The notes under the pieces are model-generated. The model did no database searches and was not told the origin of the DNA. It worked only from the letters and a program-made list of their open reading frames with translations. From positions 124,001-188,000 of the forward strand of contig NZ_JAEHJZ010000010.1 of the NCBI RefSeq assembly GCF_016469035.1: a stretch of 64,000 nt of DNA. The letters run 5' to 3'. The stretch is from Gelidibacter salicanalis. Lineage in GTDB: Bacteria > Bacteroidota > Bacteroidia > Flavobacteriales > Flavobacteriaceae. The translations under genes and the position numbers were made by a program. Numbering within the stretch: the first letter of the stretch is position 1; each line of letters opens with the position of its first letter. This document shows positions 1 through 64,000 of this stretch, piece by piece.

Positions 1-597
1 AAGGTTCTGCTTTGCGACAATGGCGAAAAAGCAAAACACGTTTATCAAGAGCAAAAACCCGAACTTTTAGTGCTGGATGTGATGATGCCAAAAAAAGATG
101 GTTTTACCTTAGCCAAGGAAATTAGAACCTTGGACCGCACCATTCCCATCATCTTTTTGACTGCAAAATCACAAACCAAAGACGTCGTTGAAGGTTTTAC
201 CATTGGTGGCAATGATTATTTAAAAAAACCTTTTAGTATGGAGGAGTTGATCGTTAGAATAAATAATCTGTTAGAGAGAACCAATCTTCAAAAGACAACA
301 GAAATATTAACGCTAGGCGATTACACCTTTAATTTCCCAAAACAAACGCTTAAATTGAGAAATGATGGGATTACGCAACTTACACATCGGGAAGCACAGT
401 TATTGTTTCATCTTATAAAAAATAAAAATCAGGTTTTAGACCGCAAGCTTATTCTTAATAAGCTTTGGGGAGATGATGATTTTTTCAACGGCAGAAGTAT
501 GGATGTTTTTATATCTAAGCTCCGTAAGAAGTTGAGCGCCGATGAAAAAATTCAAATTTTAAATGTTAGGGGGTTTGGTTATAAGTTAATCTGCTAA
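1..597 (+). CDS. OmpR/PhoB-family response regulator (5' end outside window)
   Basis: The reading frame is open from the first base, so the gene starts upstream of the window; the first in-window alternative start at base 70 would delete half the receiver domain. Numbering from base 1, the receiver domain shows the phospho-acceptor Asp26 in VLDVMMP, Thr54 in FLTA and Lys76 in the KKPF motif. A winged-helix DNA-binding domain follows (about residues 105-198, ending GFGYKLIC). The protein should be phosphorylated by a partner histidine kinase, probably encoded just upstream, and bind promoter DNA. The regulon cannot be read from the sequence. Confidence 0.9.
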   Translation, partial: KVLLCDNGEKAKHVYQEQKPELLVLDVMMPKKDGFTLAKEIRTLDRTIPIIFLTAKSQTKDVVEGFTIGGNDYLKKPFSMEELIVRINNLLERTNLQKTTEILTLGDYTFNFPKQTLKLRNDGITQLTHREAQLLFHLIKNKNQVLDRKLILNKLWGDDDFFNGRSMDVFISKLRKKLSADEKIQILNVRGFGYKLIC

Positions 598-651
598 TTA
601 TGGTTTGATTTTTGTAAATTGTAACGAGTTGATAACAAATACATAATTAAA

Positions 652-849
652 ATGGAACAGTTGGCAAAAAAGAAAGAACTTATTGAGTGGTTGATGGGTT
701 TAGAAAATGACGTGATTTTAGATAAAATAGACGAATTAAAGAAACAGAACACGTATGATTTTGGAAATAATTTCCAGACTGGTCTCAAATTAGAAGAGTT
801 CAGAAGTGAAATCAAGAAGCGAATACAGAATTACAGCTCAAATAAATGA
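652..849 (+). CDS. small antitoxin-like protein of a putative TA pair
   Basis: A 65-residue, charged, probably all-helical protein. Its pattern (LIEWLMGLENDVILDKIDELKKQ) resembles the short helical antitoxins that pair with RelE/ParE toxins in Bacteroidota; this is recognition of a pattern, not of a family profile. Its stop codon overlaps the start of the next gene (ATGA at 846-849), so the two are translationally coupled, which is the usual arrangement for toxin-antitoxin operons with the antitoxin first. It would neutralise the downstream toxin and perhaps repress the operon, although no clear DNA-binding motif is visible. Confidence 0.6.
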   Translation: MEQLAKKKELIEWLMGLENDVILDKIDELKKQNTYDFGNNFQTGLKLEEFRSEIKKRIQNYSSNK

Positions 850-1169
850 TTATTTTTCAAGACAATGTCATTAAAGAATTTGATGATTTGATTTTCGACC
901 TCTATTCCAAAGACTATTTTTCTCCGAAACAATCAGCCGAAGTCTATGTCGATAGAATTATTGATTTCATTAAAGAAAGCATTGAAACTTTTCCTTCACA
1001 AAAAACACCTCAAAAATTACATCATTTTGGTTCAAAGTATATGTTCTATAAATCTAATAGTAGAACCACTTGGTTTATTTTTTACGAAAGCGAATACCAG
1101 AAATATTTAATAACGAAAATCATAAACAATCATATTCGAGACTCAAATTATCTCCATGGAGATAAATAA
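846..1169 (+). CDS. RelE/ParE-like toxin candidate
   Basis: A 107-residue basic protein starting inside the stop codon of the upstream antitoxin-like gene. The order fits RelE/ParE folds: an N-terminal strand, a helical pair (residues 10-50), then beta strands with Lys/Arg/His residues (LHHFGSKYMFYKS, RTTWFIFYE, YLITKIINNH). Known members are ribosome-dependent mRNA interferases or gyrase poisons, and which applies here is not visible. Size and overlap with a helical partner are the main support. It could instead be an inactive remnant or another plasmid-stabilisation-type protein. Confidence 0.6.
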   Translation: MIIFQDNVIKEFDDLIFDLYSKDYFSPKQSAEVYVDRIIDFIKESIETFPSQKTPQKLHHFGSKYMFYKSNSRTTWFIFYESEYQKYLITKIINNHIRDSNYLHGDK

Positions 1170-1201
1170 TTAAGGATATCGAGTCTCATTATCGGCACAC
1201 T

Positions 1202-1981
1202 ATGAAAAATCTAATGTACGTTTTGATTTTTGTTTCAACATCACTCCTTTCACAAGAAAGGATAGCGACTACTGCTTTGAAAACCGTTCCACTAAAGGCA
1301 GATCAATTGATCACCATTGACAATTTCGGGACGCTTTTTTACGCCTTAGGCAACACCTTTTATAAAACATCACCAGAACACAGTTATACGTATAGCAATG
1401 TGCAGTTGGGACCAATCACCTCAGCCAATGTTTTCAATCCGCTAAAAATCAATGTGTTTTACAAAAATTTTAATACCGTAATGATCCTAGACAATCGGTT
1501 ATCTGAAATTTATAAAATCGACTTCAATACCATTCAGCCTTACAAAAACATAACACATGTATCTACGGGATATGACAACACCATCTGGATTTTTAATCAA
1601 GATATCCAACAATTAGAACTTTTTGATTTTAGATTAAACCAACAAAGAGCAACAACCATGCCCGTACAATCCAAAGTCTTGGATTTGAAAAGCAATTACA
1701 ATTACAGTTGGTTGTTAACGGAAAACTTCCTGTATACCTACAACTATTTTGGAAGTACGGTTGCAAAAATGAAAAATGAAAAGTTCTTAAAAATAGCAGA
1801 AGACAATGGCAATTTGATCATCCAAACTAAAAAGGGACTATTTTATCTCCCCAAAAATACAGACCAACCCGTACCCATCCAACTGCCTGAAATGTTGATA
1901 AAACAGTTTTTAGTAACCAATGAAAGCTTGTATATTTACGCCGATGAAACGCTTTATCAATTCCAACTAAAACTGAAATAA
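1202..1981 (+). CDS. secreted beta-propeller-like protein of unknown function
   Basis: 259 residues beginning with a short signal peptide (MKNLMYVLIFVSTSLLSQ). The mature part is a run of short beta-strand blocks with turns (for example DNFGTLFYALGNTFYKT, DNTIWIFNQDIQQLELFD, NGNLIIQTKKGLFYLPK), as in WD40/PQQ-like propellers. At this length only about four blades are present, so the fold may be partial or assemble with a partner. I do not recognise a named family. The stop is two bases before the start of the deoxynucleoside kinase gene, so the two are almost certainly co-transcribed; a functional link is not evident. Confidence 0.75.
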   Translation: MKNLMYVLIFVSTSLLSQERIATTALKTVPLKADQLITIDNFGTLFYALGNTFYKTSPEHSYTYSNVQLGPITSANVFNPLKINVFYKNFNTVMILDNRLSEIYKIDFNTIQPYKNITHVSTGYDNTIWIFNQDIQQLELFDFRLNQQRATTMPVQSKVLDLKSNYNYSWLLTENFLYTYNYFGSTVAKMKNEKFLKIAEDNGNLIIQTKKGLFYLPKNTDQPVPIQLPEMLIKQFLVTNESLYIYADETLYQFQLKLK

Positions 1982-1983
1982 AT

Positions 1984-2598
1984 ATGCATGTTGCAATAGC
2001 CGGAAACATTGGTGCAGGGAAAACCACGCTTACAAAATTATTAGCCAAACATTACCGATGGGAACCCCAATTAGAGGATGTTGTTGACAATCCATATTTG
2101 GACGATTTCTACAATCAAATGGAACGTTGGAGTTTTAACTTACAAGTTTATTTTTTGAATAGCCGTTTTAGACAAATTTCTTTAATTCGCGAAAGCGGAA
2201 AGGATATCATTCAGGACAGAACCATTTATGAAGACGCCCATATTTTTGCGCCTAATCTTCATGCCATGGGCTTAATGACCAACCGTGATTTTGAAAATTA
2301 CCGCTCATTATTTGAACTTATGGAGTCTTTTGTACAAGGTCCTGACCTGCTTATTTACCTACGCAGTTCAATTCCTAACTTGGTAAAACAAATCCATAGC
2401 CGCGGCCGTGACTATGAAAATTCCATCAGTATAGATTATTTAAGCCGATTGAATGAACGTTATGAAGCCTGGGTTCATGGCTACAAGAAAGGGAAACTTC
2501 TTATTATTGACGTTGATAATTTAGATTTTGTATCAAATCCTGAAGATCTGGGTAGCATTATCAATACCATTGATGCCGAGATAAATGGATTATTTTAA
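1984..2598 (+). CDS. deoxynucleoside kinase
   Basis: 204 residues. It phosphorylates deoxynucleosides to 5'-monophosphates in the salvage pathway. Visible motifs are the P-loop GNIGAGKTT (residues 7-15), the catalytic/base-binding region around QDRTIYEDAHIF, and the arginine-rich lid RGRDYE. These are characteristic of the dCK/dGK/TK2-type dNK family. Substrate preference cannot be read. A second dNK domain, fused to HPPK, lies at 41154-42293, so the genome probably has two specificities. It sits two bases after the propeller-like gene, in an apparent operon. Confidence 0.92.
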   Translation: MHVAIAGNIGAGKTTLTKLLAKHYRWEPQLEDVVDNPYLDDFYNQMERWSFNLQVYFLNSRFRQISLIRESGKDIIQDRTIYEDAHIFAPNLHAMGLMTNRDFENYRSLFELMESFVQGPDLLIYLRSSIPNLVKQIHSRGRDYENSISIDYLSRLNERYEAWVHGYKKGKLLIIDVDNLDFVSNPEDLGSIINTIDAEINGLF

Positions 2599-2636
2599 GA
2601 CCTTATCATTTTTCTAACATTTTTCTGTTCTTAAAA

Positions 2637-2666
2637 TTGTAATTTTCCATCCTTAAATTACTTTTA
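2637..2666 (+). promoter_or_regulatory. predicted promoter for ppk1 (-33 TTG, -7 TACTTTTA)
   Basis: TTG at 2637-2639, a 19-base spacer, then TACTTTTA at 2659-2666, close to the Bacteroidota -33/-7 pattern TTG-N19-TAnnTTTG but with the final G replaced. It lies about 50 bases upstream of ppk1, in the 117-bp gap after the dNK gene. Seen in sequence; activity is inferred. Confidence 0.4.
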
Positions 2667-2715
2667 AAAAAAATTTAACAGCTCCATAAAAGGAGATAGT
2701 ATAGCGACACAATTT

Positions 2716-4767
2716 ATGGCATTACCACTTTATAATTCTAAATATTACCATCGTGATCTCTCTTGGTTACGCTTTAATCACCGTGTGTTACAAGAGGTTG
2801 CAGACAAGAGGAATCCGTTGTATGAACGTATAAAGTTCATGGCCATTTTTTCATCTAATTTAGATGAGTTTTTTAGGGTTCGAGTTTCAGATATTAGACA
2901 AGTTAAGGATTTGGACAAATCGCTTCGTAAAAAATTGGTTACTAAACCCAATCGCGTTCTCGCCGAAATTAAGGTGCAAGTCAATTTACTTCAGGAAGAA
3001 TTTGGACAGCTTTTTCAAAATGAAATCATTCCTGATTTAAAAAAGGAAGGCATCCATTTGATAAAATATATAAACTTTTCAGAAAGTCAGAAAAAAGTGG
3101 CTGAAGACTATTTTGAAGCTACTTTAAAAGCGAAAATCGACTTAGAAAATTCTATGTTTTCGATCAAGGATGAGGTGTTTGTAGAAAATGAAAGTTCCTA
3201 CATCACAGCGTTGGTCTCTGAAGACACCTTTCAAGTTGTTCAGATTCCTAAAGATGAACCTCGCTTTTTTGTGTTTCCAGCTGATTCCGATTCGGAAGAT
3301 AGCCAACATTATATCACCTTTATTGATGATATTATCAAATACAATTTATACAAATCACAGCCAGAACTCGATTTGTCTTATTATGCAATAAAAATCTCAA
3401 GAGATGCTGAACTTTATATTGAAGATGAGTTTTCTGGCAACTTGATGGAAAAGATCAAGGAATCACTTCCAATGCGAGAAACAGGTCAGGCAACAAGAGT
3501 TTTAATTGACCAACGCATGCCTAAGAACTTTCAAAATGTCTTAAAAAAGGCTTTGGACGTTTCGCATGTAGATGTGGTTTTAGGTGGTACTTACCATAAT
3601 TTTAAAGATTTTTTCGGATTTCCAAATCCTACAGATAAGGATTTATCTTTTAAACCCCTTCCTCCTCTTGACCATCCGGTAACATCTAAGTATGCCTCTA
3701 TGTTTGAGGCTATTGACACTAAAGACCAACTGATGCATTATCCGTATCAGACCTTTGAGCCCGTGATTAAATTGTTGGAAGAGGCTGCTGACGATCCGCA
3801 GGTGACCACCATAAAAATGACATTGTATCGTGTAGCTGAAGAGTCACGTTTAAATAATGCTATAGCCAAAGCCGCAAAAAACGGCAAAAAAGTGATTATT
3901 TTCATTGAAGTGAAAGCCCGTTTTGACGAACATAACAATTTGAAGTGGGGTGAAATTTTTAAAGAAAATGGCGCTCAGGTATTGTACAGTTACCCAGGCA
4001 TTAAAGTGCATTCTAAAATTTTGTATATAGAACGTCAAGTAGCTGAAGAGCTGAAACCCTATTGCTATATAGGAACGGGTAATTTTAACGAAAAAACCTC
4101 TACACTCTATACCGATTTTGGTTTGATGACTAACAACAAAAAGATCACAGAGGATCTTAACAAATTGTTTTTAGTACTTGAAGGAATATTCCTAGTTCCA
4201 AAAGCAAAAAAACTATTGGTATCTCCATTTACCATGCGTAATAAATTTGTGAGTTTGGTGGAAAAGGAAATCCACTTAGCCCAGGCAGGTAAAGAAGCAT
4301 ACATCATTTTGAAGATGAATAGTCTTGAAGACAAAAAAATGATCAAGCTACTTTATGAGGCCAGCAACAAAGGGGTGAAAATCCAGTTATTGATAAGAGG
4401 CATGTGCAGTTTGGTACCTGGCATCAAAGGGCAGAGTAAAAACATAAAGGTGACCAGTATTTTGGATCGCTTTTTAGAACACGGCCGGGTCTATATTTTT
4501 GGCAATGCAGGCGATGAAAAAATGTATATTGGCTCAGCTGACTGGATGACACGTAATTTAACGCATCGTATTGAGGTGGTAACGCCCGTTTTGGATCCCG
4601 ACAACTTTAAAATAATAAGAGATGTTATCGACATCCAATTGGCCGATACCGTCAAGGCTCGTATTATTGATGCAGAACAGACTAACCAGTATGTAAAGCT
4701 TGGCAAGAAACCTGAAGTACGCTCACAATATGAGATTTACGAATATTTCAAGATGATGAAATCGTAG
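2716..4767 (+). CDS. ppk1: polyphosphate kinase 1
   Basis: 683 residues, matching the usual PPK1 length (about 690). It reversibly transfers the gamma phosphate of ATP to polyphosphate. It has the N-terminal helical domain (DLSWLRFNHRVLQEV at residues 14-28) and the two C-terminal phospholipase-D-like domains. The autophosphorylated histidine of the family is most likely His432 in KVHSKILYIER, followed by GTGNFNEKTSTLYTDFGL and, in the last domain, MYIGSADWMTRNLTHRIEV. It is monocistronic, with its own promoter-like site and a strong terminator at 4821. Its neighbourhood also holds two pyrophosphatases. Confidence 0.97.
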   Translation: MALPLYNSKYYHRDLSWLRFNHRVLQEVADKRNPLYERIKFMAIFSSNLDEFFRVRVSDIRQVKDLDKSLRKKLVTKPNRVLAEIKVQVNLLQEEFGQLFQNEIIPDLKKEGIHLIKYINFSESQKKVAEDYFEATLKAKIDLENSMFSIKDEVFVENESSYITALVSEDTFQVVQIPKDEPRFFVFPADSDSEDSQHYITFIDDIIKYNLYKSQPELDLSYYAIKISRDAELYIEDEFSGNLMEKIKESLPMRETGQATRVLIDQRMPKNFQNVLKKALDVSHVDVVLGGTYHNFKDFFGFPNPTDKDLSFKPLPPLDHPVTSKYASMFEAIDTKDQLMHYPYQTFEPVIKLLEEAADDPQVTTIKMTLYRVAEESRLNNAIAKAAKNGKKVIIFIEVKARFDEHNNLKWGEIFKENGAQVLYSYPGIKVHSKILYIERQVAEELKPYCYIGTGNFNEKTSTLYTDFGLMTNNKKITEDLNKLFLVLEGIFLVPKAKKLLVSPFTMRNKFVSLVEKEIHLAQAGKEAYIILKMNSLEDKKMIKLLYEASNKGVKIQLLIRGMCSLVPGIKGQSKNIKVTSILDRFLEHGRVYIFGNAGDEKMYIGSADWMTRNLTHRIEVVTPVLDPDNFKIIRDVIDIQLADTVKARIIDAEQTNQYVKLGKKPEVRSQYEIYEYFKMMKS

Positions 4768-4820
4768 ATTTCGATGGAACGCTGATGATGCTGATTATAG
4801 CTGATTGGCGCGGCCATTCA

Positions 4821-4856
4821 GACCTCACAGGTTTTAGAAACCTGTGAGGTCTTTTT
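4821..4856 (+). terminator. rho-independent terminator of ppk1
   Basis: A perfect 14-bp stem (4821-4834 with 4838-4851, loop TAG) is followed by TTTTT. It sits 54 bases after the ppk1 stop. Confidence 0.85.
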
Positions 4857-4941
4857 CCTTGGCCAAGTTTTAAACCTGAGACCCCGCTAAAAAGTGGGAT
4901 TAGTTCAACTCTCTGTTTTGAATGCATTGCTTCGCAATTTT

Positions 4942-5958
4942 TCAAAGCAGGGTTTCACTAATAAATCCATTCTCTCGAGCATGTTCCATCGCCCCCTTAC
5001 TGCTATCTACCAAAAGCACCGGAATAGTTTTATAATTTTCATATAATCCTTTTACACGCAACATTTTCTTTTTATGTTTTACACTTCTAAGATAAATGGC
5101 TAAAATCCGGTCTGGGTTTTCTTCAGCAATTTCCAAATAAATGTCAGCATCATGCTCTCCACTATCGCCTATCAAGATGAGATTCAGCTGCGGATAGGTT
5201 TTAAGTATATTTAAAATTTCGCGCTGTTTCTGAGGTTTTTCCTTGTTTTTTTTCCGGTTCATAAAATTACCAAAATCACGAAGTAATATCGGTCCTTTAG
5301 GAAAATTGTTCTTTGTTAGAAAGAACTCTAAATATCGGTACATGTTCCAAGGACTATGGCTGACGTAAAATATCGGGTTTGCTTCTTTACCCGTGCTTCC
5401 GCGATGTAAGAGGTGATAAAATTCTGCTGCACCTTCCAACGGCGAGCGTTTTGAAGCACGCTTTAAAAACGTATTATAGACTACTCGCCACTTGAGTGTA
5501 GATACCAAGCCCGTATGTAAAATGGTATCATCAATATCGCTAGCAACACCAAATGAAATATCTTTTGAAGGTATTAGCATCTCACCAGGAAATCGGTTTT
5601 CTAGCTGAATAATCCTGGTAGATGTGAAGTCTTTATAAGCCAATTCAAAAGATAGCCACCCTTCCTCATTGGTCAAAGCATCCAAACCATGTATTGTCAA
5701 ATCAATCAGAAAATAACCTTTATTATCTGTAACCGTCTCAAAAATCTTTCCGTTAGGTAATTTCAGGAGTAAGATAGTATGCTTTATTTCATCCGTTTCA
5801 AAACGCTTATAGGCATTGATCAAAAGCTTTATGGGATGCTTCCCTTCCAAATTGATAGATTCGTCTTCCAGTGCACGTCCTCGCACATACAAATGTGATG
5901 CGGTTCCATAACTTTGAAAAACGATGACCTGCAAAGGGTCTTTTTTTAATAATCCCAT
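4942..5958 (-). CDS. App1-family (DUF2183) phosphatase-like protein
   Basis: 338 residues. The C-terminal two thirds match the App1/DUF2183 HAD-like fold. The nucleophile motif DIDDTIL is at residues 141-147 (Asp141, Asp143); YVSHSPWN follows and IGDSGEHDADIY supplies the distal acidic motif. Yeast App1p is a Mg2+-dependent phosphatidate phosphatase; bacterial substrates are mostly unknown. Residues about 10-125 form a beta-rich N-terminal domain (RGRALEDESINLEGKHP), possibly for substrate or membrane contact. There is no signal peptide, so it is probably cytosolic. The gene starts one base before the end of the upstream DUF4010 gene (5960), so the two form an operon. Confidence 0.85.
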   Translation of the reverse strand: MGLLKKDPLQVIVFQSYGTASHLYVRGRALEDESINLEGKHPIKLLINAYKRFETDEIKHTILLLKLPNGKIFETVTDNKGYFLIDLTIHGLDALTNEEGWLSFELAYKDFTSTRIIQLENRFPGEMLIPSKDISFGVASDIDDTILHTGLVSTLKWRVVYNTFLKRASKRSPLEGAAEFYHLLHRGSTGKEANPIFYVSHSPWNMYRYLEFFLTKNNFPKGPILLRDFGNFMNRKKNKEKPQKQREILNILKTYPQLNLILIGDSGEHDADIYLEIAEENPDRILAIYLRSVKHKKKMLRVKGLYENYKTIPVLLVDSSKGAMEHARENGFISETLL

Positions 5959-5959
5959 A

Positions 5960-7225
5960 TTATAAATGCCAAGTATCAGGCCAAAGCCAGAGTATTAATA
6001 ATCCCGAAGTTAAGGCTATTCCAAAAACCATCATAATCCATTTGGCCATTTCTTTTGCGCCTATCACTATTGCCATGACCCCTTTAAAAACAAGGTTTGA
6101 GATTGTCGCTAATAAGATCAAACGCCAACCTAAATCCGTTTCTAGTCGGTCTGCTTTCATCATTTGCGAAAGTGACAAGGTAATAGCATCTACATCAGTA
6201 AGTCCGCTAATAATGGAAACGATATACAACGCATTTTCCCCGAATTGTTTTTTGGTAAAAGCCACCAGTAGTAAAATAAAACCATACAACAAACCAAAAA
6301 TAATGGCACTTTTAAATTGTGCTGGATTTTCAGGTTCTGGCATTTTTTCATCTGTCGTATCTTTATTTACGATATAAAATAGACCTATAGCCAAGAGTGC
6401 CACTACAATTATTTCTGCAAGAATTGGTAAAAAGAGTGCCCCCAATTTTTCTGGAACTATCACCGCAATTTCAATAAGAACACGAATCATTGATACCATT
6501 GAAGCCGTAGTAATTACAAAAACGGCCATCTTGCTAATGGACCTTTGGTCTTTAGTCTTCCTAGCGTAACTTACCGTGGTGGCCGTACTACTGATCAATC
6601 CGCCTAAAATGCCATTAAAAATAATGCCTACTTTCTTCCCTACCAATTTATAAATAAAATAGCCCACAACACTTATTCCTACGATAAGCGTGACCATGAG
6701 CCAAATATTTTTTGGGTTGATGACATCTAAAGGACCAAAAGTTCGGTCTGGTAAAATGGGAAGGATGATCAAACTGATTCCCGCCAAGGTCATGATAGCC
6801 GATAAATCTTTGTTGCTTAAGCTGTCTATAAAGTCATGGAGTTTCTCTTTAATGTAGAGTAGTACAGCCATAGTAGCGCCTACAAAAATCCCTACCAACT
6901 GACTGCCCATAACCAGGTAAGCCCCAATGGCAAACATTAAGAGCGCCGCAACTTCAGTGGTCTGGCCCACGTCTGCCTGATCAAATTTCTTAATTTTAAT
7001 GTAGTTCGCCATCATTAACATGGCGGCCACGCATAAACCTAAAATTGGCAGGATATAAGGATTATCATATTCCCGAGAAAGAAAACCCGCCATGACCCCT
7101 AACATGGAGATCAAGGTAAATGTCCGAACACCAGCCATTTCACTTTTGCTTTTTTGACGTTGTAAGCCCACCAATAAGCCCAAACCAAAAGCGATACCCA
7201 AGGTGGTTAAATCATCATAATTCAT
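5960..7225 (-). CDS. MgtC/SapB-like DUF4010 inner-membrane protein
   Basis: 421 residues and highly hydrophobic, with about 12 predicted membrane segments. The N-terminal part carries the MgtC-like signature (LGIAFGLGLLVGLQRQKSK, residues 9-27, then RTFTLISMLGVMAGFL). The C-terminal part, from about residue 190, fits DUF4010 (GGLISSTATTVSYARKTK; SGLTDVDAITLSLSQM). MgtC proteins are linked to Mg2+ limitation and to inhibition of F-type ATPase in some pathogens; a role in ion homeostasis here is inference. It lies directly upstream of the App1-like gene on the same strand with a one-base gap. Confidence 0.85.
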   Translation of the reverse strand: MNYDDLTTLGIAFGLGLLVGLQRQKSKSEMAGVRTFTLISMLGVMAGFLSREYDNPYILPILGLCVAAMLMMANYIKIKKFDQADVGQTTEVAALLMFAIGAYLVMGSQLVGIFVGATMAVLLYIKEKLHDFIDSLSNKDLSAIMTLAGISLIILPILPDRTFGPLDVINPKNIWLMVTLIVGISVVGYFIYKLVGKKVGIIFNGILGGLISSTATTVSYARKTKDQRSISKMAVFVITTASMVSMIRVLIEIAVIVPEKLGALFLPILAEIIVVALLAIGLFYIVNKDTTDEKMPEPENPAQFKSAIIFGLLYGFILLLVAFTKKQFGENALYIVSIISGLTDVDAITLSLSQMMKADRLETDLGWRLILLATISNLVFKGVMAIVIGAKEMAKWIMMVFGIALTSGLLILWLWPDTWHL

Positions 7226-7240
7226 AAATACTAAGTTAAC

Positions 7241-7279
7241 AAAAAATAGAAAAGGCTACATCATGTCGATGTAGCCTTT
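7241..7279 (-). terminator. terminator, probably originally that of hppA
   Basis: Read on the minus strand, a 12-bp stem (7279-7268 with 7262-7251) is followed by a T-rich tract (TTTTCTATTTTTTG). The only gene reading into it is hppA, whose stop is about 290 bases away. The intervening space is filled by a mobile repeat (7301-7554). Confidence 0.75.
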
Positions 7280-7300
7280 ATTAAGAATTATATTACAAAT

Positions 7301-7554
7301 TATGTTTGTTCAATAAAGAATTAAGATCCTACCTCGCCGGCCGGCAGGCGCTTCGGTTTTAGTCCCGAGCTATCGGGAAAAGAACAAAGATTTGATTATA
7401 ATTAACCGATAAACAATCGTCATACAAAATTAAATTCGACCAATCACTCTCAGTGAGATTAGTTAAAGAAAGCATAGTATCATTTTTAAGATTTCGCACC
7501 ACATCTTGCTTGAACAGACTGTAAACTCCTCACTTATTTAACCGGACAGTCATG
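7301..7554 (+). mobile_element. MITE-like element, copy A (254 bp)
   Basis: This stretch aligns end to end with the copies at 21489, 28824 and 40177. It has the landmark CAATAAAGAATTAAGATC near its left end, then a GC-rich palindrome (CGCCGGCCGGCAGGCG), AGTCCCGAGCTATCGGGAAA, CCAATCACTCTCAGTGA, and a right end reading ACCGGACAGTCATG. The flanks are ATTACAAAT (7292-7300) and ACGACAAAT (7555-7563), a 7/9 direct repeat compatible with a decayed 9-bp target duplication. It accounts for most of the 346-bp gap between the DUF4010 gene and hppA. No intact protein is encoded. Confidence 0.75.
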
Positions 7555-7571
7555 ACGACAAATCATGTGTA

Positions 7572-9962
7572 TCAAATATCTTTTTTAAGATGGTCAATGG
7601 CAGCCTTTACTTCTTCTAAAGTGCCTTCCAAAACACGCTCTTCTTTCATTACTTTGCCATCTTCAGTATAGGTTCTTGTCACAACCGCCTTTGCATTATC
7701 TGCATCAACCGTTACCATTTCAATATCAAGAGCATCCGTAACGCCATTAGTGACCTCAACAAACTCCGTACTTGTAACTGTACCTTCTAGGGTGTGTCCG
7801 CCTAAAATTGGCGCAATTACCAAACCAATTAAACAGGTCAACTTAATTAAAATATTCATGGATGGTCCTGAAGTATCTTTAAATGGATCTCCAACCGTAT
7901 CACCCGTTACTGCCGCTTTATGCGCCTCAGAGCCTTTATAGGTCATCTCACCATTGATTAACACCCCAGCCTCAAAGGATTTTTTGGCATTGTCCCAAGC
8001 CCCACCAGCATTGTTCTGAAAAATCGCCCATAGCACACCACTTACGGTCACACCAGCCATATAGCCACCTAACATTTCCGCAATGGCCAAATTATTCATT
8101 CCGAATATCATCGGGACGAATGCAATCAGCAACGGAAATCCGATAGTCAATAATCCTGGGAGCATCATTTCTCTTAATGAGGCTTCGGTTGATATGGCCA
8201 CACATTTATCGTATTGTGGCTTCCCCGTGCCTTCCATAATTCCTGGAATCTCTCTAAACTGACGACGCACTTCTTCTACCATTTGCATTGCTGCTTTACC
8301 AACGGCGTTCATCGCAAGAGCCGAAAATACTACAGGCACCATCCCGCCAACAAATAACATGGCCAAAACCGGTGCTTTAAAAATATTGATTCCATCAATT
8401 CCTGTAAAAGTTACATAAGCGGCAAATAATGCCAAAGAGGTCAATGCTGCAGAGGCGATCGCAAACCCTTTACCTGTAGCTGCAGTGGTGTTTCCAACCG
8501 CATCCAAGATATCCGTGCGTTCTCTTACAATAGGGTCTTGCTCACTCATTTCAGCAATTCCTCCTGCGTTATCAGAAATAGGTCCGAAAGCGTCAATAGC
8601 CAATTGCATAGCGGTAGTAGCCATCATTGCCGAAGCCGCCAAAGCTACACCGTAAAACCCAGCAAAGGCATAAGATGTCCAAATAGCCCCCGCAAATAAC
8701 AATACTGATGGAAATGTGGAGATCATCCCCGTTGCTAAACCTGCAATAATATTGGTTCCTGCACCCGTACTTGATTGTTGTACAATTTTTAAGATTGGTT
8801 TTTTACCCAGTCCTGTATAGAATTCTGTAATTGATGAAATTACAGCACCAACAACCAATCCTACCAAAGTGGCGTAAAACACACGCATAGAAGATATATC
8901 TTGAAGCCCTTCACCAAAGAAATTCATTTGCATGGTTTCTGGCAACATCCATGTTACTAAGGCGAAACAGGACACTGCAACCAAAGCGATAGCCACCCAA
9001 TTACCAAGATTTAAGGCGCCCATAACTTGTGCTTCCTTGGCATCGTTGCTTTTTATTTTAACTAAAAATGTTCCGATAATGGAAATGATAATCCCAACAC
9101 CAGCAATAGCCATTGGTAATAATATCGGGCCAATACCTCCAAAGTCGTCAGTAATGGCGCCGCCCATATCTTTAATTACATAGTTTCCTAAAACCATAGC
9201 TGCCAAAACGGTGGCTACATAAGAACCAAACAAATCAGCACCCATACCCGCAACATCACCAACATTGTCACCCACGTTATCTGCAATAGTTGCAGGATTA
9301 CGCGGATCATCTTCAGGAATACCAGCTTCCACTTTTCCCACTAAATCGGCACCCACATCGGCTGCTTTGGTATAGATACCCCCACCAACACGAGCAAATA
9401 ATGCAATAGATTCTGCCCCAAGTGAAAAGCCAGCCAGCGTTTCTAGAACAATGGTCATGTCCATAGTATTGGTCCAGGCACTACCCATAAAGAACCAAAA
9501 GAAAAATATAAAGAAGGATGTTAATCCCAATACCGCTAATCCAGCAACGCCAAGCCCCATTACAGTTCCACCTCCAAATGAAATGTTTAGAGCGTTTGGT
9601 AAACTTGTTTTCGCCGCTTGAGTGGTTCTAACGTTTGTTTTAGTTGCGATTTTCATCCCAATATTCCCTGCAAAAGCCGAGAACACTGCTCCAAAAATGA
9701 ATGCGATTACTATTAGCCAATGTGTTGTTGGTACAACTACTGATACAATAGCAAGCAAAACACTAACAACCACCACAAAAATTGCCAGTAAACGGTATTC
9801 AGCATTTAAAAAAGCAAGGGCGCCTTCATAGATATGATCCGAAATCTCTTTCATTTTACCATCTCCAGCGTCTTGTTTCATGACCCAAGACTTCTTTACA
9901 AGCATATAAATTAAGCCTAAGGCCGCCATTACAATAGGCATATAAATCATTAGTGATCCCAT
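7572..9962 (-). CDS. hppA: K+-dependent membrane-bound pyrophosphatase (Na+ or H+ pump)
   Basis: 796 residues with about 16 membrane segments. It couples PPi hydrolysis to Na+ and/or H+ export across the inner membrane. Signature motifs are present: [20 protein letters not shown] (193-212), [20 protein letters not shown] (218-237), DNAGGIAEM (464-472), [12 protein letters not shown] (650-661) and [15 protein letters not shown] (687-701). Position 494 is Ala in [11 protein letters not shown]+-independent enzymes carry Lys there, so this should be the K+-dependent type, many of which pump Na+. Whether it pumps Na+, H+ or both cannot be decided. After the last membrane segment (about residue 720) there is an unusual 75-residue hydrophilic tail. 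The soluble pyrophosphatase gene lies just upstream. Confidence 0.96.
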
Positions 9963-10020
9963 ATCATTATTTTAGATTGATTAATGTTAAACGGTTGCTA
10001 AAGTAATTAAATTCACCGAT

Positions 10021-10055
10021 AAACAAAAGAACCCCTTATGTTATATAAGAGGTTC
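10021..10055 (-). terminator. terminator of ppa
   Basis: On the minus strand GAACCTCTTAT-loop-ATAAGGGGTTC (one mismatch) is followed by TTTTGTTT. It lies 27 bases past the ppa stop and upstream of hppA, so the two pyrophosphatase genes are probably separate transcripts. Confidence 0.75.
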
Positions 10056-10081
10056 CGAATTTTTATAAGAAAGGAATTACA

Positions 10082-10609
10082 TTAAATAGTAAAATTTCCG
10101 TTGGTTTTATGCTCACTGTTTTCGTAACGGAGAACACATTTATTAAGGATGTCATAGGCCTCTTGTGCATCTCCCCATCCACCTACATCAACTTTTTTCT
10201 TTTCCAAATCTTTATACACTTGAAAGAAATGCTCAATTTCTTTAATTTGATGAGCATTCACGTCAGATAAATCGTTAAGACTATTCCAAATAGGATCAGA
10301 AACTGGTACACAGATTACTTTCTCGTCGTTTCCTTTTTCATCAGCCATATGGAACACACCAATAGGTTTTACTTCAACAACGCACATAGGAAAGGTAGGT
10401 TCAGTACCTAACACCAAAACGTCTAATGGATCTCCATCCAAAGCTAGAGTTTCCGGAATGAAACCATAATCAGCAGGATACATCATGGAAGAAAACAACA
10501 AACGATCAAAACGGATCTTTTTTAAATCAAAATCGTATTCATATTTGTTACGGCTTCCTTTTGGTATTTCGATTAATACATCAAAAGTTTTTTTTCCTTT
10601 AGGACTCAT
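10082..10609 (-). CDS. ppa: soluble family I inorganic pyrophosphatase
   Basis: 175 residues, the normal size for family I. It hydrolyses cytosolic PPi to two phosphates with Mg2+. The metal-binding signature DGDPLDVLVL (Asp-x-Asp-Pro-x-Asp, about residues 59-68) is intact, as are the substrate-binding IPKGSRNKYEYD near the N terminus and the Tyr/Lys region PADYGFIPET. With hppA next door on the same strand, the cell has both an energy-conserving and a soluble route for PPi. It has its own promoter-like site (10676-10705) and terminator. Confidence 0.97.
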   Translation of the reverse strand: MSPKGKKTFDVLIEIPKGSRNKYEYDFDLKKIRFDRLLFSSMMYPADYGFIPETLALDGDPLDVLVLGTEPTFPMCVVEVKPIGVFHMADEKGNDEKVICVPVSDPIWNSLNDLSDVNAHQIKEIEHFFQVYKDLEKKKVDVGGWGDAQEAYDILNKCVLRYENSEHKTNGNFTI

Positions 10610-10936
10610 AGTATTTATTTTTAGTAGCCTTTTTAGTAGCGGCTTATGTTATTCAATCTTCATTTTTTCGGCGTGCAAAGATATGCAACTCTTTGTGATA
10701 AACAATTGTAGGTGAGAGTTATTTTAAGGCGTCTCGTTCAACCTTATTATATTTAGGATAAAGGACTCAATTTGTAATTTTTGCCAACCATAAACGCTTT
10801 GACGCAATTATTGTGCCTTTGATGAAAACATTGTATTTTGGTAGTGGTTAATTCAACCTCAATTTAAACACAACGATATTATATTTCAAAAAAATTTGCC
10901 GAATTGATTAATAATCTGAATTACTAGAACTCTCAT
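10610..10936. other. 327-bp divergent intergenic region
   Basis: The half nearest ppa holds its predicted promoter (10676-10705, minus strand). The other half is AT-rich; TAATTTTTG (10773-10781) is -7-like and could serve the rightward membrane-protein gene at 10937, but no TTG lies at the right distance. I see no repeat or RNA structure here. Confidence 0.5.
10676..10705 (-). promoter_or_regulatory. predicted promoter for ppa (TTG-N19-TATCTTTG)
   Basis: Minus strand: TTG (10705-10703), 19 bases, TATCTTTG (10683-10676). This is an exact match to the Bacteroidota -33/-7 consensus, about 65 bases upstream of the ppa start. Confidence 0.6.
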
Positions 10937-11461
10937 ATGACACAAGATATTTTAATAGGAATACTAGGTTCATCACTCATTTGGATCCTTATACTTTTGA
11001 TTTTTATTGCCCATCAAAAACAAAAAGGCATGAGTGCTTTAAGAGCAAAAGAAATGGCATTTGAGAAAGAAAAAAATCTGATTCTTGACCAAATGCGTAT
11101 CGAAAAACAGTCAGAATTTGAAAAGGGCTACGTTTCAGGAGCTGAAAAATCTGATTTTATCATTCATGTGGAGCCGTATAAAAACATGAACGGTAAAAAA
11201 AGCTATTTTCAAAACAGTCAGGTGGTAGAAATTGGATATATCTACAGATTATTTGTCAAAGGCATTCCAAGTTTAGACCCACACATTCAAATAGTTGAAC
11301 GTATTAAATTGAGTGAACTGAATGAACAAAATGTGGACTCTGCACTCGGAAAGTTAGAAATGATCCTCGAAAAAATTCCGAGTCCACATTTGAGATTGGC
11401 TGGAAATTTAAAGGACTTCGGGACTGGATTATTAAGAACCATCAAATCAAAACGCAATTAG
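10937..11461 (+). CDS. membrane-anchored protein of unknown function
   Basis: 174 residues. An N-terminal membrane segment (about residues 5-26, ILIGILGSSLIWILILLIFI) is followed by a charged probable coiled coil (27-70, rich in Lys and Glu) and a globular domain (75-174) with alternating strands and helices (SDFIIHVEPYKN, VVEIGYIYRLFVKG). The topology suggests a soluble domain facing the cytoplasm on a stalk. I do not recognise the family. It stands alone between ppa and a lipoprotein gene, with no clear operon partner. Confidence 0.7.
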   Translation: MTQDILIGILGSSLIWILILLIFIAHQKQKGMSALRAKEMAFEKEKNLILDQMRIEKQSEFEKGYVSGAEKSDFIIHVEPYKNMNGKKSYFQNSQVVEIGYIYRLFVKGIPSLDPHIQIVERIKLSELNEQNVDSALGKLEMILEKIPSPHLRLAGNLKDFGTGLLRTIKSKRN

Positions 11462-11676
11462 ATAGCCTCAATAAGAATATTACAACTCTAGTATAATGGG
11501 TTTTTCGCGCGCATCACCTCCTATTTATGGATTTTAATATTTAAAATTTTCCACGATAGGACTCAGGTTCAATTTATTTTCTCTGTTTTTTTAAAGCGTA
11601 AAAATCATTTGGTTTTTTTTCCTACATTAGTCGGCAAATAATCAAGCCTTACAGTAATAAAATCAACCTTAAACTT

Positions 11677-12201
11677 ATGAAAAAAAGTTTCTCTCTTGTT
11701 CTGTCATTAATGGTTTTATTCGTGGTTAGCAGCTGTGGATCAGAAGATGATGATACATGTACTAAAATGATAGCTATACCACATTATAAGGTTGTAAACA
11801 ATCAATTTGAGGCTTATAATGTGACAGAAGAAGTTGCTTGCGACTTTGTTGAACCGGAAAATTCTGGTCCGCCTGAATTACAAAACTTTTCTTATGAAGT
11901 ATTGTACTTTACATTTATTCCTGATACAGGGCATAAGACCTCTCGTTTAAAATTTGAGATTAAACTTAATAATCCCAATAATTATGCTGTTGAGGGCTTA
12001 GCCTTTTTGACCACAAGAGTAGATGGAGACAGTTTTGAATATTATGGCAATTACTCAAAACTCGCTACGGTTTCTTGTAATAAGATTGCTGCCAATTCAA
12101 GCTGCACCCTAACATTTGACCAAGAATATGCGTTAAAACCAGAAGAGGAAAACCCAACAGCAATAGAGTTGGTCTCTGTGGCATACTATGTGGCCAATTA
12201 A
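11677..12201 (+). CDS. lipoprotein of unknown function
   Basis: 174 residues. The lipoprotein signal peptide is clear: MKKSFSLVLSLMVLFVVSSC with the lipidated Cys at residue 20. The next residues are GSEDDD. An acidic run directly after the lipidated Cys is reminiscent of the lipoprotein export signals that send Bacteroidota lipoproteins to the cell surface, so surface exposure is plausible (inference). The mature domain is beta-rich (for example LRFEIKLNN-type strands, VEGLAFLTTRVD) and has four further Cys residues (CTKM, EVACDF, VSCNK, SSCTL) that could form two disulfides. It is monocistronic as far as can be seen. Confidence 0.8.
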   Translation: MKKSFSLVLSLMVLFVVSSCGSEDDDTCTKMIAIPHYKVVNNQFEAYNVTEEVACDFVEPENSGPPELQNFSYEVLYFTFIPDTGHKTSRLKFEIKLNNPNNYAVEGLAFLTTRVDGDSFEYYGNYSKLATVSCNKIAANSSCTLTFDQEYALKPEEENPTAIELVSVAYYVAN

Positions 12202-12246
12202 CCAGAAACCCTCAAATAACACTCTCAATCGAGCTTGCGGTGGACT

Positions 12247-14745
12247 CTAAAAATTAAACCCAAAACTACCAGTAACCCCAAAAGAACGCGCATCTGGATT
12301 CTCAAGATAATTACCTCTAAAGTTGAAGTCAATACGGAAGATTTTAAAGATATTACCAACGCCCACACTATATTCATAATACATTTTATCCGTTGGTGCT
12401 AGATAGGTTAACCCTGAGGCATTTAAAGCTCGGTTGGCTTGCGAAACTTCTCCCCAAACACCCCTGAGACCCACAATCTCACGAAGATTCAATTTTCGCA
12501 AAAATGGAATTCGTGAAAAGAAGCGTCCATTAAAATTGTGTTCCAAATGCAATGAGGCATAGGTATCGGTCACAAACTCATAATAATCCAGTTGTGAAAA
12601 GGTGTTGTAAATGGAAAAATAAGACTGGTTACCGGGTACAACATTGAGTAAGCCCAAAGGTACCTCACCAAATGTTTTTCCCGCTTCAATTGTCGTGGTT
12701 AATCTGCCATAACCACCAACCTGCCAAGGTTGAATATAAGAAAACTGAACTTTGGTATAATCAAAATCACTGTTTAAAATCGATTTGTCGCCTCTAGTGA
12801 CTTGCGCAAATAAACTTGGATACCCGTCATTAGCATGTCGACGTTCTACTCCAAACCCAGTCATTTTACGACCGGGAAAATAGGACACTGAAAAGGCATT
12901 TTCATACTGTTCAATCTCTGACGCAGTGGTGGTTTGCGTTTCATCTGTATAATAATCCAAGCTAAAAGTTTCTGAAGCTGAGCTTAAGGTTCTATAGGTA
13001 CCACTTAACCTAAACACAAGATTCCTTACAGGCTCCAAGTCCATCGCTACCGTTGTCAAATTGACGTTAGTCAATTTATCGTTGGTACTGGTTCCAATAA
13101 GAGAGGATGAGGCCAAACTACGCCCTAAAATATCTGTTGACGAAGTTAAATTGGCGCCTATTTGTTCTACATCCCGTCTATTTCCTGCGGAGATGATAAA
13201 TCGGTTCTTTTTATCGATAAGCCATTTTCCTGAGATGCCGTATTTAAATTTATCATCATTAAAGCCGTAAGCCAAAAAGCCTTCCATACGCCAAAGATCA
13301 TTAGGTCCAAAATAAGTTCTACCACCGGTTCTTATTCGGATGCCCTCAACTTCATTATAGCCAAAAGTGGAAAAAATGGGTCCGTAATCAAAATTGATAT
13401 CCGTAAATTCCACATATCCTGACGCCAAAATAGTCCCTACATTATATAAACGTTTAAACTTTTTGACGGTTTTAAGCGTGTCCAACATTTTATAGACGCC
13501 TTTTTCATCCTGACTTAAGGATTCCATTCGGTTCTGATCCCAAAATTCATCGTCTCTATTATAAACGTCTTCATTATAACTGTACACTTCCTTGCTATAA
13601 AACTTGTCTTCCTTAGGAATATCAAAAGCATAATTATCATAGAGGGTGGTCCGTTTTCCGTAGATGCCTCGCGATTGCTCCTTTTTATTAAAAGCGAAGT
13701 CAGACATAAAGTAATCGCGCTTAATCAAGAATAAAGAATCATTTAGGACCTCAAATTCCTGTTCAATATAAATTTCCTTTACCCAGTTAATATTAGCACT
13801 TTTTGACGCCTGCATATTGATTTCCTTAATAGCGAAGGTGGTATCGTTAACCCAAAAATCGCCTTTAAAGGTCAATTCATTTTTACGTCGTGGATAGTAA
13901 ATAATGTTATAACACCATTTGTTATCAATAAAAGCACTATCAGAAAGCACATAATTATAGGTGTTGACGCCAGTTTTTGACAGTGGGCTCACAAAACTTT
14001 TATCGAAAAATTTGAGGTAATTATCGTAAATATCAAAGTCAGAATAGAGATCATCCACAAAATCAATGATCATCTGGTTGTTGCTAAATCCTGAATTTTT
14101 ATTACCCTTAACATCTTCCTTTTCCTTACTTTTAAGATTATCACCAAACACCTTACTGCGCGCTTCATTGATAAATATAGGCAGGTAGGTTTTTCCGGTC
14201 ACTTTACTCGTGTCTACTTGATCAAAAACAAACTCCATCCCTTTAAACAACTTGCTTTTAATTAAAGCACTATCAATGGTGTTGATGTCAAACTCTACCT
14301 TTTCATACTTGTCATATTCGTATTGCTTAAATTGGCGCAATCCGTTTTGACGTTTGCGTTCCCAAATTTTCTTTAAGATGGCAATGGCAGGATTTTCACT
14401 CTCTTTTTTGGATTGTTTTCCGGTAACAATATACACTTCGTCCAATTGCCCTGCAGCTTCCTTTAAGATGAATTTGAGGTCGTAGTTGACTTTTTTTGGC
14501 AACGGAATCTCTAAGCTTTCATACCCAAGGAAGGAAACCATAAGCGTCTCATAAGTGTTGTCAGATTCTAGATAAAACCGGCCTTCTTCATTAGTAATCG
14601 TGCCTTCAGTAGATCCTTTGAAAAACACATTGGCATAGGCTACAGACACATTACTCTCATCAAACACAACACCGCTTACTTTGGTTTGAGCGAAGACGGA
14701 ACACATTCCGAAGAAAAAAAACAGGAGACGTAGAGTTAGTTTCAT
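12247..14745 (-). CDS. outer-membrane DUF5686 protein with N-terminal carboxypeptidase-like domain
   Basis: 832 residues from the chosen start at 14745 (MKLTLRLLFFFFGMCSVFAQ, a typical signal peptide). Upstream in-frame starts would run through the terminator hairpin of pdhB, so they are unlikely. Residues about 22-105 form a CarboxypepD_reg-like beta sandwich (VSGVVFDESNVSVAYANVFFKG) and the rest matches the large DUF5686 outer-membrane family common in Bacteroidota. The final strand ends in Phe (GVTGSFGFNF), as in outer-membrane beta barrels. The function is unknown; there is no SusD-like partner or sensor nearby, so it is not a usual polysaccharide locus. Confidence 0.88.
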   Translation of the reverse strand: MKLTLRLLFFFFGMCSVFAQTKVSGVVFDESNVSVAYANVFFKGSTEGTITNEEGRFYLESDNTYETLMVSFLGYESLEIPLPKKVNYDLKFILKEAAGQLDEVYIVTGKQSKKESENPAIAILKKIWERKRQNGLRQFKQYEYDKYEKVEFDINTIDSALIKSKLFKGMEFVFDQVDTSKVTGKTYLPIFINEARSKVFGDNLKSKEKEDVKGNKNSGFSNNQMIIDFVDDLYSDFDIYDNYLKFFDKSFVSPLSKTGVNTYNYVLSDSAFIDNKWCYNIIYYPRRKNELTFKGDFWVNDTTFAIKEINMQASKSANINWVKEIYIEQEFEVLNDSLFLIKRDYFMSDFAFNKKEQSRGIYGKRTTLYDNYAFDIPKEDKFYSKEVYSYNEDVYNRDDEFWDQNRMESLSQDEKGVYKMLDTLKTVKKFKRLYNVGTILASGYVEFTDINFDYGPIFSTFGYNEVEGIRIRTGGRTYFGPNDLWRMEGFLAYGFNDDKFKYGISGKWLIDKKNRFIISAGNRRDVEQIGANLTSSTDILGRSLASSSLIGTSTNDKLTNVNLTTVAMDLEPVRNLVFRLSGTYRTLSSASETFSLDYYTDETQTTTASEIEQYENAFSVSYFPGRKMTGFGVERRHANDGYPSLFAQVTRGDKSILNSDFDYTKVQFSYIQPWQVGGYGRLTTTIEAGKTFGEVPLGLLNVVPGNQSYFSIYNTFSQLDYYEFVTDTYASLHLEHNFNGRFFSRIPFLRKLNLREIVGLRGVWGEVSQANRALNASGLTYLAPTDKMYYEYSVGVGNIFKIFRIDFNFRGNYLENPDARSFGVTGSFGFNF

Positions 14746-14750
14746 AAGAC

Positions 14751-14786
14751 AAAAAAACTTCATTGACACCATTGTCAATGAAGTTT
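14751..14786 (-). terminator. terminator of pdhB
   Basis: Minus strand: a perfect 14-bp stem (14786-14773 with 14768-14755, four-base loop) runs into seven Ts. It lies 34 bases past the pdhB stop and just before the DUF5686 start, so it separates the two genes. Confidence 0.85.
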
Positions 14787-14796
14787 GGATACGCAA

Positions 14797-14814
14797 TCCC
14801 GATAGCTATCGGGA
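14797..14814. repeat. isolated copy of the palindrome TCCCGATAGCTATCGGGA
   Basis: A perfect 18-bp palindrome, nearly identical to the internal palindrome of the MITE-like elements at 7301, 21489, 28824 and 40177, but without the rest of the element. It sits between the pdhB stop and its terminator. Confidence 0.7.
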
Positions 14815-14819
14815 GCGAT

Positions 14820-15797
14820 TTATTTATACATTACTTTTTTGACAGCTTTCACGACCTCATCGCTATTAGGCAACCATTCTGCCAAAAGAACTGGAGAATA
14901 GGGCGCAGGTGTATCTGCTGTATTAATTTTCACAACTGGAGCATCTAAATAATCAAACGCTTCTGATTGTACGATATAAGTGATCTCTGTAGCAACATTT
15001 CCAAATGGCCATGCTTCTTCCAATACCACCAACCTATTGGTTTTCTTAACCGATTTCAAAATCGCTTCCTTATCTAAAGGACGGACGGTTCTCAAATCAA
15101 TGATCTCACATGAAATTCCTTCCTTTTCTAATTCATCAGCAGCTTTGTAAGCTTCCTTAATAATTTTACCAAAAGATACGATGGTCACATCTGTGCCCTC
15201 ACGTTTAATTTCAGCAACTCCTATAGGAATTGTATACTCTCCTTCTGGCACTTCACCTTTATCACCATACATTTGCTCACTCTCCATAAAAATTACAGGA
15301 TCGTTATCGCGAATAGCCGATTTTAAAAGGCCTTTTGCATCGTAAGGATTAGATGGCACCACTACTTTTAGTCCTGGCGTGTTGGCAAACCAGTTCTCGA
15401 AAGCTTGAGAATGCGTTGCTCCCAACTGACCTGCAGAACCTGTTGGACCTCTAAAAACAATAGGACAATTAAATTGCCCACCAGACATTTGTCTGATTTT
15501 TGCAGCGTTATTTATAATTTGATCAATCCCTACCAAAGAGAAATTAAAGGTCATATACTCCACAATTGGACGGCATCCCGTCATGGTCGAGCCGATGGCT
15601 ACACCAGCAAAACCAAGCTCTGCAATAGGCGTATCAATAACACGTTTGGCACCAAACTCGTCCAACATTCCTTTGGATGCTTTGTAGGCACCATTATATT
15701 CTGCAACTTCCTCACCCATTAAATAAACGGTCTCATCACGGCGCATTTCTTCGCTCATGGCTTCACAGATAGCTTCTCTAAATTGAATTGTCTTCAT
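14820..15797 (-). CDS. pdhB: pyruvate/2-oxoacid dehydrogenase E1 component, beta subunit
   Basis: 325 residues, the usual size for an E1 beta chain. With the alpha chain it performs thiamine-diphosphate-dependent decarboxylation of pyruvate and acetylation of the E2 lipoyl group. Visible features are YLMGEEVAEYNGAYKASKG with the conserved Glu, RVIDTPIAELGFAGVAIGS, FRGPTGSAGQLGATHSQ, and the C-terminal transketolase domain EGISCEIIDLRTVRPLDKEA with VVLEEAW. The alpha subunit and E2 are not adjacent, which I recall as common in Flavobacteriia. Pyruvate rather than another 2-oxoacid as substrate is the likeliest reading, not proven. Confidence 0.93.
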   Translation of the reverse strand: MKTIQFREAICEAMSEEMRRDETVYLMGEEVAEYNGAYKASKGMLDEFGAKRVIDTPIAELGFAGVAIGSTMTGCRPIVEYMTFNFSLVGIDQIINNAAKIRQMSGGQFNCPIVFRGPTGSAGQLGATHSQAFENWFANTPGLKVVVPSNPYDAKGLLKSAIRDNDPVIFMESEQMYGDKGEVPEGEYTIPIGVAEIKREGTDVTIVSFGKIIKEAYKAADELEKEGISCEIIDLRTVRPLDKEAILKSVKKTNRLVVLEEAWPFGNVATEITYIVQSEAFDYLDAPVVKINTADTPAPYSPVLLAEWLPNSDEVVKAVKKVMYK

Positions 15798-16018
15798 TTC
15801 TAAAATTTAAATCGATTAGCAAAAGTAAGAATAAAAGAAAAACTAAAACGAAAAGAATTATTTAAAATTTATTATGCATGCATAGTAAAAATGTCGTCTA
15901 AAATAATTAACTTCGTATCCTATTGAATAGAATACAGTTTTCAGTGGTCAATTGAGGTTCAATTTTGATTTCGAACCTCATTATGCTAAAAAACTAATAA
16001 TATAATAAATTATAAAAC

Positions 16019-16765
16019 ATGAAAATACTTGTATGTATTAGTCACGTACCTGATACGACTTCAAAAATTAATTTCACTGATGGTGATACTAAGTTTGACA
16101 CCAATGGTGTGCAATTTGTAATCAACCCAAATGACGAATTTGGTTTGACCCGTGCCATGTGGTTTAAAGAAAAACAAGGTGCCTCCGTGGATGTGATCAA
16201 CGTGGGTGGACCTGAAACCGAACCGACCTTACGTAAAGCATTAGCGATTGGAGCTGATAGTGCCATACGCGTTAACACGCCTGCAACTGACGGATTTGCC
16301 GTAGCAAAACAATTGGCAAACGTAGTTAAAGATGGGGGTTACGATTTAATTATCGCTGGGCGTGAATCTATTGATTACAATGGAGGCATGGTTCCCGGCA
16401 TGTTGGCCGAATTGCTTGGTGCTAACTTTGTAACCAACTGTATCAGTCTTGAAGTAGATGGCGCCAATGCCAAAGCAGTGCGAGAAATTGATGGTGGTAA
16501 GGAAACGGTATCCACAACCTTACCTTTAGTTATTGGGGGACAAAAAGGAATCGTGGAAGAGAGTGATTTGCGTATTCCAAACATGAGAGGTATTATGCAG
16601 GCGCGTCAAAAACCATTAAACGTGGTAGAGCCGGTAGAGGCTACCAAAGAAACCTCAACGGTGAAGTTTGAAAAACCAGAACCTAAAGGCGCCGTTAAAT
16701 TGGTGTCTCCTGATAATCTGGACGAATTAGTGAGCTTACTTCATAACGAGGCGAAAGTGATTTAG
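16019..16765 (+). CDS. etfB: electron transfer flavoprotein beta subunit
   Basis: 248 residues. With the alpha subunit it forms the soluble flavoprotein carrying electrons from acyl-CoA and related dehydrogenases to the quinone pool. It begins MKILVCISHVPDTTSKINF, a typical EtfB start. It carries the AMP/dinucleotide-fold region DLIIAGRESIDYNGGMVPGM and the conserved LPLVIGGQKGIVEESDLRIPNMRGIMQARQKP signature (about residues 168-199). The alpha subunit gene follows after 108 bases that contain two hairpins; co-expression is expected. Confidence 0.96.
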   Translation: MKILVCISHVPDTTSKINFTDGDTKFDTNGVQFVINPNDEFGLTRAMWFKEKQGASVDVINVGGPETEPTLRKALAIGADSAIRVNTPATDGFAVAKQLANVVKDGGYDLIIAGRESIDYNGGMVPGMLAELLGANFVTNCISLEVDGANAKAVREIDGGKETVSTTLPLVIGGQKGIVEESDLRIPNMRGIMQARQKPLNVVEPVEATKETSTVKFEKPEPKGAVKLVSPDNLDELVSLLHNEAKVI

Positions 16766-16779
16766 TTGCAGACTAAATC

Positions 16780-16800
16780 ATCCCAAACTTGATTTGGGAT
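16780..16800. repeat. short palindrome in the etfB-etfA gap
   Basis: ATCCCAAA-CTTGA-TTTGGGAT, an 8-bp stem with a 5-base loop, lies just after the etfB stop. There is no T-tract, so it is probably not an intrinsic terminator. Confidence 0.7.
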
Positions 16801-16831
16801 CTTTCGAAATTTTTCAGAAATTAACAATGAG

Positions 16832-16852
16832 TTCCTGAATCTAGTTCAGGAA
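16832..16852. repeat. second short palindrome in the etfB-etfA gap
   Basis: TTCCTGAA-TCTAG-TTCAGGAA, an 8-bp stem, ends 21 bases before the etfA start and is followed by AAATTTTA. It could mark mRNA processing or be a dispersed palindromic repeat; compare 20370-20389 (TTCCTGC/GCAGGAA). Confidence 0.7.
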
Positions 16853-16873
16853 AAATTTTAAAAACAAAATTTT

Positions 16874-17836
16874 ATGTCAGTTTTAGTATATACAGAATCC
16901 GAACAAGGAAAATTTAAGAAAGTCGCTTTTGAAGTGGCATCTTACGCAAAAGCCGTTGCTGACCAAATGGGTACGACGGTTACTGCAATTACTATAAATG
17001 CCAGTGATGTTTCAGAATTGGGAAGCTATGGCGTTGATAAAGTGTTAAAGGTTAACGATTCAAAATTGGATATGTTTAACGCCAAAACCTATGCCAACAT
17101 TATTAAGCAAGCCGCTGAAAAAGAAGGCACCAAAGTGGTGGTGGTCAGTTCAAGTGCAGACAGTAAATACCTAGCGCCGTTATTGGCCGTAGGTTTAGAC
17201 GCGGGCTATGCATCTAATGTAGTAGAAGCACCAACAAGCGCCTCTCCCTTCACTGTTAAACGCACTGCTTTTACCAATAAAGCATTTATTTTTTCAACCA
17301 TTGATACGGATGTAAAAATTGTAGGTGTTTCAAAAAATGCTTTCGGCTTAAAAGAGCATTCAGGCAGTGCTACTGCTGAAGATTTCGCCCCGTCTATTCC
17401 TGAAAATGGCGTTCATGTAGAATCTGTGGACAAAGCAACCAACACCGTAACTATTGCAGATGCTGAGATTGTAGTCTCTGGCGGACGGGGCCTAAAAGGT
17501 CCTGAAAATTGGGGAATGATTGAAGAATTAGCAGAAGTTTTAGGAGCAGCCACGGCATGTTCAAAACCAGTGTCTGATTTAGGTTGGAGACCTCACGGCG
17601 AACACGTTGGCCAAACAGGAAAACCTGTAGCCTCTAATTTATATATTGCTATAGGCATCTCAGGTGCCATTCAACATTTAGCAGGTATTAATGCCTCTAA
17701 AGTTAAGGTGGTTATAAACTCTGATCCTGAAGCCCCATTTTTTAAAGCAGCAGACTACGGTGTAGTGGGCGATGCCTTTGAAGTGGTTCCTAAACTCATA
17801 GAAAAATTAAAAGAATTTAAGGCACAAAACGCATAA
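16874..17836 (+). CDS. etfA: electron transfer flavoprotein alpha subunit
   Basis: 320 residues, the normal length. It carries the FAD site. The C-terminal domain shows the diagnostic VVSGGRGLKGPENWGMIEEL (about residues 198-217), ACSKPVSDLGWRPHGEHVGQTG and YIAIGISGAIQHLAGI, with NSDPEAPFFKAADYGVVGD. It pairs with EtfB encoded immediately upstream. A large stem-loop lies 44 bases downstream (17880-17932). Confidence 0.97.
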   Translation: MSVLVYTESEQGKFKKVAFEVASYAKAVADQMGTTVTAITINASDVSELGSYGVDKVLKVNDSKLDMFNAKTYANIIKQAAEKEGTKVVVVSSSADSKYLAPLLAVGLDAGYASNVVEAPTSASPFTVKRTAFTNKAFIFSTIDTDVKIVGVSKNAFGLKEHSGSATAEDFAPSIPENGVHVESVDKATNTVTIADAEIVVSGGRGLKGPENWGMIEELAEVLGAATACSKPVSDLGWRPHGEHVGQTGKPVASNLYIAIGISGAIQHLAGINASKVKVVINSDPEAPFFKAADYGVVGDAFEVVPKLIEKLKEFKAQNA

Positions 17837-17879
17837 ATTTCTTAACTTGTAGCAGCAACGCGACTGGTACATAAAATTG

Positions 17880-17932
17880 TTGCCACAAATACATGACCAA
17901 AATCCAATCCAGGATTCATGTATTTGTGGCAA
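17880..17932. repeat. 17-bp perfect inverted repeat downstream of etfA
   Basis: TTGCCACAAATACATGA (17880-17896) and its exact reverse complement (17916-17932) are separated by 19 bases. A T-poor sequence follows (AACATTTTCAAAATTC), so if it terminates etfA it does so weakly. It may be a small palindromic repeat or an mRNA-stabilising 3' structure. Confidence 0.75.
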
Positions 17933-17990
17933 ACATTTTCAAAATTCTATTTTCTATCGGGAACTTCCCAAAAAATTATGTGGATCACAG

Positions 17991-18021
17991 TTGGTAAAGT
18001 CCCAATTTAAACAGTTATTTG
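17991..18021 (+). promoter_or_regulatory. possible promoter for the bifunctional nuclease gene
   Basis: TTG (17991-17993), 20 bases, GTTATTTG (18014-18021), a near match to the -33/-7 consensus, 14 bases before the start codon. This would give a very short leader. Confidence 0.35.
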
Positions 18022-18034
18022 CCTTTTAAATTAT

Positions 18035-18643
18035 ATGAGTTTAGTCCGATTGAACATAAAGGGAATATCCTATAGCCAAACGCAAAATGGCGCATATGCC
18101 TTGATCTTGAATGAGGTAGATGGCGATCGCAAACTCCCTATTGTAATTGGTGCATTTGAAGCGCAATCCATTGCCATTGCACTCGAAAAGGAAATCCGTC
18201 CGCCGCGTCCTTTAACCCATGATCTTTTTAAAAATTTCGCTGATCGCTTTGACATTATTGTCAAACAAGTCATCATCCATAAATTGGTAGATGGGGTATT
18301 TTATTCCAGTCTCATTTGCGAGCGTGATAAAATTGAAGAAATTATAGACGCCAGGACTAGTGATGCCATTGCGTTGGCACTTCGTTTTCAAGCCCCAATA
18401 TTTACGTATAAAAATATTTTGGATAAGGCAGGAATCTACTTAAAGATCAATCCGCAAAAAGAAGACGAGCAACAGGATAGCATCCTTTTGGATGATTTGG
18501 TAGCTGAAGAAATTGAATCCACCTTTCAGGATAATTACAAGAACAAAACGCTTGAAGAACTGCATTCTTTATTGGAACAGGCCGTCTTAAGTGAAGATTA
18601 TGAAATGGCAGCAAAAATAAGAGATGAAATTTCAAAACGTTAA
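18035..18643 (+). CDS. bifunctional nuclease family (DUF151) protein with UVR motif
   Basis: 202 residues. The N-terminal domain (1-130) is the bifunctional-nuclease/DUF151 fold (LPIVIGAFEAQSIAIALE, residues 36-53; IDARTSDAIALALRFQAPIF). The C terminus (about 170-202, LEELHSLLEQAVLSEDYEMAAKIRDEIS) is a UvrB/UvrC motif helical hairpin. Homologues cleave RNA and DNA in vitro, and some act in stress or immune responses in plants; the bacterial role is not settled. The C-terminal helical motif suggests a protein partner. The nucleoside transporter gene begins 13 bases after its stop, so they are probably co-transcribed. Confidence 0.88.
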   Translation: MSLVRLNIKGISYSQTQNGAYALILNEVDGDRKLPIVIGAFEAQSIAIALEKEIRPPRPLTHDLFKNFADRFDIIVKQVIIHKLVDGVFYSSLICERDKIEEIIDARTSDAIALALRFQAPIFTYKNILDKAGIYLKINPQKEDEQQDSILLDDLVAEEIESTFQDNYKNKTLEELHSLLEQAVLSEDYEMAAKIRDEISKR

Positions 18644-18655
18644 ACGATCTGCCAA

Positions 18656-20365
18656 ATGAAACATTTCTTTTTAGCTTTTACAGCTATTTTTTTTGGAATA
18701 ACAACACTAATAGGGCAAAGCATAGAGAAGAAATGGCAATTTGAAGCAGTTCAAAATGATCAAGGTGTCAATCTTTACAACATTAATAAAAATACAGATG
18801 GGCTATCTCTTAAAGATGGCGATTTCACCTTCTTCTTAGCCGCAAAAGATAGCAGCCATACGGAAGGCAACTATATTACCCAAAACAAATTACTGGTTCT
18901 TTATTACGACACCCCTTCTGAAACAATCAAGCATTTTACTGTTGAAACACTCACAGATTCAACATTGGTACTTCAAGACAACAAAGAGGTTAATTATATT
19001 TTTTCAACTCCTAAAGAGGTCTTAGCGGTAACTGAAGCGGCTACTAGCGGCATCATACCAAGTCAGGGATTTTCAACGTCCAGTTTATTACGCGGCGCTT
19101 TGGGGATGTTCGTCTTGTTGTTGATCTCCTATCTGCTGAGTCAAAACAGAAAAGCCATCAATTGGAAAACCATAGGCTTCGGGCTTGCAGCGCAATTGCT
19201 ATTGGCCATTGGGGTTTTAAAAATCCCTTTCATTCAAAAAACATTTGAGGTTGTCGGAAAAATGTTCGTAAAAGTTTTAGAATTCACCCAGGCAGGAAGT
19301 GAATTTCTACTTGGAGGCATGATGGATATCAGCAGCTTTGGGTTCATTTTCCTATTTCAAGTCTTGCCAACCATCATTTTCTTTTCAGCCCTAACCTCTC
19401 TATTGTTTTATTTAGGAGTCATTCAAAAGGTCGTCGCGGGTATGGCTTGGGTACTGACAAAACTCTTAAAAATATCAGGAGCTGAAAGTTTAAGTGTTGC
19501 CGGTAATATTTTCTTAGGTCAAACTGAGGCCCCCTTAATGATCAAAGCGTATTTAGAGAAAATGACCAAGTCTGAAATTTTATTGGTCATGATTGGTGGA
19601 ATGGCCACAGTAGCAGGTGGTGTACTGGCCGCCTATATCGGGTTTTTAGGTGGTGAAGATGAAGCGCTAAAACTATTTTATGCAAAGCACTTGTTAACTG
19701 CATCTGTTATGGCGGCTCCTGGTGCCATTGTCATCTCAAAAATGTTGTATCCACAACAAAAAGAAATCAACACTGAAATTCACGTTACACAAGATAATAT
19801 TGGCTCTAACGTTTTAGATGCTATTGCAAACGGAACTACTGAAGGCTTAAAATTAGCCGCAAACGTAGGCGCCATGCTTTTGGTCTTTATCGCTTTTATA
19901 GCCATGATCAATTATGGTTTTGGTAAACTGGGAAGCGTGACAGGTTTAAATACGCTCATTGCCAATAACACACCTTATTTGGCCTTGTCCTTAGAATTTA
20001 TATTAGGCTACATCTTTTCGCCGTTAATGTGGCTCATTGGTGTTGCAAAGGAAGATATGGCACTCATGGGACAATTATTGGGTATAAAATTGGCTGCAAG
20101 TGAATTTGTTGGCTATATCCAATTGGCAGAGCTGAAAAACGTAGCCAGTGCAACCCATTTAAAATTTGAAAAATCAATCATTATGGCCACCTATATGTTA
20201 TGCGGATTCGCCAATTTTGCATCCATAGGCATTCAAATTGGAGGCATCGGTTCTTTAGCACCGGGACAGCGTAAAACCTTATCTGAATTTGGATTGAAAG
20301 CCCTTATAGGCGGTACCATAGCCTCTCTATTGTCGGCCACGATTGCCGGGATGATTATTGGGTAA
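18656..20365 (+). CDS. NupC-type nucleoside transporter with N-terminal lipocalin-like domain
   Basis: 569 residues against about 400 for classic NupC. Residues 1-20 are a signal peptide (ending TLIGQ). Residues about 24-116 form a beta-rich lipocalin-like domain (SLKDGDFTFF, then GNYITQNKLLVLYY and DSTLVLQDNKEV). Residues 145-569 are the concentrative nucleoside transporter core, with GNIFLGQTEAPLMIKAYL and the C-terminal GFANFASIGIQIGGIGSLAP. It imports nucleosides with Na+ or H+. The extra domain should face the periplasm. Nearby thyA and two deoxynucleoside kinases in the window fit a salvage role. The gene follows the nuclease gene closely. Confidence 0.92.
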   Translation: MKHFFLAFTAIFFGITTLIGQSIEKKWQFEAVQNDQGVNLYNINKNTDGLSLKDGDFTFFLAAKDSSHTEGNYITQNKLLVLYYDTPSETIKHFTVETLTDSTLVLQDNKEVNYIFSTPKEVLAVTEAATSGIIPSQGFSTSSLLRGALGMFVLLLISYLLSQNRKAINWKTIGFGLAAQLLLAIGVLKIPFIQKTFEVVGKMFVKVLEFTQAGSEFLLGGMMDISSFGFIFLFQVLPTIIFFSALTSLLFYLGVIQKVVAGMAWVLTKLLKISGAESLSVAGNIFLGQTEAPLMIKAYLEKMTKSEILLVMIGGMATVAGGVLAAYIGFLGGEDEALKLFYAKHLLTASVMAAPGAIVISKMLYPQQKEINTEIHVTQDNIGSNVLDAIANGTTEGLKLAANVGAMLLVFIAFIAMINYGFGKLGSVTGLNTLIANNTPYLALSLEFILGYIFSPLMWLIGVAKEDMALMGQLLGIKLAASEFVGYIQLAELKNVASATHLKFEKSIIMATYMLCGFANFASIGIQIGGIGSLAPGQRKTLSEFGLKALIGGTIASLLSATIAGMIIG

Positions 20366-20369
20366 TGTA

Positions 20370-20389
20370 ATTCCTGCGAAGGCAGGAAT
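20370..20389. repeat. short palindrome after the nucleoside transporter gene
   Basis: ATTCCTGC-GAAG-GCAGGAAT, an 8-bp perfect stem with a GAAG loop, five bases after the stop. There is no T-tract. It is one of several short GC-richer palindromes dispersed between genes here. Confidence 0.75.
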
Positions 20390-20557
20390 CTTACGTGGCT
20401 TGTTGCTAACTTTAATGAACGTTCAAATTTAATATCCTACAACTTAAGTACACGTAACTTACTTCACTTCTAACTTTAATGCACATATAACTTCGAGAAG
20501 TTCTTAACTTTCTTTAATTTTGCTCCCGAAGTAAAATGAAAGTTTAATTTAATGAGA

Positions 20558-20575
20558 TTCCCACGTTCGTGGGAA
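20558..20575. repeat. palindrome in the thyA leader
   Basis: TTCCCACG-TT-CGTGGGAA, a perfect 18-bp palindrome ending six bases before the thyA start codon at 20582. It would fold in the mRNA exactly where the ribosome must bind. Confidence 0.75.
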
Positions 20576-20581
20576 GTTGCC

Positions 20582-21406
20582 ATGAAACAATATCACGACC
20601 TAGTAAAGCACGTATTAGAGTACGGTACTCAAAAAGGAGACCGCACTGGAACTGGAACCAAAAGTGTGTTTGGATATCAAATGCGCTTTGATCTGAGCGA
20701 AGGCTTCCCAATGGTGACCACCAAAAAAGTCCATTTAAAATCGATTATTTACGAATTGCTTTGGTTTTTGAAGGGTGATACCAACATCAACTATCTCAAC
20801 GATAACGGGGTTAGGATCTGGAATGAATGGGCGGATACCAATGGCGATTTAGGCCCGGTGTACGGCCACCAGTGGCGCAACTGGAATAACGATGAGATAG
20901 ATCAGATTAAGGATATTGTAGAGACGCTTAAAACTAACCCAAATAGCCGACGTATGTTGGTTTCTGCGTGGAATCCTTCTGTATTACCAGACACCTCAAA
21001 ATCATTTTCAGAAAACGTGGCCAATGGTAAAGCGGCACTTCCACCGTGCCATGCCTTTTTTCAATTTTATGTAGCAGACGGGAAATTATCCTGCCAGTTG
21101 TACCAACGCAGTGCTGATATCTTTTTGGGCGTACCTTTTAATATTGGATCTTACGCACTGTTTACCATGATGTTGGCGCAAGTATGCGGCTATGAACCTG
21201 GAGAATTCATTCATACGTTTGGTGATGCACACATCTACAACAACCATATGGAACAATTAGAACTGCAACTATCTCGTGAGTTAAGACCGCTTCCAAAAAT
21301 GAAATTAAATCCAGAGATCAAAGATATTTTCGAGTTCAAATTTGAAGATTTCACTCTAGAAGACTACAATCCACACCCCCATATTAAAGGCATCGTTGCA
21401 GTGTAA
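20582..21406 (+). CDS. thyA: thymidylate synthase
   Basis: 274 residues from the ATG at 20582 ([20 protein letters not shown]). An in-frame ATG at 20552 would add ten residues encoded by a palindrome and is less likely. The enzyme methylates dUMP to dTMP with methylene-tetrahydrofolate, producing dihydrofolate. The catalytic Cys156 sits in [26 protein letters not shown] and [18 protein letters not shown] are typical ThyA motifs. A roughly 10-residue stretch before the active site ([10 protein letters not shown]) is longer than in E. coli. A promoter-like TAATTTTG lies at 20515-20522. A fused DHFR that would recycle the folate is encoded 0.9 kb downstream. Confidence 0.97.
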
Positions 21407-21442
21407 CTTTAATATGCTTGTTTCACGTAAATTTAGAATTAA

Positions 21443-21475
21443 AAAGAGCGTTTTCCCGAAGAGAAAACGCTCTTT
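21443..21475. terminator. bidirectional terminator of thyA and the CBM48 gene
   Basis: A perfect 13-bp stem (21443-21455 with 21463-21475). On the plus strand the T-tract is part of the stem (CTCTTTCTAATT); on the minus strand TTTTTAATTC follows. It lies 37 bases past thyA. On the other side, the CBM48 gene is separated from it by a mobile repeat. Confidence 0.75.
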
Positions 21476-21488
21476 CTAATTATTTGAT

Positions 21489-21725
21489 CATCAGTGTCCG
21501 GTAAAACAGGTGAAAAGTTTGCAAATCTCCTTAAAGCATGATCTGGTTCGAGAACTTAAAAATGGCAACTTGTTTTTGAAACCAATTTCACTTAGAGTGA
21601 TTGGGCAAATTTAATTTAGAGTAACGGCTGTTTATCAGTCAGTTACGATCAAGTCTTTGTTCTTTTCCCGATAGTTATCGGGACTATAAGCGCAGCGATC
21701 TTAATTCTTTATCGGACAATAATGT
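21489..21725 (-). mobile_element. MITE-like element, copy B (237 bp), with perfect 9-bp target duplication
   Basis: This is the best-preserved copy, inverted relative to the other three clear copies. The ends are CATCAGTGTCCGGTAAA (left) and, on the opposite strand, CATTATTGTCCGATAAA (right); 14 of 17 positions agree. The 9-bp sequence TTATTTGAT occurs directly outside both ends (21480-21488 and 21726-21734), a perfect target-site duplication. Inside are CCCGATAGTTATCGGG and a 41-codon open frame running from the left end to a stop at 21612-21614. No complete transposase is present. Confidence 0.85.
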
Positions 21726-21741
21726 TATTTGATAAAGGTGA

Positions 21742-22038
21742 TTACAAATTCAACACGGCGTTTTCGCCACCAAATTCATTGGTTTTATAAGCATCTGCAT
21801 GCTCATCATTGATGAATGTGCCATCTACTAAGTATCTAAACTCATAGGAGTTGTCTTTTTCTAAATTCAAAGTGCCTCTAAATGTTCCGTTCTTCAACTT
21901 CTTAAGCTCCAACGCTCGTTCCGCATTCCATTCATTAAAAGTTCCCAATACAGTTATTTTTGAAGCGTCTGCAGCAGACACTGAAAAGGTGACTTTGCAA
22001 ATAGGTTTACTTTTTAAATATTGTTTTGTAATTGCCAT
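21742..22038 (-). CDS. small stand-alone CBM48/isoamylase N-terminal-like protein
   Basis: 98 residues making one beta-sandwich domain of the CBM48 (AMPK glycogen-binding-like) type: KVTFSVSAADASKITVLGTF, NEWNAERALELKKLKNGTF, SYEFRYLVDGTFINDEHAD. In larger proteins such domains bind glycogen or glucans, and the conserved aromatic and loop residues (FNEWN, YLVDG) are here. As a single small cytosolic domain its role is uncertain: a glucan-binding adaptor or a regulatory module. No glycogen gene lies nearby. Confidence 0.85.
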   Translation of the reverse strand: MAITKQYLKSKPICKVTFSVSAADASKITVLGTFNEWNAERALELKKLKNGTFRGTLNLEKDNSYEFRYLVDGTFINDEHADAYKTNEFGGENAVLNL

Positions 22039-22333
22039 AATAGAAATGAATTATTTTTTGTAGCAAATGTATAAAACAATTTTATAGTGGCTATGGTTTA
22101 ACTGCCCACAAATCAAATATTTATGAATTTCATAAAAACGGATTCTAAAATATTTCAACTTGAGAATGAAACACAGTTTATTTAACAATAAAATAACTTA
22201 AGGACTTCTTTTGTGCTAATTTCCAACAGGTTCACATTATCACTGCGGGTAGAATAACGACCGTTCCAAAGATTTGTGGTTCTCAATTATGATGTCATCA
22301 AAAAAAACTAACTTTACATAAAATTTTAACACG

Positions 22334-23236
22334 ATGTTCGGAAAAAAGAAACCAGTCACACATATTGATAAAGAGCAGTTACAGCTCATAGAAAATGCCC
22401 AACGCCGAATTAAACAAAAAAAACGTTTGTATTTTCACTTTGTCATTTTTCTAATTGGCGCCATTTTTTTAATTATTTTGAACACCGTTTTGGGAGTGGG
22501 CGAATTCACAAAAATTTTCGGATTAGATTGGTTTGTGTTTGCCATTTTAGCTTGGTTATTCCTGTTTGTATTCCATTTATTTAATGTGTTTGTAACGCAC
22601 AAGTTTATGGGTAAAGATTGGGAAGAAGCACAGCTCAGCAAATTAGTATCCAAACAGAAGGCACGTATTAAAATCCTTAAAACCGAAGTGGAACAAACGC
22701 AGCCTGTTGCAACGCCTGCAATCCCAGAAAAAAAAACACGAATTCATAAAAATCTAACCGTGATTGCAGCGGCTGGAGAAAATGATTCCATAGGCAAAGA
22801 CAATGGATTGATTTGGCACCTGAGTGACGATTTAAAGCGTTTTAAGGCCTTAACTTCCAACCATTGTATCATTATGGGTAGAAAAACCTTCGAAAGTTTT
22901 TCCAAACCACTTCCTAATAGAACTCATATTATCATTACACGTCAACAAAACTATACGGTTCCTAATGGTGTTATAGTGGTCCACAATATTGAAGATGCTT
23001 TAGATGCAGCTAAAAATGACTCTCAACCATTTATCATTGGAGGTGGTGAAATTTACAGACAAGCGATGCCTTATGCAGATAAAATTGAATTGACCAGAGT
23101 TCACGAAACCTTTGAAGGTGATGCGTTTTTTCCAAAAATTGAAGGTTCGGAATGGGTTGAAACACAGAATAGACACAACCAAAAGGACGCGCAACATCCA
23201 TACGCATTCTCATTTATTACCTATCAAAGAAGATAA
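22334..23236 (+). CDS. folA: dihydrofolate reductase with N-terminal 2TM membrane domain (fusion)
   Basis: 300 residues in one frame. Residues 20-116 are a 2TM domain: basic RRIKQKKR, two membrane segments (about 33-52 and 65-86), then a helix. After a 20-residue linker, residues 139-300 are a complete DHFR: NLTVIAAAGENDSIGKDNG, WHLSDDLKRFK with the catalytic acid Asp166, IIMGRKTFESFSKPLPNR, and FIIGGGEIYRQ. No ATG occurs between residues 93 and 180, so the DHFR part cannot easily start on its own. It reduces dihydrofolate made by ThyA. The enzyme should be tethered to the inner membrane facing the cytosol. The CLC gene begins 11 bases downstream. Confidence 0.94.
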   Translation: MFGKKKPVTHIDKEQLQLIENAQRRIKQKKRLYFHFVIFLIGAIFLIILNTVLGVGEFTKIFGLDWFVFAILAWLFLFVFHLFNVFVTHKFMGKDWEEAQLSKLVSKQKARIKILKTEVEQTQPVATPAIPEKKTRIHKNLTVIAAAGENDSIGKDNGLIWHLSDDLKRFKALTSNHCIIMGRKTFESFSKPLPNRTHIIITRQQNYTVPNGVIVVHNIEDALDAAKNDSQPFIIGGGEIYRQAMPYADKIELTRVHETFEGDAFFPKIEGSEWVETQNRHNQKDAQHPYAFSFITYQRR

Positions 23237-23246
23237 AACGTAACCA

Positions 23247-24521
23247 GTGAAGCTTAAGAGAAGACGGAAGTTAGTTACCTATCTCAACATTTTAGACCAA
23301 CCCATTCAATTTAACCCCTTTGTATTTAGTAGGAAATTTATACTTTGGGCAGTACTGGGCTTGTTTGGTGGCATCATTGCGAGTGTATATTGGATAATCC
23401 TAGAATTTTTAACCCATCAACTTGCTTTTTTTGAAGGGTGGCTGGTCATCCCTACCATGGCTGTTTGTGGCTTATTGGCCGGATTAATCATCCATTTTAT
23501 AGGCGATCCTGGTGAAATCCATCTCATTGTCAACAACATTAGGTTTAATAAAGGAAAGCTGGATCCTAAAAACAACCCTTCCATGGTGTTGTCTTCCCTC
23601 TTGTGTATCGCTTCAGGAGGAAGTCTTGGTCCGGAAGCACCTTTGGTACAGGTAACCGGGTCTACGGGGACTTGGCTAGGCAAACTGTTCCGACTTAAAG
23701 GCGAGGAACTTCGCTCTATGAGTATTGCCGGTATGGCATCAGGATTTACAGCCTTATTTGGCGCACCCTTGGGCGGAAGTTTATTCTCTTTGGAGATTTT
23801 GCACCACAAATACGCTGTTGAGTATTATAAAGCCATCATTCCTGCCTTTGTGGCCAGTTCATTTAGTTATCTCATTTTTGCCATCATTGTTCATCTCGGT
23901 ATTGGTCCTATTTGGGACTTGCCTACTTATGAAATGCAGGATAAATTCGATTTTGGATATGCTGTACTCTTCGCCATTGCCGCAACCATTGTCGGTTGGC
24001 TATTTATATTTTGTACAAAATTCTTTAAATCTGCATTCGGAAAATTACAGGCCCCTATTTACATCAAAACTACACTTGGTGGAATTATGCTTGGAATTAT
24101 CGTATTTTACCTTCCCATCACCCGCTATTTTGGACACCATGAAATCAGTCAATTGCTTATTGGCGATTTTTCAGTGCAGCTTTTAATTGCCATTTTAGTT
24201 TTTAAAATTATTGCAATCGCTATTACCGTAACCTCAGGTTGGCGTGGTGGGTTCATCATCCCACTATTCTTTTGTGGCGCAACCTTGGGACTGATTATCC
24301 ATCAGTTTCTTCCCTCTATAAGCTTGTCCCTTACCATTGTAAGCTGTATGGCCGCCATAAATGCTTGTGTAACTAGGACGCCCATGAGTACCACTATCTT
24401 GTTAGCTACCCTCACTGGTTTCACCTATTTTATCCCCATCCTGTTCGCTAGTTTGACCGGGTATTTCTTAGCGCCAAGAATTCCGTTTATTTCTTCGCAA
24501 ATGGAAAATAGCCCTAATTAA
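23247..24521 (+). CDS. CLC-type chloride channel/transporter
   Basis: 424 residues with about 11 membrane segments; it starts with GTG, since no ATG occurs before the first membrane helix. The family moves Cl- and, in many bacteria, exchanges it for protons. CLC landmarks are GGSLGPEAPLVQ (about residues 128-139, where Glu of GPEAP aligns with the gating glutamate of GxEGP), the LFGAPLGGSLFSLEI helix and GGFIIPLFFCGATLG. There is no C-terminal CBS pair. Very close spacing to the DHFR fusion implies co-transcription. Confidence 0.92.
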   Translation: MKLKRRRKLVTYLNILDQPIQFNPFVFSRKFILWAVLGLFGGIIASVYWIILEFLTHQLAFFEGWLVIPTMAVCGLLAGLIIHFIGDPGEIHLIVNNIRFNKGKLDPKNNPSMVLSSLLCIASGGSLGPEAPLVQVTGSTGTWLGKLFRLKGEELRSMSIAGMASGFTALFGAPLGGSLFSLEILHHKYAVEYYKAIIPAFVASSFSYLIFAIIVHLGIGPIWDLPTYEMQDKFDFGYAVLFAIAATIVGWLFIFCTKFFKSAFGKLQAPIYIKTTLGGIMLGIIVFYLPITRYFGHHEISQLLIGDFSVQLLIAILVFKIIAIAITVTSGWRGGFIIPLFFCGATLGLIIHQFLPSISLSLTIVSCMAAINACVTRTPMSTTILLATLTGFTYFIPILFASLTGYFLAPRIPFISSQMENSPN

Positions 24522-24644
24522 GCCACCACATCAATTGGTTAGGGTAAAATAAACTGCGGAATTTAATGTGTCGTGCAACCTATAAACAACAAATAATTAC
24601 TTTGCTGGAGTTTATTCTTAGCCGTTTTTAAGTAATATTGCATC

Positions 24645-24737
24645 ATGATAAAAGACATTCTATACCGTGTACCACTTCATGAGGAAAAACAGCCTATTAT
24701 TTTTAAACACAGAAAGTTGATTTTTAGAGCTTTATAA
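24645..24737 (+). pseudogene. decayed copy of the 5' end of the downstream FAD-oxidoreductase gene
   Basis: The 31-codon frame starts MIKDILYRVPLHEEKQPII. The intact gene at 27260 starts MIKDIQLRVTLQEEKQSDI: 13 of 19 residues agree, and the first 16 bases (ATGATAAAAGACATTC) are identical. Several differences are synonymous (GAG/GAA, AAA/AAG, CAG/CAA). Homology then fades and the frame stops. The fragment lies immediately left of the AT-rich two-gene cassette, and the intact gene lies immediately right of it. Confidence 0.65.
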
Positions 24738-24800
24738 TTCTCGAACTTTAGGTATGCATTGTAATTAAAAGATTATATTAGTTACATTATTTAATATTGA

Positions 24801-25406
24801 ATGACCAAAGAAGGAAATAAAAACAGAAAGAATGAAATAATAATTGCTTTAATCGGAGCTTTAGCAGCGATAATTGTTCCATACATCAACAGTAAATATT
24901 CTGATGATAACTCCTTATCTCCAATAATATATAATAATAAAGACTTAGAAACAGTAACAAACATAGATACTAATGAAGGTGCTGTAACCAACTCTAATGT
25001 AGGAGTCAATCATGGAACCATATACACCGGAAATCCAACTATTATAAACGCAAATGAAAACAATAATACAATCAGCTACGCCATAAAAGGTAGTATTGAG
25101 CTATTTAAATATATAAGTGATTCTAAAAAAATAAAAATAAATCAAAGTTCAAAGAATGTCATAGAGTTAACTTATAACGGTGAGCTTTCTGAAATACATG
25201 AGGATTCAGGAATTTATGTTTATAACGGTGGATTTTTAACCCTAAAATATAACGGCGTCTTATGCCATACATTTAATGAGATGTATTTGCCTTATATCAG
25301 TTCCAATCCAAAAAATACAATTCTTGACGAACTGCAAAGAAGAGTTGATGACTTAGCAATTAAAAATTTTCAAAAAATTCAGAATATTATTTTAGGATGT
25401 TTATAG
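24801..25406 (+). CDS. membrane-anchored accessory protein of unknown function
   Basis: 201 residues. A basic start (MTKEGNKNRKNE) and one membrane helix (about 12-28, IIIALIGALAAIIVPYI) are followed by an Asn/Thr-rich stretch (54-93; GAVTNSNVGVNHGTIYTGN) and a mixed alpha/beta C-terminal domain. Asn-rich low-complexity stretches of this kind occur as linkers in bacterial signalling and conflict proteins, but I cannot assign a family. The gene overlaps the next one by ten bases. Codon use is much more AT-rich than in the flanking housekeeping genes, suggesting acquisition. Confidence 0.75.
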   Translation: MTKEGNKNRKNEIIIALIGALAAIIVPYINSKYSDDNSLSPIIYNNKDLETVTNIDTNEGAVTNSNVGVNHGTIYTGNPTIINANENNNTISYAIKGSIELFKYISDSKKIKINQSSKNVIELTYNGELSEIHEDSGIYVYNGGFLTLKYNGVLCHTFNEMYLPYISSNPKNTILDELQRRVDDLAIKNFQKIQNIILGCL

Positions 25407-27190
25407 AAAGGATCTGGATATTCGTATTTGTGTTACTTACACAATTCTTATTTTCACAAGAAAAGAAAATTGCAGTTTATTATGAGGGTCAAGGTTATTT
25501 ACAACCTTTCATTGAAGCTTCAATTGATAGCTTAAAAAACAACAAAACACAAAATTATCTTTTTAATTCAACTAGTTTAAATCAATTAAAACTTCAAAAT
25601 AAAATTGAATCCGAAAAAGAAAAACTCCTCCAAATATATTTCAATCCTGAAAACAGTAATTTCAACCTGACTGATTCTGAAATGGCTGGAATGCAAGAAA
25701 TTAATAATCAAATTAATAAAAGCAGTTATTTGTTGGTTGTAAAAACAATCACTTTACTCGAATTAATAGAATTTCAATTTCAATTATTTATTCCCAAAGA
25801 TAGTCTTAATAACCTTAATACTTCTTATGCCAAATTAGTAGGAACAGAAGATCTTTTTATTAATCCCAAGGACAAAAATTATAAAAAAGAAATTACTAAT
25901 GCATTACAAAGATTATTTAAAGAATCTAACTCTAAGCCTAGAACTATTTTAAAATATTTCGAAAGAAATTTAAAAACTGGAGATACAATTTTAGTTCCAT
26001 TAAATTCAACAGTTGAATTGAATGGCATTAATTCCGTGGATGAAGATACGGAGGAAATATTTTATCACTGGCGCAATATTCACTCTAACAATGCTGACAT
26101 AAAATTAAATGATAAAATAACATTTATTGAAAATGAGCCTATCCAAAAAATTGAAATACATAAAAATGGAATTTTCAAGATAGGATTTAAAGTATTTGAT
26201 GGCATTGAAAATTCAAATGAAATAGTGGTGGTGGTTAATACGATTGAAAAACCCTCAAAATTAGTTCTTTATGATAGTATTACTTATTCAGAGCACAACT
26301 TTAGTGTACTTAATAAAGAAACATTAAATTCTCTAAACCAGTCACAATTTTTTCCTATTTACAGAGATTCTATTGTAAAAAATGAAATTTTAATAACAAC
26401 TAAAAAAATAGGATTAAAATTTGATAACAAATTACATGAAAAATATATATTTCATGATTTCCAATTAGATTCAGCTAATTTTTATAAAAAACCAAAAATT
26501 AAATTATTAAAGTTAAATTCAACTTTTACATTAGAAGATCGAATAAAATCATACTATTTATATATAAAAGATAAGAACGATTTCGTAAGTGAACCACAAC
26601 AGATAATTCATAAATTTAATAGTTTTTTCATTTTAGGAATTAGCACATCCACAAATCTAAATTTCATCTTTAAATACAAAAATTTTGATAATTCAGAAGA
26701 TCAAGAAACTAAAATACTTAGTGATTCAACCTCAATTAATGAAACATTAATAACTCAGAAATTTTCTATTAATTATTATATATTAAAGAATATTTCAGTT
26801 TCAGTCACAATTCCTTTTAACACACATACAATTAAGTACAAAGATTACATTTTTGAGGGGCCTGCAATAATATCTACTTCATTAAGCTTACATCAAAAAA
26901 ACAATATTAGTAATAAAAGCGGCATAATTTTTAGCCATTTAAAGTTATTTTATAACACCTATGGTGAAAAAATTGAAAGTGAGAAGTCAGGTGTATTTGA
27001 CAATGGTTATTATTTTGCTTATCATAGTATAGGGGGTTCAATTGGCCTGAAGTCAAAACTTATTAGAACAAACTTATTCCATGTTGATCTGTCTTTCAAT
27101 GGCGGAGGATCTTTTTTTCTAAAAGAGTTAAAAGATCTTGCGGATATTGAATTTTCAATAGGATTAATATTCAAATTTATTTCTCTTTAA
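25397..27190 (+). CDS. secreted accessory protein with Ig-like and C-terminal barrel-like regions
   Basis: 597 residues, strikingly AT-rich. A signal peptide (residues 1-20, ending QFLFSQ) is followed by an alpha/beta region (24-190, KKIAVYYEGQGYLQPFIEAS), an Ig/PKD-like beta domain (about 195-290; VELNGINSVDEDTEEIFYHW, KIGFKVFDGIENSNEIVVVV) and a C-terminal region of amphipathic strands ending in FKFISL, compatible with an outer-membrane barrel. It overlaps the upstream membrane protein by ten bases, implying a two-gene unit that may span the envelope. No family is recognised. It could be a surface or type IX-related accessory protein, but nothing in the sequence proves that. Confidence 0.75.
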   Translation: MFIERIWIFVFVLLTQFLFSQEKKIAVYYEGQGYLQPFIEASIDSLKNNKTQNYLFNSTSLNQLKLQNKIESEKEKLLQIYFNPENSNFNLTDSEMAGMQEINNQINKSSYLLVVKTITLLELIEFQFQLFIPKDSLNNLNTSYAKLVGTEDLFINPKDKNYKKEITNALQRLFKESNSKPRTILKYFERNLKTGDTILVPLNSTVELNGINSVDEDTEEIFYHWRNIHSNNADIKLNDKITFIENEPIQKIEIHKNGIFKIGFKVFDGIENSNEIVVVVNTIEKPSKLVLYDSITYSEHNFSVLNKETLNSLNQSQFFPIYRDSIVKNEILITTKKIGLKFDNKLHEKYIFHDFQLDSANFYKKPKIKLLKLNSTFTLEDRIKSYYLYIKDKNDFVSEPQQIIHKFNSFFILGISTSTNLNFIFKYKNFDNSEDQETKILSDSTSINETLITQKFSINYYILKNISVSVTIPFNTHTIKYKDYIFEGPAIISTSLSLHQKNNISNKSGIIFSHLKLFYNTYGEKIESEKSGVFDNGYYFAYHSIGGSIGLKSKLIRTNLFHVDLSFNGGGSFFLKELKDLADIEFSIGLIFKFISL

Positions 27191-27259
27191 TTTTACTCTT
27201 TAACAATTAAATTTTGTGTGCATTAAACTCTCAATTTATATTATTATTAAAACTGGTTT

Positions 27260-28816
27260 ATGATAAAAGACATTCAACTTCGTGTAACACTACAAGAAGA
27301 AAAGCAATCTGATATTTTAACTCGTAAATCGGCTCAATTTCTGGATATATCTAGCAATGATATCATAGGAATTAAAGTGTTGCGCAAATCTATTGATGCA
27401 CGTAAAAAATCAATTGTCTTCAATTATAAGGTGGCTGTATACATCAATGAACCATTGCCTGAAACTTCTGAATATCATTTTGACTACAAAGATGTTTCTA
27501 ACGCCAAACCTATTCATATCATCGGATTCGGACCAGCAGGAATGTATGCTGCCTTGCGTTGTATCGAATTAGGTTTTAAGCCGATTGTTTTGGAACGGGG
27601 TAAAAATGTTCAGGATAGACGTCGCGATTTGAAAGCCATCAATCAAGATCATTTTGTCAATGAAGATTCCAATTATTGTTTTGGAGAAGGTGGTGCCGGA
27701 ACTTATAGTGACGGAAAATTATATACCAGAAGTTTAAAACGAGGTGATGTGCGTAGGGTGTTTGAAAACCTCGTATTTCACGGGGCTACAGATCAAATTT
27801 TAGTGGATGCCCATCCTCATATTGGTACTAACAAATTGCCAAAGGTGGTACAGAATGTCAGAGAAACTATTATTAACAACGGTGGCGAAATACATTTTGA
27901 AACGCGAGTTACAGACTTCATCATTTCAAAAGTGGAAATCAAAGCCTTGGTCCTTCAAAATGGTCAAACTATGGATGTGGAACGGGTAATTTTAGCCACG
28001 GGACATTCAGCTCGTGATATTTACTATTTACTACACGATAAAAACATTGCTCTCGAAGCAAAATCCTTTGCCATGGGTGTGCGGGTAGAGCATCCGCAAC
28101 ATATTATTGACTCCATTCAATACAGCTGTAGCAGTGAGCGCGACGCTTTACTTCCCGCTGCGGCTTATAGCCTAGTGGAACAAGTAAATGAACGCGGCGT
28201 GTATTCTTTCTGTATGTGCCCAGGGGGCTTTATTGTGCCCGCTGCAACTGCCAATGGTGAAGTTGTGGTCAACGGGATGTCGCCCTCAAAGCGCAATAAT
28301 CAATTTGCCAATTCCGGAATTGTGGTGGAAATCAATGCCGATAAAGATTTATACAAATACGAGCATTTTGGGGTGCTGAAAGCGTTGAAATATCAAGAAG
28401 ATTTAGAGCGTTTGGCCTTTACCGCAGGCGGCAGAAGTCAAGTCGCCCCCGCGCAACGTCTGACAGACTTTGTAAATGGTAAACTCTCATCAGACCTCAA
28501 CCCTTCCTCCTATCAGCCCGGATTAAAATCAGCGCCCTTACATTCCTTACTTCCAAAACTGATTGGTGGCCGCCTACGTAACGGATTTAAAGCCTTTGGC
28601 GAAAAAATGAAAGGGTTTTATACTGAAGAGGCAAATATTATTGGTGTAGAATCTCGCACCTCATCTCCAATTAGCATTCCCAGAAATGAACGTTTAGAAC
28701 ATCCCCAAATTTCAAATTTGTTCCCTTGTGGCGAAGGTGGTGGCTATGCAGGCGGTATCGTCTCGGCGGCTATGGATGGCGAACGTTGCGCAGAAGCTGC
28801 AATAATCGGGTTATAA
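27260..28816 (+). CDS. FAD-dependent oxidoreductase (uncharacterised dehydrogenase family)
   Basis: 518 residues. Residues about 1-85 form a small N-terminal domain. The Rossmann FAD site follows (IHIIGFGPAGMYAALRCIELG, then VLERGKNVQDRRRD), with NYCFGEGGAGTYSDGKLYTR and the C-terminal FAD-closing FPCGEGGGYAGGIVSAAMDG. This matches the large COG2509-type family of predicted FAD-dependent dehydrogenases, whose substrate is unknown. A degenerate copy of the first 20 codons occurs 2.6 kb upstream, on the other side of the accessory pair. A mobile repeat begins eight bases after the stop. Confidence 0.9.
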   Translation: MIKDIQLRVTLQEEKQSDILTRKSAQFLDISSNDIIGIKVLRKSIDARKKSIVFNYKVAVYINEPLPETSEYHFDYKDVSNAKPIHIIGFGPAGMYAALRCIELGFKPIVLERGKNVQDRRRDLKAINQDHFVNEDSNYCFGEGGAGTYSDGKLYTRSLKRGDVRRVFENLVFHGATDQILVDAHPHIGTNKLPKVVQNVRETIINNGGEIHFETRVTDFIISKVEIKALVLQNGQTMDVERVILATGHSARDIYYLLHDKNIALEAKSFAMGVRVEHPQHIIDSIQYSCSSERDALLPAAAYSLVEQVNERGVYSFCMCPGGFIVPAATANGEVVVNGMSPSKRNNQFANSGIVVEINADKDLYKYEHFGVLKALKYQEDLERLAFTAGGRSQVAPAQRLTDFVNGKLSSDLNPSSYQPGLKSAPLHSLLPKLIGGRLRNGFKAFGEKMKGFYTEEANIIGVESRTSSPISIPRNERLEHPQISNLFPCGEGGGYAGGIVSAAMDGERCAEAAIIGL

Positions 28817-28823
28817 ACTCTAT

Positions 28824-29051
28824 CATTATTGTCCGATAAAGAATTAAGATCGCTGCGCTTATAGTCCCGATGGCTATCGGGAAAAGAACAAAGACTTGAT
28901 TGTAACTGAATGATAAACAGTCGTTATTCTAAATTAAATTTGCCCAATCACTCTAAGTGAAATTGGCTTCAAAAACAAGGTGTCATTTTTGAGATCTCGC
29001 ACCAGGTCATGTTTTAATGGGGTTTGCAAACTGTTTTACCCGACACAGATG
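28824..29051 (+). mobile_element. MITE-like element, copy C (228 bp)
   Basis: Left end CATTATTGTCCGATAAAG; right end, read on the opposite strand, CATCTGTGTCGGGTAAAA. The interior matches copies B and D closely (AAGATCGCTGCGCTTATAGT, CCCGATGGCTATCGGG, CCAATCACTCTAAGTGAAAT). No clean flanking duplication is visible: AAACTCTAT lies on the left and ATAAAACCA on the right. It fills most of the 302-bp gap between the FAD oxidoreductase and acetyltransferase genes. A short deletion near the right end breaks the residual reading frame. Confidence 0.8.
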
Positions 29052-29118
29052 ATAAAACCAGTATACAACTCAAGAAGTATAGCCAAAGCCATGATTTTTA
29101 ATTGTTTATATTTTTAAA

Positions 29119-29682
29119 ATGAAAAGTGAAAAAGAGAAAATGATTGCTGGCGAAATATATGCTCCAGCAGATCCGCAATTGATTGCAGACCGGAGACGCT
29201 CGCGACTTTTATTTGGAACTTATAATCAATCACATCCAGATGAGATTGAACATCGAAAAGCTGTACTTGAAGAGCTTTTTGAGAGTCCTACAGAAAACCT
29301 CTACATTGAGCCACCATTTTATTGTGATTATGGTTACAATATTCAATTGGGCGCCAATGTGTATATGAATTTTAATTGTTGCATTTTAGATGTGAGTCTG
29401 GTTACTATAGGCGACAATACCATGCTTGGCCCTAACGTTCAGATCTACACGGCCACACATCCTTTAGAATATAAAGCACGAAATAGCGGCGTAGAATACG
29501 CAAAACCAATCGTTATAGGACAGAATGTTTGGATTGGTGGTAACGCTACCATTTGTCCAGGCGTTACCCTTGGCAATAATGTAGTGGTCGGCGCAGGATC
29601 TGTTGTGACTAAATGTTTTCCTGATGATGTTGTGGTGGCTGGCAATCCTGCAAAAATTATAAAAACGATCAACAACCAATAA
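29119..29682 (+). CDS. sugar O-acetyltransferase, maltose/galactoside acetyltransferase type
   Basis: 187 residues. It transfers acetyl from acetyl-CoA to a sugar hydroxyl. It begins with the family's helical cap (MKSEKEKMIAGEIYAPADPQ, then RRSRLLFGTYN) and continues as a left-handed hexapeptide-repeat beta helix: FNCCILDVSLVTIGDNTML, VQIYTATHPLE with the catalytic His, and WIGGNATICPGVTLGNNVVVGAGSVVTK. The length fits Maa/LacA. The physiological acceptor is unknown. No operon partner; fabD follows after 105 bases with its own promoter-like TATTTTTG at 29760-29767. Confidence 0.92.
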   Translation: MKSEKEKMIAGEIYAPADPQLIADRRRSRLLFGTYNQSHPDEIEHRKAVLEELFESPTENLYIEPPFYCDYGYNIQLGANVYMNFNCCILDVSLVTIGDNTMLGPNVQIYTATHPLEYKARNSGVEYAKPIVIGQNVWIGGNATICPGVTLGNNVVVGAGSVVTKCFPDDVVVAGNPAKIIKTINNQ

Positions 29683-29787
29683 GTATTTAATACTTTGGCG
29701 CAATTCTAGCGTGGAAAATTCGATCCCCCACATATCAATTTCCATCTAAAAAATATTCCTATTTTTGCAAACTAAATTGAACATACA

Positions 29788-30681
29788 ATGAATGCATATA
29801 TATTTCCCGGTCAGGGTGCCCAATTTACGGGCATGGGACTGGATCTTTACGAAAAATCATCGATAGCCCAAAAACTTTTTGAAGAAGCCAATGATATTTT
29901 GGGCTTCTGTATCACGGACGTGATGTTTGAAGGCACTGCTGAAAATCTTAAAGAAACCAAAGTAACCCAACCGGCTATTTTTTTGCATTCGGTCATTTTA
30001 GCCAAAACCTTAGGCGACAACTTTAGACCCGATATGGTAGCAGGGCATTCTTTAGGCGAATTTTCGGCTTTGGTGGCCAATGGCGCTTTATCATTTGAAG
30101 ATGGCTTAAAACTAGTTTCTAAACGAGCGTTGGCCATGCAAAAAGCATGTGAATTGCAACCAAGCACAATGGCTGCCGTTTTAGGACTGGAAGACGCTAT
30201 TGTGGAGCAGGTTTGTAAAACAATAGAAGGTGTTGTTGTACCGGCAAATTACAATTGCCCAGGACAGTTAGTTATTTCAGGTGAAGTAGATGCCATCAAT
30301 CGCGCTTGTGAAGCGATGAAAGTGGCTGGTGCCAAACGCGCTTTGGTACTGCCTGTTGGCGGTGCCTTTCATTCACCTTTAATGGAACCCGCTCGGGAAG
30401 AGTTAGCGGCGGCCATTGAAAACACACCATTTGGCACTCCTAACTGCCCAATTTATCAAAATGTGACAGCTTCTGCAGTTATTAATGAAAATGACATAAA
30501 ACGAAATCTAATCTCACAATTGACGGCACCGGTACGTTGGACACAGTCTGTACAACAAATGATAGCAGATGGCGCTGTATTGTTTACAGAAGTCGGTCCT
30601 GGAAATGTGCTGCAAGGATTGGTTAAAAAAATAAACAGAGACGCGCAAACAGCAGCAGCCACTTTTACCCCTAATTTATAA
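29788..30681 (+). CDS. fabD: malonyl-CoA:ACP transacylase
   Basis: 297 residues, within the usual 290-310. It loads malonyl groups onto acyl carrier protein for fatty-acid synthesis. The nucleophile elbow GHSLGE holds Ser88; FPGQGAQFTGMG at the N terminus and GGAFHSPLM with the catalytic His (about residue 195) are intact. VGPGNVLQGLVKKI near the C terminus is typical. lspA begins three bases after the stop, so the two envelope-biosynthesis genes are co-transcribed. Confidence 0.97.
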   Translation: MNAYIFPGQGAQFTGMGLDLYEKSSIAQKLFEEANDILGFCITDVMFEGTAENLKETKVTQPAIFLHSVILAKTLGDNFRPDMVAGHSLGEFSALVANGALSFEDGLKLVSKRALAMQKACELQPSTMAAVLGLEDAIVEQVCKTIEGVVVPANYNCPGQLVISGEVDAINRACEAMKVAGAKRALVLPVGGAFHSPLMEPAREELAAAIENTPFGTPNCPIYQNVTASAVINENDIKRNLISQLTAPVRWTQSVQQMIADGAVLFTEVGPGNVLQGLVKKINRDAQTAAATFTPNL

Positions 30682-30684
30682 CAG

Positions 30685-31185
30685 ATGAAACTATCCAGAA
30701 CCATAAGCATCATCTTATTGATTGTTGCCAATATTACCATAGATCAAATTTCAAAATTTATCGTAAGGGCCAAAATAGCACAATACGAAGTGATTGAGCT
30801 TATTGGAGACACCTTTATACTCACCAAAGTAGAAAACGAAGGTGCTTTTTTAGGCATGGGAAGTGATTTAAGCCCTGCTTTAAAGTGGGTGCTATTACTG
30901 ATTTTACCTGTAATTGTTTTGGGAGGGGTGGTGTATTATATCCTGACCAATAAAACGTTGGACCGATTAAGCTTGATTGCTTTTTGCTGTATCGTAGGCG
31001 GTGGAATTGCCAATGTTTTTGACCGATTTATGTATGGTTCTGTGACTGATTTTTTTCATATCGATTTAGGTGGTGTGTTTAGAACAGGCATATTTAACGT
31101 CGCAGACATGTCCGTCAGTTTCGGAATGATTCTACTGGTTATTGCCAGTTTTCAACAAAAGAAATTAGAAAAAGTAAACGCATAA
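30685..31185 (+). CDS. lspA: lipoprotein signal peptidase (signal peptidase II)
   Basis: 166 residues with four membrane segments. It cleaves signal peptides from diacylglyceryl-modified prolipoproteins at the inner membrane; several predicted substrates lie in this window. Conserved boxes are DQISKFIV, VENEGAFLGMG, GGGIANVFDRFMYGSVTDFF with the first catalytic Asp, and FNVADMSVSFG with the second. It is followed immediately by a terminator at 31186. Confidence 0.96.
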   Translation: MKLSRTISIILLIVANITIDQISKFIVRAKIAQYEVIELIGDTFILTKVENEGAFLGMGSDLSPALKWVLLLILPVIVLGGVVYYILTNKTLDRLSLIAFCCIVGGGIANVFDRFMYGSVTDFFHIDLGGVFRTGIFNVADMSVSFGMILLVIASFQQKKLEKVNA

Positions 31186-31219
31186 AAAAAGCCTCATAAT
31201 GCATGAGGCTTTTTACTTT
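31186..31219 (+). terminator. terminator of fabD-lspA
   Basis: AAAAAGCCTCAT-AATGC-ATGAGGCTTTTT begins at the base after the lspA stop. The symmetric A/T tails make it usable in both directions, so it can also end the minus-strand small gene at 31231. Confidence 0.85.
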
Positions 31220-31230
31220 TGTGTATTTAT

Positions 31231-31422
31231 TTAATGAGCAAGGTTGCAATCTTCACAATCTTTAATCTCACCGTAATACGTTTCTCTGTATTTGTGTAAG
31301 GTTTTGTAAGGAATACTTAAAAATTGCTTTTTAATGTAGGTGACGTTTGTTAGTAAAGATCCCATTTTTGGTGTAAATCTTCCTTCAGGTTTCGTTTCTC
31401 TTTTAATACTAATCAGTTTCAT
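31231..31422 (-). CDS. small basic protein with CxxC pair, unknown function
   Basis: 63 residues: basic N-terminal half (MKLISIKRETKPEGRFTPK) and a C terminus with a Cys pair (DCEDCNLAH). It has a purine-rich AAAGGA five bases upstream of the ATG, unusual in this organism and supportive of translation, and it ends 12 bases before a bidirectional terminator. I think I have seen short proteins like this in other Flavobacteriaceae, but cannot name a family. Metal or redox chemistry by the CxxC pair is possible but unproven. Confidence 0.6.
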   Translation of the reverse strand: MKLISIKRETKPEGRFTPKMGSLLTNVTYIKKQFLSIPYKTLHKYRETYYGEIKDCEDCNLAH

Positions 31423-31698
31423 AAGTCCTTTCTGTTTTTGTTAATGTGAAATGAATTTGACATCAAAACAATATGCTTTTCAAAACAAAACTTAAGTTTG
31501 ATGACCTCCTCATAACCATTGTTTATCAGGGTTCATTGCTTACAAAGAAACAACATTAGAGGCTTAAAGACAAGTTTTAAAAGCTAAAACCATGTTAATC
31601 AACACCTTAATTATGACACCCTCAAGCATTAGGCGTTTTAATTATCATATTAGCAATTGAAAAGGTGTATTGTTAAGGGATGTGAAACGCAAAAAACC

Positions 31699-32976
31699 TT
31701 AATTTTTATATATTTTTCCTTCTTTCATCACAAATACAATATCCATCATAGTACCAATAGTCTCAGTAGGATCTTCATTTGTAGCGACAATATCTGCCAA
31801 ATATCCTGCTTTTAATTGCCCTAATTGATCTTCCATTTTCAGCAACATCGCATTTGTAAGGGTCGCGCTCTGAATGGCTTTAATTGCCGGCATTCCAGCT
31901 TCCACCATATAGCCAAATTCTTTGGCATTATCGCCATGGGCAAACACGGCGGCATCTGTTCCAAAAGCTATTCCAACACCACTTTTATAAGCCCTTCCAA
32001 ACATGTCCTGAATTTTCGGGCCAATATCCAAGGCTTTTCCAACAATGACCTCTGGGTAATAATTAGGTATTTTGGCCTTATCAGAAACTGATTTTCCAGC
32101 AGTAATGGTGGGCACCAAATACACATTGTGTTTTTTCATGAGTTCCATGGTTTCTTGACTCATCATGGTGCCGTGCTCAATGGTTTTAACGCCGCCTTGG
32201 ATGGCGCGTTGCATCCCTTCATCGCCATGCGCATGTGCTGCGACTTCCATACCATAATCTTTAGCGGTTTCGCAAATGGCTTTAATTTCCTCTACAGTAA
32301 ATTGCGGATTCAATCCACTTTTAGCAACGCTCAATACGCCACCAGTAGCGGTGATTTTTATCCAATCGGCACCATTTTTATAACGTTGGCGCACTGCTTT
32401 TTTAGCGTCCTCAACACTATTAACCACTCCTTCTTCGGGACCCGGACTTTCTAAAAGTCCTTTTTTGGCACCATTGGTAGGGTCGGCGTGTCCACCTGTG
32501 GTTGCCAACGATTTTTCAGCGGTAAAAATCCGCGGCCCGTCCACCTTTCCTGCATTGACCGCGTTTCTCAACGCCACATTAATCCCTGAACCCCCTAAAT
32601 CTCTCACAGTTGTAAAACCAGACATCAACGTCACCTTGGCAAAATGTTGGGCATTAAAGGCAATATCAGCGTCGTTAAGCGTATACTTTTCAAGATAAGC
32701 TCTCGGATTTGTTTCGCCTTCAATATGAACGTGCATGTCAATGAGACCTGGCATCACGGTTTTTGACTTCAAATCTACCACCATATCTTCATCAGATTTA
32801 GGAGTTGAAAATCCATCTTCAATAGCCAAAATCTGCTTTCCTAAAACAATTATGGTTTTATTGGTTAAAATCTTCCCCTCTTTGGTGTCGATTAATTTAC
32901 CGCAATGTAAATAGGTGTTTTGCCCAAAGGCAAATGCCGTCACTAAAAGACAGCACAGAAGGAATGATTTTTTCAT
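31699..32976 (-). CDS. secreted amidohydrolase-family protein (imidazolonepropionase/prolidase-like)
   Basis: 425 residues. Residues 1-18 are a signal peptide (MKKSFLLCCLLVTAFAFG), so it acts in the periplasm or is exported. The amidohydrolase metal site is complete: MPGLIDMHVHIEGE (His-x-His), the Lys region DWIKITATGG, AHAHGDEGMQRAI, TIEHGTMM and FGTDAAVFAHGDN with the final Asp. The family hydrolyses C-N bonds, often in peptides (Xaa-Pro or Xaa-Arg dipeptidases). The substrate here is not visible. The gene is 12 bases downstream of galE on the same strand. Confidence 0.9.
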   Translation of the reverse strand: MKKSFLLCCLLVTAFAFGQNTYLHCGKLIDTKEGKILTNKTIIVLGKQILAIEDGFSTPKSDEDMVVDLKSKTVMPGLIDMHVHIEGETNPRAYLEKYTLNDADIAFNAQHFAKVTLMSGFTTVRDLGGSGINVALRNAVNAGKVDGPRIFTAEKSLATTGGHADPTNGAKKGLLESPGPEEGVVNSVEDAKKAVRQRYKNGADWIKITATGGVLSVAKSGLNPQFTVEEIKAICETAKDYGMEVAAHAHGDEGMQRAIQGGVKTIEHGTMMSQETMELMKKHNVYLVPTITAGKSVSDKAKIPNYYPEVIVGKALDIGPKIQDMFGRAYKSGVGIAFGTDAAVFAHGDNAKEFGYMVEAGMPAIKAIQSATLTNAMLLKMEDQLGQLKAGYLADIVATNEDPTETIGTMMDIVFVMKEGKIYKN

Positions 32977-32988
32977 GATAGTGTTAGT

Positions 32989-34011
32989 TTAAATGTTTCT
33001 GATGTGCTTTTCCCACTTCCAGGCAGACAAGAGTGCTTCATCCAGATTGCGTTCTGCTTTCCAGCCTAAATCTGTATTGGCTTTTGTAGTGTCCGCAAAG
33101 GCTTGAATGACGTCGCCCTCACGTCTTGGCGCAAATTTGTAATTCAATTTCTTGCCCGATACTTTTTCAAAAGATTGAATGACTTCCAAAACGGTACTTC
33201 CTGTACCTGTACCCACATTAAAAGTTTCATAGTTAGTAGCGTTATTGCCACCTACTAAGCGCTCTAAAGCTACCACGTGCGCCTTTGCCAAATCGACCAC
33301 ATGTATATAATCTCTTACACATGTACCATCTGGAGTTGGATAATCATTTCCAAACACCGACAATTCTTGTCGTAATCCTGCAGCAGTCTGAGTGATAAAA
33401 GGCACTAAATTTTGTGGCACTCCAATTGGTAATTCACCAATTTTTGTGCTGCTATGAGCGCCTATCGGATTAAAATAGCGCAATGCAATAGCACTAAGAG
33501 AAGTATTGACCTTACAGGTATCCGCAATGATTTCTTCACCAATTTGTTTGGTATTACCATATGGAGATTCAGCTACCTTTATTGACGCTGATTCCGTTAT
33601 AGGCATTTGCTCTGCTTGGCCATAGACCGTACATGACGAACTGAAAATAAAATTTTGGGTTGGTAACTGCAATAGTGATTTTAAGACATACACCAAGGTA
33701 TTGATGTTGTTTTCATAATACATTAATGGTTTGTCTACACTTTCTCCAACCGCTTTGCTTGCTGCAAAGTGGATAACACCAACAATATCCTGATGCTGTT
33801 CAAAAAAGGATTCTACTTTCGATTTTTCCTTTAAATCCAATTTTTCAAAAATTGGTGCTTTTCCTGTAATTGCTGTAATTCCTGCCAATACATCAATTGA
33901 AGAATTGGAAAGATCATCAAGAATAACCACTTCATAACCTTTTTCCTGTAACTCTACTACGGTATGGGATCCAATAAAACCTAAACCACCGGTAACTAAA
34001 ACTTTTTTCAT
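32989..34011 (-). CDS. galE: UDP-glucose 4-epimerase
   Basis: 340 residues, the usual length. It interconverts UDP-glucose and UDP-galactose (or the N-acetyl forms) with bound NAD+. The Rossmann motif GGLGFIGSHT is at residues 8-17; SSSCTVYG carries the catalytic Ser/Thr region and SPYGNTKQIGEE the Tyr-x-x-x-Lys pair; ALRYFNPIGAHSS is typical of GalE. It starts at the base after the DegT aminotransferase stop, so the two are translationally coupled. It supplies nucleotide sugars for surface glycans. Confidence 0.95.
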   Translation of the reverse strand: MKKVLVTGGLGFIGSHTVVELQEKGYEVVILDDLSNSSIDVLAGITAITGKAPIFEKLDLKEKSKVESFFEQHQDIVGVIHFAASKAVGESVDKPLMYYENNINTLVYVLKSLLQLPTQNFIFSSSCTVYGQAEQMPITESASIKVAESPYGNTKQIGEEIIADTCKVNTSLSAIALRYFNPIGAHSSTKIGELPIGVPQNLVPFITQTAAGLRQELSVFGNDYPTPDGTCVRDYIHVVDLAKAHVVALERLVGGNNATNYETFNVGTGTGSTVLEVIQSFEKVSGKKLNYKFAPRREGDVIQAFADTTKANTDLGWKAERNLDEALLSAWKWEKHIRNI

Positions 34012-35151
34012 CTATGAATTTGAATTTATAAAATTAATAACTGTTGACGCGATGAATTCAATTTGATCATCGTCTAACTCCGTATGCATTGGTAAAGAAA
34101 TAACCTCCTTGACCAATTGATTGGTCACCGTAAAATCTTCCTCTTGATATCTAGAATCCTTATATGCCTTTTGAAGATGCAACGGAATTGGATAATACAC
34201 GCCACATGGAATACCCTTTTCATTTAAATGTTTTACCAAGGCATCTCTATTCACATCTTTAACTTTCAATGTATATTGGTGAAAGACGTGATTATCTTGC
34301 CCACCTTCTCTAAAAGGAGTTACAATACTCCCATGACCTTCAAACGCTTTATCATAAGCATCCGCAGCTTGTAATCGCGCTGCATTGTAGTTATCTAGAT
34401 GGGTTAATTTTGTGTTGAGAACTGCGGCCTGGATAGAATCCAAACGTGAATTCACACCCACCACATCATGATGGTAACGTTCATACATACCATGGTTAAC
34501 GATGCCTCGTAACTTATGAGCCAGAGCATCATCATTGGTAAAAATAGCACCACCATCACCATAACATCCTAAATTTTTAGAAGGAAAAAATGAAGTTGAG
34601 GCCACGTGTCCAATGGTTCCTAGCTTGGCTTTTCTACCATCACTATAAGTATAAGTGGCTCCAATAGCTTGCGCATTATCTTCTATCACAAATAAATTGT
34701 GTGCTTCCGCAATTTCCATAATGGCTTCCATATTGGCACATTGTCCAAATAAGTGTACCGGAACAATGGCTTTGGTTTTAGGAGTGATCGCTTTTTTAAT
34801 GGCGTCAATATCAATATTGAAAGTCTTCGGATCTACATCAACCAACACTGGGGTCAATTGCAACAAGGCAATCACCTCAACGGTAGCGGCAAATGTAAAA
34901 TCGGCAGTAATGACCTCGTCACCTGGTTTTAAATCCAAGCCCATCATGGCAATTTGTAAAGCATCCGTTCCATTCGCACAAGGAATGACGTGCTTTACAT
35001 CAAGATAGTTTTCTAATTTTTTCTGAAATCCGTGCACTTGTGGACCGTTAATATAGGCGGTGGTATCAAGTACTTGAGAAATGGACGCATCAACAACGTC
35101 TTTGATTTTTTGATATTGACCCTTAAGATCAACCATTTGTATATTTTTCAT
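34012..35151 (-). CDS. DegT/DnrJ/EryC1/StrS-family sugar aminotransferase
   Basis: 379 residues. It is a PLP-dependent aminotransferase acting on a keto group of a nucleotide sugar. The Schiff-base lysine is in TSFFPSKNLGCYGDGGAIFT. IPCANGTDALQIAMMGLDLKPGDEV and IEDNAQAIGATY (the PLP-ring Asp) are family hallmarks. The K-N-L-G-C-Y-G-D-G-G context resembles WbpE-type enzymes for diamino sugars, but substrate assignment from this is weak. It is first in an operon with galE and a secreted amidohydrolase. Its product probably feeds lipopolysaccharide or glycoprotein glycan synthesis. Confidence 0.92.
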   Translation of the reverse strand: MKNIQMVDLKGQYQKIKDVVDASISQVLDTTAYINGPQVHGFQKKLENYLDVKHVIPCANGTDALQIAMMGLDLKPGDEVITADFTFAATVEVIALLQLTPVLVDVDPKTFNIDIDAIKKAITPKTKAIVPVHLFGQCANMEAIMEIAEAHNLFVIEDNAQAIGATYTYSDGRKAKLGTIGHVASTSFFPSKNLGCYGDGGAIFTNDDALAHKLRGIVNHGMYERYHHDVVGVNSRLDSIQAAVLNTKLTHLDNYNAARLQAADAYDKAFEGHGSIVTPFREGGQDNHVFHQYTLKVKDVNRDALVKHLNEKGIPCGVYYPIPLHLQKAYKDSRYQEEDFTVTNQLVKEVISLPMHTELDDDQIEFIASTVINFINSNS

Positions 35152-35201
35152 CTAATTATTTGTAGTAATGAATAATTGAAACCCTAAGGTGTCATAACGA
35201 G

Positions 35202-35232
35202 CAAAATTACGAAATTGCGTGGCTTATACCAA
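35202..35232 (-). promoter_or_regulatory. predicted promoter for the DegT-galE-amidohydrolase operon
   Basis: Minus strand: TTG (35232-35230), 20 bases, TAATTTTG (35209-35202), an exact -7 box, 50 bases upstream of the DegT start. Confidence 0.55.
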
Positions 35233-35362
35233 TCATTCCTATAGGTTTAATTTCACTATTAGGCCTCCCCTGAATGGACGAAACACCCAACAGAATTGAA
35301 ATTGAAGGCCGTTTTCGATCAAAATAATAGAAAGAAATGTATTTTAGCGCAAATCATTTTTC

Positions 35363-36598
35363 TTGAAATTATTCTACAACATAGCACTTTATTGCACGGA
35401 ATTTTTACTTAAGATTCTCGCCTTATTTAATGATAAAATTAAATTAGGTGTCCAAGGGCGTCGTAACACGTTTCGTATTTTAAACGAACAGCTTTCAGCC
35501 AACGATAAAACCTTTTGGTTCCATTGCGCTTCTCTGGGTGAGTATGAACAAGGTTTGCCCATTTTTAAACATCTTAGAAAGGAATACCCAGATCATAAAA
35601 TTGTACTGACCTTCTTTTCGCCTTCAGGCTATGAAATTCGGAAAAACACGCCGGTTGCTGACGTTGTTGTTTATCTTCCTATGGATACAAATACCAATGC
35701 ACAACATTTTGTAGACATGGTAAAGCCTGAGCTGACTGTTTTTGTGAAGTATGATATTTGGCCCAATTATCTGAGCGAATTAAAAAAACGGAATTTAAGA
35801 GCCCTATTGGTATCTGCTGTTTTTAGGAAGGAGCAGCCTTATTTTAAGTTTTACGGCAGCATGATGCGCGATGCCTTAAGTACATTTGAACATATTTTTG
35901 TGCAGAACGAACATTCGAGAACCTTATTACGGTCGCTAAATTTCAACGATGTTACAGTGGCGGGAGACACGCGTTATGACCGCGTTTCAGATCAGTTGCA
36001 ACAAGACAATTCCTTAACTTTTATTGAGCAATTTAAAGATGGTAAGTTATGTGTGGTGATAGGAAGCTCTTGGCCCGAAGATGAGTCGCTCTTTGTGGCG
36101 TACATCAATTCTGTAAAGTCAAAAAACGTCAAATTCATCATAGCCCCCCATAATATCAAAAGTCAACAGATTGATAATTTTAAAGAGCAACTACAGAAGA
36201 AAACTGTGTTGTTTTCAGAAAAAAATGGCAAGGATCTGTCAGAGTATGATGTCTTCCTGGTCGACACGATTGGCATATTAAGCAAAGTTTACAGTTATGC
36301 TGACATTGCTTATGTGGGTGGGGCTATGGGGCACACTGGTTTACATAACATTTTAGAACCTGCAGTATTTGGGGCGCCTATACTTATTGGGAACAACTAC
36401 AGCAAGTTTCCAGAAGCTTTTGAAATGATTGCTCATGGCGGGGTTATTGCAGTCAACAACAGTTTAGAATTAAGGTCCACACTTGATGAGTTGATTGAAA
36501 ACACTCAGAGGCGGCACGATTTAGGCTGCTTAAACGCTACTTATATAAAAAATCATCGGGGTGCTGTCATCCAAATTATGGATTACATACGTACATAG
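35363..36598 (+). CDS. waaA: 3-deoxy-D-manno-octulosonic acid (Kdo) transferase
   Basis: 411 residues. It transfers Kdo from CMP-Kdo to the lipid A precursor at the inner membrane. It has an N-terminal hydrophobic anchor and LGVQGRRNTF, then FWFHCASLGEYEQGLPIFKHL with the catalytic Glu, the FFSPSGYEIRKNTP segment, and the C-terminal GT-B half (DIAYVGGAMGHTGLHNILEPAVFGAPILIG). Start choice: the TTG at 35363 gives this full N-terminal anchor and no better ATG exists before the conserved region. It is divergent from the sugar-aminotransferase operon. Confidence 0.94.
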   Translation: MKLFYNIALYCTEFLLKILALFNDKIKLGVQGRRNTFRILNEQLSANDKTFWFHCASLGEYEQGLPIFKHLRKEYPDHKIVLTFFSPSGYEIRKNTPVADVVVYLPMDTNTNAQHFVDMVKPELTVFVKYDIWPNYLSELKKRNLRALLVSAVFRKEQPYFKFYGSMMRDALSTFEHIFVQNEHSRTLLRSLNFNDVTVAGDTRYDRVSDQLQQDNSLTFIEQFKDGKLCVVIGSSWPEDESLFVAYINSVKSKNVKFIIAPHNIKSQQIDNFKEQLQKKTVLFSEKNGKDLSEYDVFLVDTIGILSKVYSYADIAYVGGAMGHTGLHNILEPAVFGAPILIGNNYSKFPEAFEMIAHGGVIAVNNSLELRSTLDELIENTQRRHDLGCLNATYIKNHRGAVIQIMDYIRT

Positions 36599-36640
36599 AA
36601 TGCGAAACGACACGAAGGTCTTAAATAAATGTTAAAGCAT

Positions 36641-36673
36641 TTGTTGGAGACGTCCTGAAGTTTTATAAATTTG
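36641..36673 (+). promoter_or_regulatory. predicted promoter for the small repetitive lipoprotein
   Basis: TTG (36644-36646; a second TTG at 36641), 19 bases, TAAATTTG (36666-36673), an exact consensus match 28 bases upstream of the start codon. Confidence 0.6.
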
Positions 36674-36701
36674 CAATTACATTAACACTAAAACAATAAC
36701 A

Positions 36702-37007
36702 ATGAAAAAATTATTATTAAGTACTGTCTTGGTTGTCGCGCTAGGTTTATCTTTCACTTCATGTAGAGAAACAGAAAACAAAGCAGACGATATGGATGAC
36801 GCTATTGAAAACGCAACGGATGATGCTGCAGACGCATTAGACGATGCTGGTAAAGCTATTGATGACGCTGCTGATGATGTTTCTGACAAAACTGAAGGTG
36901 CTTTAGAGAAAGCGGGGAAAGCTATTGACAATGCAACAAATGAAGTTAAAGAAGCAGGAAAAGCTATTGACGGAGCTGCAAAAGAAGTTGTTGGAGACGA
37001 TAACTAA
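36702..37007 (+). CDS. small Ala/Asp/Lys-rich repetitive lipoprotein
   Basis: 101 residues. The signal peptide ends in LSFTSC, with Cys21 the likely lipidation site. The mature 80 residues are almost entirely Asp, Ala, Lys, Glu, Asn and Thr, with a recurring 11-residue-type motif (AGKAIDDAADDV, AGKAIDNATNEV, AGKAIDGAAKEV). Such 11-mer amphipathic helical repeats recall LEA/YtxH-like stress proteins. An envelope-anchored stress or spacer role is inference. The gene has its own consensus promoter and terminator, so it is a free-standing unit, perhaps highly expressed. Confidence 0.8.
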   Translation: MKKLLLSTVLVVALGLSFTSCRETENKADDMDDAIENATDDAADALDDAGKAIDDAADDVSDKTEGALEKAGKAIDNATNEVKEAGKAIDGAAKEVVGDDN

Positions 37008-37031
37008 TTCAATGCGTAGTTAAACATATGA

Positions 37032-37059
37032 AGACCTAACTTTTAGTTGGGTCTTTTTT
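37032..37059 (+). terminator. terminator of the small lipoprotein gene
   Basis: AGACCTAAC-TTTTA-GTTGGGTCT (9-bp stem with one G-T pair) followed by a T-run, 24 bases after the stop. Confidence 0.85.
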
Positions 37060-37071
37060 TGGTAGTATTTT

Positions 37072-37113
37072 TTAAAACAAAAAACCCTGACAATCATTTG
37101 ATTATCAGGGTTT
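37072..37113 (-). terminator. terminator of the tRNA-Gly/tRNA-Leu unit
   Basis: Minus strand: AAACCCTGA ... TCAGGGTTT with an extended inner stem, followed by TTTTTTGTTTT. It begins three bases after the tRNA-Leu 3' end. Confidence 0.8.
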
Positions 37114-37115
37114 AG

Positions 37116-37199
37116 TACTCAAGGCGGGACTTGAACCCGCACGTCCTAATGGACACAGGATTTTAAGTCCGGCGTGTCTACCAATTCCACCACTTGAGC
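37116..37199 (-). tRNA. tRNA-Leu (anticodon TAA)
   Basis: 84 nt with a long variable arm. The anticodon loop CTTAAAA gives TAA; the D-loop (TGGTGGAATTGGTAGACAC) and T-loop (GGTTCAAGTCC) are normal. The acceptor stem is GCTCAAG/CTTGAGT, with a G-T first pair. The 3' CCA is not encoded. It lies 74 bases downstream of tRNA-Gly and shares its transcript. Confidence 0.95.
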
Positions 37200-37273
37200 A
37201 GCTATACAAAGTATTCATTGTTAAAACAATGTTCCGCAGCAGCGGAATCATACTTTTGTTTTCTTTTGGTATG

Positions 37274-37346
37274 AGCGAAAAACGGGATTCGAACCCGCGA
37301 CCTCCACCTTGGCAAGGTGGCGCTCTACCAGCTGAGCTATTTTCGC
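37274..37346 (-). tRNA. tRNA-Gly (anticodon GCC)
   Basis: 73 nt. The anticodon loop TTGCCAA gives GCC; the acceptor stem is GCGAAAA/TTTTCGC; the D-arm (AGCTCAGCTGGTAGAGC) and T-arm (GCGGGTTCGAATCCCGT) are canonical. The CCA is not encoded. Confidence 0.96.
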
Positions 37347-37400
37347 GTTGTAATTAATAAACTAAGAACTTTGCTCCCGAGGTCTATCGGTTTGCGAGGG

Positions 37401-37429
37401 CAAATTTAATATATTTCTTAGATATGCAA
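37401..37429 (-). promoter_or_regulatory. predicted promoter for the tRNA-Gly/tRNA-Leu unit
   Basis: Minus strand: TTG (37429-37427), 18 bases, TAAATTTG (37408-37401), about 55 bases upstream of tRNA-Gly. Confidence 0.5.
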
Positions 37430-37459
37430 AGCCTTTTAAGCAAAAAAAAGATAAAAAAT

Positions 37460-40072
37460 TTATGCCCGTTTCTTTTTCAGCAACATACGTTTAATCTCAT
37501 TCAACTTCATGAGGGCCTCAACGGGCGTCAATACGTCAATGTCAAGATTTACAATTTCTTCCTTAATTTGTTCTAAAAGAGGATCATCCAAATTAAAAAA
37601 GCTCAACTGCATATCATTCTCGAGTGTTTTTACCTTATTGGTCAACTCTTCACTGCTATGGGATTTTTCCAACTGCTTCAAAATTTTATTCGCCCTATGG
37701 ATGACTTGTTGTGGCATTCCTGCCATTTTAGCAACGTGAATACCAAAACTATGTTCACTACCCCCTTCAACCAACTTTCTTAAGAACAGTACATTATTTT
37801 TTAACTCCTTTACAGAGACATTGAAATTTTTAATGCGCGAAAAGGTTTCGGTCATTTCATTTAACTCGTGGTAATGTGTCGCAAATAAGGTTTTTGCCTT
37901 ACTTGGATGCTCGTGCAAATACTCGCTAATGGCCCAAGCAATAGAAATCCCATCATAGGTACTTGTACCCCGACCAATTTCATCTAGCAGCACTAAACTG
38001 CGGTCAGAAATATTGTTCAAAATGGAAGCCGTCTCGTTCATTTCAACCATAAAGGTCGATTCGCCCATCGAAATATTATCGCTGGCCCCTACTCTGGTAA
38101 AAATCTTATCAGTCAATCCTATTGTAGCAGCATCCGCAGGAACAAAACTTCCCATTTGCGCCAATAAGACAATCAATGCAGTTTGCCGTAAAATAGCCGA
38201 CTTACCAGACATGTTAGGTCCCGTAATCATAATGATTTGCTGCTGCTCCCTATCTAAATAAAGATCATTGGCAATATAAGGCTCGCCATGTGGTAATTGC
38301 TTTTCAATAACGGGATGCCTTCCGTTTTTAATTTCCAGCGTATAGCTTTCGTTAATTTCCGGACGTGCGTACTTATTGTCATACGCCAATTGCGCAAAGC
38401 CACATAAACAATCCAATTGCGCTATAAGGGCCGAATTTTTTTGTACAGGTTTGATAAACTGACCAATCCACAGTACCAATTCAGAAAACAATTGCTGCTC
38501 AATCGCCAATATGCGCTCTTCAGCGCCTAGTATTTTGGTTTCGTATTCTTTCAGCTCTTCAGTAATATAACGCTCTGCACTTACCAAAGTCTGTTTCCTG
38601 ATCCAATGCGCTGGCACCTTATCTTTATGGGTATGGCGCACTTCTATATAATATCCAAACACATTATTGGAGGCTATTTTAAGCGAGGTGATGCCCGTTA
38701 GCTTACTTTCACGATCCAACATGGCATCCAAATAATCTTTACCTGATGTAGACAACGCTCTCAGGTCTTTTAGTTCTGCAGAAAAATCAGAAGCAATGGT
38801 ATTTCCTTTTAAAATATTGACCGGCGCTTCTTCATTTAAAGTGGCTTTTATGCGTTGGCGCAATTCTTCACAAAGTTCCAAGCTGTTCCCAATATGCTGC
38901 AGTGCCTTATTATTAGTGTTTTGCGTAAGTGTTTTTATAGGTACAATCGCTTCCAATGCGTTTTTTAACTGTACCACTTCCCTTGGACTAATTTTAACCG
39001 TTGCTACTTTAGAAATAAGACGCTCAATATCGCCAATATGCTTGATCTGATTTTGAATTTTCTTTAAAACAATAGCATCATCATAAAGATATTGCACCAC
39101 TTCATGCCGCTGATTGATCTTATCAATGCTAATGAGTGGCAATGCCAACCAACGTTTCAACAAACGGCCTCCCATAGGTGAAATGGTCCTGTCGATAACA
39201 TCTATCAGCGTTACAGCATTTTGATTGTACGATTGGTAAAGTTCCAGGTTTTTAATGGTAAAGCGATCCATCCACACATGGTCATTTTGTGTAACGCGCT
39301 GAATGGTGGTAATATGTTGTAATTTATGGTGCTGTGTTTCACTTAAATAATGCAAAACAGCTCCTGCCGCGACAATGCCTTCAAACAAATCTTCAATTCC
39401 AAACCCCTTTAACGATTTGGTTTGAAAATGCTTGAGCAAGGTTTCTGTAGCATAATCGTCCTGAAACACCCAATCCTCCATAAAGAACGTATGGAACTCA
39501 TTACCAAACATAGTTTTAAACTCATTCCGCTTAGGCTTTGACACCAACACTTCACTAGGCCTAAAATTTTGGAGCAACTTATCAATATATTCAGAATTAC
39601 CTTGAGACACTAAAAACTCGCCTGTTGAAACATCTAAAAAGGCAACGCCAACTTGATTTTTACCAAAACAGACGGCTGCTAAAAAGTTGTTGGATTTGGA
39701 GTGCAGGATATCATCATTTAAAGCGACACCTGGCGTTACTAATTCTGTAACACCCCGTTTTACGATGGTTTTGGTTTGCTTAGGGTCTTCCAACTGATCA
39801 CATATAGCGACCCGGCATCCTGCCTTTACTAATTTAGGTAGATAGTTGTTCAGAGAGTGGTGTGGAAATCCTGCCAATTCAATTTCACTTTCACTTCCTG
39901 CACCTCGTTTGGTTAGAATAATGTCCAATATTTTGGAGGCTTTTACCGCATCTTCCCCAAAGGTTTCATAAAAATCGCCCACTCTAAAAAGCAATAAAGC
40001 GTCAGGATACTTTGCTTTAATAGCATTGTACTGTTTCATTAACGGGGTTTCTTTTTTTACGTTCTTAGCCAA
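37460..40072 (-). CDS. mutS: DNA mismatch repair protein MutS
   Basis: 870 residues, full length. It recognises mismatches and small loops and signals to MutL. The mismatch-binding Phe-x-Glu-like motif is in [14 protein letters not shown] (about residues 29-42). The ATPase core shows Walker [26 protein letters not shown], Walker [17 protein letters not shown] and the ATHYHEL signature. The C-terminal dimerisation helices end KKKRA. It is a single gene flanked by tRNAs downstream and a mobile repeat upstream. Confidence 0.98.
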
Positions 40073-40176
40073 TGGATTTCTGTTTTAAGTGGTATTTTTG
40101 CCCTAAATATCAGGATCGCTAAGGTACTTATAATTTGAAGGTTTGGAAAATGGAGACCTTAATATTTATTTACAAT
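40073..40176. other. gap upstream of mutS, left of mobile repeat copy D
   Basis: 104 bases of AT-rich sequence that must contain the mutS promoter. I see no consensus -7 box. The rest of the 435-bp mutS-trmH gap is occupied by mobile repeat copy D. Confidence 0.5.
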
Positions 40177-40434
40177 TGGTATTGTCCAATAAAGAACTAA
40201 GACCCTGCCTCGCCGGCAGGCAGGCGCTACGCTTATAGTCCCGATGGCTATCGGGAAAGGAACAAAGATTTAATTATAACTGACTGACTGACAATCGTTA
40301 TTATAAAAGAAATTTGTCCAATCACTCTAAGTAACATTGGTTTCAAAAAGCAAGGTATCATTTTTAAAATCTCGTAGCACATCTTGCTTTGATAGGATTG
40401 GTAAACTTTTTATTTTTTTCATCGAACACTCATG
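40177..40434 (+). mobile_element. MITE-like element, copy D (258 bp), with near-perfect 9-bp duplication
   Basis: It aligns end to end with copies A-C: left end TGGTATTGTCCAATAAAG, a GC-rich internal palindrome (CCTGCCTCGCCGGCAGGCAGG), CCCGATGGCTATCGGG, CCAATCACTCTAAGTAACAT, and right end CGAACACTCATG. Flanks ATTTACAAT (40168-40176) and ATTTACAAA (40435-40443) agree at 8 of 9 positions, as expected for a target duplication. On the minus strand, the residual frame encodes KSLPILSKQDVLRDFKNDTL, homologous to that of copy B. Confidence 0.82.
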
Positions 40435-40507
40435 ATTTACAAATAATACAAAAATAAGAGTCACAATACATGAAATTCGTGCATCTGGGGCAAAAACAAT
40501 CACTGAC

Positions 40508-41044
40508 ATGCGAAAACTAAAAAATAGCGAACTCGACCGATTAAGCGTTGACGAATTTAAAAGTAAGGACAAAACACCACTTATTATTGTTTTGGACAAT
40601 ATTAGAAGCTTAAACAATATTGGCTCTGTTTTCAGAACGAGCGATGCTTTTTTGGTTGAAAAAATTTATCTGTGTGGCATTACAGCAACACCCCCTCATA
40701 AAGACATTCATAAGACCGCGTTGGGAAGTACAGAAACGGTAGCTTGGGAATATGCAGAAAACACCATGGAGGTTATTGAAGAATTAAAATCCGAAGGGAT
40801 AATTGTTGCCGCTATAGAACAAGCTGAAAACGCAACCATGCTTAACGAATTCCAACCTGAACGAAATCAAAAATACGCCTTGGTTTTTGGGAACGAAGTT
40901 AAGGGTGTGGCTCAACAAGTGGTCAGTGCCAGTGATGTCATTTTAGAAATTCCGCAATTCGGAACCAAACACTCGTTGAACATCTCAGTGAGTTGTGGGG
41001 TGGTAGTTTGGGATATTTTTGCGAAGATGAACGTTGGGCATTAA
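40508..41044 (+). CDS. SpoU/TrmH-family RNA 2'-O-methyltransferase
   Basis: 178 residues. It uses S-adenosylmethionine to methylate a ribose in tRNA or rRNA. All three SpoU motifs are present: VLDNIRSLNNIGSVFRTSDAF with the catalytic Asn/Arg, YALVFGNEVKGV, and IPQFGTKHSLNISVSCGVVVWD. At this size it lacks the N-terminal L30-like domain of RlmB, so it is closer to small TrmH- or TrmL-like enzymes. The target nucleotide is unknown. Confidence 0.9.
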   Translation: MRKLKNSELDRLSVDEFKSKDKTPLIIVLDNIRSLNNIGSVFRTSDAFLVEKIYLCGITATPPHKDIHKTALGSTETVAWEYAENTMEVIEELKSEGIIVAAIEQAENATMLNEFQPERNQKYALVFGNEVKGVAQQVVSASDVILEIPQFGTKHSLNISVSCGVVVWDIFAKMNVGH

Positions 41045-41153
41045 AGCTTTGAAAATGCTTTTAAAACGCAAGGACGAAATGTTTTTAATAAATTTTTCAG
41101 GATTCCCCCTCTTAATTCTAACTACTTAATACTATGTACTTAATACTCTGTAC

Positions 41154-42293
41154 TTAACGACAAATCTCCCCCAGCACCCATAAATAATCTTGGCGATTCT
41201 CTACAAAGTCACGATCTGAAATATCAATAATTTTGACGTTGAATTCTGTTTGATTTTTTAGAAATTCCAAGTACCCCGCATTGATTTTTTCGAGATAGGA
41301 GTTTTCAATATTCTGTTCGTAATCACGACCCCGCTTTTTGATATTAGCTTGCAAACGTTCTGTATTTTGATACAGATACACATACAAATCAGGTTTTGTA
41401 ATATCTTTATACATCAGATAGAATAGCTTCCTGTACAATCTAAATTCATCCTCAGGCAGCGTAATCTTCGAAAAAATCAGCGATTTATAAATATCATAAT
41501 CACTCACCATAAAATCCTTAAACAAATCCAATTGTGATAGATCATCACTGATTTGCTGGTACCGATCGGCCAAAAAAGACATCTCTAAAGTAAAGGCGTA
41601 CCGTTGTGGCTCTTCGTAAAATTTCGGTAAAAACGGATTGTCCGCAAAACGTTCCAAAATCAGTTTGGCATTAAACTCGTTAGAAATTTGATGCGCTAAA
41701 CTTGTTTTACCAGCCCCAATATTTCCTTCTATGGCAATATAATTGTAATTACCAAAACAGTAATTTTTCATCGGGTTTTTCAACCAAATGTTCATGGCCT
41801 CAATATTACTGTCGTCTTCACAGCCTTCTAAAAGTTCAACCACTGATTTTTCAAACTTGGGATGCACCACTTTTGAAGCAATATCATTGAGGGGTTGCAA
41901 GACAAACTTACGATTGTGCATTTGTGGATGTGGTACTGTGATCAATTCTGATGTTATAATCTCATCATCATAAAAAATAACGTCCAAATCAATAGTGCGC
42001 GACTCATAACCTGCACCTGAATGTCTTGTGCGGCCAAGTCTGGTTTCAATAGCAAGAAGCTTACGCATCACCTGTTCCGCAGAAAATTGCGTTTCTACAA
42101 AAACACAGGTATTCAGAAAATCTTCAGTAGCACTACCGGTTTCAAAACCCAATGCCGGCGTGTTATAAACACGGGCAATGATATTTATCTTTCCAATAGT
42201 TTTAAAAATAAGGTCAATAGCATCTTGCAGGTGCTTCAATCTGTCGCCTTTATTACTACCAAGTGCAATGTAAACTAAGTGAGGTTGATCCAT
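41154..42293 (-). CDS. folK: HPPK-deoxynucleoside kinase bifunctional fusion
   Basis: 379 residues from ATG 42293 (MDQPHLVYIALGSNKGDR). Residues 1-155 are a complete 6-hydroxymethyl-7,8-dihydropterin pyrophosphokinase: YIALGSNKGDR, RTRHSGAGYESRTIDLDVIF and VPHPQMHNRKFVLQPL. Residues 184-379 are a complete deoxynucleoside kinase: IAIEGNIGAGKTSLA P-loop, DIYKSLIF and the lid KKRGRDYEQNIENSY. A roughly 25-residue linker joins them without a stop. HPPK is a step in folate synthesis; the dNK half salvages deoxynucleosides. I recall such fusions reported in aquatic Bacteroidota, so it is probably lineage-wide. Confidence 0.93.
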   Translation of the reverse strand: MDQPHLVYIALGSNKGDRLKHLQDAIDLIFKTIGKINIIARVYNTPALGFETGSATEDFLNTCVFVETQFSAEQVMRKLLAIETRLGRTRHSGAGYESRTIDLDVIFYDDEIITSELITVPHPQMHNRKFVLQPLNDIASKVVHPKFEKSVVELLEGCEDDSNIEAMNIWLKNPMKNYCFGNYNYIAIEGNIGAGKTSLAHQISNEFNAKLILERFADNPFLPKFYEEPQRYAFTLEMSFLADRYQQISDDLSQLDLFKDFMVSDYDIYKSLIFSKITLPEDEFRLYRKLFYLMYKDITKPDLYVYLYQNTERLQANIKKRGRDYEQNIENSYLEKINAGYLEFLKNQTEFNVKIIDISDRDFVENRQDYLWVLGEICR

Positions 42294-42708
42294 AATTACC
42301 GCCAAAAATAAAGAAAACAAAATCACTTTGTAATAAATTCAAGGCTAAAAAATCATTTTAAAAACCATACCTCGTGGAAAAATTCAAATTAAATTTATAT
42401 TTTTTTTTACGACCGTTTACTTCAACTATATTTGTCTATTCTAAAGTCTTGATTGGGACAATTTTAGAGCTACCGCCGTTGTTATGTTTGTTTTTAGACC
42501 AAAATTGTAGTGTTAAAATTATATGTTATGCTGTTTTGTGGTATCATTTTCAATCATTTAAAATTTGAGGTTATGAGCACTTAAGCAATTGAAAACCGCT
42601 AAAGTTTTATTAAACTTTAAGGCTAACCCATCTTTTAAAATAAACATTACGTATATATACTTACTGAACTATCTATCTTAATTATAAAAGTAATAACTAA
42701 ATTTTTCA
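42294..42708. other. 415-bp divergent region with promoter-like site
   Basis: There is no convincing gene. A -7-like TATATTTG sits at 42427-42434 (plus strand) without a clear TTG at the right distance. If used, it would give the AsmA gene a leader of about 270 bases. The short open frame at 42374 starts with GTG before this site and has no family features. Confidence 0.45.
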
Positions 42709-45363
42709 ATGAAGAAGTTTCTTAAAATTACCGGAATCACCTTACTAATAGTAGTTGTTTTATTATTGGTGCTGCCTTTTGTATTTCAATCGCAAATTAA
42801 AGGTATGGTCAAAAACTTTATCAATCAAAACCTCAACGCCAACGTGGAGTTTAGCGATGTAAGTTTGAGTTTGTTCAGAGGTTTTCCGCAGGCCCACGTA
42901 GAAGTGAGTGATTTGGTGATTACCAATTTTAAACCCTTCCAGGACGAAACTTTCGCCACCGCAAAAAACATCAATTTCACCATGTCAGTCAAAGAACTTT
43001 TTAAAACTTCTGACGAACCGATCATAATTAATTCAATTACTATTAATGAAGCATTATTGACTCTAAAAACGGATGCTTTTGGAAACGTCAATTACGATAT
43101 TGTAAAGGAAAGCGAGAACGTACAAGATTCGACTGCAAGTTTTTCATTTGACATCAAAGATTACAGCATTAAAAGAAGCGCACTGACCTATATTGACGTT
43201 CCTGCTGAGATGCAATTTTACGTCACGGAATTGAACCATACCGGAAAAGGCAGGTTCTCAGGCAATATTTCAGAATTGGACACAAAATCTGAAGCCAACG
43301 TGAGCTTAACCATGGATAGCATCAATTATTTAAACAATAACCATGTAAAGCTGGATGCGTTGATTGATATGGATTTAAACGCACAGAAATATACGTTTAA
43401 AGAAAACAAAGCACTCATAAATCAACTGCCGGTTGAATTTAGTGGATTTGTTCAAATTATTGAAGAAGGACAACTTATTGACTTATCATTTAAAAACACA
43501 GGCTCATCATTTAAAGACTTTTTAGCCGTGATGCCAGCAACCTATGCAAAAAACTTAGACAATGTTGAAACAACGGGGAATTTTAATGTGAACGGTATCA
43601 TTAAAGGTAAGATGACTGAAACAACCATTCCTACTTTAGACATTAGCATCAAATCTGACAATGCTTCATTTAAATATCCAGATTTGCCTAAGCGTGTTGA
43701 AAATATTGTGATTGATACAGAAATTAAAAATGATACAGGAAATGCCGATGACACCTATGTAGCAATTAACACCCTGAATTTCAAAATTGATAGCGATGTG
43801 TTTAAATCTTCAGCGATGATTAAAAATCTTACGGGTAATATGCTGGTAAATGCTGATATAGATGGCACTTTAAATTTAGCCAACCTCACCAAAGCCTATC
43901 CCCTAGAACTTGAAAATGAATTGAGCGGAATTTTAAGGGCAAAATTGAATACTGCGTTTGATATGAATGCCATTGAAACGAGTGCGTATGATAGAATCAA
44001 AGCTTCAGGAAATGCGAACATTACTAATTTGGTGTTTACTTCAGATGCGATGAACCAACCGCTGCATATTTCAAAAGCCGATATGACCTTTAACCCTTCT
44101 ACCGTAACGTTAAATAGTTTTAGCGCGAAAACTGGACAGAGTGATTTCACTGCAACCGGAACCATCAACAATTTGATTGGTTTTATGTTGAGCAAAAAAG
44201 TGAATTTAAAAGGAAACTTTAACCTGAATTCCAATACATTGGCGCTCAATGATTTTATGAGCAAAGAAACGGAAAGCACTACGGCAGCAACCTCTAAAAA
44301 AGCCGCTACAACAACTGAAGGGTTGAAAATTCCGCAATTTTTGGAATCTACCATTACGGCCAATGCCAACACGGTCATTTATGACAACCTAAAATTAAAA
44401 AATGTAAAAGGTGTTTTAACTATTAAGGACCAACAGGCTACAATCAACAATTTAAGCTCAAGTATATTTGATGGCGTTTTAGCGGTTTCAGGAAATGTAA
44501 GTACCAAAGCAGACACACCTTCATTCAACTTAAATTTGGACGCCAGCAGTTTTGACATCTCAAAATCTTTTACTGATCTCGAATTATTACAAAATTTGGC
44601 ACCTATTGCCAAGGCCCTTAAAGGCAAACTAAACAGTAACATCAAAATATCTGGGACGTTAGACAAAGAGTTCTCTCCTAATCTAAATACCATTACTGGG
44701 AGTGCTATAGCAGAATTGCTCACTACAGATATTGACGAAAGCGCAAGTCCACTATTATCAAAATTGGAAGGCGCATTAAGTTTTATCAACTTTGGTGATT
44801 TAAATTTGAAAGACCTGAAGGCCAATTTAGAATTTGCCAACGGAAAAGTAACGGTCAAGCCATTTAACTTAGCCTACAAAGATATTGGCATTGTAGTATC
44901 TGGTGCACATGGTTTTGACAATACAATGAATTATAATGCGGTGTTTAATGTTCCTGCAAAATATTTGGGAAGTGATGTTAATAGACTAATTGGAAAAATC
45001 AATGACAACGAGGTCAATAAAATTACTATTCCTGTACTCGCTCATATTACCGGATCATTCAGCAACCCAAAAGTATCCACAGATTTAACCAGCGGTGTTA
45101 CCAATTTAACAAAACAGCTGATTGAGATAGAAAAACAGAAATTAATTGGAAAGGGCACGGATAAGATTAAAGATTTAATAGGCGGTGCTTTGGGCGGAAC
45201 TACCAATCAGACGCCCTCTACAACCTCAAAGGACTCGACCAAAACCAATACGCAAACCCCTTCTATCATAAAAGACAGTACAAAAACGGGAAGTGAAGTG
45301 ATCAAGAATACCCTGAAGGATATTTTTAATTCTAAAAAGAAGAAAAAGGATACCGTGAATTAA
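42709..45363 (+). CDS. AsmA-family envelope protein
   Basis: 884 residues. One N-terminal membrane helix (about 7-27, GITLLIVVVLLLVLPFVF) anchors a long periplasmic region. It begins with the typical AsmA start (NQNLNANVEFSDVSLSLFRG; HVEVSDLVITNF), continues as repeated beta strands, and ends in the AsmA C-terminal block (FNLAYKDIGIVVSGAHGFDN; NVPAKYLGSDV). The last 60 residues are a low-complexity Thr/Ser/Lys tail. AsmA-like proteins are now viewed as bridge-type lipid transport proteins between the membranes; that role here is inferred from the family. It is monocistronic. Confidence 0.92.
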   Translation: MKKFLKITGITLLIVVVLLLVLPFVFQSQIKGMVKNFINQNLNANVEFSDVSLSLFRGFPQAHVEVSDLVITNFKPFQDETFATAKNINFTMSVKELFKTSDEPIIINSITINEALLTLKTDAFGNVNYDIVKESENVQDSTASFSFDIKDYSIKRSALTYIDVPAEMQFYVTELNHTGKGRFSGNISELDTKSEANVSLTMDSINYLNNNHVKLDALIDMDLNAQKYTFKENKALINQLPVEFSGFVQIIEEGQLIDLSFKNTGSSFKDFLAVMPATYAKNLDNVETTGNFNVNGIIKGKMTETTIPTLDISIKSDNASFKYPDLPKRVENIVIDTEIKNDTGNADDTYVAINTLNFKIDSDVFKSSAMIKNLTGNMLVNADIDGTLNLANLTKAYPLELENELSGILRAKLNTAFDMNAIETSAYDRIKASGNANITNLVFTSDAMNQPLHISKADMTFNPSTVTLNSFSAKTGQSDFTATGTINNLIGFMLSKKVNLKGNFNLNSNTLALNDFMSKETESTTAATSKKAATTTEGLKIPQFLESTITANANTVIYDNLKLKNVKGVLTIKDQQATINNLSSSIFDGVLAVSGNVSTKADTPSFNLNLDASSFDISKSFTDLELLQNLAPIAKALKGKLNSNIKISGTLDKEFSPNLNTITGSAIAELLTTDIDESASPLLSKLEGALSFINFGDLNLKDLKANLEFANGKVTVKPFNLAYKDIGIVVSGAHGFDNTMNYNAVFNVPAKYLGSDVNRLIGKINDNEVNKITIPVLAHITGSFSNPKVSTDLTSGVTNLTKQLIEIEKQKLIGKGTDKIKDLIGGALGGTTNQTPSTTSKDSTKTNTQTPSIIKDSTKTGSEVIKNTLKDIFNSKKKKKDTVN

Positions 45364-45548
45364 AGCGTCTGAAACTCGACCTATTTGTGATCAAAAAACA
45401 GAAATGTCAGGTTAAAACAAACGTAAACAACCTGCAATGTAAAAAAATTTAGCCAATTATGTTAAAGTAATGTGAGTTTATTTGCTTTTGTGGATTAAAA
45501 AGTTATACTGTAGAGTTACAGTTAACGTATATAAATAAAAGAGACTAG

Positions 45549-46412
45549 ATGAGGCAATTAAAAATCACCAAGCAGGTTACTAACAGAGAATCCAAATCTC
45601 TCGACAAGTATTTACAAGACATCAGTAAACTGCCATTGATTACAGCAGATGAAGAAGTAGAATTGGCACAACGTATTAGAACAGGAGATCAAGAAGCTTT
45701 GGACAAACTCACCACCTCCAATCTTCGTTTTGTCGTATCAGTTGCCAAACAATATCAAAATCAAGGGTTAACATTACCCGATTTAATTAACGAAGGCAAC
45801 GCTGGCTTGGTGAAAGCAGCGAAACGTTTTGATGAAACCAGAGGTTTTAAATTTATTTCTTATGCTGTTTGGTGGATTCGTCAAGCAATTCTTCAAGCTT
45901 TAGCAGAACAATCTCGAATAGTTAGATTACCTTTGAACAAAATTGGCTCGATCAATAAGATCAATAAAGCCTATTCATTTTTGGAGCAAGCGCATGAGCG
46001 CCCGCCCAGTGCTGAGGAAATTGCGACTGAATTAGACTTGACCGTTAAGGATGTTAAGCAGTCCATGAAGAATTCTGGACGTCATATCTCAATGGATGCA
46101 CCTTTAAAAGAAGGTGAAACCTCAAGTTTATATGATGTGGTTTCTTCTGGAGATTCTCCAAATCCTGACAGAGATTTAATGACCGAGTCATTAAGTTTGG
46201 AGATTGACAGAGCACTCAACACGCTTTCCCAAAAGGAAAGTGATGTGATTAGATTGAATTTTGGACTTTCCAATCAACCTCCAATGACCTTGGATGAGAT
46301 TGGTAAAACCTTTGATTTAACCAGAGAGCGTGTCCGTCAGATTAGAGAAAAAGGAATCAGAAGACTGAAGCACACTTCAAAAAGTAAAATTTTAAAAACG
46401 TATTTGGGATAG
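45549..46412 (+). CDS. rpoD: primary sigma factor RpoD/SigA (Bacteroidota type)
   Basis: 287 residues, the short form typical of Bacteroidota that lacks region 1.1. Region 1.2 ([20 protein letters not shown]), region 2 ([49 protein letters not shown]), region 3 and region 4 ([29 protein letters not shown]) are all present. It should recognise the TTG/TAnnTTTG promoters seen in this window. rpsU begins 33 bases downstream. Confidence 0.97.
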
Positions 46413-46445
46413 TCTCGAATACATTATATACTCTAATAATTATCT

Positions 46446-46640
46446 ATGTTAAGAATCGAAATTAAGGAAGGCGAAAACATCGAACGCGCCATCAAACGTT
46501 ACAAACGTAAACACCGAAATGTAAAGGTGATGCAGAATTTGAGAGAGAATCAATATTTCACTAAACCTTCAGTGAAAAAGAGAAGACAATTACAAAAAGC
46601 TGCCTATATACAAAATTTAAGGGATCAAGAAGAAATGTAG
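46446..46640 (+). CDS. rpsU: 30S ribosomal protein bS21
   Basis: 64 residues: MLRIEIKEGENIERAIKRYK is a standard bS21 start. Tyr54 (KAAYIQNLRD) is present; as I recall the Flavobacterium johnsoniae ribosome work, this Tyr helps hide the anti-Shine-Dalgarno sequence of 16S rRNA. It follows rpoD by 33 bases and is probably co-transcribed. No Shine-Dalgarno-like purine run precedes the ATG (TCTAATAATTATCT). Confidence 0.97.
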   Translation: MLRIEIKEGENIERAIKRYKRKHRNVKVMQNLRENQYFTKPSVKKRRQLQKAAYIQNLRDQEEM

Positions 46641-46660
46641 TCTTCTTAACCTCTCAAAAC

Positions 46661-46691
46661 AAAAAATCACGTTATTATGACGTGATTTTTT
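46661..46691. terminator. bidirectional terminator between rpsU and the small membrane-protein gene
   Basis: AAAAAATCACGT-TATTATG-ACGTGATTTTTT, a perfect 12-bp stem with symmetric A/T tails. The last six codons and the stop of the minus-strand gene (46675) lie inside the hairpin. Confidence 0.85.
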
Positions 46692-46911
46692 GTTTTCCAA
46701 TAGGATGATCTTCGTAAAAATCTTCAAAAGTCTTATCTGTGGTGTATTGATCTCTGAGTACTTTATAAACCATGACCACTACGAATACTTGCCCTAAACA
46801 AGTAACGTAAAACACCCAATTAAAAGGCATGTCCATCGCCACCATAATGGTTAGCGTCACCAACATTAATGTGGTTATCACAACGTAAAGCATTGCCGGA
46901 ATCTTCATCAT
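46675..46911 (-). CDS. small two-helix membrane protein, unknown function
   Basis: 78 residues with two membrane helices (about 5-24 IPAMLYVVITTLMLVTLTIM and 32-51 WVFYVTCLGQVFVVVMVYKV) and a charged C-terminal tail (DKTFEDFYEDHPIG) facing the cytoplasm by the positive-inside pattern. I do not recognise a named family. It is convergent with rpsU, and its 3' end is embedded in the shared terminator. Confidence 0.75.
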   Translation of the reverse strand: MMKIPAMLYVVITTLMLVTLTIMVAMDMPFNWVFYVTCLGQVFVVVMVYKVLRDQYTTDKTFEDFYEDHPIGKQKITS

Positions 46912-47030
46912 TTCTGTATTTAAGGGTTATCAGAACGCCTAACCTGACGTTCTAAAAAGGTTAACCTTAAATTACGAAAAAACAGAGATTATAGAAAATA
47001 TATACTGCCAAATTAGTGTTAACTAGAGTC

Positions 47031-47825
47031 TTAAGCGATTGTGAGAGCAACCACACTGCCTTCATTCCCTCTAATATTAAATACCGTATCATCTTCAAAA
47101 ATAAGATACTGTCCTTTGATGCCTTTTAAAACACCTTGGTATACGGGTGTCTTTGCCAAATTAAGACTCTTAGGTTTTTCAGGATATTTCATCACAGGAA
47201 ATTCTATATGCGTCTCGATATTGTTGGCAATATAATACGCTGCGGCTTCCTCAGGGATTGATTGTCTTAAGCGATCGCGCCATTCTACCAAATTCTCATC
47301 TACAATATCATTTTTTAACATGGTGCGCCAATTGGTCTTATCGGCCACAAAGGCTTTTAGGGCAACTTCAGTAATTCCTGCAAGGTATCTATTGGGCACT
47401 TCTACAATTTCAATAGCCTCATGCGCCCCTTGGTCAATCCATCGGGTAGGCACTTGACTCTTTCTCGTTACCCCAACCTTAACGTTGCTAGAATTGGCCA
47501 GATACACCACATGAGGCTGTAGTTGCACTCTTTTTTCATAATCTAAATCGCGGTCTTCTTGATCTAAATGTGCGGTACTCAATTCTGGGCGCATGATCCA
47601 ATCTGCAGCCTGTGGAATATCAAAAAAGCAACTTTTACAAAAACCTTGTCTGTAAATTGGCTTGTTCAATCCACAGTTGAGACATTGGTAACCAACAAAT
47701 TGAATGGTGATGGTTTTATCCAACAATTGATTCATGTTGATAAAGTCATTTTCAAAAATAAGATAGTATTGGATAGGATGTGAAAACTCCGTTGCCATTT
47801 TGGTCAAGACCCCTTGGTACGTCAT
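47031..47825 (-). CDS. DUF2797 protein
   Basis: 264 residues. A four-Cys zinc-binding cluster (YQCLNCGLNKPIYRQGFCKSCFF, about residues 47-69) is followed by the DUF2797 core: QLQPHVVYLANSSNVKVGVTRKSQVPTRWIDQGA, a GIY-YIG-like arrangement with conserved Tyr, Gly and Arg. The molecular role is unknown; the resemblance to GIY-YIG nucleases suggests nucleic-acid contact (inference). No signal peptide, so it is cytosolic. Single gene. Confidence 0.85.
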   Translation of the reverse strand: MTYQGVLTKMATEFSHPIQYYLIFENDFINMNQLLDKTITIQFVGYQCLNCGLNKPIYRQGFCKSCFFDIPQAADWIMRPELSTAHLDQEDRDLDYEKRVQLQPHVVYLANSSNVKVGVTRKSQVPTRWIDQGAHEAIEIVEVPNRYLAGITEVALKAFVADKTNWRTMLKNDIVDENLVEWRDRLRQSIPEEAAAYYIANNIETHIEFPVMKYPEKPKSLNLAKTPVYQGVLKGIKGQYLIFEDDTVFNIRGNEGSVVALTIA

Positions 47826-47866
47826 TTATTTAAAATTTTATTTAGAAGAATTAATATATATAAAGC

Positions 47867-48102
47867 TATTATTGTCCGATTAAAATTTCATCCGCCTTCT
47901 AAGAATATAGACTAATAGAAGTTTTTCTGTGTTTTGTTCGTTAATGTGCTCATTTTTATTTTTTTTTGAAAATATTAACAAAACAATATAATTCCAGATA
48001 GTTATAAATCTTAACACCTATGTTTTCAGCACTCAACGAGTGATGTCTCGGTTCTTGGTTCTAACAGCGAAGCGGTCTTGATTCTTTTCCCAGACAATAT
48101 TG
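47867..48102 (-). mobile_element. decayed relative of the MITE-like family (copy E)
   Basis: It is bounded by TATTATTGTCCGATTAAA (47867) and, on the opposite strand from 48102, CAATATTGTCTGGGAAAAGA. The next bases of that end (ATCAAGACCGCTTCGCTGTTAG) match the family's left end (ATTAAGATCGCTGCGCTTATAG). At 236 bp it has the family size, but the interior is unrelated or too diverged to align. No target duplication is seen. It fills most of the 317-bp gap between the DUF2797 and GH3 genes. Confidence 0.5.
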
Positions 48103-48142
48103 AAAAAAAGTATTATTTTTAGTCTTTAAAGATACTACAAAT

Positions 48143-49657
48143 ATGCCAATTCCATTAGTAAATTCTATTGCTTCATGGTTCTTAAAAAAGCGATTCCATC
48201 AGATTGAATTGTTTTTAAAATACCCTAATGAGGTCCAAAACGAATTACTTCAAGATCTCCTCATTACAGCAAAAGATACAGAAATTGGCAAAACCTATGA
48301 TTTTTCCAGCATCACCAATTACCGCACCTTTGCAGACCGACTTCCCATCACCTCTTACGAAGAAAATCAGGCCATTATTGAACGTTCGCGTATGGGTGAA
48401 AACAATATTTTTTGGCCAACACCCATCAAATGGTTTGCAAAATCGAGCGGTACTACCAATGCGAAGAGCAAATTTATTCCTGTAAGCTATGAATCGCTGG
48501 AAGATTGCCATTATGCGGCAAGCAAAGATTTACTGTGTATGTACCTCAACAATAATGAAAACTCACAGATGTTTACAGGAAAGAGTTTAAGGCTTGGTGG
48601 TAGTAAAGAACTTTATAGAAAAAACGGAACGGTGTTTGGTGATTTATCCGCCATTTTGATTGACAATATGCCGTTTTGGGCAGAATACAGCAGTACACCG
48701 AGTAACAAGGTCTCTTTAATGAGCGATTGGGAGTATAAAATGCAAGCTGTAGTTAACGAAACCATAAACGAAAATGTAACCAGCCTGGCGGGTGTACCCT
48801 CTTGGATGTTGGTGCTTTTGAATAACGTTTTGGAGACCACCAATAAGCAAAGCATTTTTGATATTTGGCCCAACTTGGAAGTCTATTTTCACGGGGGTGT
48901 AAGTTTCCTACCTTACGTAGATCAGTATAAAGCCATCTTACCACGTCGGGATTTCAGGTACTATGAAATTTACAACGCTTCAGAAGGCTTTTTTGCCATA
49001 CAGGATCGAAACAGTTCTAGTGAACTCTTGCTCATGTTGGATTATGGTATTTTCTATGAATTTATTCCTATGGATGCTTATGGTACTCCAGAACAACGCA
49101 TCATCCCTCTAGCCGAGGTTGAAAAGCATAAAAATTACGCCGTGGTCATTACAACCAATGCCGGACTGTGGCGCTATAAAATTGGAGACACCATACGGTT
49201 TACCTCATTGCAACCCTATCGTATTAAAGTGAGCGGGCGCACCAAACACCATATTAATGTGTTTGGTGAAGAGTTGATTATTGAAAATGCAGAAGACGCC
49301 TTAAGAAAAGTATGTAAGAAAACAAAATCGCAAATTGTAGACTATACAGCGGCACCCATTTTTATGAGCGGTAGAGATAAGGGCGCCCACGAATGGTTGA
49401 TTGAATTCAAAACCCCACCCCAAGACATAGACTACTTTAGTGAGCTGCTTGACAATGCCCTAAAATCGTTAAATTCTGACTATGAAGCCAAGCGCTACAA
49501 CAACATCACCCTGAATAGTCCTAAAATAAACATTGCAAGACACCAGTTATTTTACGACTGGCTAAAGCAACAGGACAAATTAGGTGGTCAACACAAAGTG
49601 CCACGGCTTTCCAATACGCGGCATTATATGGATGCCCTCTTAATCTTGAATGTGTAG
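48143..49657 (+). CDS. GH3-family protein (acyl-adenylate/amido synthetase-like)
   Basis: 504 residues, the common length for bacterial GH3 proteins. Plant GH3 enzymes adenylate hormones and join them to amino acids. Here the nucleotide-binding segment FAKSSGTTNAKSKFIPVS (about residues 95-112), EVYFHGGVSFLPYVDQYK, YYEIYNASEGFFAIQD and the hinge VFGEELIIENAEDAL are visible. Bacterial substrates are largely unknown. It is monocistronic, between DUF2797 and the clpX terminator. Confidence 0.9.
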   Translation: MPIPLVNSIASWFLKKRFHQIELFLKYPNEVQNELLQDLLITAKDTEIGKTYDFSSITNYRTFADRLPITSYEENQAIIERSRMGENNIFWPTPIKWFAKSSGTTNAKSKFIPVSYESLEDCHYAASKDLLCMYLNNNENSQMFTGKSLRLGGSKELYRKNGTVFGDLSAILIDNMPFWAEYSSTPSNKVSLMSDWEYKMQAVVNETINENVTSLAGVPSWMLVLLNNVLETTNKQSIFDIWPNLEVYFHGGVSFLPYVDQYKAILPRRDFRYYEIYNASEGFFAIQDRNSSSELLLMLDYGIFYEFIPMDAYGTPEQRIIPLAEVEKHKNYAVVITTNAGLWRYKIGDTIRFTSLQPYRIKVSGRTKHHINVFGEELIIENAEDALRKVCKKTKSQIVDYTAAPIFMSGRDKGAHEWLIEFKTPPQDIDYFSELLDNALKSLNSDYEAKRYNNITLNSPKINIARHQLFYDWLKQQDKLGGQHKVPRLSNTRHYMDALLILNV

Positions 49658-49900
49658 TGGTAATTCATCGAAAAAAACAACATTTTTTATTCTGATATCG
49701 AGAATAAGCCCGAGTTTATCTAAAAAGGAGTACAAGCGTTTTATTATTACATATTTGCGGCTATATTTACACCATAGCCATCAATAAAACACGGCCAAAG
49801 CAGTTGTTGATGAAGTTAAAAAGACATACAACATAAGTGCTAGTACACCTATGTTTTAAGCATTGCTTCCGCAATATTAGTTTTTTAAATCCGAAAAATA
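49658..49900. other. gap between GH3 and clpX genes
   Basis: No gene is visible. The sequence CACCTATGTTTT-AGCA occurs here (about 49847-49862) and also inside repeat copy E (about 48016-48033), followed by GCATTGCTTCCGCAAT; a similar GCATTGCTTCGCAAT occurs at 4924-4938. These may be traces of another degenerate repeat. Confidence 0.35.
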
Positions 49901-49934
49901 AAAACCACCCTGAAAAGAGTGGTTTTGTTTTTTT
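49901..49934. terminator. terminator of clpX, probably bidirectional
   Basis: AAAACCAC-loop-GTGGTTTT followed by GTTTTTTT on the plus strand; on the minus strand it is followed by TATTTTTC. It lies 17 bases past the clpX stop. Confidence 0.75.
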
Positions 49935-49951
49935 AATATGACTCTAAACGT

Positions 49952-51184
49952 TTAAGAAACTGCTTTCAATCGCTTTAAAGTGGTTTTATCCAATTTGTCT
50001 TCAGCATACTCTTTAGTAACGTGAAGCTTGGTTTCCTTGCCACTTGGCAATTCAAACATGGCGTCTGTTAGGATCTCTTCACAAAGAGATCTCAATCCTC
50101 TAGCGCCCAGTTTATATTCAATCGCTTTCTCAACAATAAAATCTAAAGCCCCGTCCGTAATGGTGAATTTTATATCGTCCATCTCAAACAATTTTTGATA
50201 TTGTTTGATGATCGCATTTTTAGGTTGGGTCAAAATAGCTCTTAACGTTTTTGTATCTAAAGGATCCATATAGGTCAATACTGGTAAGCGACCAATAATT
50301 TCTGGAATAAGACCAAAATCTTTTAAATCTTTTGGAATGATATATTGCAGCAAGTTATCTGTATCTATCACATCTTCTTGAGAAGCTGCTTTGTAACCAA
50401 TAGCTGCCATATTAAGACGTTTTGAGATCATACGTTCCACACCGTCAAACGCGCCACCCGCAATAAACAAAATATGCTCCGTGTTGACTTCAATAAATTT
50501 TTGATCTGGATGCTTACGACCGCCTTTTGGTGGTACGTTTACAGTGGTTCCCTCTAGCAATTTCAATAAGGCCTGTTGTACACCTTCTCCTGAAACATCT
50601 CTGGTAATTGAAGGGTTATCGCTCTTACGTGCAATCTTATCGATTTCATCAATAAATACAATTCCTTTTTCTGCCTTTTCAAGATTGTAATCTGCCACTT
50701 GTAACAACCGTGTCAAAATACTTTCTACATCTTCACCTACATACCCTGCTTCTGTCAATACCGTAGCATCCACAATAGCCAAAGGCACGTTGAGCATTTT
50801 TGCGATGGTTTTTGCCATCAAGGTTTTACCAGTACCCGTTTGCCCTACCATGATGATATTACTCTTTTGAATATCAATATCGTCGTTAGTTGCGGGTTGT
50901 AACAATCTTTTATAGTGGTTGTACACCGCAACGGACATTACTTTTTTGGAGTATTCCTGACCTATGATATATTCATCAAGAAACTTCTTGATCTCTTTAG
51001 GTTTTTTGAGCATCATTTCCGACGACAGTTCAGCATTACCACTTTGTTTTAATTCTTCCAAAACAATGCCGTGGGCCTGCTCAATACATCTGTCACATAT
51101 ATGCGCGTCCAATCCTGCAATCAATATACTGGTTTCTGGCTTTTTTCTACCACAAAACGAACATTCTAATTCTTCCTTTGCCAT
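49952..51184 (-). CDS. clpX: ATP-dependent Clp protease ATP-binding subunit ClpX
   Basis: 410 residues. It unfolds substrates and feeds them to ClpP. The N-terminal zinc domain has Cys8, Cys11, Cys30 and Cys33. Then come GQTGTGKT (Walker A), VFIDEIDKI (Walker B) and [22 protein letters not shown] (sensor 2 region). The order tig-clpP-clpX on one strand matches the usual bacterial block; clpX starts 64 bases after clpP. Confidence 0.98.
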
Positions 51185-51248
51185 AACTCTTTTAATTCCT
51201 CATATTTTACATTTCAATTTTTATCACTATCGATAACTCTTGAAATTA

Positions 51249-51929
51249 CTATTTTTTAGTACTTGACAAAACTTCATCAATCATGCCATATTCTTTGGCC
51301 CTATCTGCTTTCATCCAGTAATCTCTATCACTATCATTGTACACTTTATCATACTTCTGACCTGTGTGTTTTGCAATGATATTATAAAGTTCTTCCTTTA
51401 AGGTCAAAATCTCCCTAGCTGTAATTTCAATATCACTGGCCTGCCCTTGAGCGCCTCCCAATGGTTGGTGAATCATGACACGAGAATGGGTCAATCCACT
51501 GCGTTTTCCTTTTGCCCCAGCACATAGTAAAACAGCCCCCATGGACGCCGCCATTCCGGTACATATAGTTGCAACATCTGGCTTGATAAGCTGCATGGTA
51601 TCATAAATACCAAGACCTGCATATACACTGCCTCCTGGAGAGTTGATATATATTTGAATGTCTTTAGCTGCATCTGTACTTTCCAAAAACAACAGCTGTG
51701 CCTGAATAATATTGGCCACTTGGTCATTAATAGCTGTACCCATAAAAATAATACGATCCATCATCAGCCTAGAAAATACGTCCATTGCTACTGCATTCAT
51801 TTGACGTTCTTCAATAATATTTGGCGTCAAACCAACAGGATACATACTGTTCATAATTTGATTGTAATAGGTGCTGCTGATGCCTTGATCCTTTATTGCG
51901 AATTTTTCAAATTCTTTTCCGTAATCCAT
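51249..51929 (-). CDS. clpP: ATP-dependent Clp protease proteolytic subunit ClpP
   Basis: 226 residues. The serine-protease triad is visible: Ser129 in TGMAASMGA, His154 in [10 protein letters not shown], and an Asp in [12 protein letters not shown] (about 203). The N terminus is about 25 residues longer than E. coli ClpP and may be a processed propeptide. Two hairpins with terminator character separate it from tig. Confidence 0.98.
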
Positions 51930-51955
51930 AAATATTTTTTAGTTCTTAAATTCGT

Positions 51956-51977
51956 AAAAACCCCAGAATTACTGGGG
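51956..51977 (-). terminator. terminator-like hairpin in the clpP leader
   Basis: Minus strand: CCCCAG-TAATT-CTGGGG followed by TTTTT, ending 27 bases before the clpP start. It is either a second terminator for tig or a leader hairpin of clpP. Confidence 0.6.
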
Positions 51978-52000
51978 ATTATTTGATGACTATCAGTGAG

Positions 52001-52035
52001 TCAAAAAAAAGCGTAAAACCTAACAGTTTTACGCT
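52001..52035 (-). terminator. terminator of tig
   Basis: Minus strand: AGCGTAAAAC-TGTTAG-GTTTTACGCT followed by TTTTTTT, 29 bases after the tig stop. Confidence 0.85.
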
Positions 52036-52063
52036 CTAAATATAACGATTTAAATTATAAGTA

Positions 52064-53386
52064 TTAGCTGTAAAACTCTTTTACAAATTCATCATAGGTA
52101 ATTTCCTTAACCTTAATGTTTGCTTCTTTTTTATAAAGTTCCAGTAACTTTTGACTCATCAATTGTTCTGACAAACGTTTTACTTCATCTCTGTTGGACA
52201 AAATACGTGCCGCGATATCCTCCAACTCTTTGTCTTGAGGGTCCATTTGTCCAAATTGTGCCATTTGCACTTTTATCATTTCTTTAGAGAAATCCTTTAG
52301 ATCATCAAAAGTAACTTGTAAATCATACTTTTGGATCAATTTCCCTTCGATCAATTGGTAACGCATGCTTTTTTCAGAGTTTTCATACTCTTCTTTAGCC
52401 TGATCTGCATTCAATTGATCTTCACCTGCCGTTTGCATCCATTTTTGTAGGAAGGTTGACGGAAGGTCAAATTTTATGTTTTCAACCAAATATTCAGTAA
52501 CGTCATTCAAGAATTTTTGATCGCCTTGCTGTCCGAATTGTTTTTCAGAATCTTCCTTGATTTTAGCTTTCAATTCAGTCACTGAAGTTACAACGTCTTT
52601 ACCAAACAATTTATCAAACAACTCTTGGTCTAAATCTGCCAATTCTCTCGTGTTGATTTCTTCGACTGTAAAGGCAACTTCAACATCCAATCCATGGGCA
52701 TCATCATGAGCTACTTTTAAAAAGTTCATTAAATCATGATCGTCACTGAAGAGTCCTTTAGTTTTTAAAGTGACAACATCACCAACTTTAGCACCAATGA
52801 ATGCTTTTTCAGCGGTTTTACTTTTTATCTTATCTAAAGTAAGGGTTGCTTTGTTATTGATCTCCTTTTCTTCGTTTACAAAAACACCAGTAACTTCTGA
52901 GTCTTTAGTAACCCTATCCTGAGAGATCAATTTGCCATATTGCTTACGAATGTGCTCCACTTGATCGTCAATCATTTTATCGTCCGCAACAATAGCATAT
53001 TGGGTAATGGCCTTTTTGCCTTTAAGGTCAACCTCAAATTCTGGAGCTAAGCCCAATTCAAACTCGAATGAAAAAGTATCAGCATCCCAATCTAAATCAT
53101 CCTGAGCTTTTGGCAATGGGTTACCTAAAACATCCAATTTCTCCTCAGTCAAATATTTCTTAAGAGCGTCCTGTAATAGCTTATTGACTTCATCAACCAA
53201 AACAGCTTTTCCGTACTGCTTTTTTACCATTGTCATTGGCACATGCCCTTTTCTGAATCCAGGAATGTTAGCCGATTTACGGTAATCTATAAGAATTTTT
53301 TCAACTTTATCACTATAGTCTTCTTTAGCGATATCTACTTTTACAACAGCATTTAATGCGTCAATGTTTTCTCTTGTAATATTCAT
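52064..53386 (-). CDS. tig: trigger factor (ribosome-associated chaperone)
   Basis: 440 residues. The ribosome-docking loop is recognisable in the N-terminal domain (IPGFRKGHVPMTMVKKQYG, residues 41-59; consensus GFRxGxxP). A central domain follows with the weakly conserved PPIase region, and the helical chaperone C-terminal domain occupies residues 260-440. In Bacteroidota the PPIase region is often degenerate, and it looks so here. It heads the tig-clpP-clpX block. Confidence 0.94.
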   Translation of the reverse strand: MNITRENIDALNAVVKVDIAKEDYSDKVEKILIDYRKSANIPGFRKGHVPMTMVKKQYGKAVLVDEVNKLLQDALKKYLTEEKLDVLGNPLPKAQDDLDWDADTFSFEFELGLAPEFEVDLKGKKAITQYAIVADDKMIDDQVEHIRKQYGKLISQDRVTKDSEVTGVFVNEEKEINNKATLTLDKIKSKTAEKAFIGAKVGDVVTLKTKGLFSDDHDLMNFLKVAHDDAHGLDVEVAFTVEEINTRELADLDQELFDKLFGKDVVTSVTELKAKIKEDSEKQFGQQGDQKFLNDVTEYLVENIKFDLPSTFLQKWMQTAGEDQLNADQAKEEYENSEKSMRYQLIEGKLIQKYDLQVTFDDLKDFSKEMIKVQMAQFGQMDPQDKELEDIAARILSNRDEVKRLSEQLMSQKLLELYKKEANIKVKEITYDEFVKEFYS

Positions 53387-53530
53387 ATTCTAATTAATAA
53401 AGCCTTAGGCGTTTTAATGTTTAACGATTTTTTAAACCTACAAGGGTTCCTATTTTCTGTGGAATTAGTTCAAATATTGCATTAAAAGCTCTTCTCAATA
53501 CACTGGTTTGACTAGTAAAAAATCGGGACG

Positions 53531-53560
53531 CAAAATTAAGCAATTTTTAAATCCCAACAA
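53531..53560 (-). promoter_or_regulatory. predicted promoter for tig
   Basis: Minus strand: TTG (53560-53558), 19 bases, TAATTTTG (53538-53531), an exact consensus match with a leader of about 140 bases. Confidence 0.6.
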
Positions 53561-53591
53561 AGTTTTTAAACACTTGATTCAGAGACTCGTT

Positions 53592-53933
53592 TTAGTCTCT
53601 GTCCAATAATGAATAAAGTACAGATTGTAAAAATGATAAGAGCAAGCTAAACAGCAATGCAATCCAAAAACCGTTTACCTCAAATCCGCCCATAAACTCA
53701 TCTGCCAACAGGATTATACAGGCATTGATGACCAATAAAAACAAGCCTAAGGTGAGGATGGTGATAGGCAAGGTTAAAATAACCAATATCGGTTTTAAAA
53801 TCATGTTAAGTAGCCCTAATACAATCGCTAAAACAATAGCCGATGTAAACCCCGCAACTTCCACTCCTGGAAGGAATTTAGCCAATACCACTACGGCAAC
53901 AGCTGTTAAGAGTAATCTGATTATTAAGTTCAT
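53592..53933 (-). CDS. phage-holin-superfamily (family 4-like) membrane protein
   Basis: 113 residues with four hydrophobic segments: IIRLLLTAVAVVVLAKFLPG, FTSAIVLAIVLGLLNMIL, LVILTLPITILTLGLFLLVIN and FWIALLFSLLLSFLQSVLYSL. KPILVILTLPITILTLG is characteristic of the YvlD/holin-4 family found in many bacterial chromosomes without any phage. Its function is unclear (envelope stress is one suggestion). The 11-unit heptanucleotide repeat begins 17 bases upstream of its start codon. Confidence 0.85.
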   Translation of the reverse strand: MNLIIRLLLTAVAVVVLAKFLPGVEVAGFTSAIVLAIVLGLLNMILKPILVILTLPITILTLGLFLLVINACIILLADEFMGGFEVNGFWIALLFSLLLSFLQSVLYSLLDRD

Positions 53934-53950
53934 AGGTTTGGTTTTAAAGT

Positions 53951-54027
53951 GTTAGGTGTTAGGTGTTAGGTGTTAGGTGTTAGGTGTTAGGTGTTAGGTG
54001 TTAGGTGTTAGGTGTTAGGTGTTAGGT
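53951..54027. repeat. 11 perfect tandem copies of the heptamer GTTAGGT
   Basis: 77 bases, 11 exact units with no variation, in the gap between the holin-like gene start (53933) and the alpha/beta hydrolase stop (54036). On the minus strand it reads ACCTAAC and occupies the promoter or leader position of the holin-like gene. Perfect identity implies recent expansion by slippage. Confidence 0.97.
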
Positions 54028-54035
54028 AAAATATA

Positions 54036-54806
54036 CTACTTTTTGCCCAAAAACCCTTTTACCTCCTTATAAAAATCTTTTGGGTTTTCTGCGTGCAACC
54101 AATGTCCAGCATTAGCAATGGTTACGATCCTAGCTTTTGGAAAATGCGATTGGATCAAACTCTCATCTTGTACTGAAATGTATTCTGAACGGTCACCACG
54201 CAAAAATAAGGTTTCCTTTTCAAACTTGACGTGCATTGGCAACGGCTCACCAACTTCATTAACCTGTTCTTTTAAAACATCAAGGTTGATGCGTAATGCC
54301 AAAACGCCCTTTTCTTTCCAATAGAGGTTCTTCAGCAAAAATTGTCTTGTGCCAACATCTGGAACATAACCCTTCAGCTCATCATCGGCTTCTCCCCTGT
54401 TTTTGATAGTTTCAAAATCTAATGCCGATAAACCTTTCAGAATAGCGTCATGATGCGTTGGGTAATACCGCGGCGAAATATCTGCAATAATCAATTTGGA
54501 CACCATGTCCGGATATTCAACAGCAAATAACATAGCCGTTTTGCCGCCCATAGAATGCCCTAGGAGAATGATGTCTTTTAAATGATGCTGATCGCAATAA
54601 CGTTTTAGATCTTCAACCATGACCTCATAATTGAATTCATCGCTATGAAAACTTCGGCCATGGTTGCGCTGATCAATCAGGTGTACCTCAAACCCTTCTT
54701 CACTGAAGGTAGTACCGAGTGTTTTCCAATTGTCACCCATTCCTAAAAATCCGTGGAGAAAAATAAACGCTTGGCCTTCGCCTAATATGTTTGAATAAAG
54801 ATTCAT
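54036..54806 (-). CDS. alpha/beta hydrolase (YbfF-type esterase)
   Basis: 256 residues. The fold elements are the oxyanion-region FLHGFLGMGDNWKTL (residues 17-31), DQRNHGRSFHSDEF, the nucleophile elbow GHSMGGKTAM with catalytic Ser (about 96), and the late Asp/His (FLRGDRSEYI; ANAGHWLHAENP). The pattern with DQRNHGRS and GHSMGGK resembles YbfF/ABHD11-type esterases acting on acyl thioesters or esters; the true substrate is unknown. Its leader contains a large GC-rich hairpin. Confidence 0.9.
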   Translation of the reverse strand: MNLYSNILGEGQAFIFLHGFLGMGDNWKTLGTTFSEEGFEVHLIDQRNHGRSFHSDEFNYEVMVEDLKRYCDQHHLKDIILLGHSMGGKTAMLFAVEYPDMVSKLIIADISPRYYPTHHDAILKGLSALDFETIKNRGEADDELKGYVPDVGTRQFLLKNLYWKEKGVLALRINLDVLKEQVNEVGEPLPMHVKFEKETLFLRGDRSEYISVQDESLIQSHFPKARIVTIANAGHWLHAENPKDFYKEVKGFLGKK

Positions 54807-54828
54807 GATTGGTGATTATTGATTGTTG

Positions 54829-54863
54829 ACCCGCCCGAACGTGCCTTTTCGGTACGGGCGGGT
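54829..54863. repeat. GC-rich inverted repeat upstream of the hydrolase gene
   Basis: ACCCGCCCG (54829-54837) pairs with CGGGCGGGT (54855-54863). Between them, TGCC/GGTA extend the stem after a four-base bulge. It stands out in an AT-rich genome and interrupts low-complexity sequence with GATTGTTGA on both sides (54821-54829 and 54868-54876). Confidence 0.7.
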
Positions 54864-54947
54864 TGGTGATTGTTGATTTATGACGAAGGACAAATGAAAG
54901 ATAACGGATAGCCAAAGCACTCATCCCTCAAGACTCATACCTAATAC

Positions 54948-55661
54948 CTACTTCAGCTGCCTTAAATACATATTGATCACATTTTCAATGCCAAGATACA
55001 AACTCTCTGAAATCAATGCATGGCCGATAGAAACCTCTAATAAGTCTGGAATATGCTGTTTAAAAAATTTAATATTATCTAAAGACAAATCATGGCCTGC
55101 ATTAATGCCCAATCCCAACACATTGGCCAAAACAGCACAGTCCGTATAAGGTTTGATTGCCATTTCATTACCTAATCCGTAATGATGCGCAAAAGCCTCC
55201 GTATAAAGTTCAATTCTATCAGCTCCGGTAGCTTTCGCCCCCTCTATTTGTTTCAACTCTGGATCTACAAAAATTGACGTCCGTATTCCGTTTTGTTTAA
55301 ATTCTTTAATGACATCCACCAAAAAATCTTTATGCTTAATGGTGTCCCATCCTGCATTTGAGGTAATGGCATCTTCAGCATCTGGCACCAAAGTAACTTG
55401 TGTAGGTTTCACATCCAAAACCATATCTACAAATTGACGGATAGGATTGCCCTCAATATTGTATTCTGTATACACTTCCGGCTTTAAATCATACACATCT
55501 TGGTAACGAATATGGCGTTCATCTGGTCTGGGATGAATGGTGACGCCCTGGGCGCCAAACTTTTGAACATCTCTTGCAAATTGAACCACATTTGGAACAT
55601 CCCCACCCCTAGAATTTCTTAGGGTAGCAATCTTGTTGATATTAACGCTCAACTTTGTCAT
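54948..55661 (-). CDS. pdxJ: pyridoxine 5'-phosphate synthase
   Basis: 237 residues from ATG 55661 (MTKLSVNINKIATLRNSRGG); an upstream in-frame ATG would add 12 hydrophobic residues and is not typical. It condenses 1-deoxyxylulose 5-phosphate with 3-amino-1-hydroxyacetone phosphate, giving vitamin B6 phosphate. Family motifs: VQFARDVQKFGAQGVTIHPRPDERHIR, VTLVPDAEDAITSNAGWD, RIELYTEAFAHHYG, GLGINAGHDLSLDN and LLEVSIGHALISESLYLG. Divergent from the CBS-nadK operon. Confidence 0.97.
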   Translation of the reverse strand: MTKLSVNINKIATLRNSRGGDVPNVVQFARDVQKFGAQGVTIHPRPDERHIRYQDVYDLKPEVYTEYNIEGNPIRQFVDMVLDVKPTQVTLVPDAEDAITSNAGWDTIKHKDFLVDVIKEFKQNGIRTSIFVDPELKQIEGAKATGADRIELYTEAFAHHYGLGNEMAIKPYTDCAVLANVLGLGINAGHDLSLDNIKFFKQHIPDLLEVSIGHALISESLYLGIENVINMYLRQLK

Positions 55662-55748
55662 AGCTTTTGTTTTATTGAACAAAAATACAAAGTACATGAT
55701 GCTTTTTGTAGTTATTTTTAATTATTTTGCAAGAACAAAATTAAGACC

Positions 55749-56405
55749 ATGCCGTTACGAGAATACATCATCAATGACATCAAACCGCTAAACATAAATG
55801 ATAAGGTAAGCGACCTTAAAATGATGTTTAATGAATTGACCTATTCCCATATTCCTATAGAAAACAATTCAGTGTATTTAGGCTGTATTTCTGAGACTGA
55901 TGTGCATTGTTTTGATGGCAAGGAAACCATTTTAGATTGCAACCATATATTGGAAGGCTTTTTTGTAAGATCAGACACCAATTGGTTGGATGTTCTCGAA
56001 ACCTTTGCACAACATTCCTGTAATATTATGCCGGTATTGGACGAGCAAAATAATTATTTGGGATATTATGAGCTCAATGATATTATTGGCCGCTTCAATG
56101 ACACCCCATTTTTCTCTGAACCGGGTGGCACGTTGATTGTTGAAAAAGGAATTCAGGATTATTCGTTTAGCGAAATTAGCCAGATTGTGGAATCCAATGA
56201 CGCTAAAATATTAGGGGCTTTTATTTCTAAAATGGACGGCGATGTGGTACAGGTAACACTTAAAATTGGAGATTCAGGACTTAATAATGTGATTCAAACC
56301 TTTAGAAGGTATAGTTACAATGTTATTTCTGGTCATGAAGAAGACACCTATATTGAGAATTTAAAGGAGCGCTCAGATTACCTGAACAAATACCTTAATA
56401 TGTAG
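55749..56405 (+). CDS. CBS-domain protein
   Basis: 218 residues. Two CBS motifs (about residues 12-60 and 70-125: TYSHIPIENNSVYLGCISETD; NIMPVLDEQNNYLGYYELNDI) form one Bateman module. A C-terminal region (about 135-205) with FSEISQIVESNDAKILGAFIS resembles the ACT-like tail of AcuB-type proteins. It probably senses an adenosine nucleotide or NAD-type ligand; given nadK starts four bases after its stop, coupling to NAD(P) supply is a reasonable guess but only inference. Confidence 0.87.
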   Translation: MPLREYIINDIKPLNINDKVSDLKMMFNELTYSHIPIENNSVYLGCISETDVHCFDGKETILDCNHILEGFFVRSDTNWLDVLETFAQHSCNIMPVLDEQNNYLGYYELNDIIGRFNDTPFFSEPGGTLIVEKGIQDYSFSEISQIVESNDAKILGAFISKMDGDVVQVTLKIGDSGLNNVIQTFRRYSYNVISGHEEDTYIENLKERSDYLNKYLNM

Positions 56406-56409
56406 CATT

Positions 56410-57291
56410 ATGAAAATTGCCATCTATAGTCAATATTACAAAGGTAATGAAGCATCCGCAGGGGTGCTTTTAAATTATTTATCCCATAAGGAAGCAGACG
56501 TTTTTATTGAGGGTCAATTTTACCGCCTTATGGACAAACATTTAGACCTTAAGACTAATTTTAAGCAGTTTGAAACTTTCCAGACTTTAGATGATTCCTT
56601 CGATTTACTTATAAGTATTGGAGGCGATGGTACTATTTTAAGGGCCATTACTTATGTGAGCGACAGGTCTATTCCTATAATTGGCATCAATACTGGACGT
56701 TTAGGGTTTTTGGCTACCATTCAGAACAATCAAATTGAAAGCGCCCTCGATAGTATTTTTAAAGGCGAGTATAAAATTTCAGAACGCAGCCTGCTATGTA
56801 TTGAAACCGAACCCAAGAACAAAGATCTCGCCCAACTGAATTTTGCGCTTAATGAAATAGCGGTGAGCAGGAAGAACACCACTTCAATGATTACGGTAAA
56901 CACCCATTTAGATGGTGAATATCTAACAACCTATTGGGCAGATGGCTTAATTGTTTCCACACCTACCGGCTCCACGGGCTATTCTCTAAGTTGCGGAGGC
57001 CCTGTAATTTCTCCAGCGGCCAAAAGCTTTGTCATCACCCCTATTGCACCTCATAATTTGAGTGCCAGACCATTGGTAATTCCTGACGGCACTGAAATTC
57101 AATTAAAGGTGGATGGACGTGAAGACTTTTATCTCATTTCTTTAGACTCCAGAATTGCTACCTTGCATAATTCTACCATTGTAACCATAAAAAAAGCAGC
57201 CTTTAAAATTAAGATGATTGAACTACCTAGTGAAAGCTTTATTGACACCTTACGAAAAAAATTATTGTGGGGAGAAGATAAACGTAATTAG
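56410..57291 (+). CDS. nadK: NAD kinase
   Basis: 293 residues. It phosphorylates NAD to NADP. The diagnostic GGDG is in LLISIGGDGTILRAI (about residues 70-84); NTGRLGFLA, NEIAVSRK and TPTGSTGYSLSCGGPVI are the substrate- and nucleotide-binding loops. The N terminus is a typical Rossmann start (MKIAIYSQYYKG). Co-transcribed with the CBS gene. Confidence 0.97.
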   Translation: MKIAIYSQYYKGNEASAGVLLNYLSHKEADVFIEGQFYRLMDKHLDLKTNFKQFETFQTLDDSFDLLISIGGDGTILRAITYVSDRSIPIIGINTGRLGFLATIQNNQIESALDSIFKGEYKISERSLLCIETEPKNKDLAQLNFALNEIAVSRKNTTSMITVNTHLDGEYLTTYWADGLIVSTPTGSTGYSLSCGGPVISPAAKSFVITPIAPHNLSARPLVIPDGTEIQLKVDGREDFYLISLDSRIATLHNSTIVTIKKAAFKIKMIELPSESFIDTLRKKLLWGEDKRN

Positions 57292-57341
57292 ACAATAAAA
57301 CCTTGCAAATACTGTTTACCTGTAATACTATTTGATTCAAA

Positions 57342-57373
57342 TTGTTATAGGCTAATCTTATTTATTATATTTG
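57342..57373 (+). promoter_or_regulatory. predicted promoter for the porG-uppS-bamA block
   Basis: TTG (57342-57344), 21 bases, TATATTTG (57366-57373), 16 bases upstream of the porG start. The spacer is slightly long. Confidence 0.5.
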
Positions 57374-57389
57374 CAAACTTTTAAAATTT

Positions 57390-58109
57390 ATGAGGTATAT
57401 CATTTTATTCTTATTTAGTGTTTGTTTCGTCCCAAACGTCCGAGCTCAAATATACGAAGTTGGTTTTTTTCTAGGCAACAGTAACTTTATTGGCGATGTT
57501 GGTAGTACTAAATATATTGCACCGGTACGACCAGCGGCTGGACTCCTAGTAAAATGGAATAGGAGTACGCGCCACTCCTTTCGTGCATCTGTGTTGTTTA
57601 CAAATTTAGAAGCTCGGGACAAGAACTCCGACGATCCAAGACGTGTAAAGCGAAACTATGAGATTAGCAATACAATTATGGAGCTTTCTGCCGGTATGGA
57701 ATTTACATTTTGGGATTTTGACCTCAACAGTCCTTACCACCAAATTACCCCATATTTATATACTGGAATTTCCACCGCACGACATAAGAATTATTATTTC
57801 AACACCACCAAGACCTCCCCTCCCCCAGGAGCCCCTATACGTCCCATTTATGAAAACACCTATAGCTGGGCTTATGGCATCCCCATGGTGCTAGGTGTTA
57901 AGACAACATCACTTGAGGGACTCATTATAGGTGCTGAAATAGGAGTGAGATACACTTTCTCAGATGAAATTGACGGCAGTAGCCCAGATAACCCAACTAG
58001 AAAAAATCAGCACCAATTTGGAAATATAAATAGCAATGATTGGTATGTGTTTTCAGGGATTACCTTAACTTACACCTTTGGAAACAAACCCTGTTATTGT
58101 TTTAATTAA
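57390..58109 (+). CDS. porG: DUF6089/PorG-like outer-membrane beta-barrel protein
   Basis: 239 residues. A signal peptide (ending PNVRAQ) is followed by YEVGFFLGNSNFIGDVG, the typical DUF6089 start, and an eight-strand-type barrel ending LTYTFGNKPCYCFN. In Porphyromonas gingivalis PorG is a type IX secretion component of this family, and its gene also precedes an isoprenyl transferase and bamA. The local order here is the same, which supports the name; direct T9SS participation is inferred. The stop is followed immediately by the uppS GTG. Confidence 0.85.
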   Translation: MRYIILFLFSVCFVPNVRAQIYEVGFFLGNSNFIGDVGSTKYIAPVRPAAGLLVKWNRSTRHSFRASVLFTNLEARDKNSDDPRRVKRNYEISNTIMELSAGMEFTFWDFDLNSPYHQITPYLYTGISTARHKNYYFNTTKTSPPPGAPIRPIYENTYSWAYGIPMVLGVKTTSLEGLIIGAEIGVRYTFSDEIDGSSPDNPTRKNQHQFGNINSNDWYVFSGITLTYTFGNKPCYCFN

Positions 58110-58850
58110 GTGGATCTAAAAGCACAAATACATACCGACCGACTCCCTAATCATATAGCCATTATCATGGACGGCAACGGCCGTTGGGCAAAGCAGCAAG
58201 GTCTTCTCAGAGTTATTGGTCATGAAAACGGTACTAAATCAGTGAGAGAAGTTGTTGAAGCCAGTGCCGAAATAGGCATTAAACACCTGACCCTTTATGC
58301 ATTTTCTACTGAAAACTGGAACCGCCCGAAGATTGAAGTTCAGACCTTGATGAAACTTCTTGTCAAATCTCTGAAGAAAGAAATCAAGACCCTTCAGGAT
58401 AATGACATCAAGCTCAACGCCATAGGTTGTTTAGACGATTTGCCAAAGAAAGCAAAACAAGAGCTTCAGGAAGTTATTGAAAAAACACAAAACAACAGTA
58501 GAATGGTTTTGACCCTAGCGCTCAGTTATGGCTCACGTGAAGAACTTATAAGCATGGTTAAAAAAATATCCAATAAAGTTAAAAATAATATAATTTCCAG
58601 CGATTCTATTGACGAATCCATTATTAATAAGCATCTTTACACGCAAAATTTGCCAGATGTAGACTTGCTAATCAGGACCAGCGGAGAACAACGTATCAGT
58701 AATTTCTTGTTGTGGCAAATTGCCTATGCCGAATTATATTTCACCAATATTTTGTGGCCCGATTTTAAAAAGCATGACTTATACACCGCCTTGATAGACT
58801 ATCAAAATAGAGAACGACGATTTGGAAAAACAAGTGAACAACTTAGCTAA
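58110..58850 (+). CDS. uppS: undecaprenyl diphosphate synthase (isoprenyl transferase)
   Basis: 246 residues, starting with GTG directly after the porG stop; the only early ATG is inside the active-site motif, so GTG is required. It makes the C55 lipid carrier for peptidoglycan and surface glycans. IIMDGNGRWAK carries the catalytic Asp21; LTLYAFSTENWNRP, LALSYGSREEL, and DLLIRTSGEQRISNFLLWQIAYAELYF are family signatures. Its 3' end overlaps the possible starts of bamA. Confidence 0.96.
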   Translation: MDLKAQIHTDRLPNHIAIIMDGNGRWAKQQGLLRVIGHENGTKSVREVVEASAEIGIKHLTLYAFSTENWNRPKIEVQTLMKLLVKSLKKEIKTLQDNDIKLNAIGCLDDLPKKAKQELQEVIEKTQNNSRMVLTLALSYGSREELISMVKKISNKVKNNIISSDSIDESIINKHLYTQNLPDVDLLIRTSGEQRISNFLLWQIAYAELYFTNILWPDFKKHDLYTALIDYQNRERRFGKTSEQLS

Positions 58851-61407
58851 CAACACGCTTTTGAAAACAATATTTAATACCCTTTTTAGTGCCTTTTTTC
58901 TTTTATTTTCAGTGGCTGCTACAGCGCAAGAAAATCCATTCAATTCAGGTGAAAAATATACAATCGCAGAAATTGTCGTTACTGGCGATACAAGCTTTAG
59001 CGAAGCTACAATTGTCACCTATTCGGGTTTAAGAAAAGGAGAAGTGATTGCCATTCCAGGAGAACGCATCAGTGAAGCCCTGAAAAAATTATGGGGCTCC
59101 AATCTGTTTAGCAATATTGACATCTATCTTACCAAAACCATAGATGATCAGGCCTATTTAGAGATCAGCCTGCAAGATTTACCTGAACTTAACACCGTTG
59201 TCATTAACGGGGTTAAAAAAGGAAAAAAAGAAGCGCTCATAAAAGACAATAAGCTGACCAAAGGCGCAAAAGTCACTGAGAACTTGATTACCACTACAAA
59301 AAACTACCTCACCAATAAATACCGGAAAGAAGGGTATTACAATACCAAGGTTACCGTTACTACGACACCCGTAATTGATTCTATAGAAAAAACGAGAGTC
59401 AACATGGTGGTTAATATTGATAAAAATGATAAAGTAAAAATTAAGGAGATAGACTTTATTGGCAATGAAAAACTCAGCGATAAAAGGCTAAGAAAAGCCA
59501 TGAAGAATACCAAAGAAAAAAACCTCTTACGCTTTTTAAAACGATCAAAATACGTTAAAGACAGCTACAAGGAAGATTTAGTAAGTGTTATTGATACCTA
59601 TAAAGAAAATGGCTATAGAGATGCGCGTGTAACCTCTGATTCTATATTTAATAATGAAGACGGCACCTTATCCATCCACGTTAATATTGAAGAGGGCGAA
59701 AAGTACACTTTTGGAAAAATTGCTTTTGTTGGAAACACCATCTTTACTGATCAACAACTGAATTCCCTGTTAGGACTCAGAGAAGGCGACACGTATAATG
59801 GCGTTGAACTTAAAAAGCGAATTGCTGACAACTCAAGACCTGACGCGTTGGACATCACAAATTTATATCAAGATAGAGGCTACCTATTCTCAACCATCAA
59901 CCCCGTAGAAGTAAGTGCAGATGGCAACGTTATAGATATGGAAATCCGTATTTCTGAAGGCAAACCAGCCTATTTTAATAATGTTACTGTAGTTGGAAAT
60001 GATAAAACCAATGACCGGGTTATTTATAGAGAATTAAGAACACGGCCAGGACAGCTTTATAGCAAGACCGCCGTGGTCAGAACTGTTAGAGAGCTAGGGC
60101 AGTTAGGTTTCTTTGATGCACAACAATTAAGTCCTAATTTTAAGAACGCCAATCCTAATGAAGGTACTTTGGATATGGAATATGCTGTAGTTGAAAAAGG
60201 CTCCAGCCAAATTGAATTGCAAGGTGGTTACGGCGGTGGTGGCTTTATTGGTACACTAGGACTATCTTTCAACAACTTTGCCATTAAAGATATCTTCAAG
60301 AAAGAAGCTTACAAACCTGTTCCTACCGGTGATGGACAAAGTTTAGCGTTGCGTTTACAGGCCAGTCGTTTTTATCAGACCTACAGTTTCTCTTTTACAG
60401 AACCATGGTTAGGTGGCGAACGTCCAATCCAATTCTCAACGTCATTATCCCATACCAAACAGTTTCTATACGATCCTGTGAAGAGAGATGCTGATAAAAG
60501 TAAGCGTTTCAACATAACAGGTATTACTGTGGGTCTTGCCAAGCGTTTAACCTCTCCTGATGATTACTTTACCTTGTCTCAGGCAGTGAGTTTTCAGCAC
60601 TACGATTTAAAAAATTATAACACAGGTCTCTTTACCTTTGGAAATGGATATTCTAACAACTTATCTTATACCATAGGCTTGAGCAGAAATAACACGCACA
60701 CAGATCCTATTTACCCAACGGGGGGTTCTAGTTTTGGTATTACCGCCAAATTGTCGCTTCCGTATTCTCTTTTAAATAGTGTAGATTATACTGCATTAAA
60801 AGACGAAAGAGCACTTTTAAACCCATTTGATACGGATGATAAGACACGTATGGGAGAAATTGACCAAGAGCGTTACAAATGGTTGGAATTTTATAAGGTT
60901 AAGTTTAAAGGAGACTGGTACACCAACGTGATCGCCAATAAATTGATTATCAAATCGAGTATGGAACTCGGTTTCCTTGGGGCCTATAACAATGACAGAG
61001 GGGTCATTCCTTTTGAACGTTTCTTTGTTGGGGGTGATGGATTAGGAAACTATTCTTTAGATGGAAGAGAATCAATCGCAATGAGAGGGTATCCTAACCA
61101 ATCACTTTCTTCACAAGATGGAGGGACTATTTACAATAAATTTTCATTAGAATTACGTTATCCAATTTCATTAGGTGCCCAAGCAAAAATCTTTGCACTT
61201 GGGTTTATGGAAGGAGGTAATTCATTTGACAATTTCAGAGATTACAATCCGTTTAACCTCAAACGTTCAGCTGGTATAGGGTTACGAATCTTTATGCCTG
61301 CATTTGGATTATTAGGAATTGACTTTGGTCATGGTTTTGATCCTTTACCGGGTCTGAACACCAAAAATGGTTGGGAAACCCACTTTATTATCGGGCAGCA
61401 GTTTTAA
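58834..61407 (+). CDS. bamA: outer-membrane assembly factor BamA
   Basis: About 857 residues. No ATG is available: the candidates are TTG 58822, GTG 58834 and TTG 58861. GTG 58834, with an A-rich upstream stretch, is chosen; all give a signal peptide ending FSVAATAQ. Periplasmic POTRA repeats cover roughly residues 30-430 (YTIAEIVVTGDTSFSEATI; KIAFVGNTIFTDQQLNSLLG) and the C-terminal 16-strand barrel the rest, with the lid-type motif VGGDGLGNYSL and the closing HFIIGQQF. It inserts barrel proteins into the outer membrane. Overlap with uppS implies coupled translation. Confidence 0.95.
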   Translation: MNNLANNTLLKTIFNTLFSAFFLLFSVAATAQENPFNSGEKYTIAEIVVTGDTSFSEATIVTYSGLRKGEVIAIPGERISEALKKLWGSNLFSNIDIYLTKTIDDQAYLEISLQDLPELNTVVINGVKKGKKEALIKDNKLTKGAKVTENLITTTKNYLTNKYRKEGYYNTKVTVTTTPVIDSIEKTRVNMVVNIDKNDKVKIKEIDFIGNEKLSDKRLRKAMKNTKEKNLLRFLKRSKYVKDSYKEDLVSVIDTYKENGYRDARVTSDSIFNNEDGTLSIHVNIEEGEKYTFGKIAFVGNTIFTDQQLNSLLGLREGDTYNGVELKKRIADNSRPDALDITNLYQDRGYLFSTINPVEVSADGNVIDMEIRISEGKPAYFNNVTVVGNDKTNDRVIYRELRTRPGQLYSKTAVVRTVRELGQLGFFDAQQLSPNFKNANPNEGTLDMEYAVVEKGSSQIELQGGYGGGGFIGTLGLSFNNFAIKDIFKKEAYKPVPTGDGQSLALRLQASRFYQTYSFSFTEPWLGGERPIQFSTSLSHTKQFLYDPVKRDADKSKRFNITGITVGLAKRLTSPDDYFTLSQAVSFQHYDLKNYNTGLFTFGNGYSNNLSYTIGLSRNNTHTDPIYPTGGSSFGITAKLSLPYSLLNSVDYTALKDERALLNPFDTDDKTRMGEIDQERYKWLEFYKVKFKGDWYTNVIANKLIIKSSMELGFLGAYNNDRGVIPFERFFVGGDGLGNYSLDGRESIAMRGYPNQSLSSQDGGTIYNKFSLELRYPISLGAQAKIFALGFMEGGNSFDNFRDYNPFNLKRSAGIGLRIFMPAFGLLGIDFGHGFDPLPGLNTKNGWETHFIIGQQF

Positions 61408-61581
61408 GTTTGGCACGATATTTTCTAAGGATACATTATGACGATTTAATACGAGTGTTAAAATTTTTTAGAATATATTTCGTTAATTTGAAAAATAAAA
61501 CGCTGATCAGGCAGAATCGTCAAGTAAATCTGTCCTTTTTAGAATTTATAGCGTGACTCGTAAATGATAAATTTTATCCAG

Positions 61582-62583
61582 ATGAAACATCAAGTTCTTT
61601 TTTTATTGGCAGTCATAAGTCTTTTAAGCTTTTCTTCTTATGCACAAAGAGGTGTTAGAATAGGGTATATTGACACAGAATATATTTTGCAAAATGTTCC
61701 AGAATATCAGGACGCTACCGCACAGTTAGACACTAAAGTTCTCCAATGGAAATCTGATGTAGAACAACGGTTGGCGGAGTTGGATCAAAAGAAATCGCAA
61801 CTCAATAATGAGCGCGTACTTTTGACCAAGGAGTTGTATGAAGAACGCTTTGAAGATATCAGCTTTGAAGAAAAGGAAATTTTAGATTACCAACAAAAGC
61901 GTTTCGGCCCCAATGGCGATTTGATGATTCAAAAACAACAATTGATTCAACCCATACAAGATCAGATTTTTGCCGCCGTACAAGAGATTGCTAGCAGTAG
62001 AGCGTATGATTTTATTTTTGACAAATCGGCTGATGTGGTCATGTTATACTCTGCAGAACGCTTTGACATTAGTGAATTGGTGTTAAGAGGCATCACCAGA
62101 TCTTCCAATCGCACGCAAGCCACTAACAAGGCTGAACGAAGGGCTGCTTCAGATGAAGAGGTAGTTCCTGTATATAATGAGCAACAGGAAGCGCGTGAAA
62201 AAGCTTTGGAAGATAAACGATCAGAACGTTTATCTGAAGCTGAGCAACGCAGGGCAGACCAGCAGGCAACTAGAGACTCTTTAAAGTCGGCTGTTGAAGC
62301 AAGACGCCAAAAGATTTTGGATGACCGCGCTAAGGCAAAAGCTGAAAGAGAAAACAAAAATAATCCTCAGGATAGCACTTCAGTAAACACTGAAGATAAC
62401 ATCAAAAAATCAGCAGCACAAACCGCTGAAGAAAAAAAACAACAAGACATTGCTGATCGTGAAGCCAGACAAAAGGAGCTTGACGAACGCAGAAAAAAAA
62501 TATTGGAGAATCGCAGAAAAGCCAAAGAAGCACGCGAAGCTAAATCAAAACAAAAGGATTCAATTCCAGAAAACAATAACTAG
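61582..62583 (+). CDS. long OmpH/Skp-like periplasmic chaperone with charged C-terminal extension
   Basis: 333 residues from ATG 61582 (MKHQVLFLLAVISLLSF, signal peptide ending SYAQ). Residues about 25-170 are a normal Skp/OmpH domain (GVRIGYIDTEYILQNVPEY; coiled coil; YDFIFDKSADVVMLYSAE). Residues 175-333 are an extra Lys/Arg/Glu-rich helical tail with an internal near-repeat (RRQKILDDRAKAKAEREN and RRKKILENRRKAKEAREA). Skp holds unfolded barrel proteins for BamA, encoded just upstream. The role of the tail is unknown. Confidence 0.92.
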   Translation: MKHQVLFLLAVISLLSFSSYAQRGVRIGYIDTEYILQNVPEYQDATAQLDTKVLQWKSDVEQRLAELDQKKSQLNNERVLLTKELYEERFEDISFEEKEILDYQQKRFGPNGDLMIQKQQLIQPIQDQIFAAVQEIASSRAYDFIFDKSADVVMLYSAERFDISELVLRGITRSSNRTQATNKAERRAASDEEVVPVYNEQQEAREKALEDKRSERLSEAEQRRADQQATRDSLKSAVEARRQKILDDRAKAKAERENKNNPQDSTSVNTEDNIKKSAAQTAEEKKQQDIADREARQKELDERRKKILENRRKAKEAREAKSKQKDSIPENNN

Positions 62584-62622
62584 AAACAATTAATAATTAT
62601 AACACGTAATACTATTTTAAAA

Positions 62623-63132
62623 ATGAAACATTTCAAGACCATTTTATTTGCAGGACTACTTTTTATTGGAGCAACTACATTCTCTAATGCTCAAAGTAAA
62701 ATTGCCCACGTTAATACGCAAGAGCTTATTAAAGCGATGCCAGCAATGAAGAGTGCTCAAGCAGAACTAGAAAAATTGCAAAAAACATACGAGACTGAAA
62801 TTCAAACCATGGCTACTGAGCTTCAAAATAAAATGAAGCAATACCAAGCAGAGGTAGAAAGCAAGACTGACGAAGAAAATGCTAAAAGATCTCAAGAAGT
62901 TCAAGGAATGCAACAAAGTATCCGTGAATACCAAGGTACTGCACAACAAGATCTTCAAAAGAAAGAATTTGATTTATTGAAACCAATTACTGATAAGGCA
63001 GAAGCAGCCATTAAAAAAGTAGCTAAAGCTCAAGGGTTTCAATATGTATTGGATTCAACTCAAGGCTCAGGTGTTCTGTTAGCTGACGGTAAAGACCTTA
63101 TGGCTGACGTTAAAAAGGAATTAGGATTCTAA
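62623..63132 (+). CDS. skp: OmpH/Skp periplasmic chaperone
   Basis: 169 residues, standard Skp length. Signal peptide ending TFSNAQ, then SKIAHVNTQELIKAMPAMKSAQ, a long coiled coil (residues 45-115) and the closing trimerisation strand region (QGFQYVLDSTQGSGVLLAD). It follows the long paralogue by 39 bases; the pair probably act together with BamA. A terminator follows at 63163. Confidence 0.94.
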   Translation: MKHFKTILFAGLLFIGATTFSNAQSKIAHVNTQELIKAMPAMKSAQAELEKLQKTYETEIQTMATELQNKMKQYQAEVESKTDEENAKRSQEVQGMQQSIREYQGTAQQDLQKKEFDLLKPITDKAEAAIKKVAKAQGFQYVLDSTQGSGVLLADGKDLMADVKKELGF

Positions 63133-63162
63133 TTCATTTTAAAATCATCACTATTTAACACA

Positions 63163-63197
63163 AAAAGCCACTTTTAATAAGTGGCTTTTCTATTTTT
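63163..63197 (+). terminator. terminator of the bamA-ompH block
   Basis: AAAAGCCACTT-loop-AAGTGGCTTTT (11-bp stem) followed by CTATTTTT, 30 bases past the skp stop. TATTTTTG (63191-63198), five bases before the murI start, could also be a -7 box giving a nearly leaderless murI message. Confidence 0.8.
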
Positions 63198-63202
63198 GTA
63201 CT

Positions 63203-63982
63203 ATGAGCACACAACCTATTGGCATCTTCGACTCCGGTATTGGCGGCACCTCCATTTTTAAGGAGATAAAGGCATTATTACCGCATGAGCACACTTTGTA
63301 CCTTGCCGATAGTTTTAACGCTCCCTACGGCAACAAATCTAAAGATGAGATTATTGCCTTGAGCATTAAAAACACCAAACTTTTAATATCAAAAGATTGC
63401 AAGCTCATTGTAGTGGCCTGTAACACGGCCACCACCAACGCCATTAAAGAGCTACGAGACTTATTTGACATTCCATTTGTTGGGATTGAACCAGCCATAA
63501 AACCTGCGGCGCTGAGCACTCAAACCAAGGCCATTGGCATCTTGGCCACCAAGGGCACTCTAAGCAGTGAACTGTTCCATAAAAGTGTAGACTTATATAG
63601 TGAAAATATTAAAGTCATAGAGCAGGTAGGTAATGGGATTGTTTCGCTCATTGAAGAAGGCAGGACCTTAAGTGAAGACATGAAAAGTCTGCTGCAAATC
63701 TACCTCAAGCCCATGCTAGAGGCTAATATTGATTATTTGGTTTTAGGCTGTACACATTATCCATATTTGATGCCCTTATTGTTAGAAATACTGCCAGAAC
63801 ACGTTAAAATTATCGATTCGGGACAAGCGGTCGCCCGACAGACCAAGGCTGTATTAGTACAAAATCAGCTCTTAAATGAACAAACTTCAACTGTTAAGAA
63901 TGAATTTTACACAAACGGAACTGTTGCTATTCTGAAGGCTATTTTAGATGCTCCGTATGACGTCAACTATTTAAAGTTTTAG
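63203..63982 (+). CDS. murI: glutamate racemase
   Basis: 259 residues, full length with its stop inside the window. It makes D-glutamate for peptidoglycan. Both catalytic cysteines are present: VVACNTATTNAI (about Cys73) and LGCTHYPYL (about Cys184), with IGIFDSGIGGTSIFKEI at the N terminus and the phosphate/carboxylate loop NAPYGNKS. It follows the envelope block after a terminator. Confidence 0.97.
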   Translation: MSTQPIGIFDSGIGGTSIFKEIKALLPHEHTLYLADSFNAPYGNKSKDEIIALSIKNTKLLISKDCKLIVVACNTATTNAIKELRDLFDIPFVGIEPAIKPAALSTQTKAIGILATKGTLSSELFHKSVDLYSENIKVIEQVGNGIVSLIEEGRTLSEDMKSLLQIYLKPMLEANIDYLVLGCTHYPYLMPLLLEILPEHVKIIDSGQAVARQTKAVLVQNQLLNEQTSTVKNEFYTNGTVAILKAILDAPYDVNYLKF

Positions 63983-64000
63983 AAAGCTCTGCTTAAAGTT

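Follow-up and report, generated by a model that had tools for sequence, protein, structure and literature searches.

A family of short repeats in the window

The window analysed here is a stretch of 64,000 nucleotides (C2:124001-188000) from the draft genome of Gelidibacter salicanalis, which amounts to 5.16 Mb in 682 pieces. A protein encoded at 2716-4767 shows 92% identity to proteins of G. salicanalis and G. sediminis, in keeping with a Gelidibacter (Flavobacteriaceae) host. The window holds four copies, A to D, of a non-coding element that measures about 210-260 bp across copies and is bounded by imperfect 17-bp inverted repeats, the left end being CATTATTGTCCGATAAA and the right end, reversed, CATCAGTGTCCGGTAAA. 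The copies, their flanking duplications and one further relic are as follows (strand where one applies).

7292-7300, left target duplication of A, ATTACAAAT, matching the right one at 7/9 positions
7301-7554, plus strand, element copy A, 254 bp, diverged
7555-7563, right target duplication of A, ACGACAAAT
21480-21488, target duplication of B, TTATTTGAT
21489-21724, minus strand, element copy B, 236 bp, in reverse orientation
21725-21733, target duplication of B, TTATTTGAT, perfect copy
28824-29051, plus strand, element copy C, 228 bp, without target duplication at its ends
40168-40176, left target duplication of D, ATTTACAAT, matching at 8/9 positions
40177-40434, plus strand, element copy D, 258 bp, in the intergenic gap between divergent ORFs
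40435-40443, right target duplication of D, ATTTACAAA
48051-48100, minus strand, probably what is left of the left half of an element from a second subfamily (GAATCAAGACCGCTTCGCTGTTAG type), weak profile match of 20.5 bits

The original prediction held that the four regions align over their whole length and stop at common ends. This was correct once B had been reverse-complemented, as unreversed B does not fit, and with one correction: base 21725 is the first of the duplication TTATTTGAT, so that B ends at 21724 and not at 21725. The predicted 17-bp inverted ends were recovered both by this alignment and across the genome copies, and a recount of the flanking repeats returned the figures given before (B 9/9, D 8/9, A 7/9). 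The flanks of C match at 2/9 positions, which leaves this copy with no target duplication. A profile of 57 complete copies matched A to D and, weakly, the half-relic at 48051-48100 (E up to 1e-3). Read on the minus strand, the relic shows the left half of the second subfamily, AAAGAATCAAGACCGCTTCGCTGTTAGAACCAAGAAC, with its end decayed. A stringent end search, with TGTCCG fixed, at most five mismatches between the ends and at most one in the duplication, retrieved B alone, A, C and D failing it; applied to 20 mononucleotide-shuffled windows, the same search gave zero matches.

As predicted, the copies contain no transposase gene, since the sole listed ORF of at least 80 aa overlapping any of them (40327-40617, minus strand) starts outside D and looks spurious. 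A short element with terminal inverted repeats and no transposase gene has the make-up of a MITE. A and C each adjoin a stop codon, and B is flanked by convergent ORFs and located 3' of a terminator-like site, in line with the earlier claim that all copies sit near stops or terminators; the claim fails for D, which occupies the gap between the divergent ORFs 37460-40072 (minus) and 40508-41044 (plus) and hence lies between two starts.

Copy number and divergence

The whole-genome search proposed with the prediction placed the element at about 85 distinct sites in the 5.16-Mb draft, many with the same ends and 9-bp duplications, and both ends were spanned in 65 of them. These places are profile matches on fetched stretches, mapped onto genome coordinates, and the counts are lower bounds, because the best 40 of 126 and the best 40 of 136 candidates were scored. 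A left-end pattern occurred at 71 genome sites with at most three mismatches (reversed control pattern, 0) and a right-end pattern at 68 sites with at most two (control, 0); comparing all 71 left ends and 13 of the 68 right ends with the 85 places yielded seven end-pattern sites at six more places. Two loci near contig ends, L142 and L144 (G000:C574 and C45), each show two adjoining elements, which face opposite ways in L142 and point the same way in L144.

Pairwise identity among 57 copies free of N had a median of 83%, and identity to the nearest neighbour had a median of 93% and a maximum of 98%. Given these nearest-neighbour values, few copies look recent, and most insertions appear to be old. 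By crude ORF calling, 18 of 60 copies lie between tandem genes, 13 between convergent and seven between divergent ones, with 22 unassigned. The same crude calling gave a mild excess of neighbouring stops facing the element's right end (27/38), on which we do not rely.

Target duplications of fixed length

Duplication statistics were taken from the 60 copies in which both ends and their flanks are present (N occurs in three), and the expectation was obtained by permuting flanks among copies. Perfect 9-bp duplications flank 25 copies (0.06 expected) and duplications with exactly one mismatch another 10 (1.01 expected), so that 35 of the 60 have at most one mismatch, compared with 1.07 expected; the other 25, C included, have two or more. 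At length 9 the flanks had a mean identity of 0.79, compared with 0.34-0.48 for lengths of 5-8 and 10-13, and at any length from 5 to 13 other than 9 the flanks matched perfectly in two copies at most. The element thus shows the fixed-length target duplications of a MITE, at 9 bp. The 35 best targets, with at most one mismatch, are 91% A+T compared with 67% in their flanks, and their preference reads approximately ATTTAAAAT.

Element-free sites and copies in relatives

Element-free orthologous sites, whose absence would have spoken against transposition, do occur: at A, B and D no full copy was present in relatives with both flanks. At site A this applies to all eight named Gelidibacter loci. 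In six of them the interval differs from the window flanks by -8 to -11 bp, near the -9 expected for one duplication copy less, and L062 has a different insertion nearby (interval 100). In L059 (G. salicanalis) the site spans 72 bp, which by eye comprise the right flank and a degraded right end, for which the profile reported no match. Given this apparent relic, copy A may predate the split from L059. For sites B, C and D, nine relatives were fetched each. Both flanks of B were present in eight of them, with the element in none, at a divergence too high for a base-exact interval. Both flanks of D were present in all nine, again without the element, and the interval of -9 bp in G007 agrees with a site that has only one of the two duplication copies. 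At C both flanks were found in 3/9 relatives with no element by profile, and these flanks are too diverged for a precise statement. Together with the 85 dispersed places, the element-free sites at A, B and D are what a MITE family should show.

Copies in related genomes keep the same boundaries, many of them with 9-bp duplications, as the prediction had demanded. Matches to copy B (E up to 1e-5) were found in nine of 10 genomes of the genus, its own included, and many were partial. G007 has at least 40 (best 40 of 92 candidates scored), the seven other matching relatives have 1-7 each, and G009 gave no match at this threshold. Among 16 near-complete copies from relatives, the 9-bp duplication is perfect in five and has one mismatch in four, and two pairs of elements appear to be insertions common to G003 and G006. 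In the wider family, with two candidates scored per genome, 8 of 397 genomes in six genera matched, own genome included (E up to 1e-6). Five genomes outside the genus supplied nine loci for comparison. Five elements, from three genera (G133, G228, G264), have both ends, four with perfect duplications and one with 8/9; the four loci of G284 and G165 had no pair of ends. The interior core described below, together with a TIR-like left side, is present in L078 (Marixanthomonas) and L132 (Christiangramia), both of which lack a convincing right end or duplication. Searches of plasmids and phages returned no match to copy B.

An IS4-family insertion sequence with matching ends

The prediction had not recognised a parent family and suggested a search for a full-length insertion sequence (IS) with the same ends; such an IS is resident in the genome. 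The only DUF4372 gene of the genome lies within a 1386-bp IS at G000:C1:207965-209350, which is bounded by CATTGTTGTCCGATAAA and CATTAATGTCCGATAAA and whose transposase frame runs uninterrupted for 407 codons. Its product carries DDE_Tnp_1 (PF01609) and DUF4372 domains, scores 209 bits against the NCBIfam IS4 model (NF033592; cut-off 115) and contains, read by eye in YKIRWQIELLFKQLK, the YREK motif Y-x2-R-x3-E-x6-K; a DDE transposase with this motif places the IS in the IS4 family. The left end of the majority subfamily of elements matches that of the resident IS at 16/17 positions and the right end at 14/17, and in the second subfamily (L155, L163) the left end is identical to that of the IS. 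The resident copy has no target duplication of its own (flanks atttagttt and ataatgaat).

Relatives of the resident transposase (E up to 1e-30) are present in 20 of the 397 family genomes, own included. We scanned 36 IS loci, some of them fragments, for inverted ends and duplications. Five (L265, L266, L267, L273, L286) have CANTNNTGTCC-type (TGTCC-type) ends and exact 9-bp duplications, and L268 has 8/9; in L276 and L289 the duplications are exact but the end sequences differ, and L269, L271 and L283 have inverted ends without a clear duplication. Most of the 36 gave no convincing pair of ends with a duplication. The 9-bp length for this type of IS is thus known from the copies of relatives, the resident one showing none. 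G001 has five IS copies at 93% identity, and where both flanks were readable no copy had a duplication of its own. The left flank of L213 in G001 equals the right flank of L219 (gttctaaat), which suggests IS-mediated recombination or rearrangement, or a misassembly.

Table 1 of De Palmenaer et al. (PMC2266710) gives the IS4Sa subgroup CA------T ends, a length of 1150-1750 bp and duplications of 8-10 bp. By these tabulated features the resident IS fits in size (1386 bp) and in its ends, which agree with CA------T at positions 1, 2 and 9, and it has the YREK motif; the duplication length is supplied by its relatives, whose 9 bp fall within the 8-10 bp of the subgroup (PMC2266710). Assigned from the ends, size and duplications of Table 1 alone, the parent IS appears IS4Sa-like. 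The element itself differs from IS4Sa insertion sequences in having no transposase of its own.

A shared core and two palindrome slots in the interior

Compared with the resident IS locus and 34 related loci, the element interior showed no match beyond the terminal approximately 25 bp, except for two weak ones (E 0.069 and 0.08). An internal-deletion (type I) MITE of the resident IS was thereby ruled out, the interior not being derived from it. The left half, approximately GAATYAAGAYCGCTKYGCTNTTAG...AACAAAGACTTGATTGTAACTAACTGATAAACA, is common to elements of three other genera, and the right half is much less alike between genera. Two slots flanking a CGCTGCGCTTATAG motif hold varying G+C-rich palindromes, in the window at the following positions.

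7328-7348, plus strand, slot-1 G+C-rich palindrome in A, with 2 mismatches
21666-21683, slot-2 palindrome in B
28865-28882, slot-2 palindrome in C
40204-40224, plus strand, slot-1 G+C-rich palindrome in D
40239-40256, slot-2 palindrome in D

A census by pattern of the 57 N-free copies, two of which were unparsed, found a CCTGCC...GGCAGG-type palindrome in slot 1 of 11 copies. Slot 2 holds TCCCGAT..ATCGGGA types in 35 and CCTGCC-type palindromes in nine; in 11 more copies it is empty, has a few bases or contains an unparsed stretch. A terminator role was considered and rejected: reading along the element, A and not T comes after the slot-2 hairpin (judged by eye), and gene contexts are mixed (crude ORF calling, 22/60 unassigned). 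Elsewhere in the window, at 14797-14814, a lone perfect palindrome TCCCGATAGCTATCGGGA, the same as the slot-2 insert, lies between two ORFs, and a similar sequence context is seen in L059, L060 and L065.

The core also occurs, judged by eye, without IS4 ends. At apparently one orthologous site, beside a terminator-like hairpin, it is found in six named Gelidibacter loci (L059:2673; L060:2681 and 2704; L061:2632 and 2655; L063:2847; L065:2887; L069:2160). It is in tandem in L060 and L061, has a degenerate first copy in L059 and is accompanied by a CCTGCC/GGCAGG palindrome in L063. Further lone cores, their ends likewise judged by eye, are in L194, L196, L204, L296, L299 and L300. They may be independent repeats or eroded elements; the evidence favours, and does not settle, independent repeats, because of the tandem copies and because the core is better kept than any end. 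In viral contigs the core pattern had seven exact matches, each surrounded by at most 28 profile positions of the element.

A tentative reading, to which we give clearly less than even odds, is that the element is composite: IS4-type ends would carry an older dispersed Flavobacteriaceae core (approximately AAGACCGCTKCGCTNTTAG and the stretch downstream), whose sides may be preferred landing sites for palindromes (TCCCGATAGCTATCGGGA; CCTGCC...GGCAGG) that copies acquire, lose or exchange. On this view one repeat family would ride inside another, with the palindromes as a third mobile layer.

Identity and proposed movement

The shared ends, the duplication statistics, the element-free sites in relatives and the presence in the genome of an IS whose ends match and whose transposase frame is uninterrupted argue that the repeats are a family of MITEs belonging to the IS4 family (IS4Sa-like group) and moved by an IS4-type transposase, a reading to which we assign a probability of about 0.88. 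Movement was probably in trans, by the resident transposase or a close, perhaps lost, relative. In the proposed sequence of events, an IS4-type DDE transposase made elsewhere would bind both 17-bp ends, cut the element out and insert it at an A+T-rich 9-bp target (approximately ATTTAAAAT), and repair of the staggered cut would leave the 9-bp duplication at its flanks. Such cut-and-paste steps are established for the IS4 family. The number of elements does not track that of the IS: about 85 elements accompany one intact IS here, G001 has five IS copies and one element match, and G007 has its 40 or more element matches with a transposase fragment only (E up to 1e-10). In G007:C8, about 1.3 kb separates a related element with a perfect 9-bp duplication (L228:5035-5257) from a transposase fragment that shares 66% identity with the IS4 transposase.

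Which IS4-type transposase acted could be answered differently in a variant compatible with this reading. The mover may have been another IS4Sa-like element that has since been lost and whose ends were closer to the right end CATCAGTGTCCGGTAAAAC, the resident IS being only its cousin; we regard this as a real possibility at somewhat below even odds. The poorer match of the resident IS at the right end (14/17, against 16/17 at the left) fits such a history, as do transposase fragments of other types in the same genome (C262:30201-30476, 53%, and C284:120005-120208, 50% identity), the combination of many elements with a mere transposase fragment in G007, and the presence in the wider family of an IS with GGTAAA ends (L267). 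Against it stand the exact identity between the left ends of the second subfamily and the resident IS, and the single DUF4372 gene in the genome.

Two other readings depart from transposition by a DDE enzyme. Selection for a structured non-coding RNA or a regulatory element, with incidental duplications, is a very unlikely explanation of the repeats: the left interior shared with three other genera and the somewhat better folding of the single copy B than its shuffles (z -2.57) would suit it, but D folds no better than shuffles (z -0.49), and 51 aligned copies show no consensus structure on either strand, an analysis that excluded alignment columns with gaps in at least half of the copies and so tested the slot hairpins poorly. 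No Rfam family lies at the element places, the window matches at gathering scores being two tRNAs only, and the mixed gene contexts across 60 copies (crude ORF calling), the sharp ends with 9-bp duplications and the element-free sites in relatives likewise speak against selection for such a role. REP-type palindromic repeats spread by a single-strand (RAYT) transposase are brought to mind by the G+C-rich palindromes, those of slot 2 adjoining a TAG; as an account of the whole element this is barely credible, for it is 210-260 bp long with 9-bp duplications and not a 20-40 bp palindrome without duplication. Long inverted ends together with 9-bp duplications point to movement by a DDE enzyme and not by a RAYT. 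A REP/RAYT origin could fit the inner palindromes, not the element as a whole.

As a MITE family of the IS4 family, the element adds an ordinary new case to a class of parasitic DNA that is well known, and only the nested core and the palindrome slots are unusual. Among the titles and abstract openings searched in the open literature, we found no prior description of it or of any MITE in Gelidibacter. A parent IS family can now be named for a high-copy MITE, and the set of 60 copies makes the target preference of a DUF4372-carrying IS4-type transposase readable from its duplications. The shared interior core with its palindrome slots also offers a testable case of nested small repeats in the Flavobacteriaceae.

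Comparison with known systems

MITEAba12 of Acinetobacter, related to ISAba12, is likewise a short A+T-rich non-coding element with 9-bp duplications, imperfect ends (16 bp) and a parent inferred from shared ends (PMC6382973). It is 113 bp long, was present in one copy in the wild-type strain studied and was observed to move, whereas the Gelidibacter element is 210-260 bp long, occupies about 85 places and is known here from sequence alone (PMC6382973). In copy number the closer likeness is MITECca01 of Cardinium, a Bacteroidetes endosymbiont, with 240 bp, 169 mostly intergenic copies and a resident parent, ISCca4; this parent belongs to IS982, and MITECca01 keeps a short parental sequence inside its ends, for which we found no counterpart in the Gelidibacter element (PMC9769881). 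The MITE assigned to ISHwa2 in Haloquadratum walsbyi (34 copies) differs in its archaeal host and 5-bp duplications, but according to Table 4 of PMC3852290 it shares the IS4 assignment, nearly the same length (237 bp) and the same end length of 17 bp.
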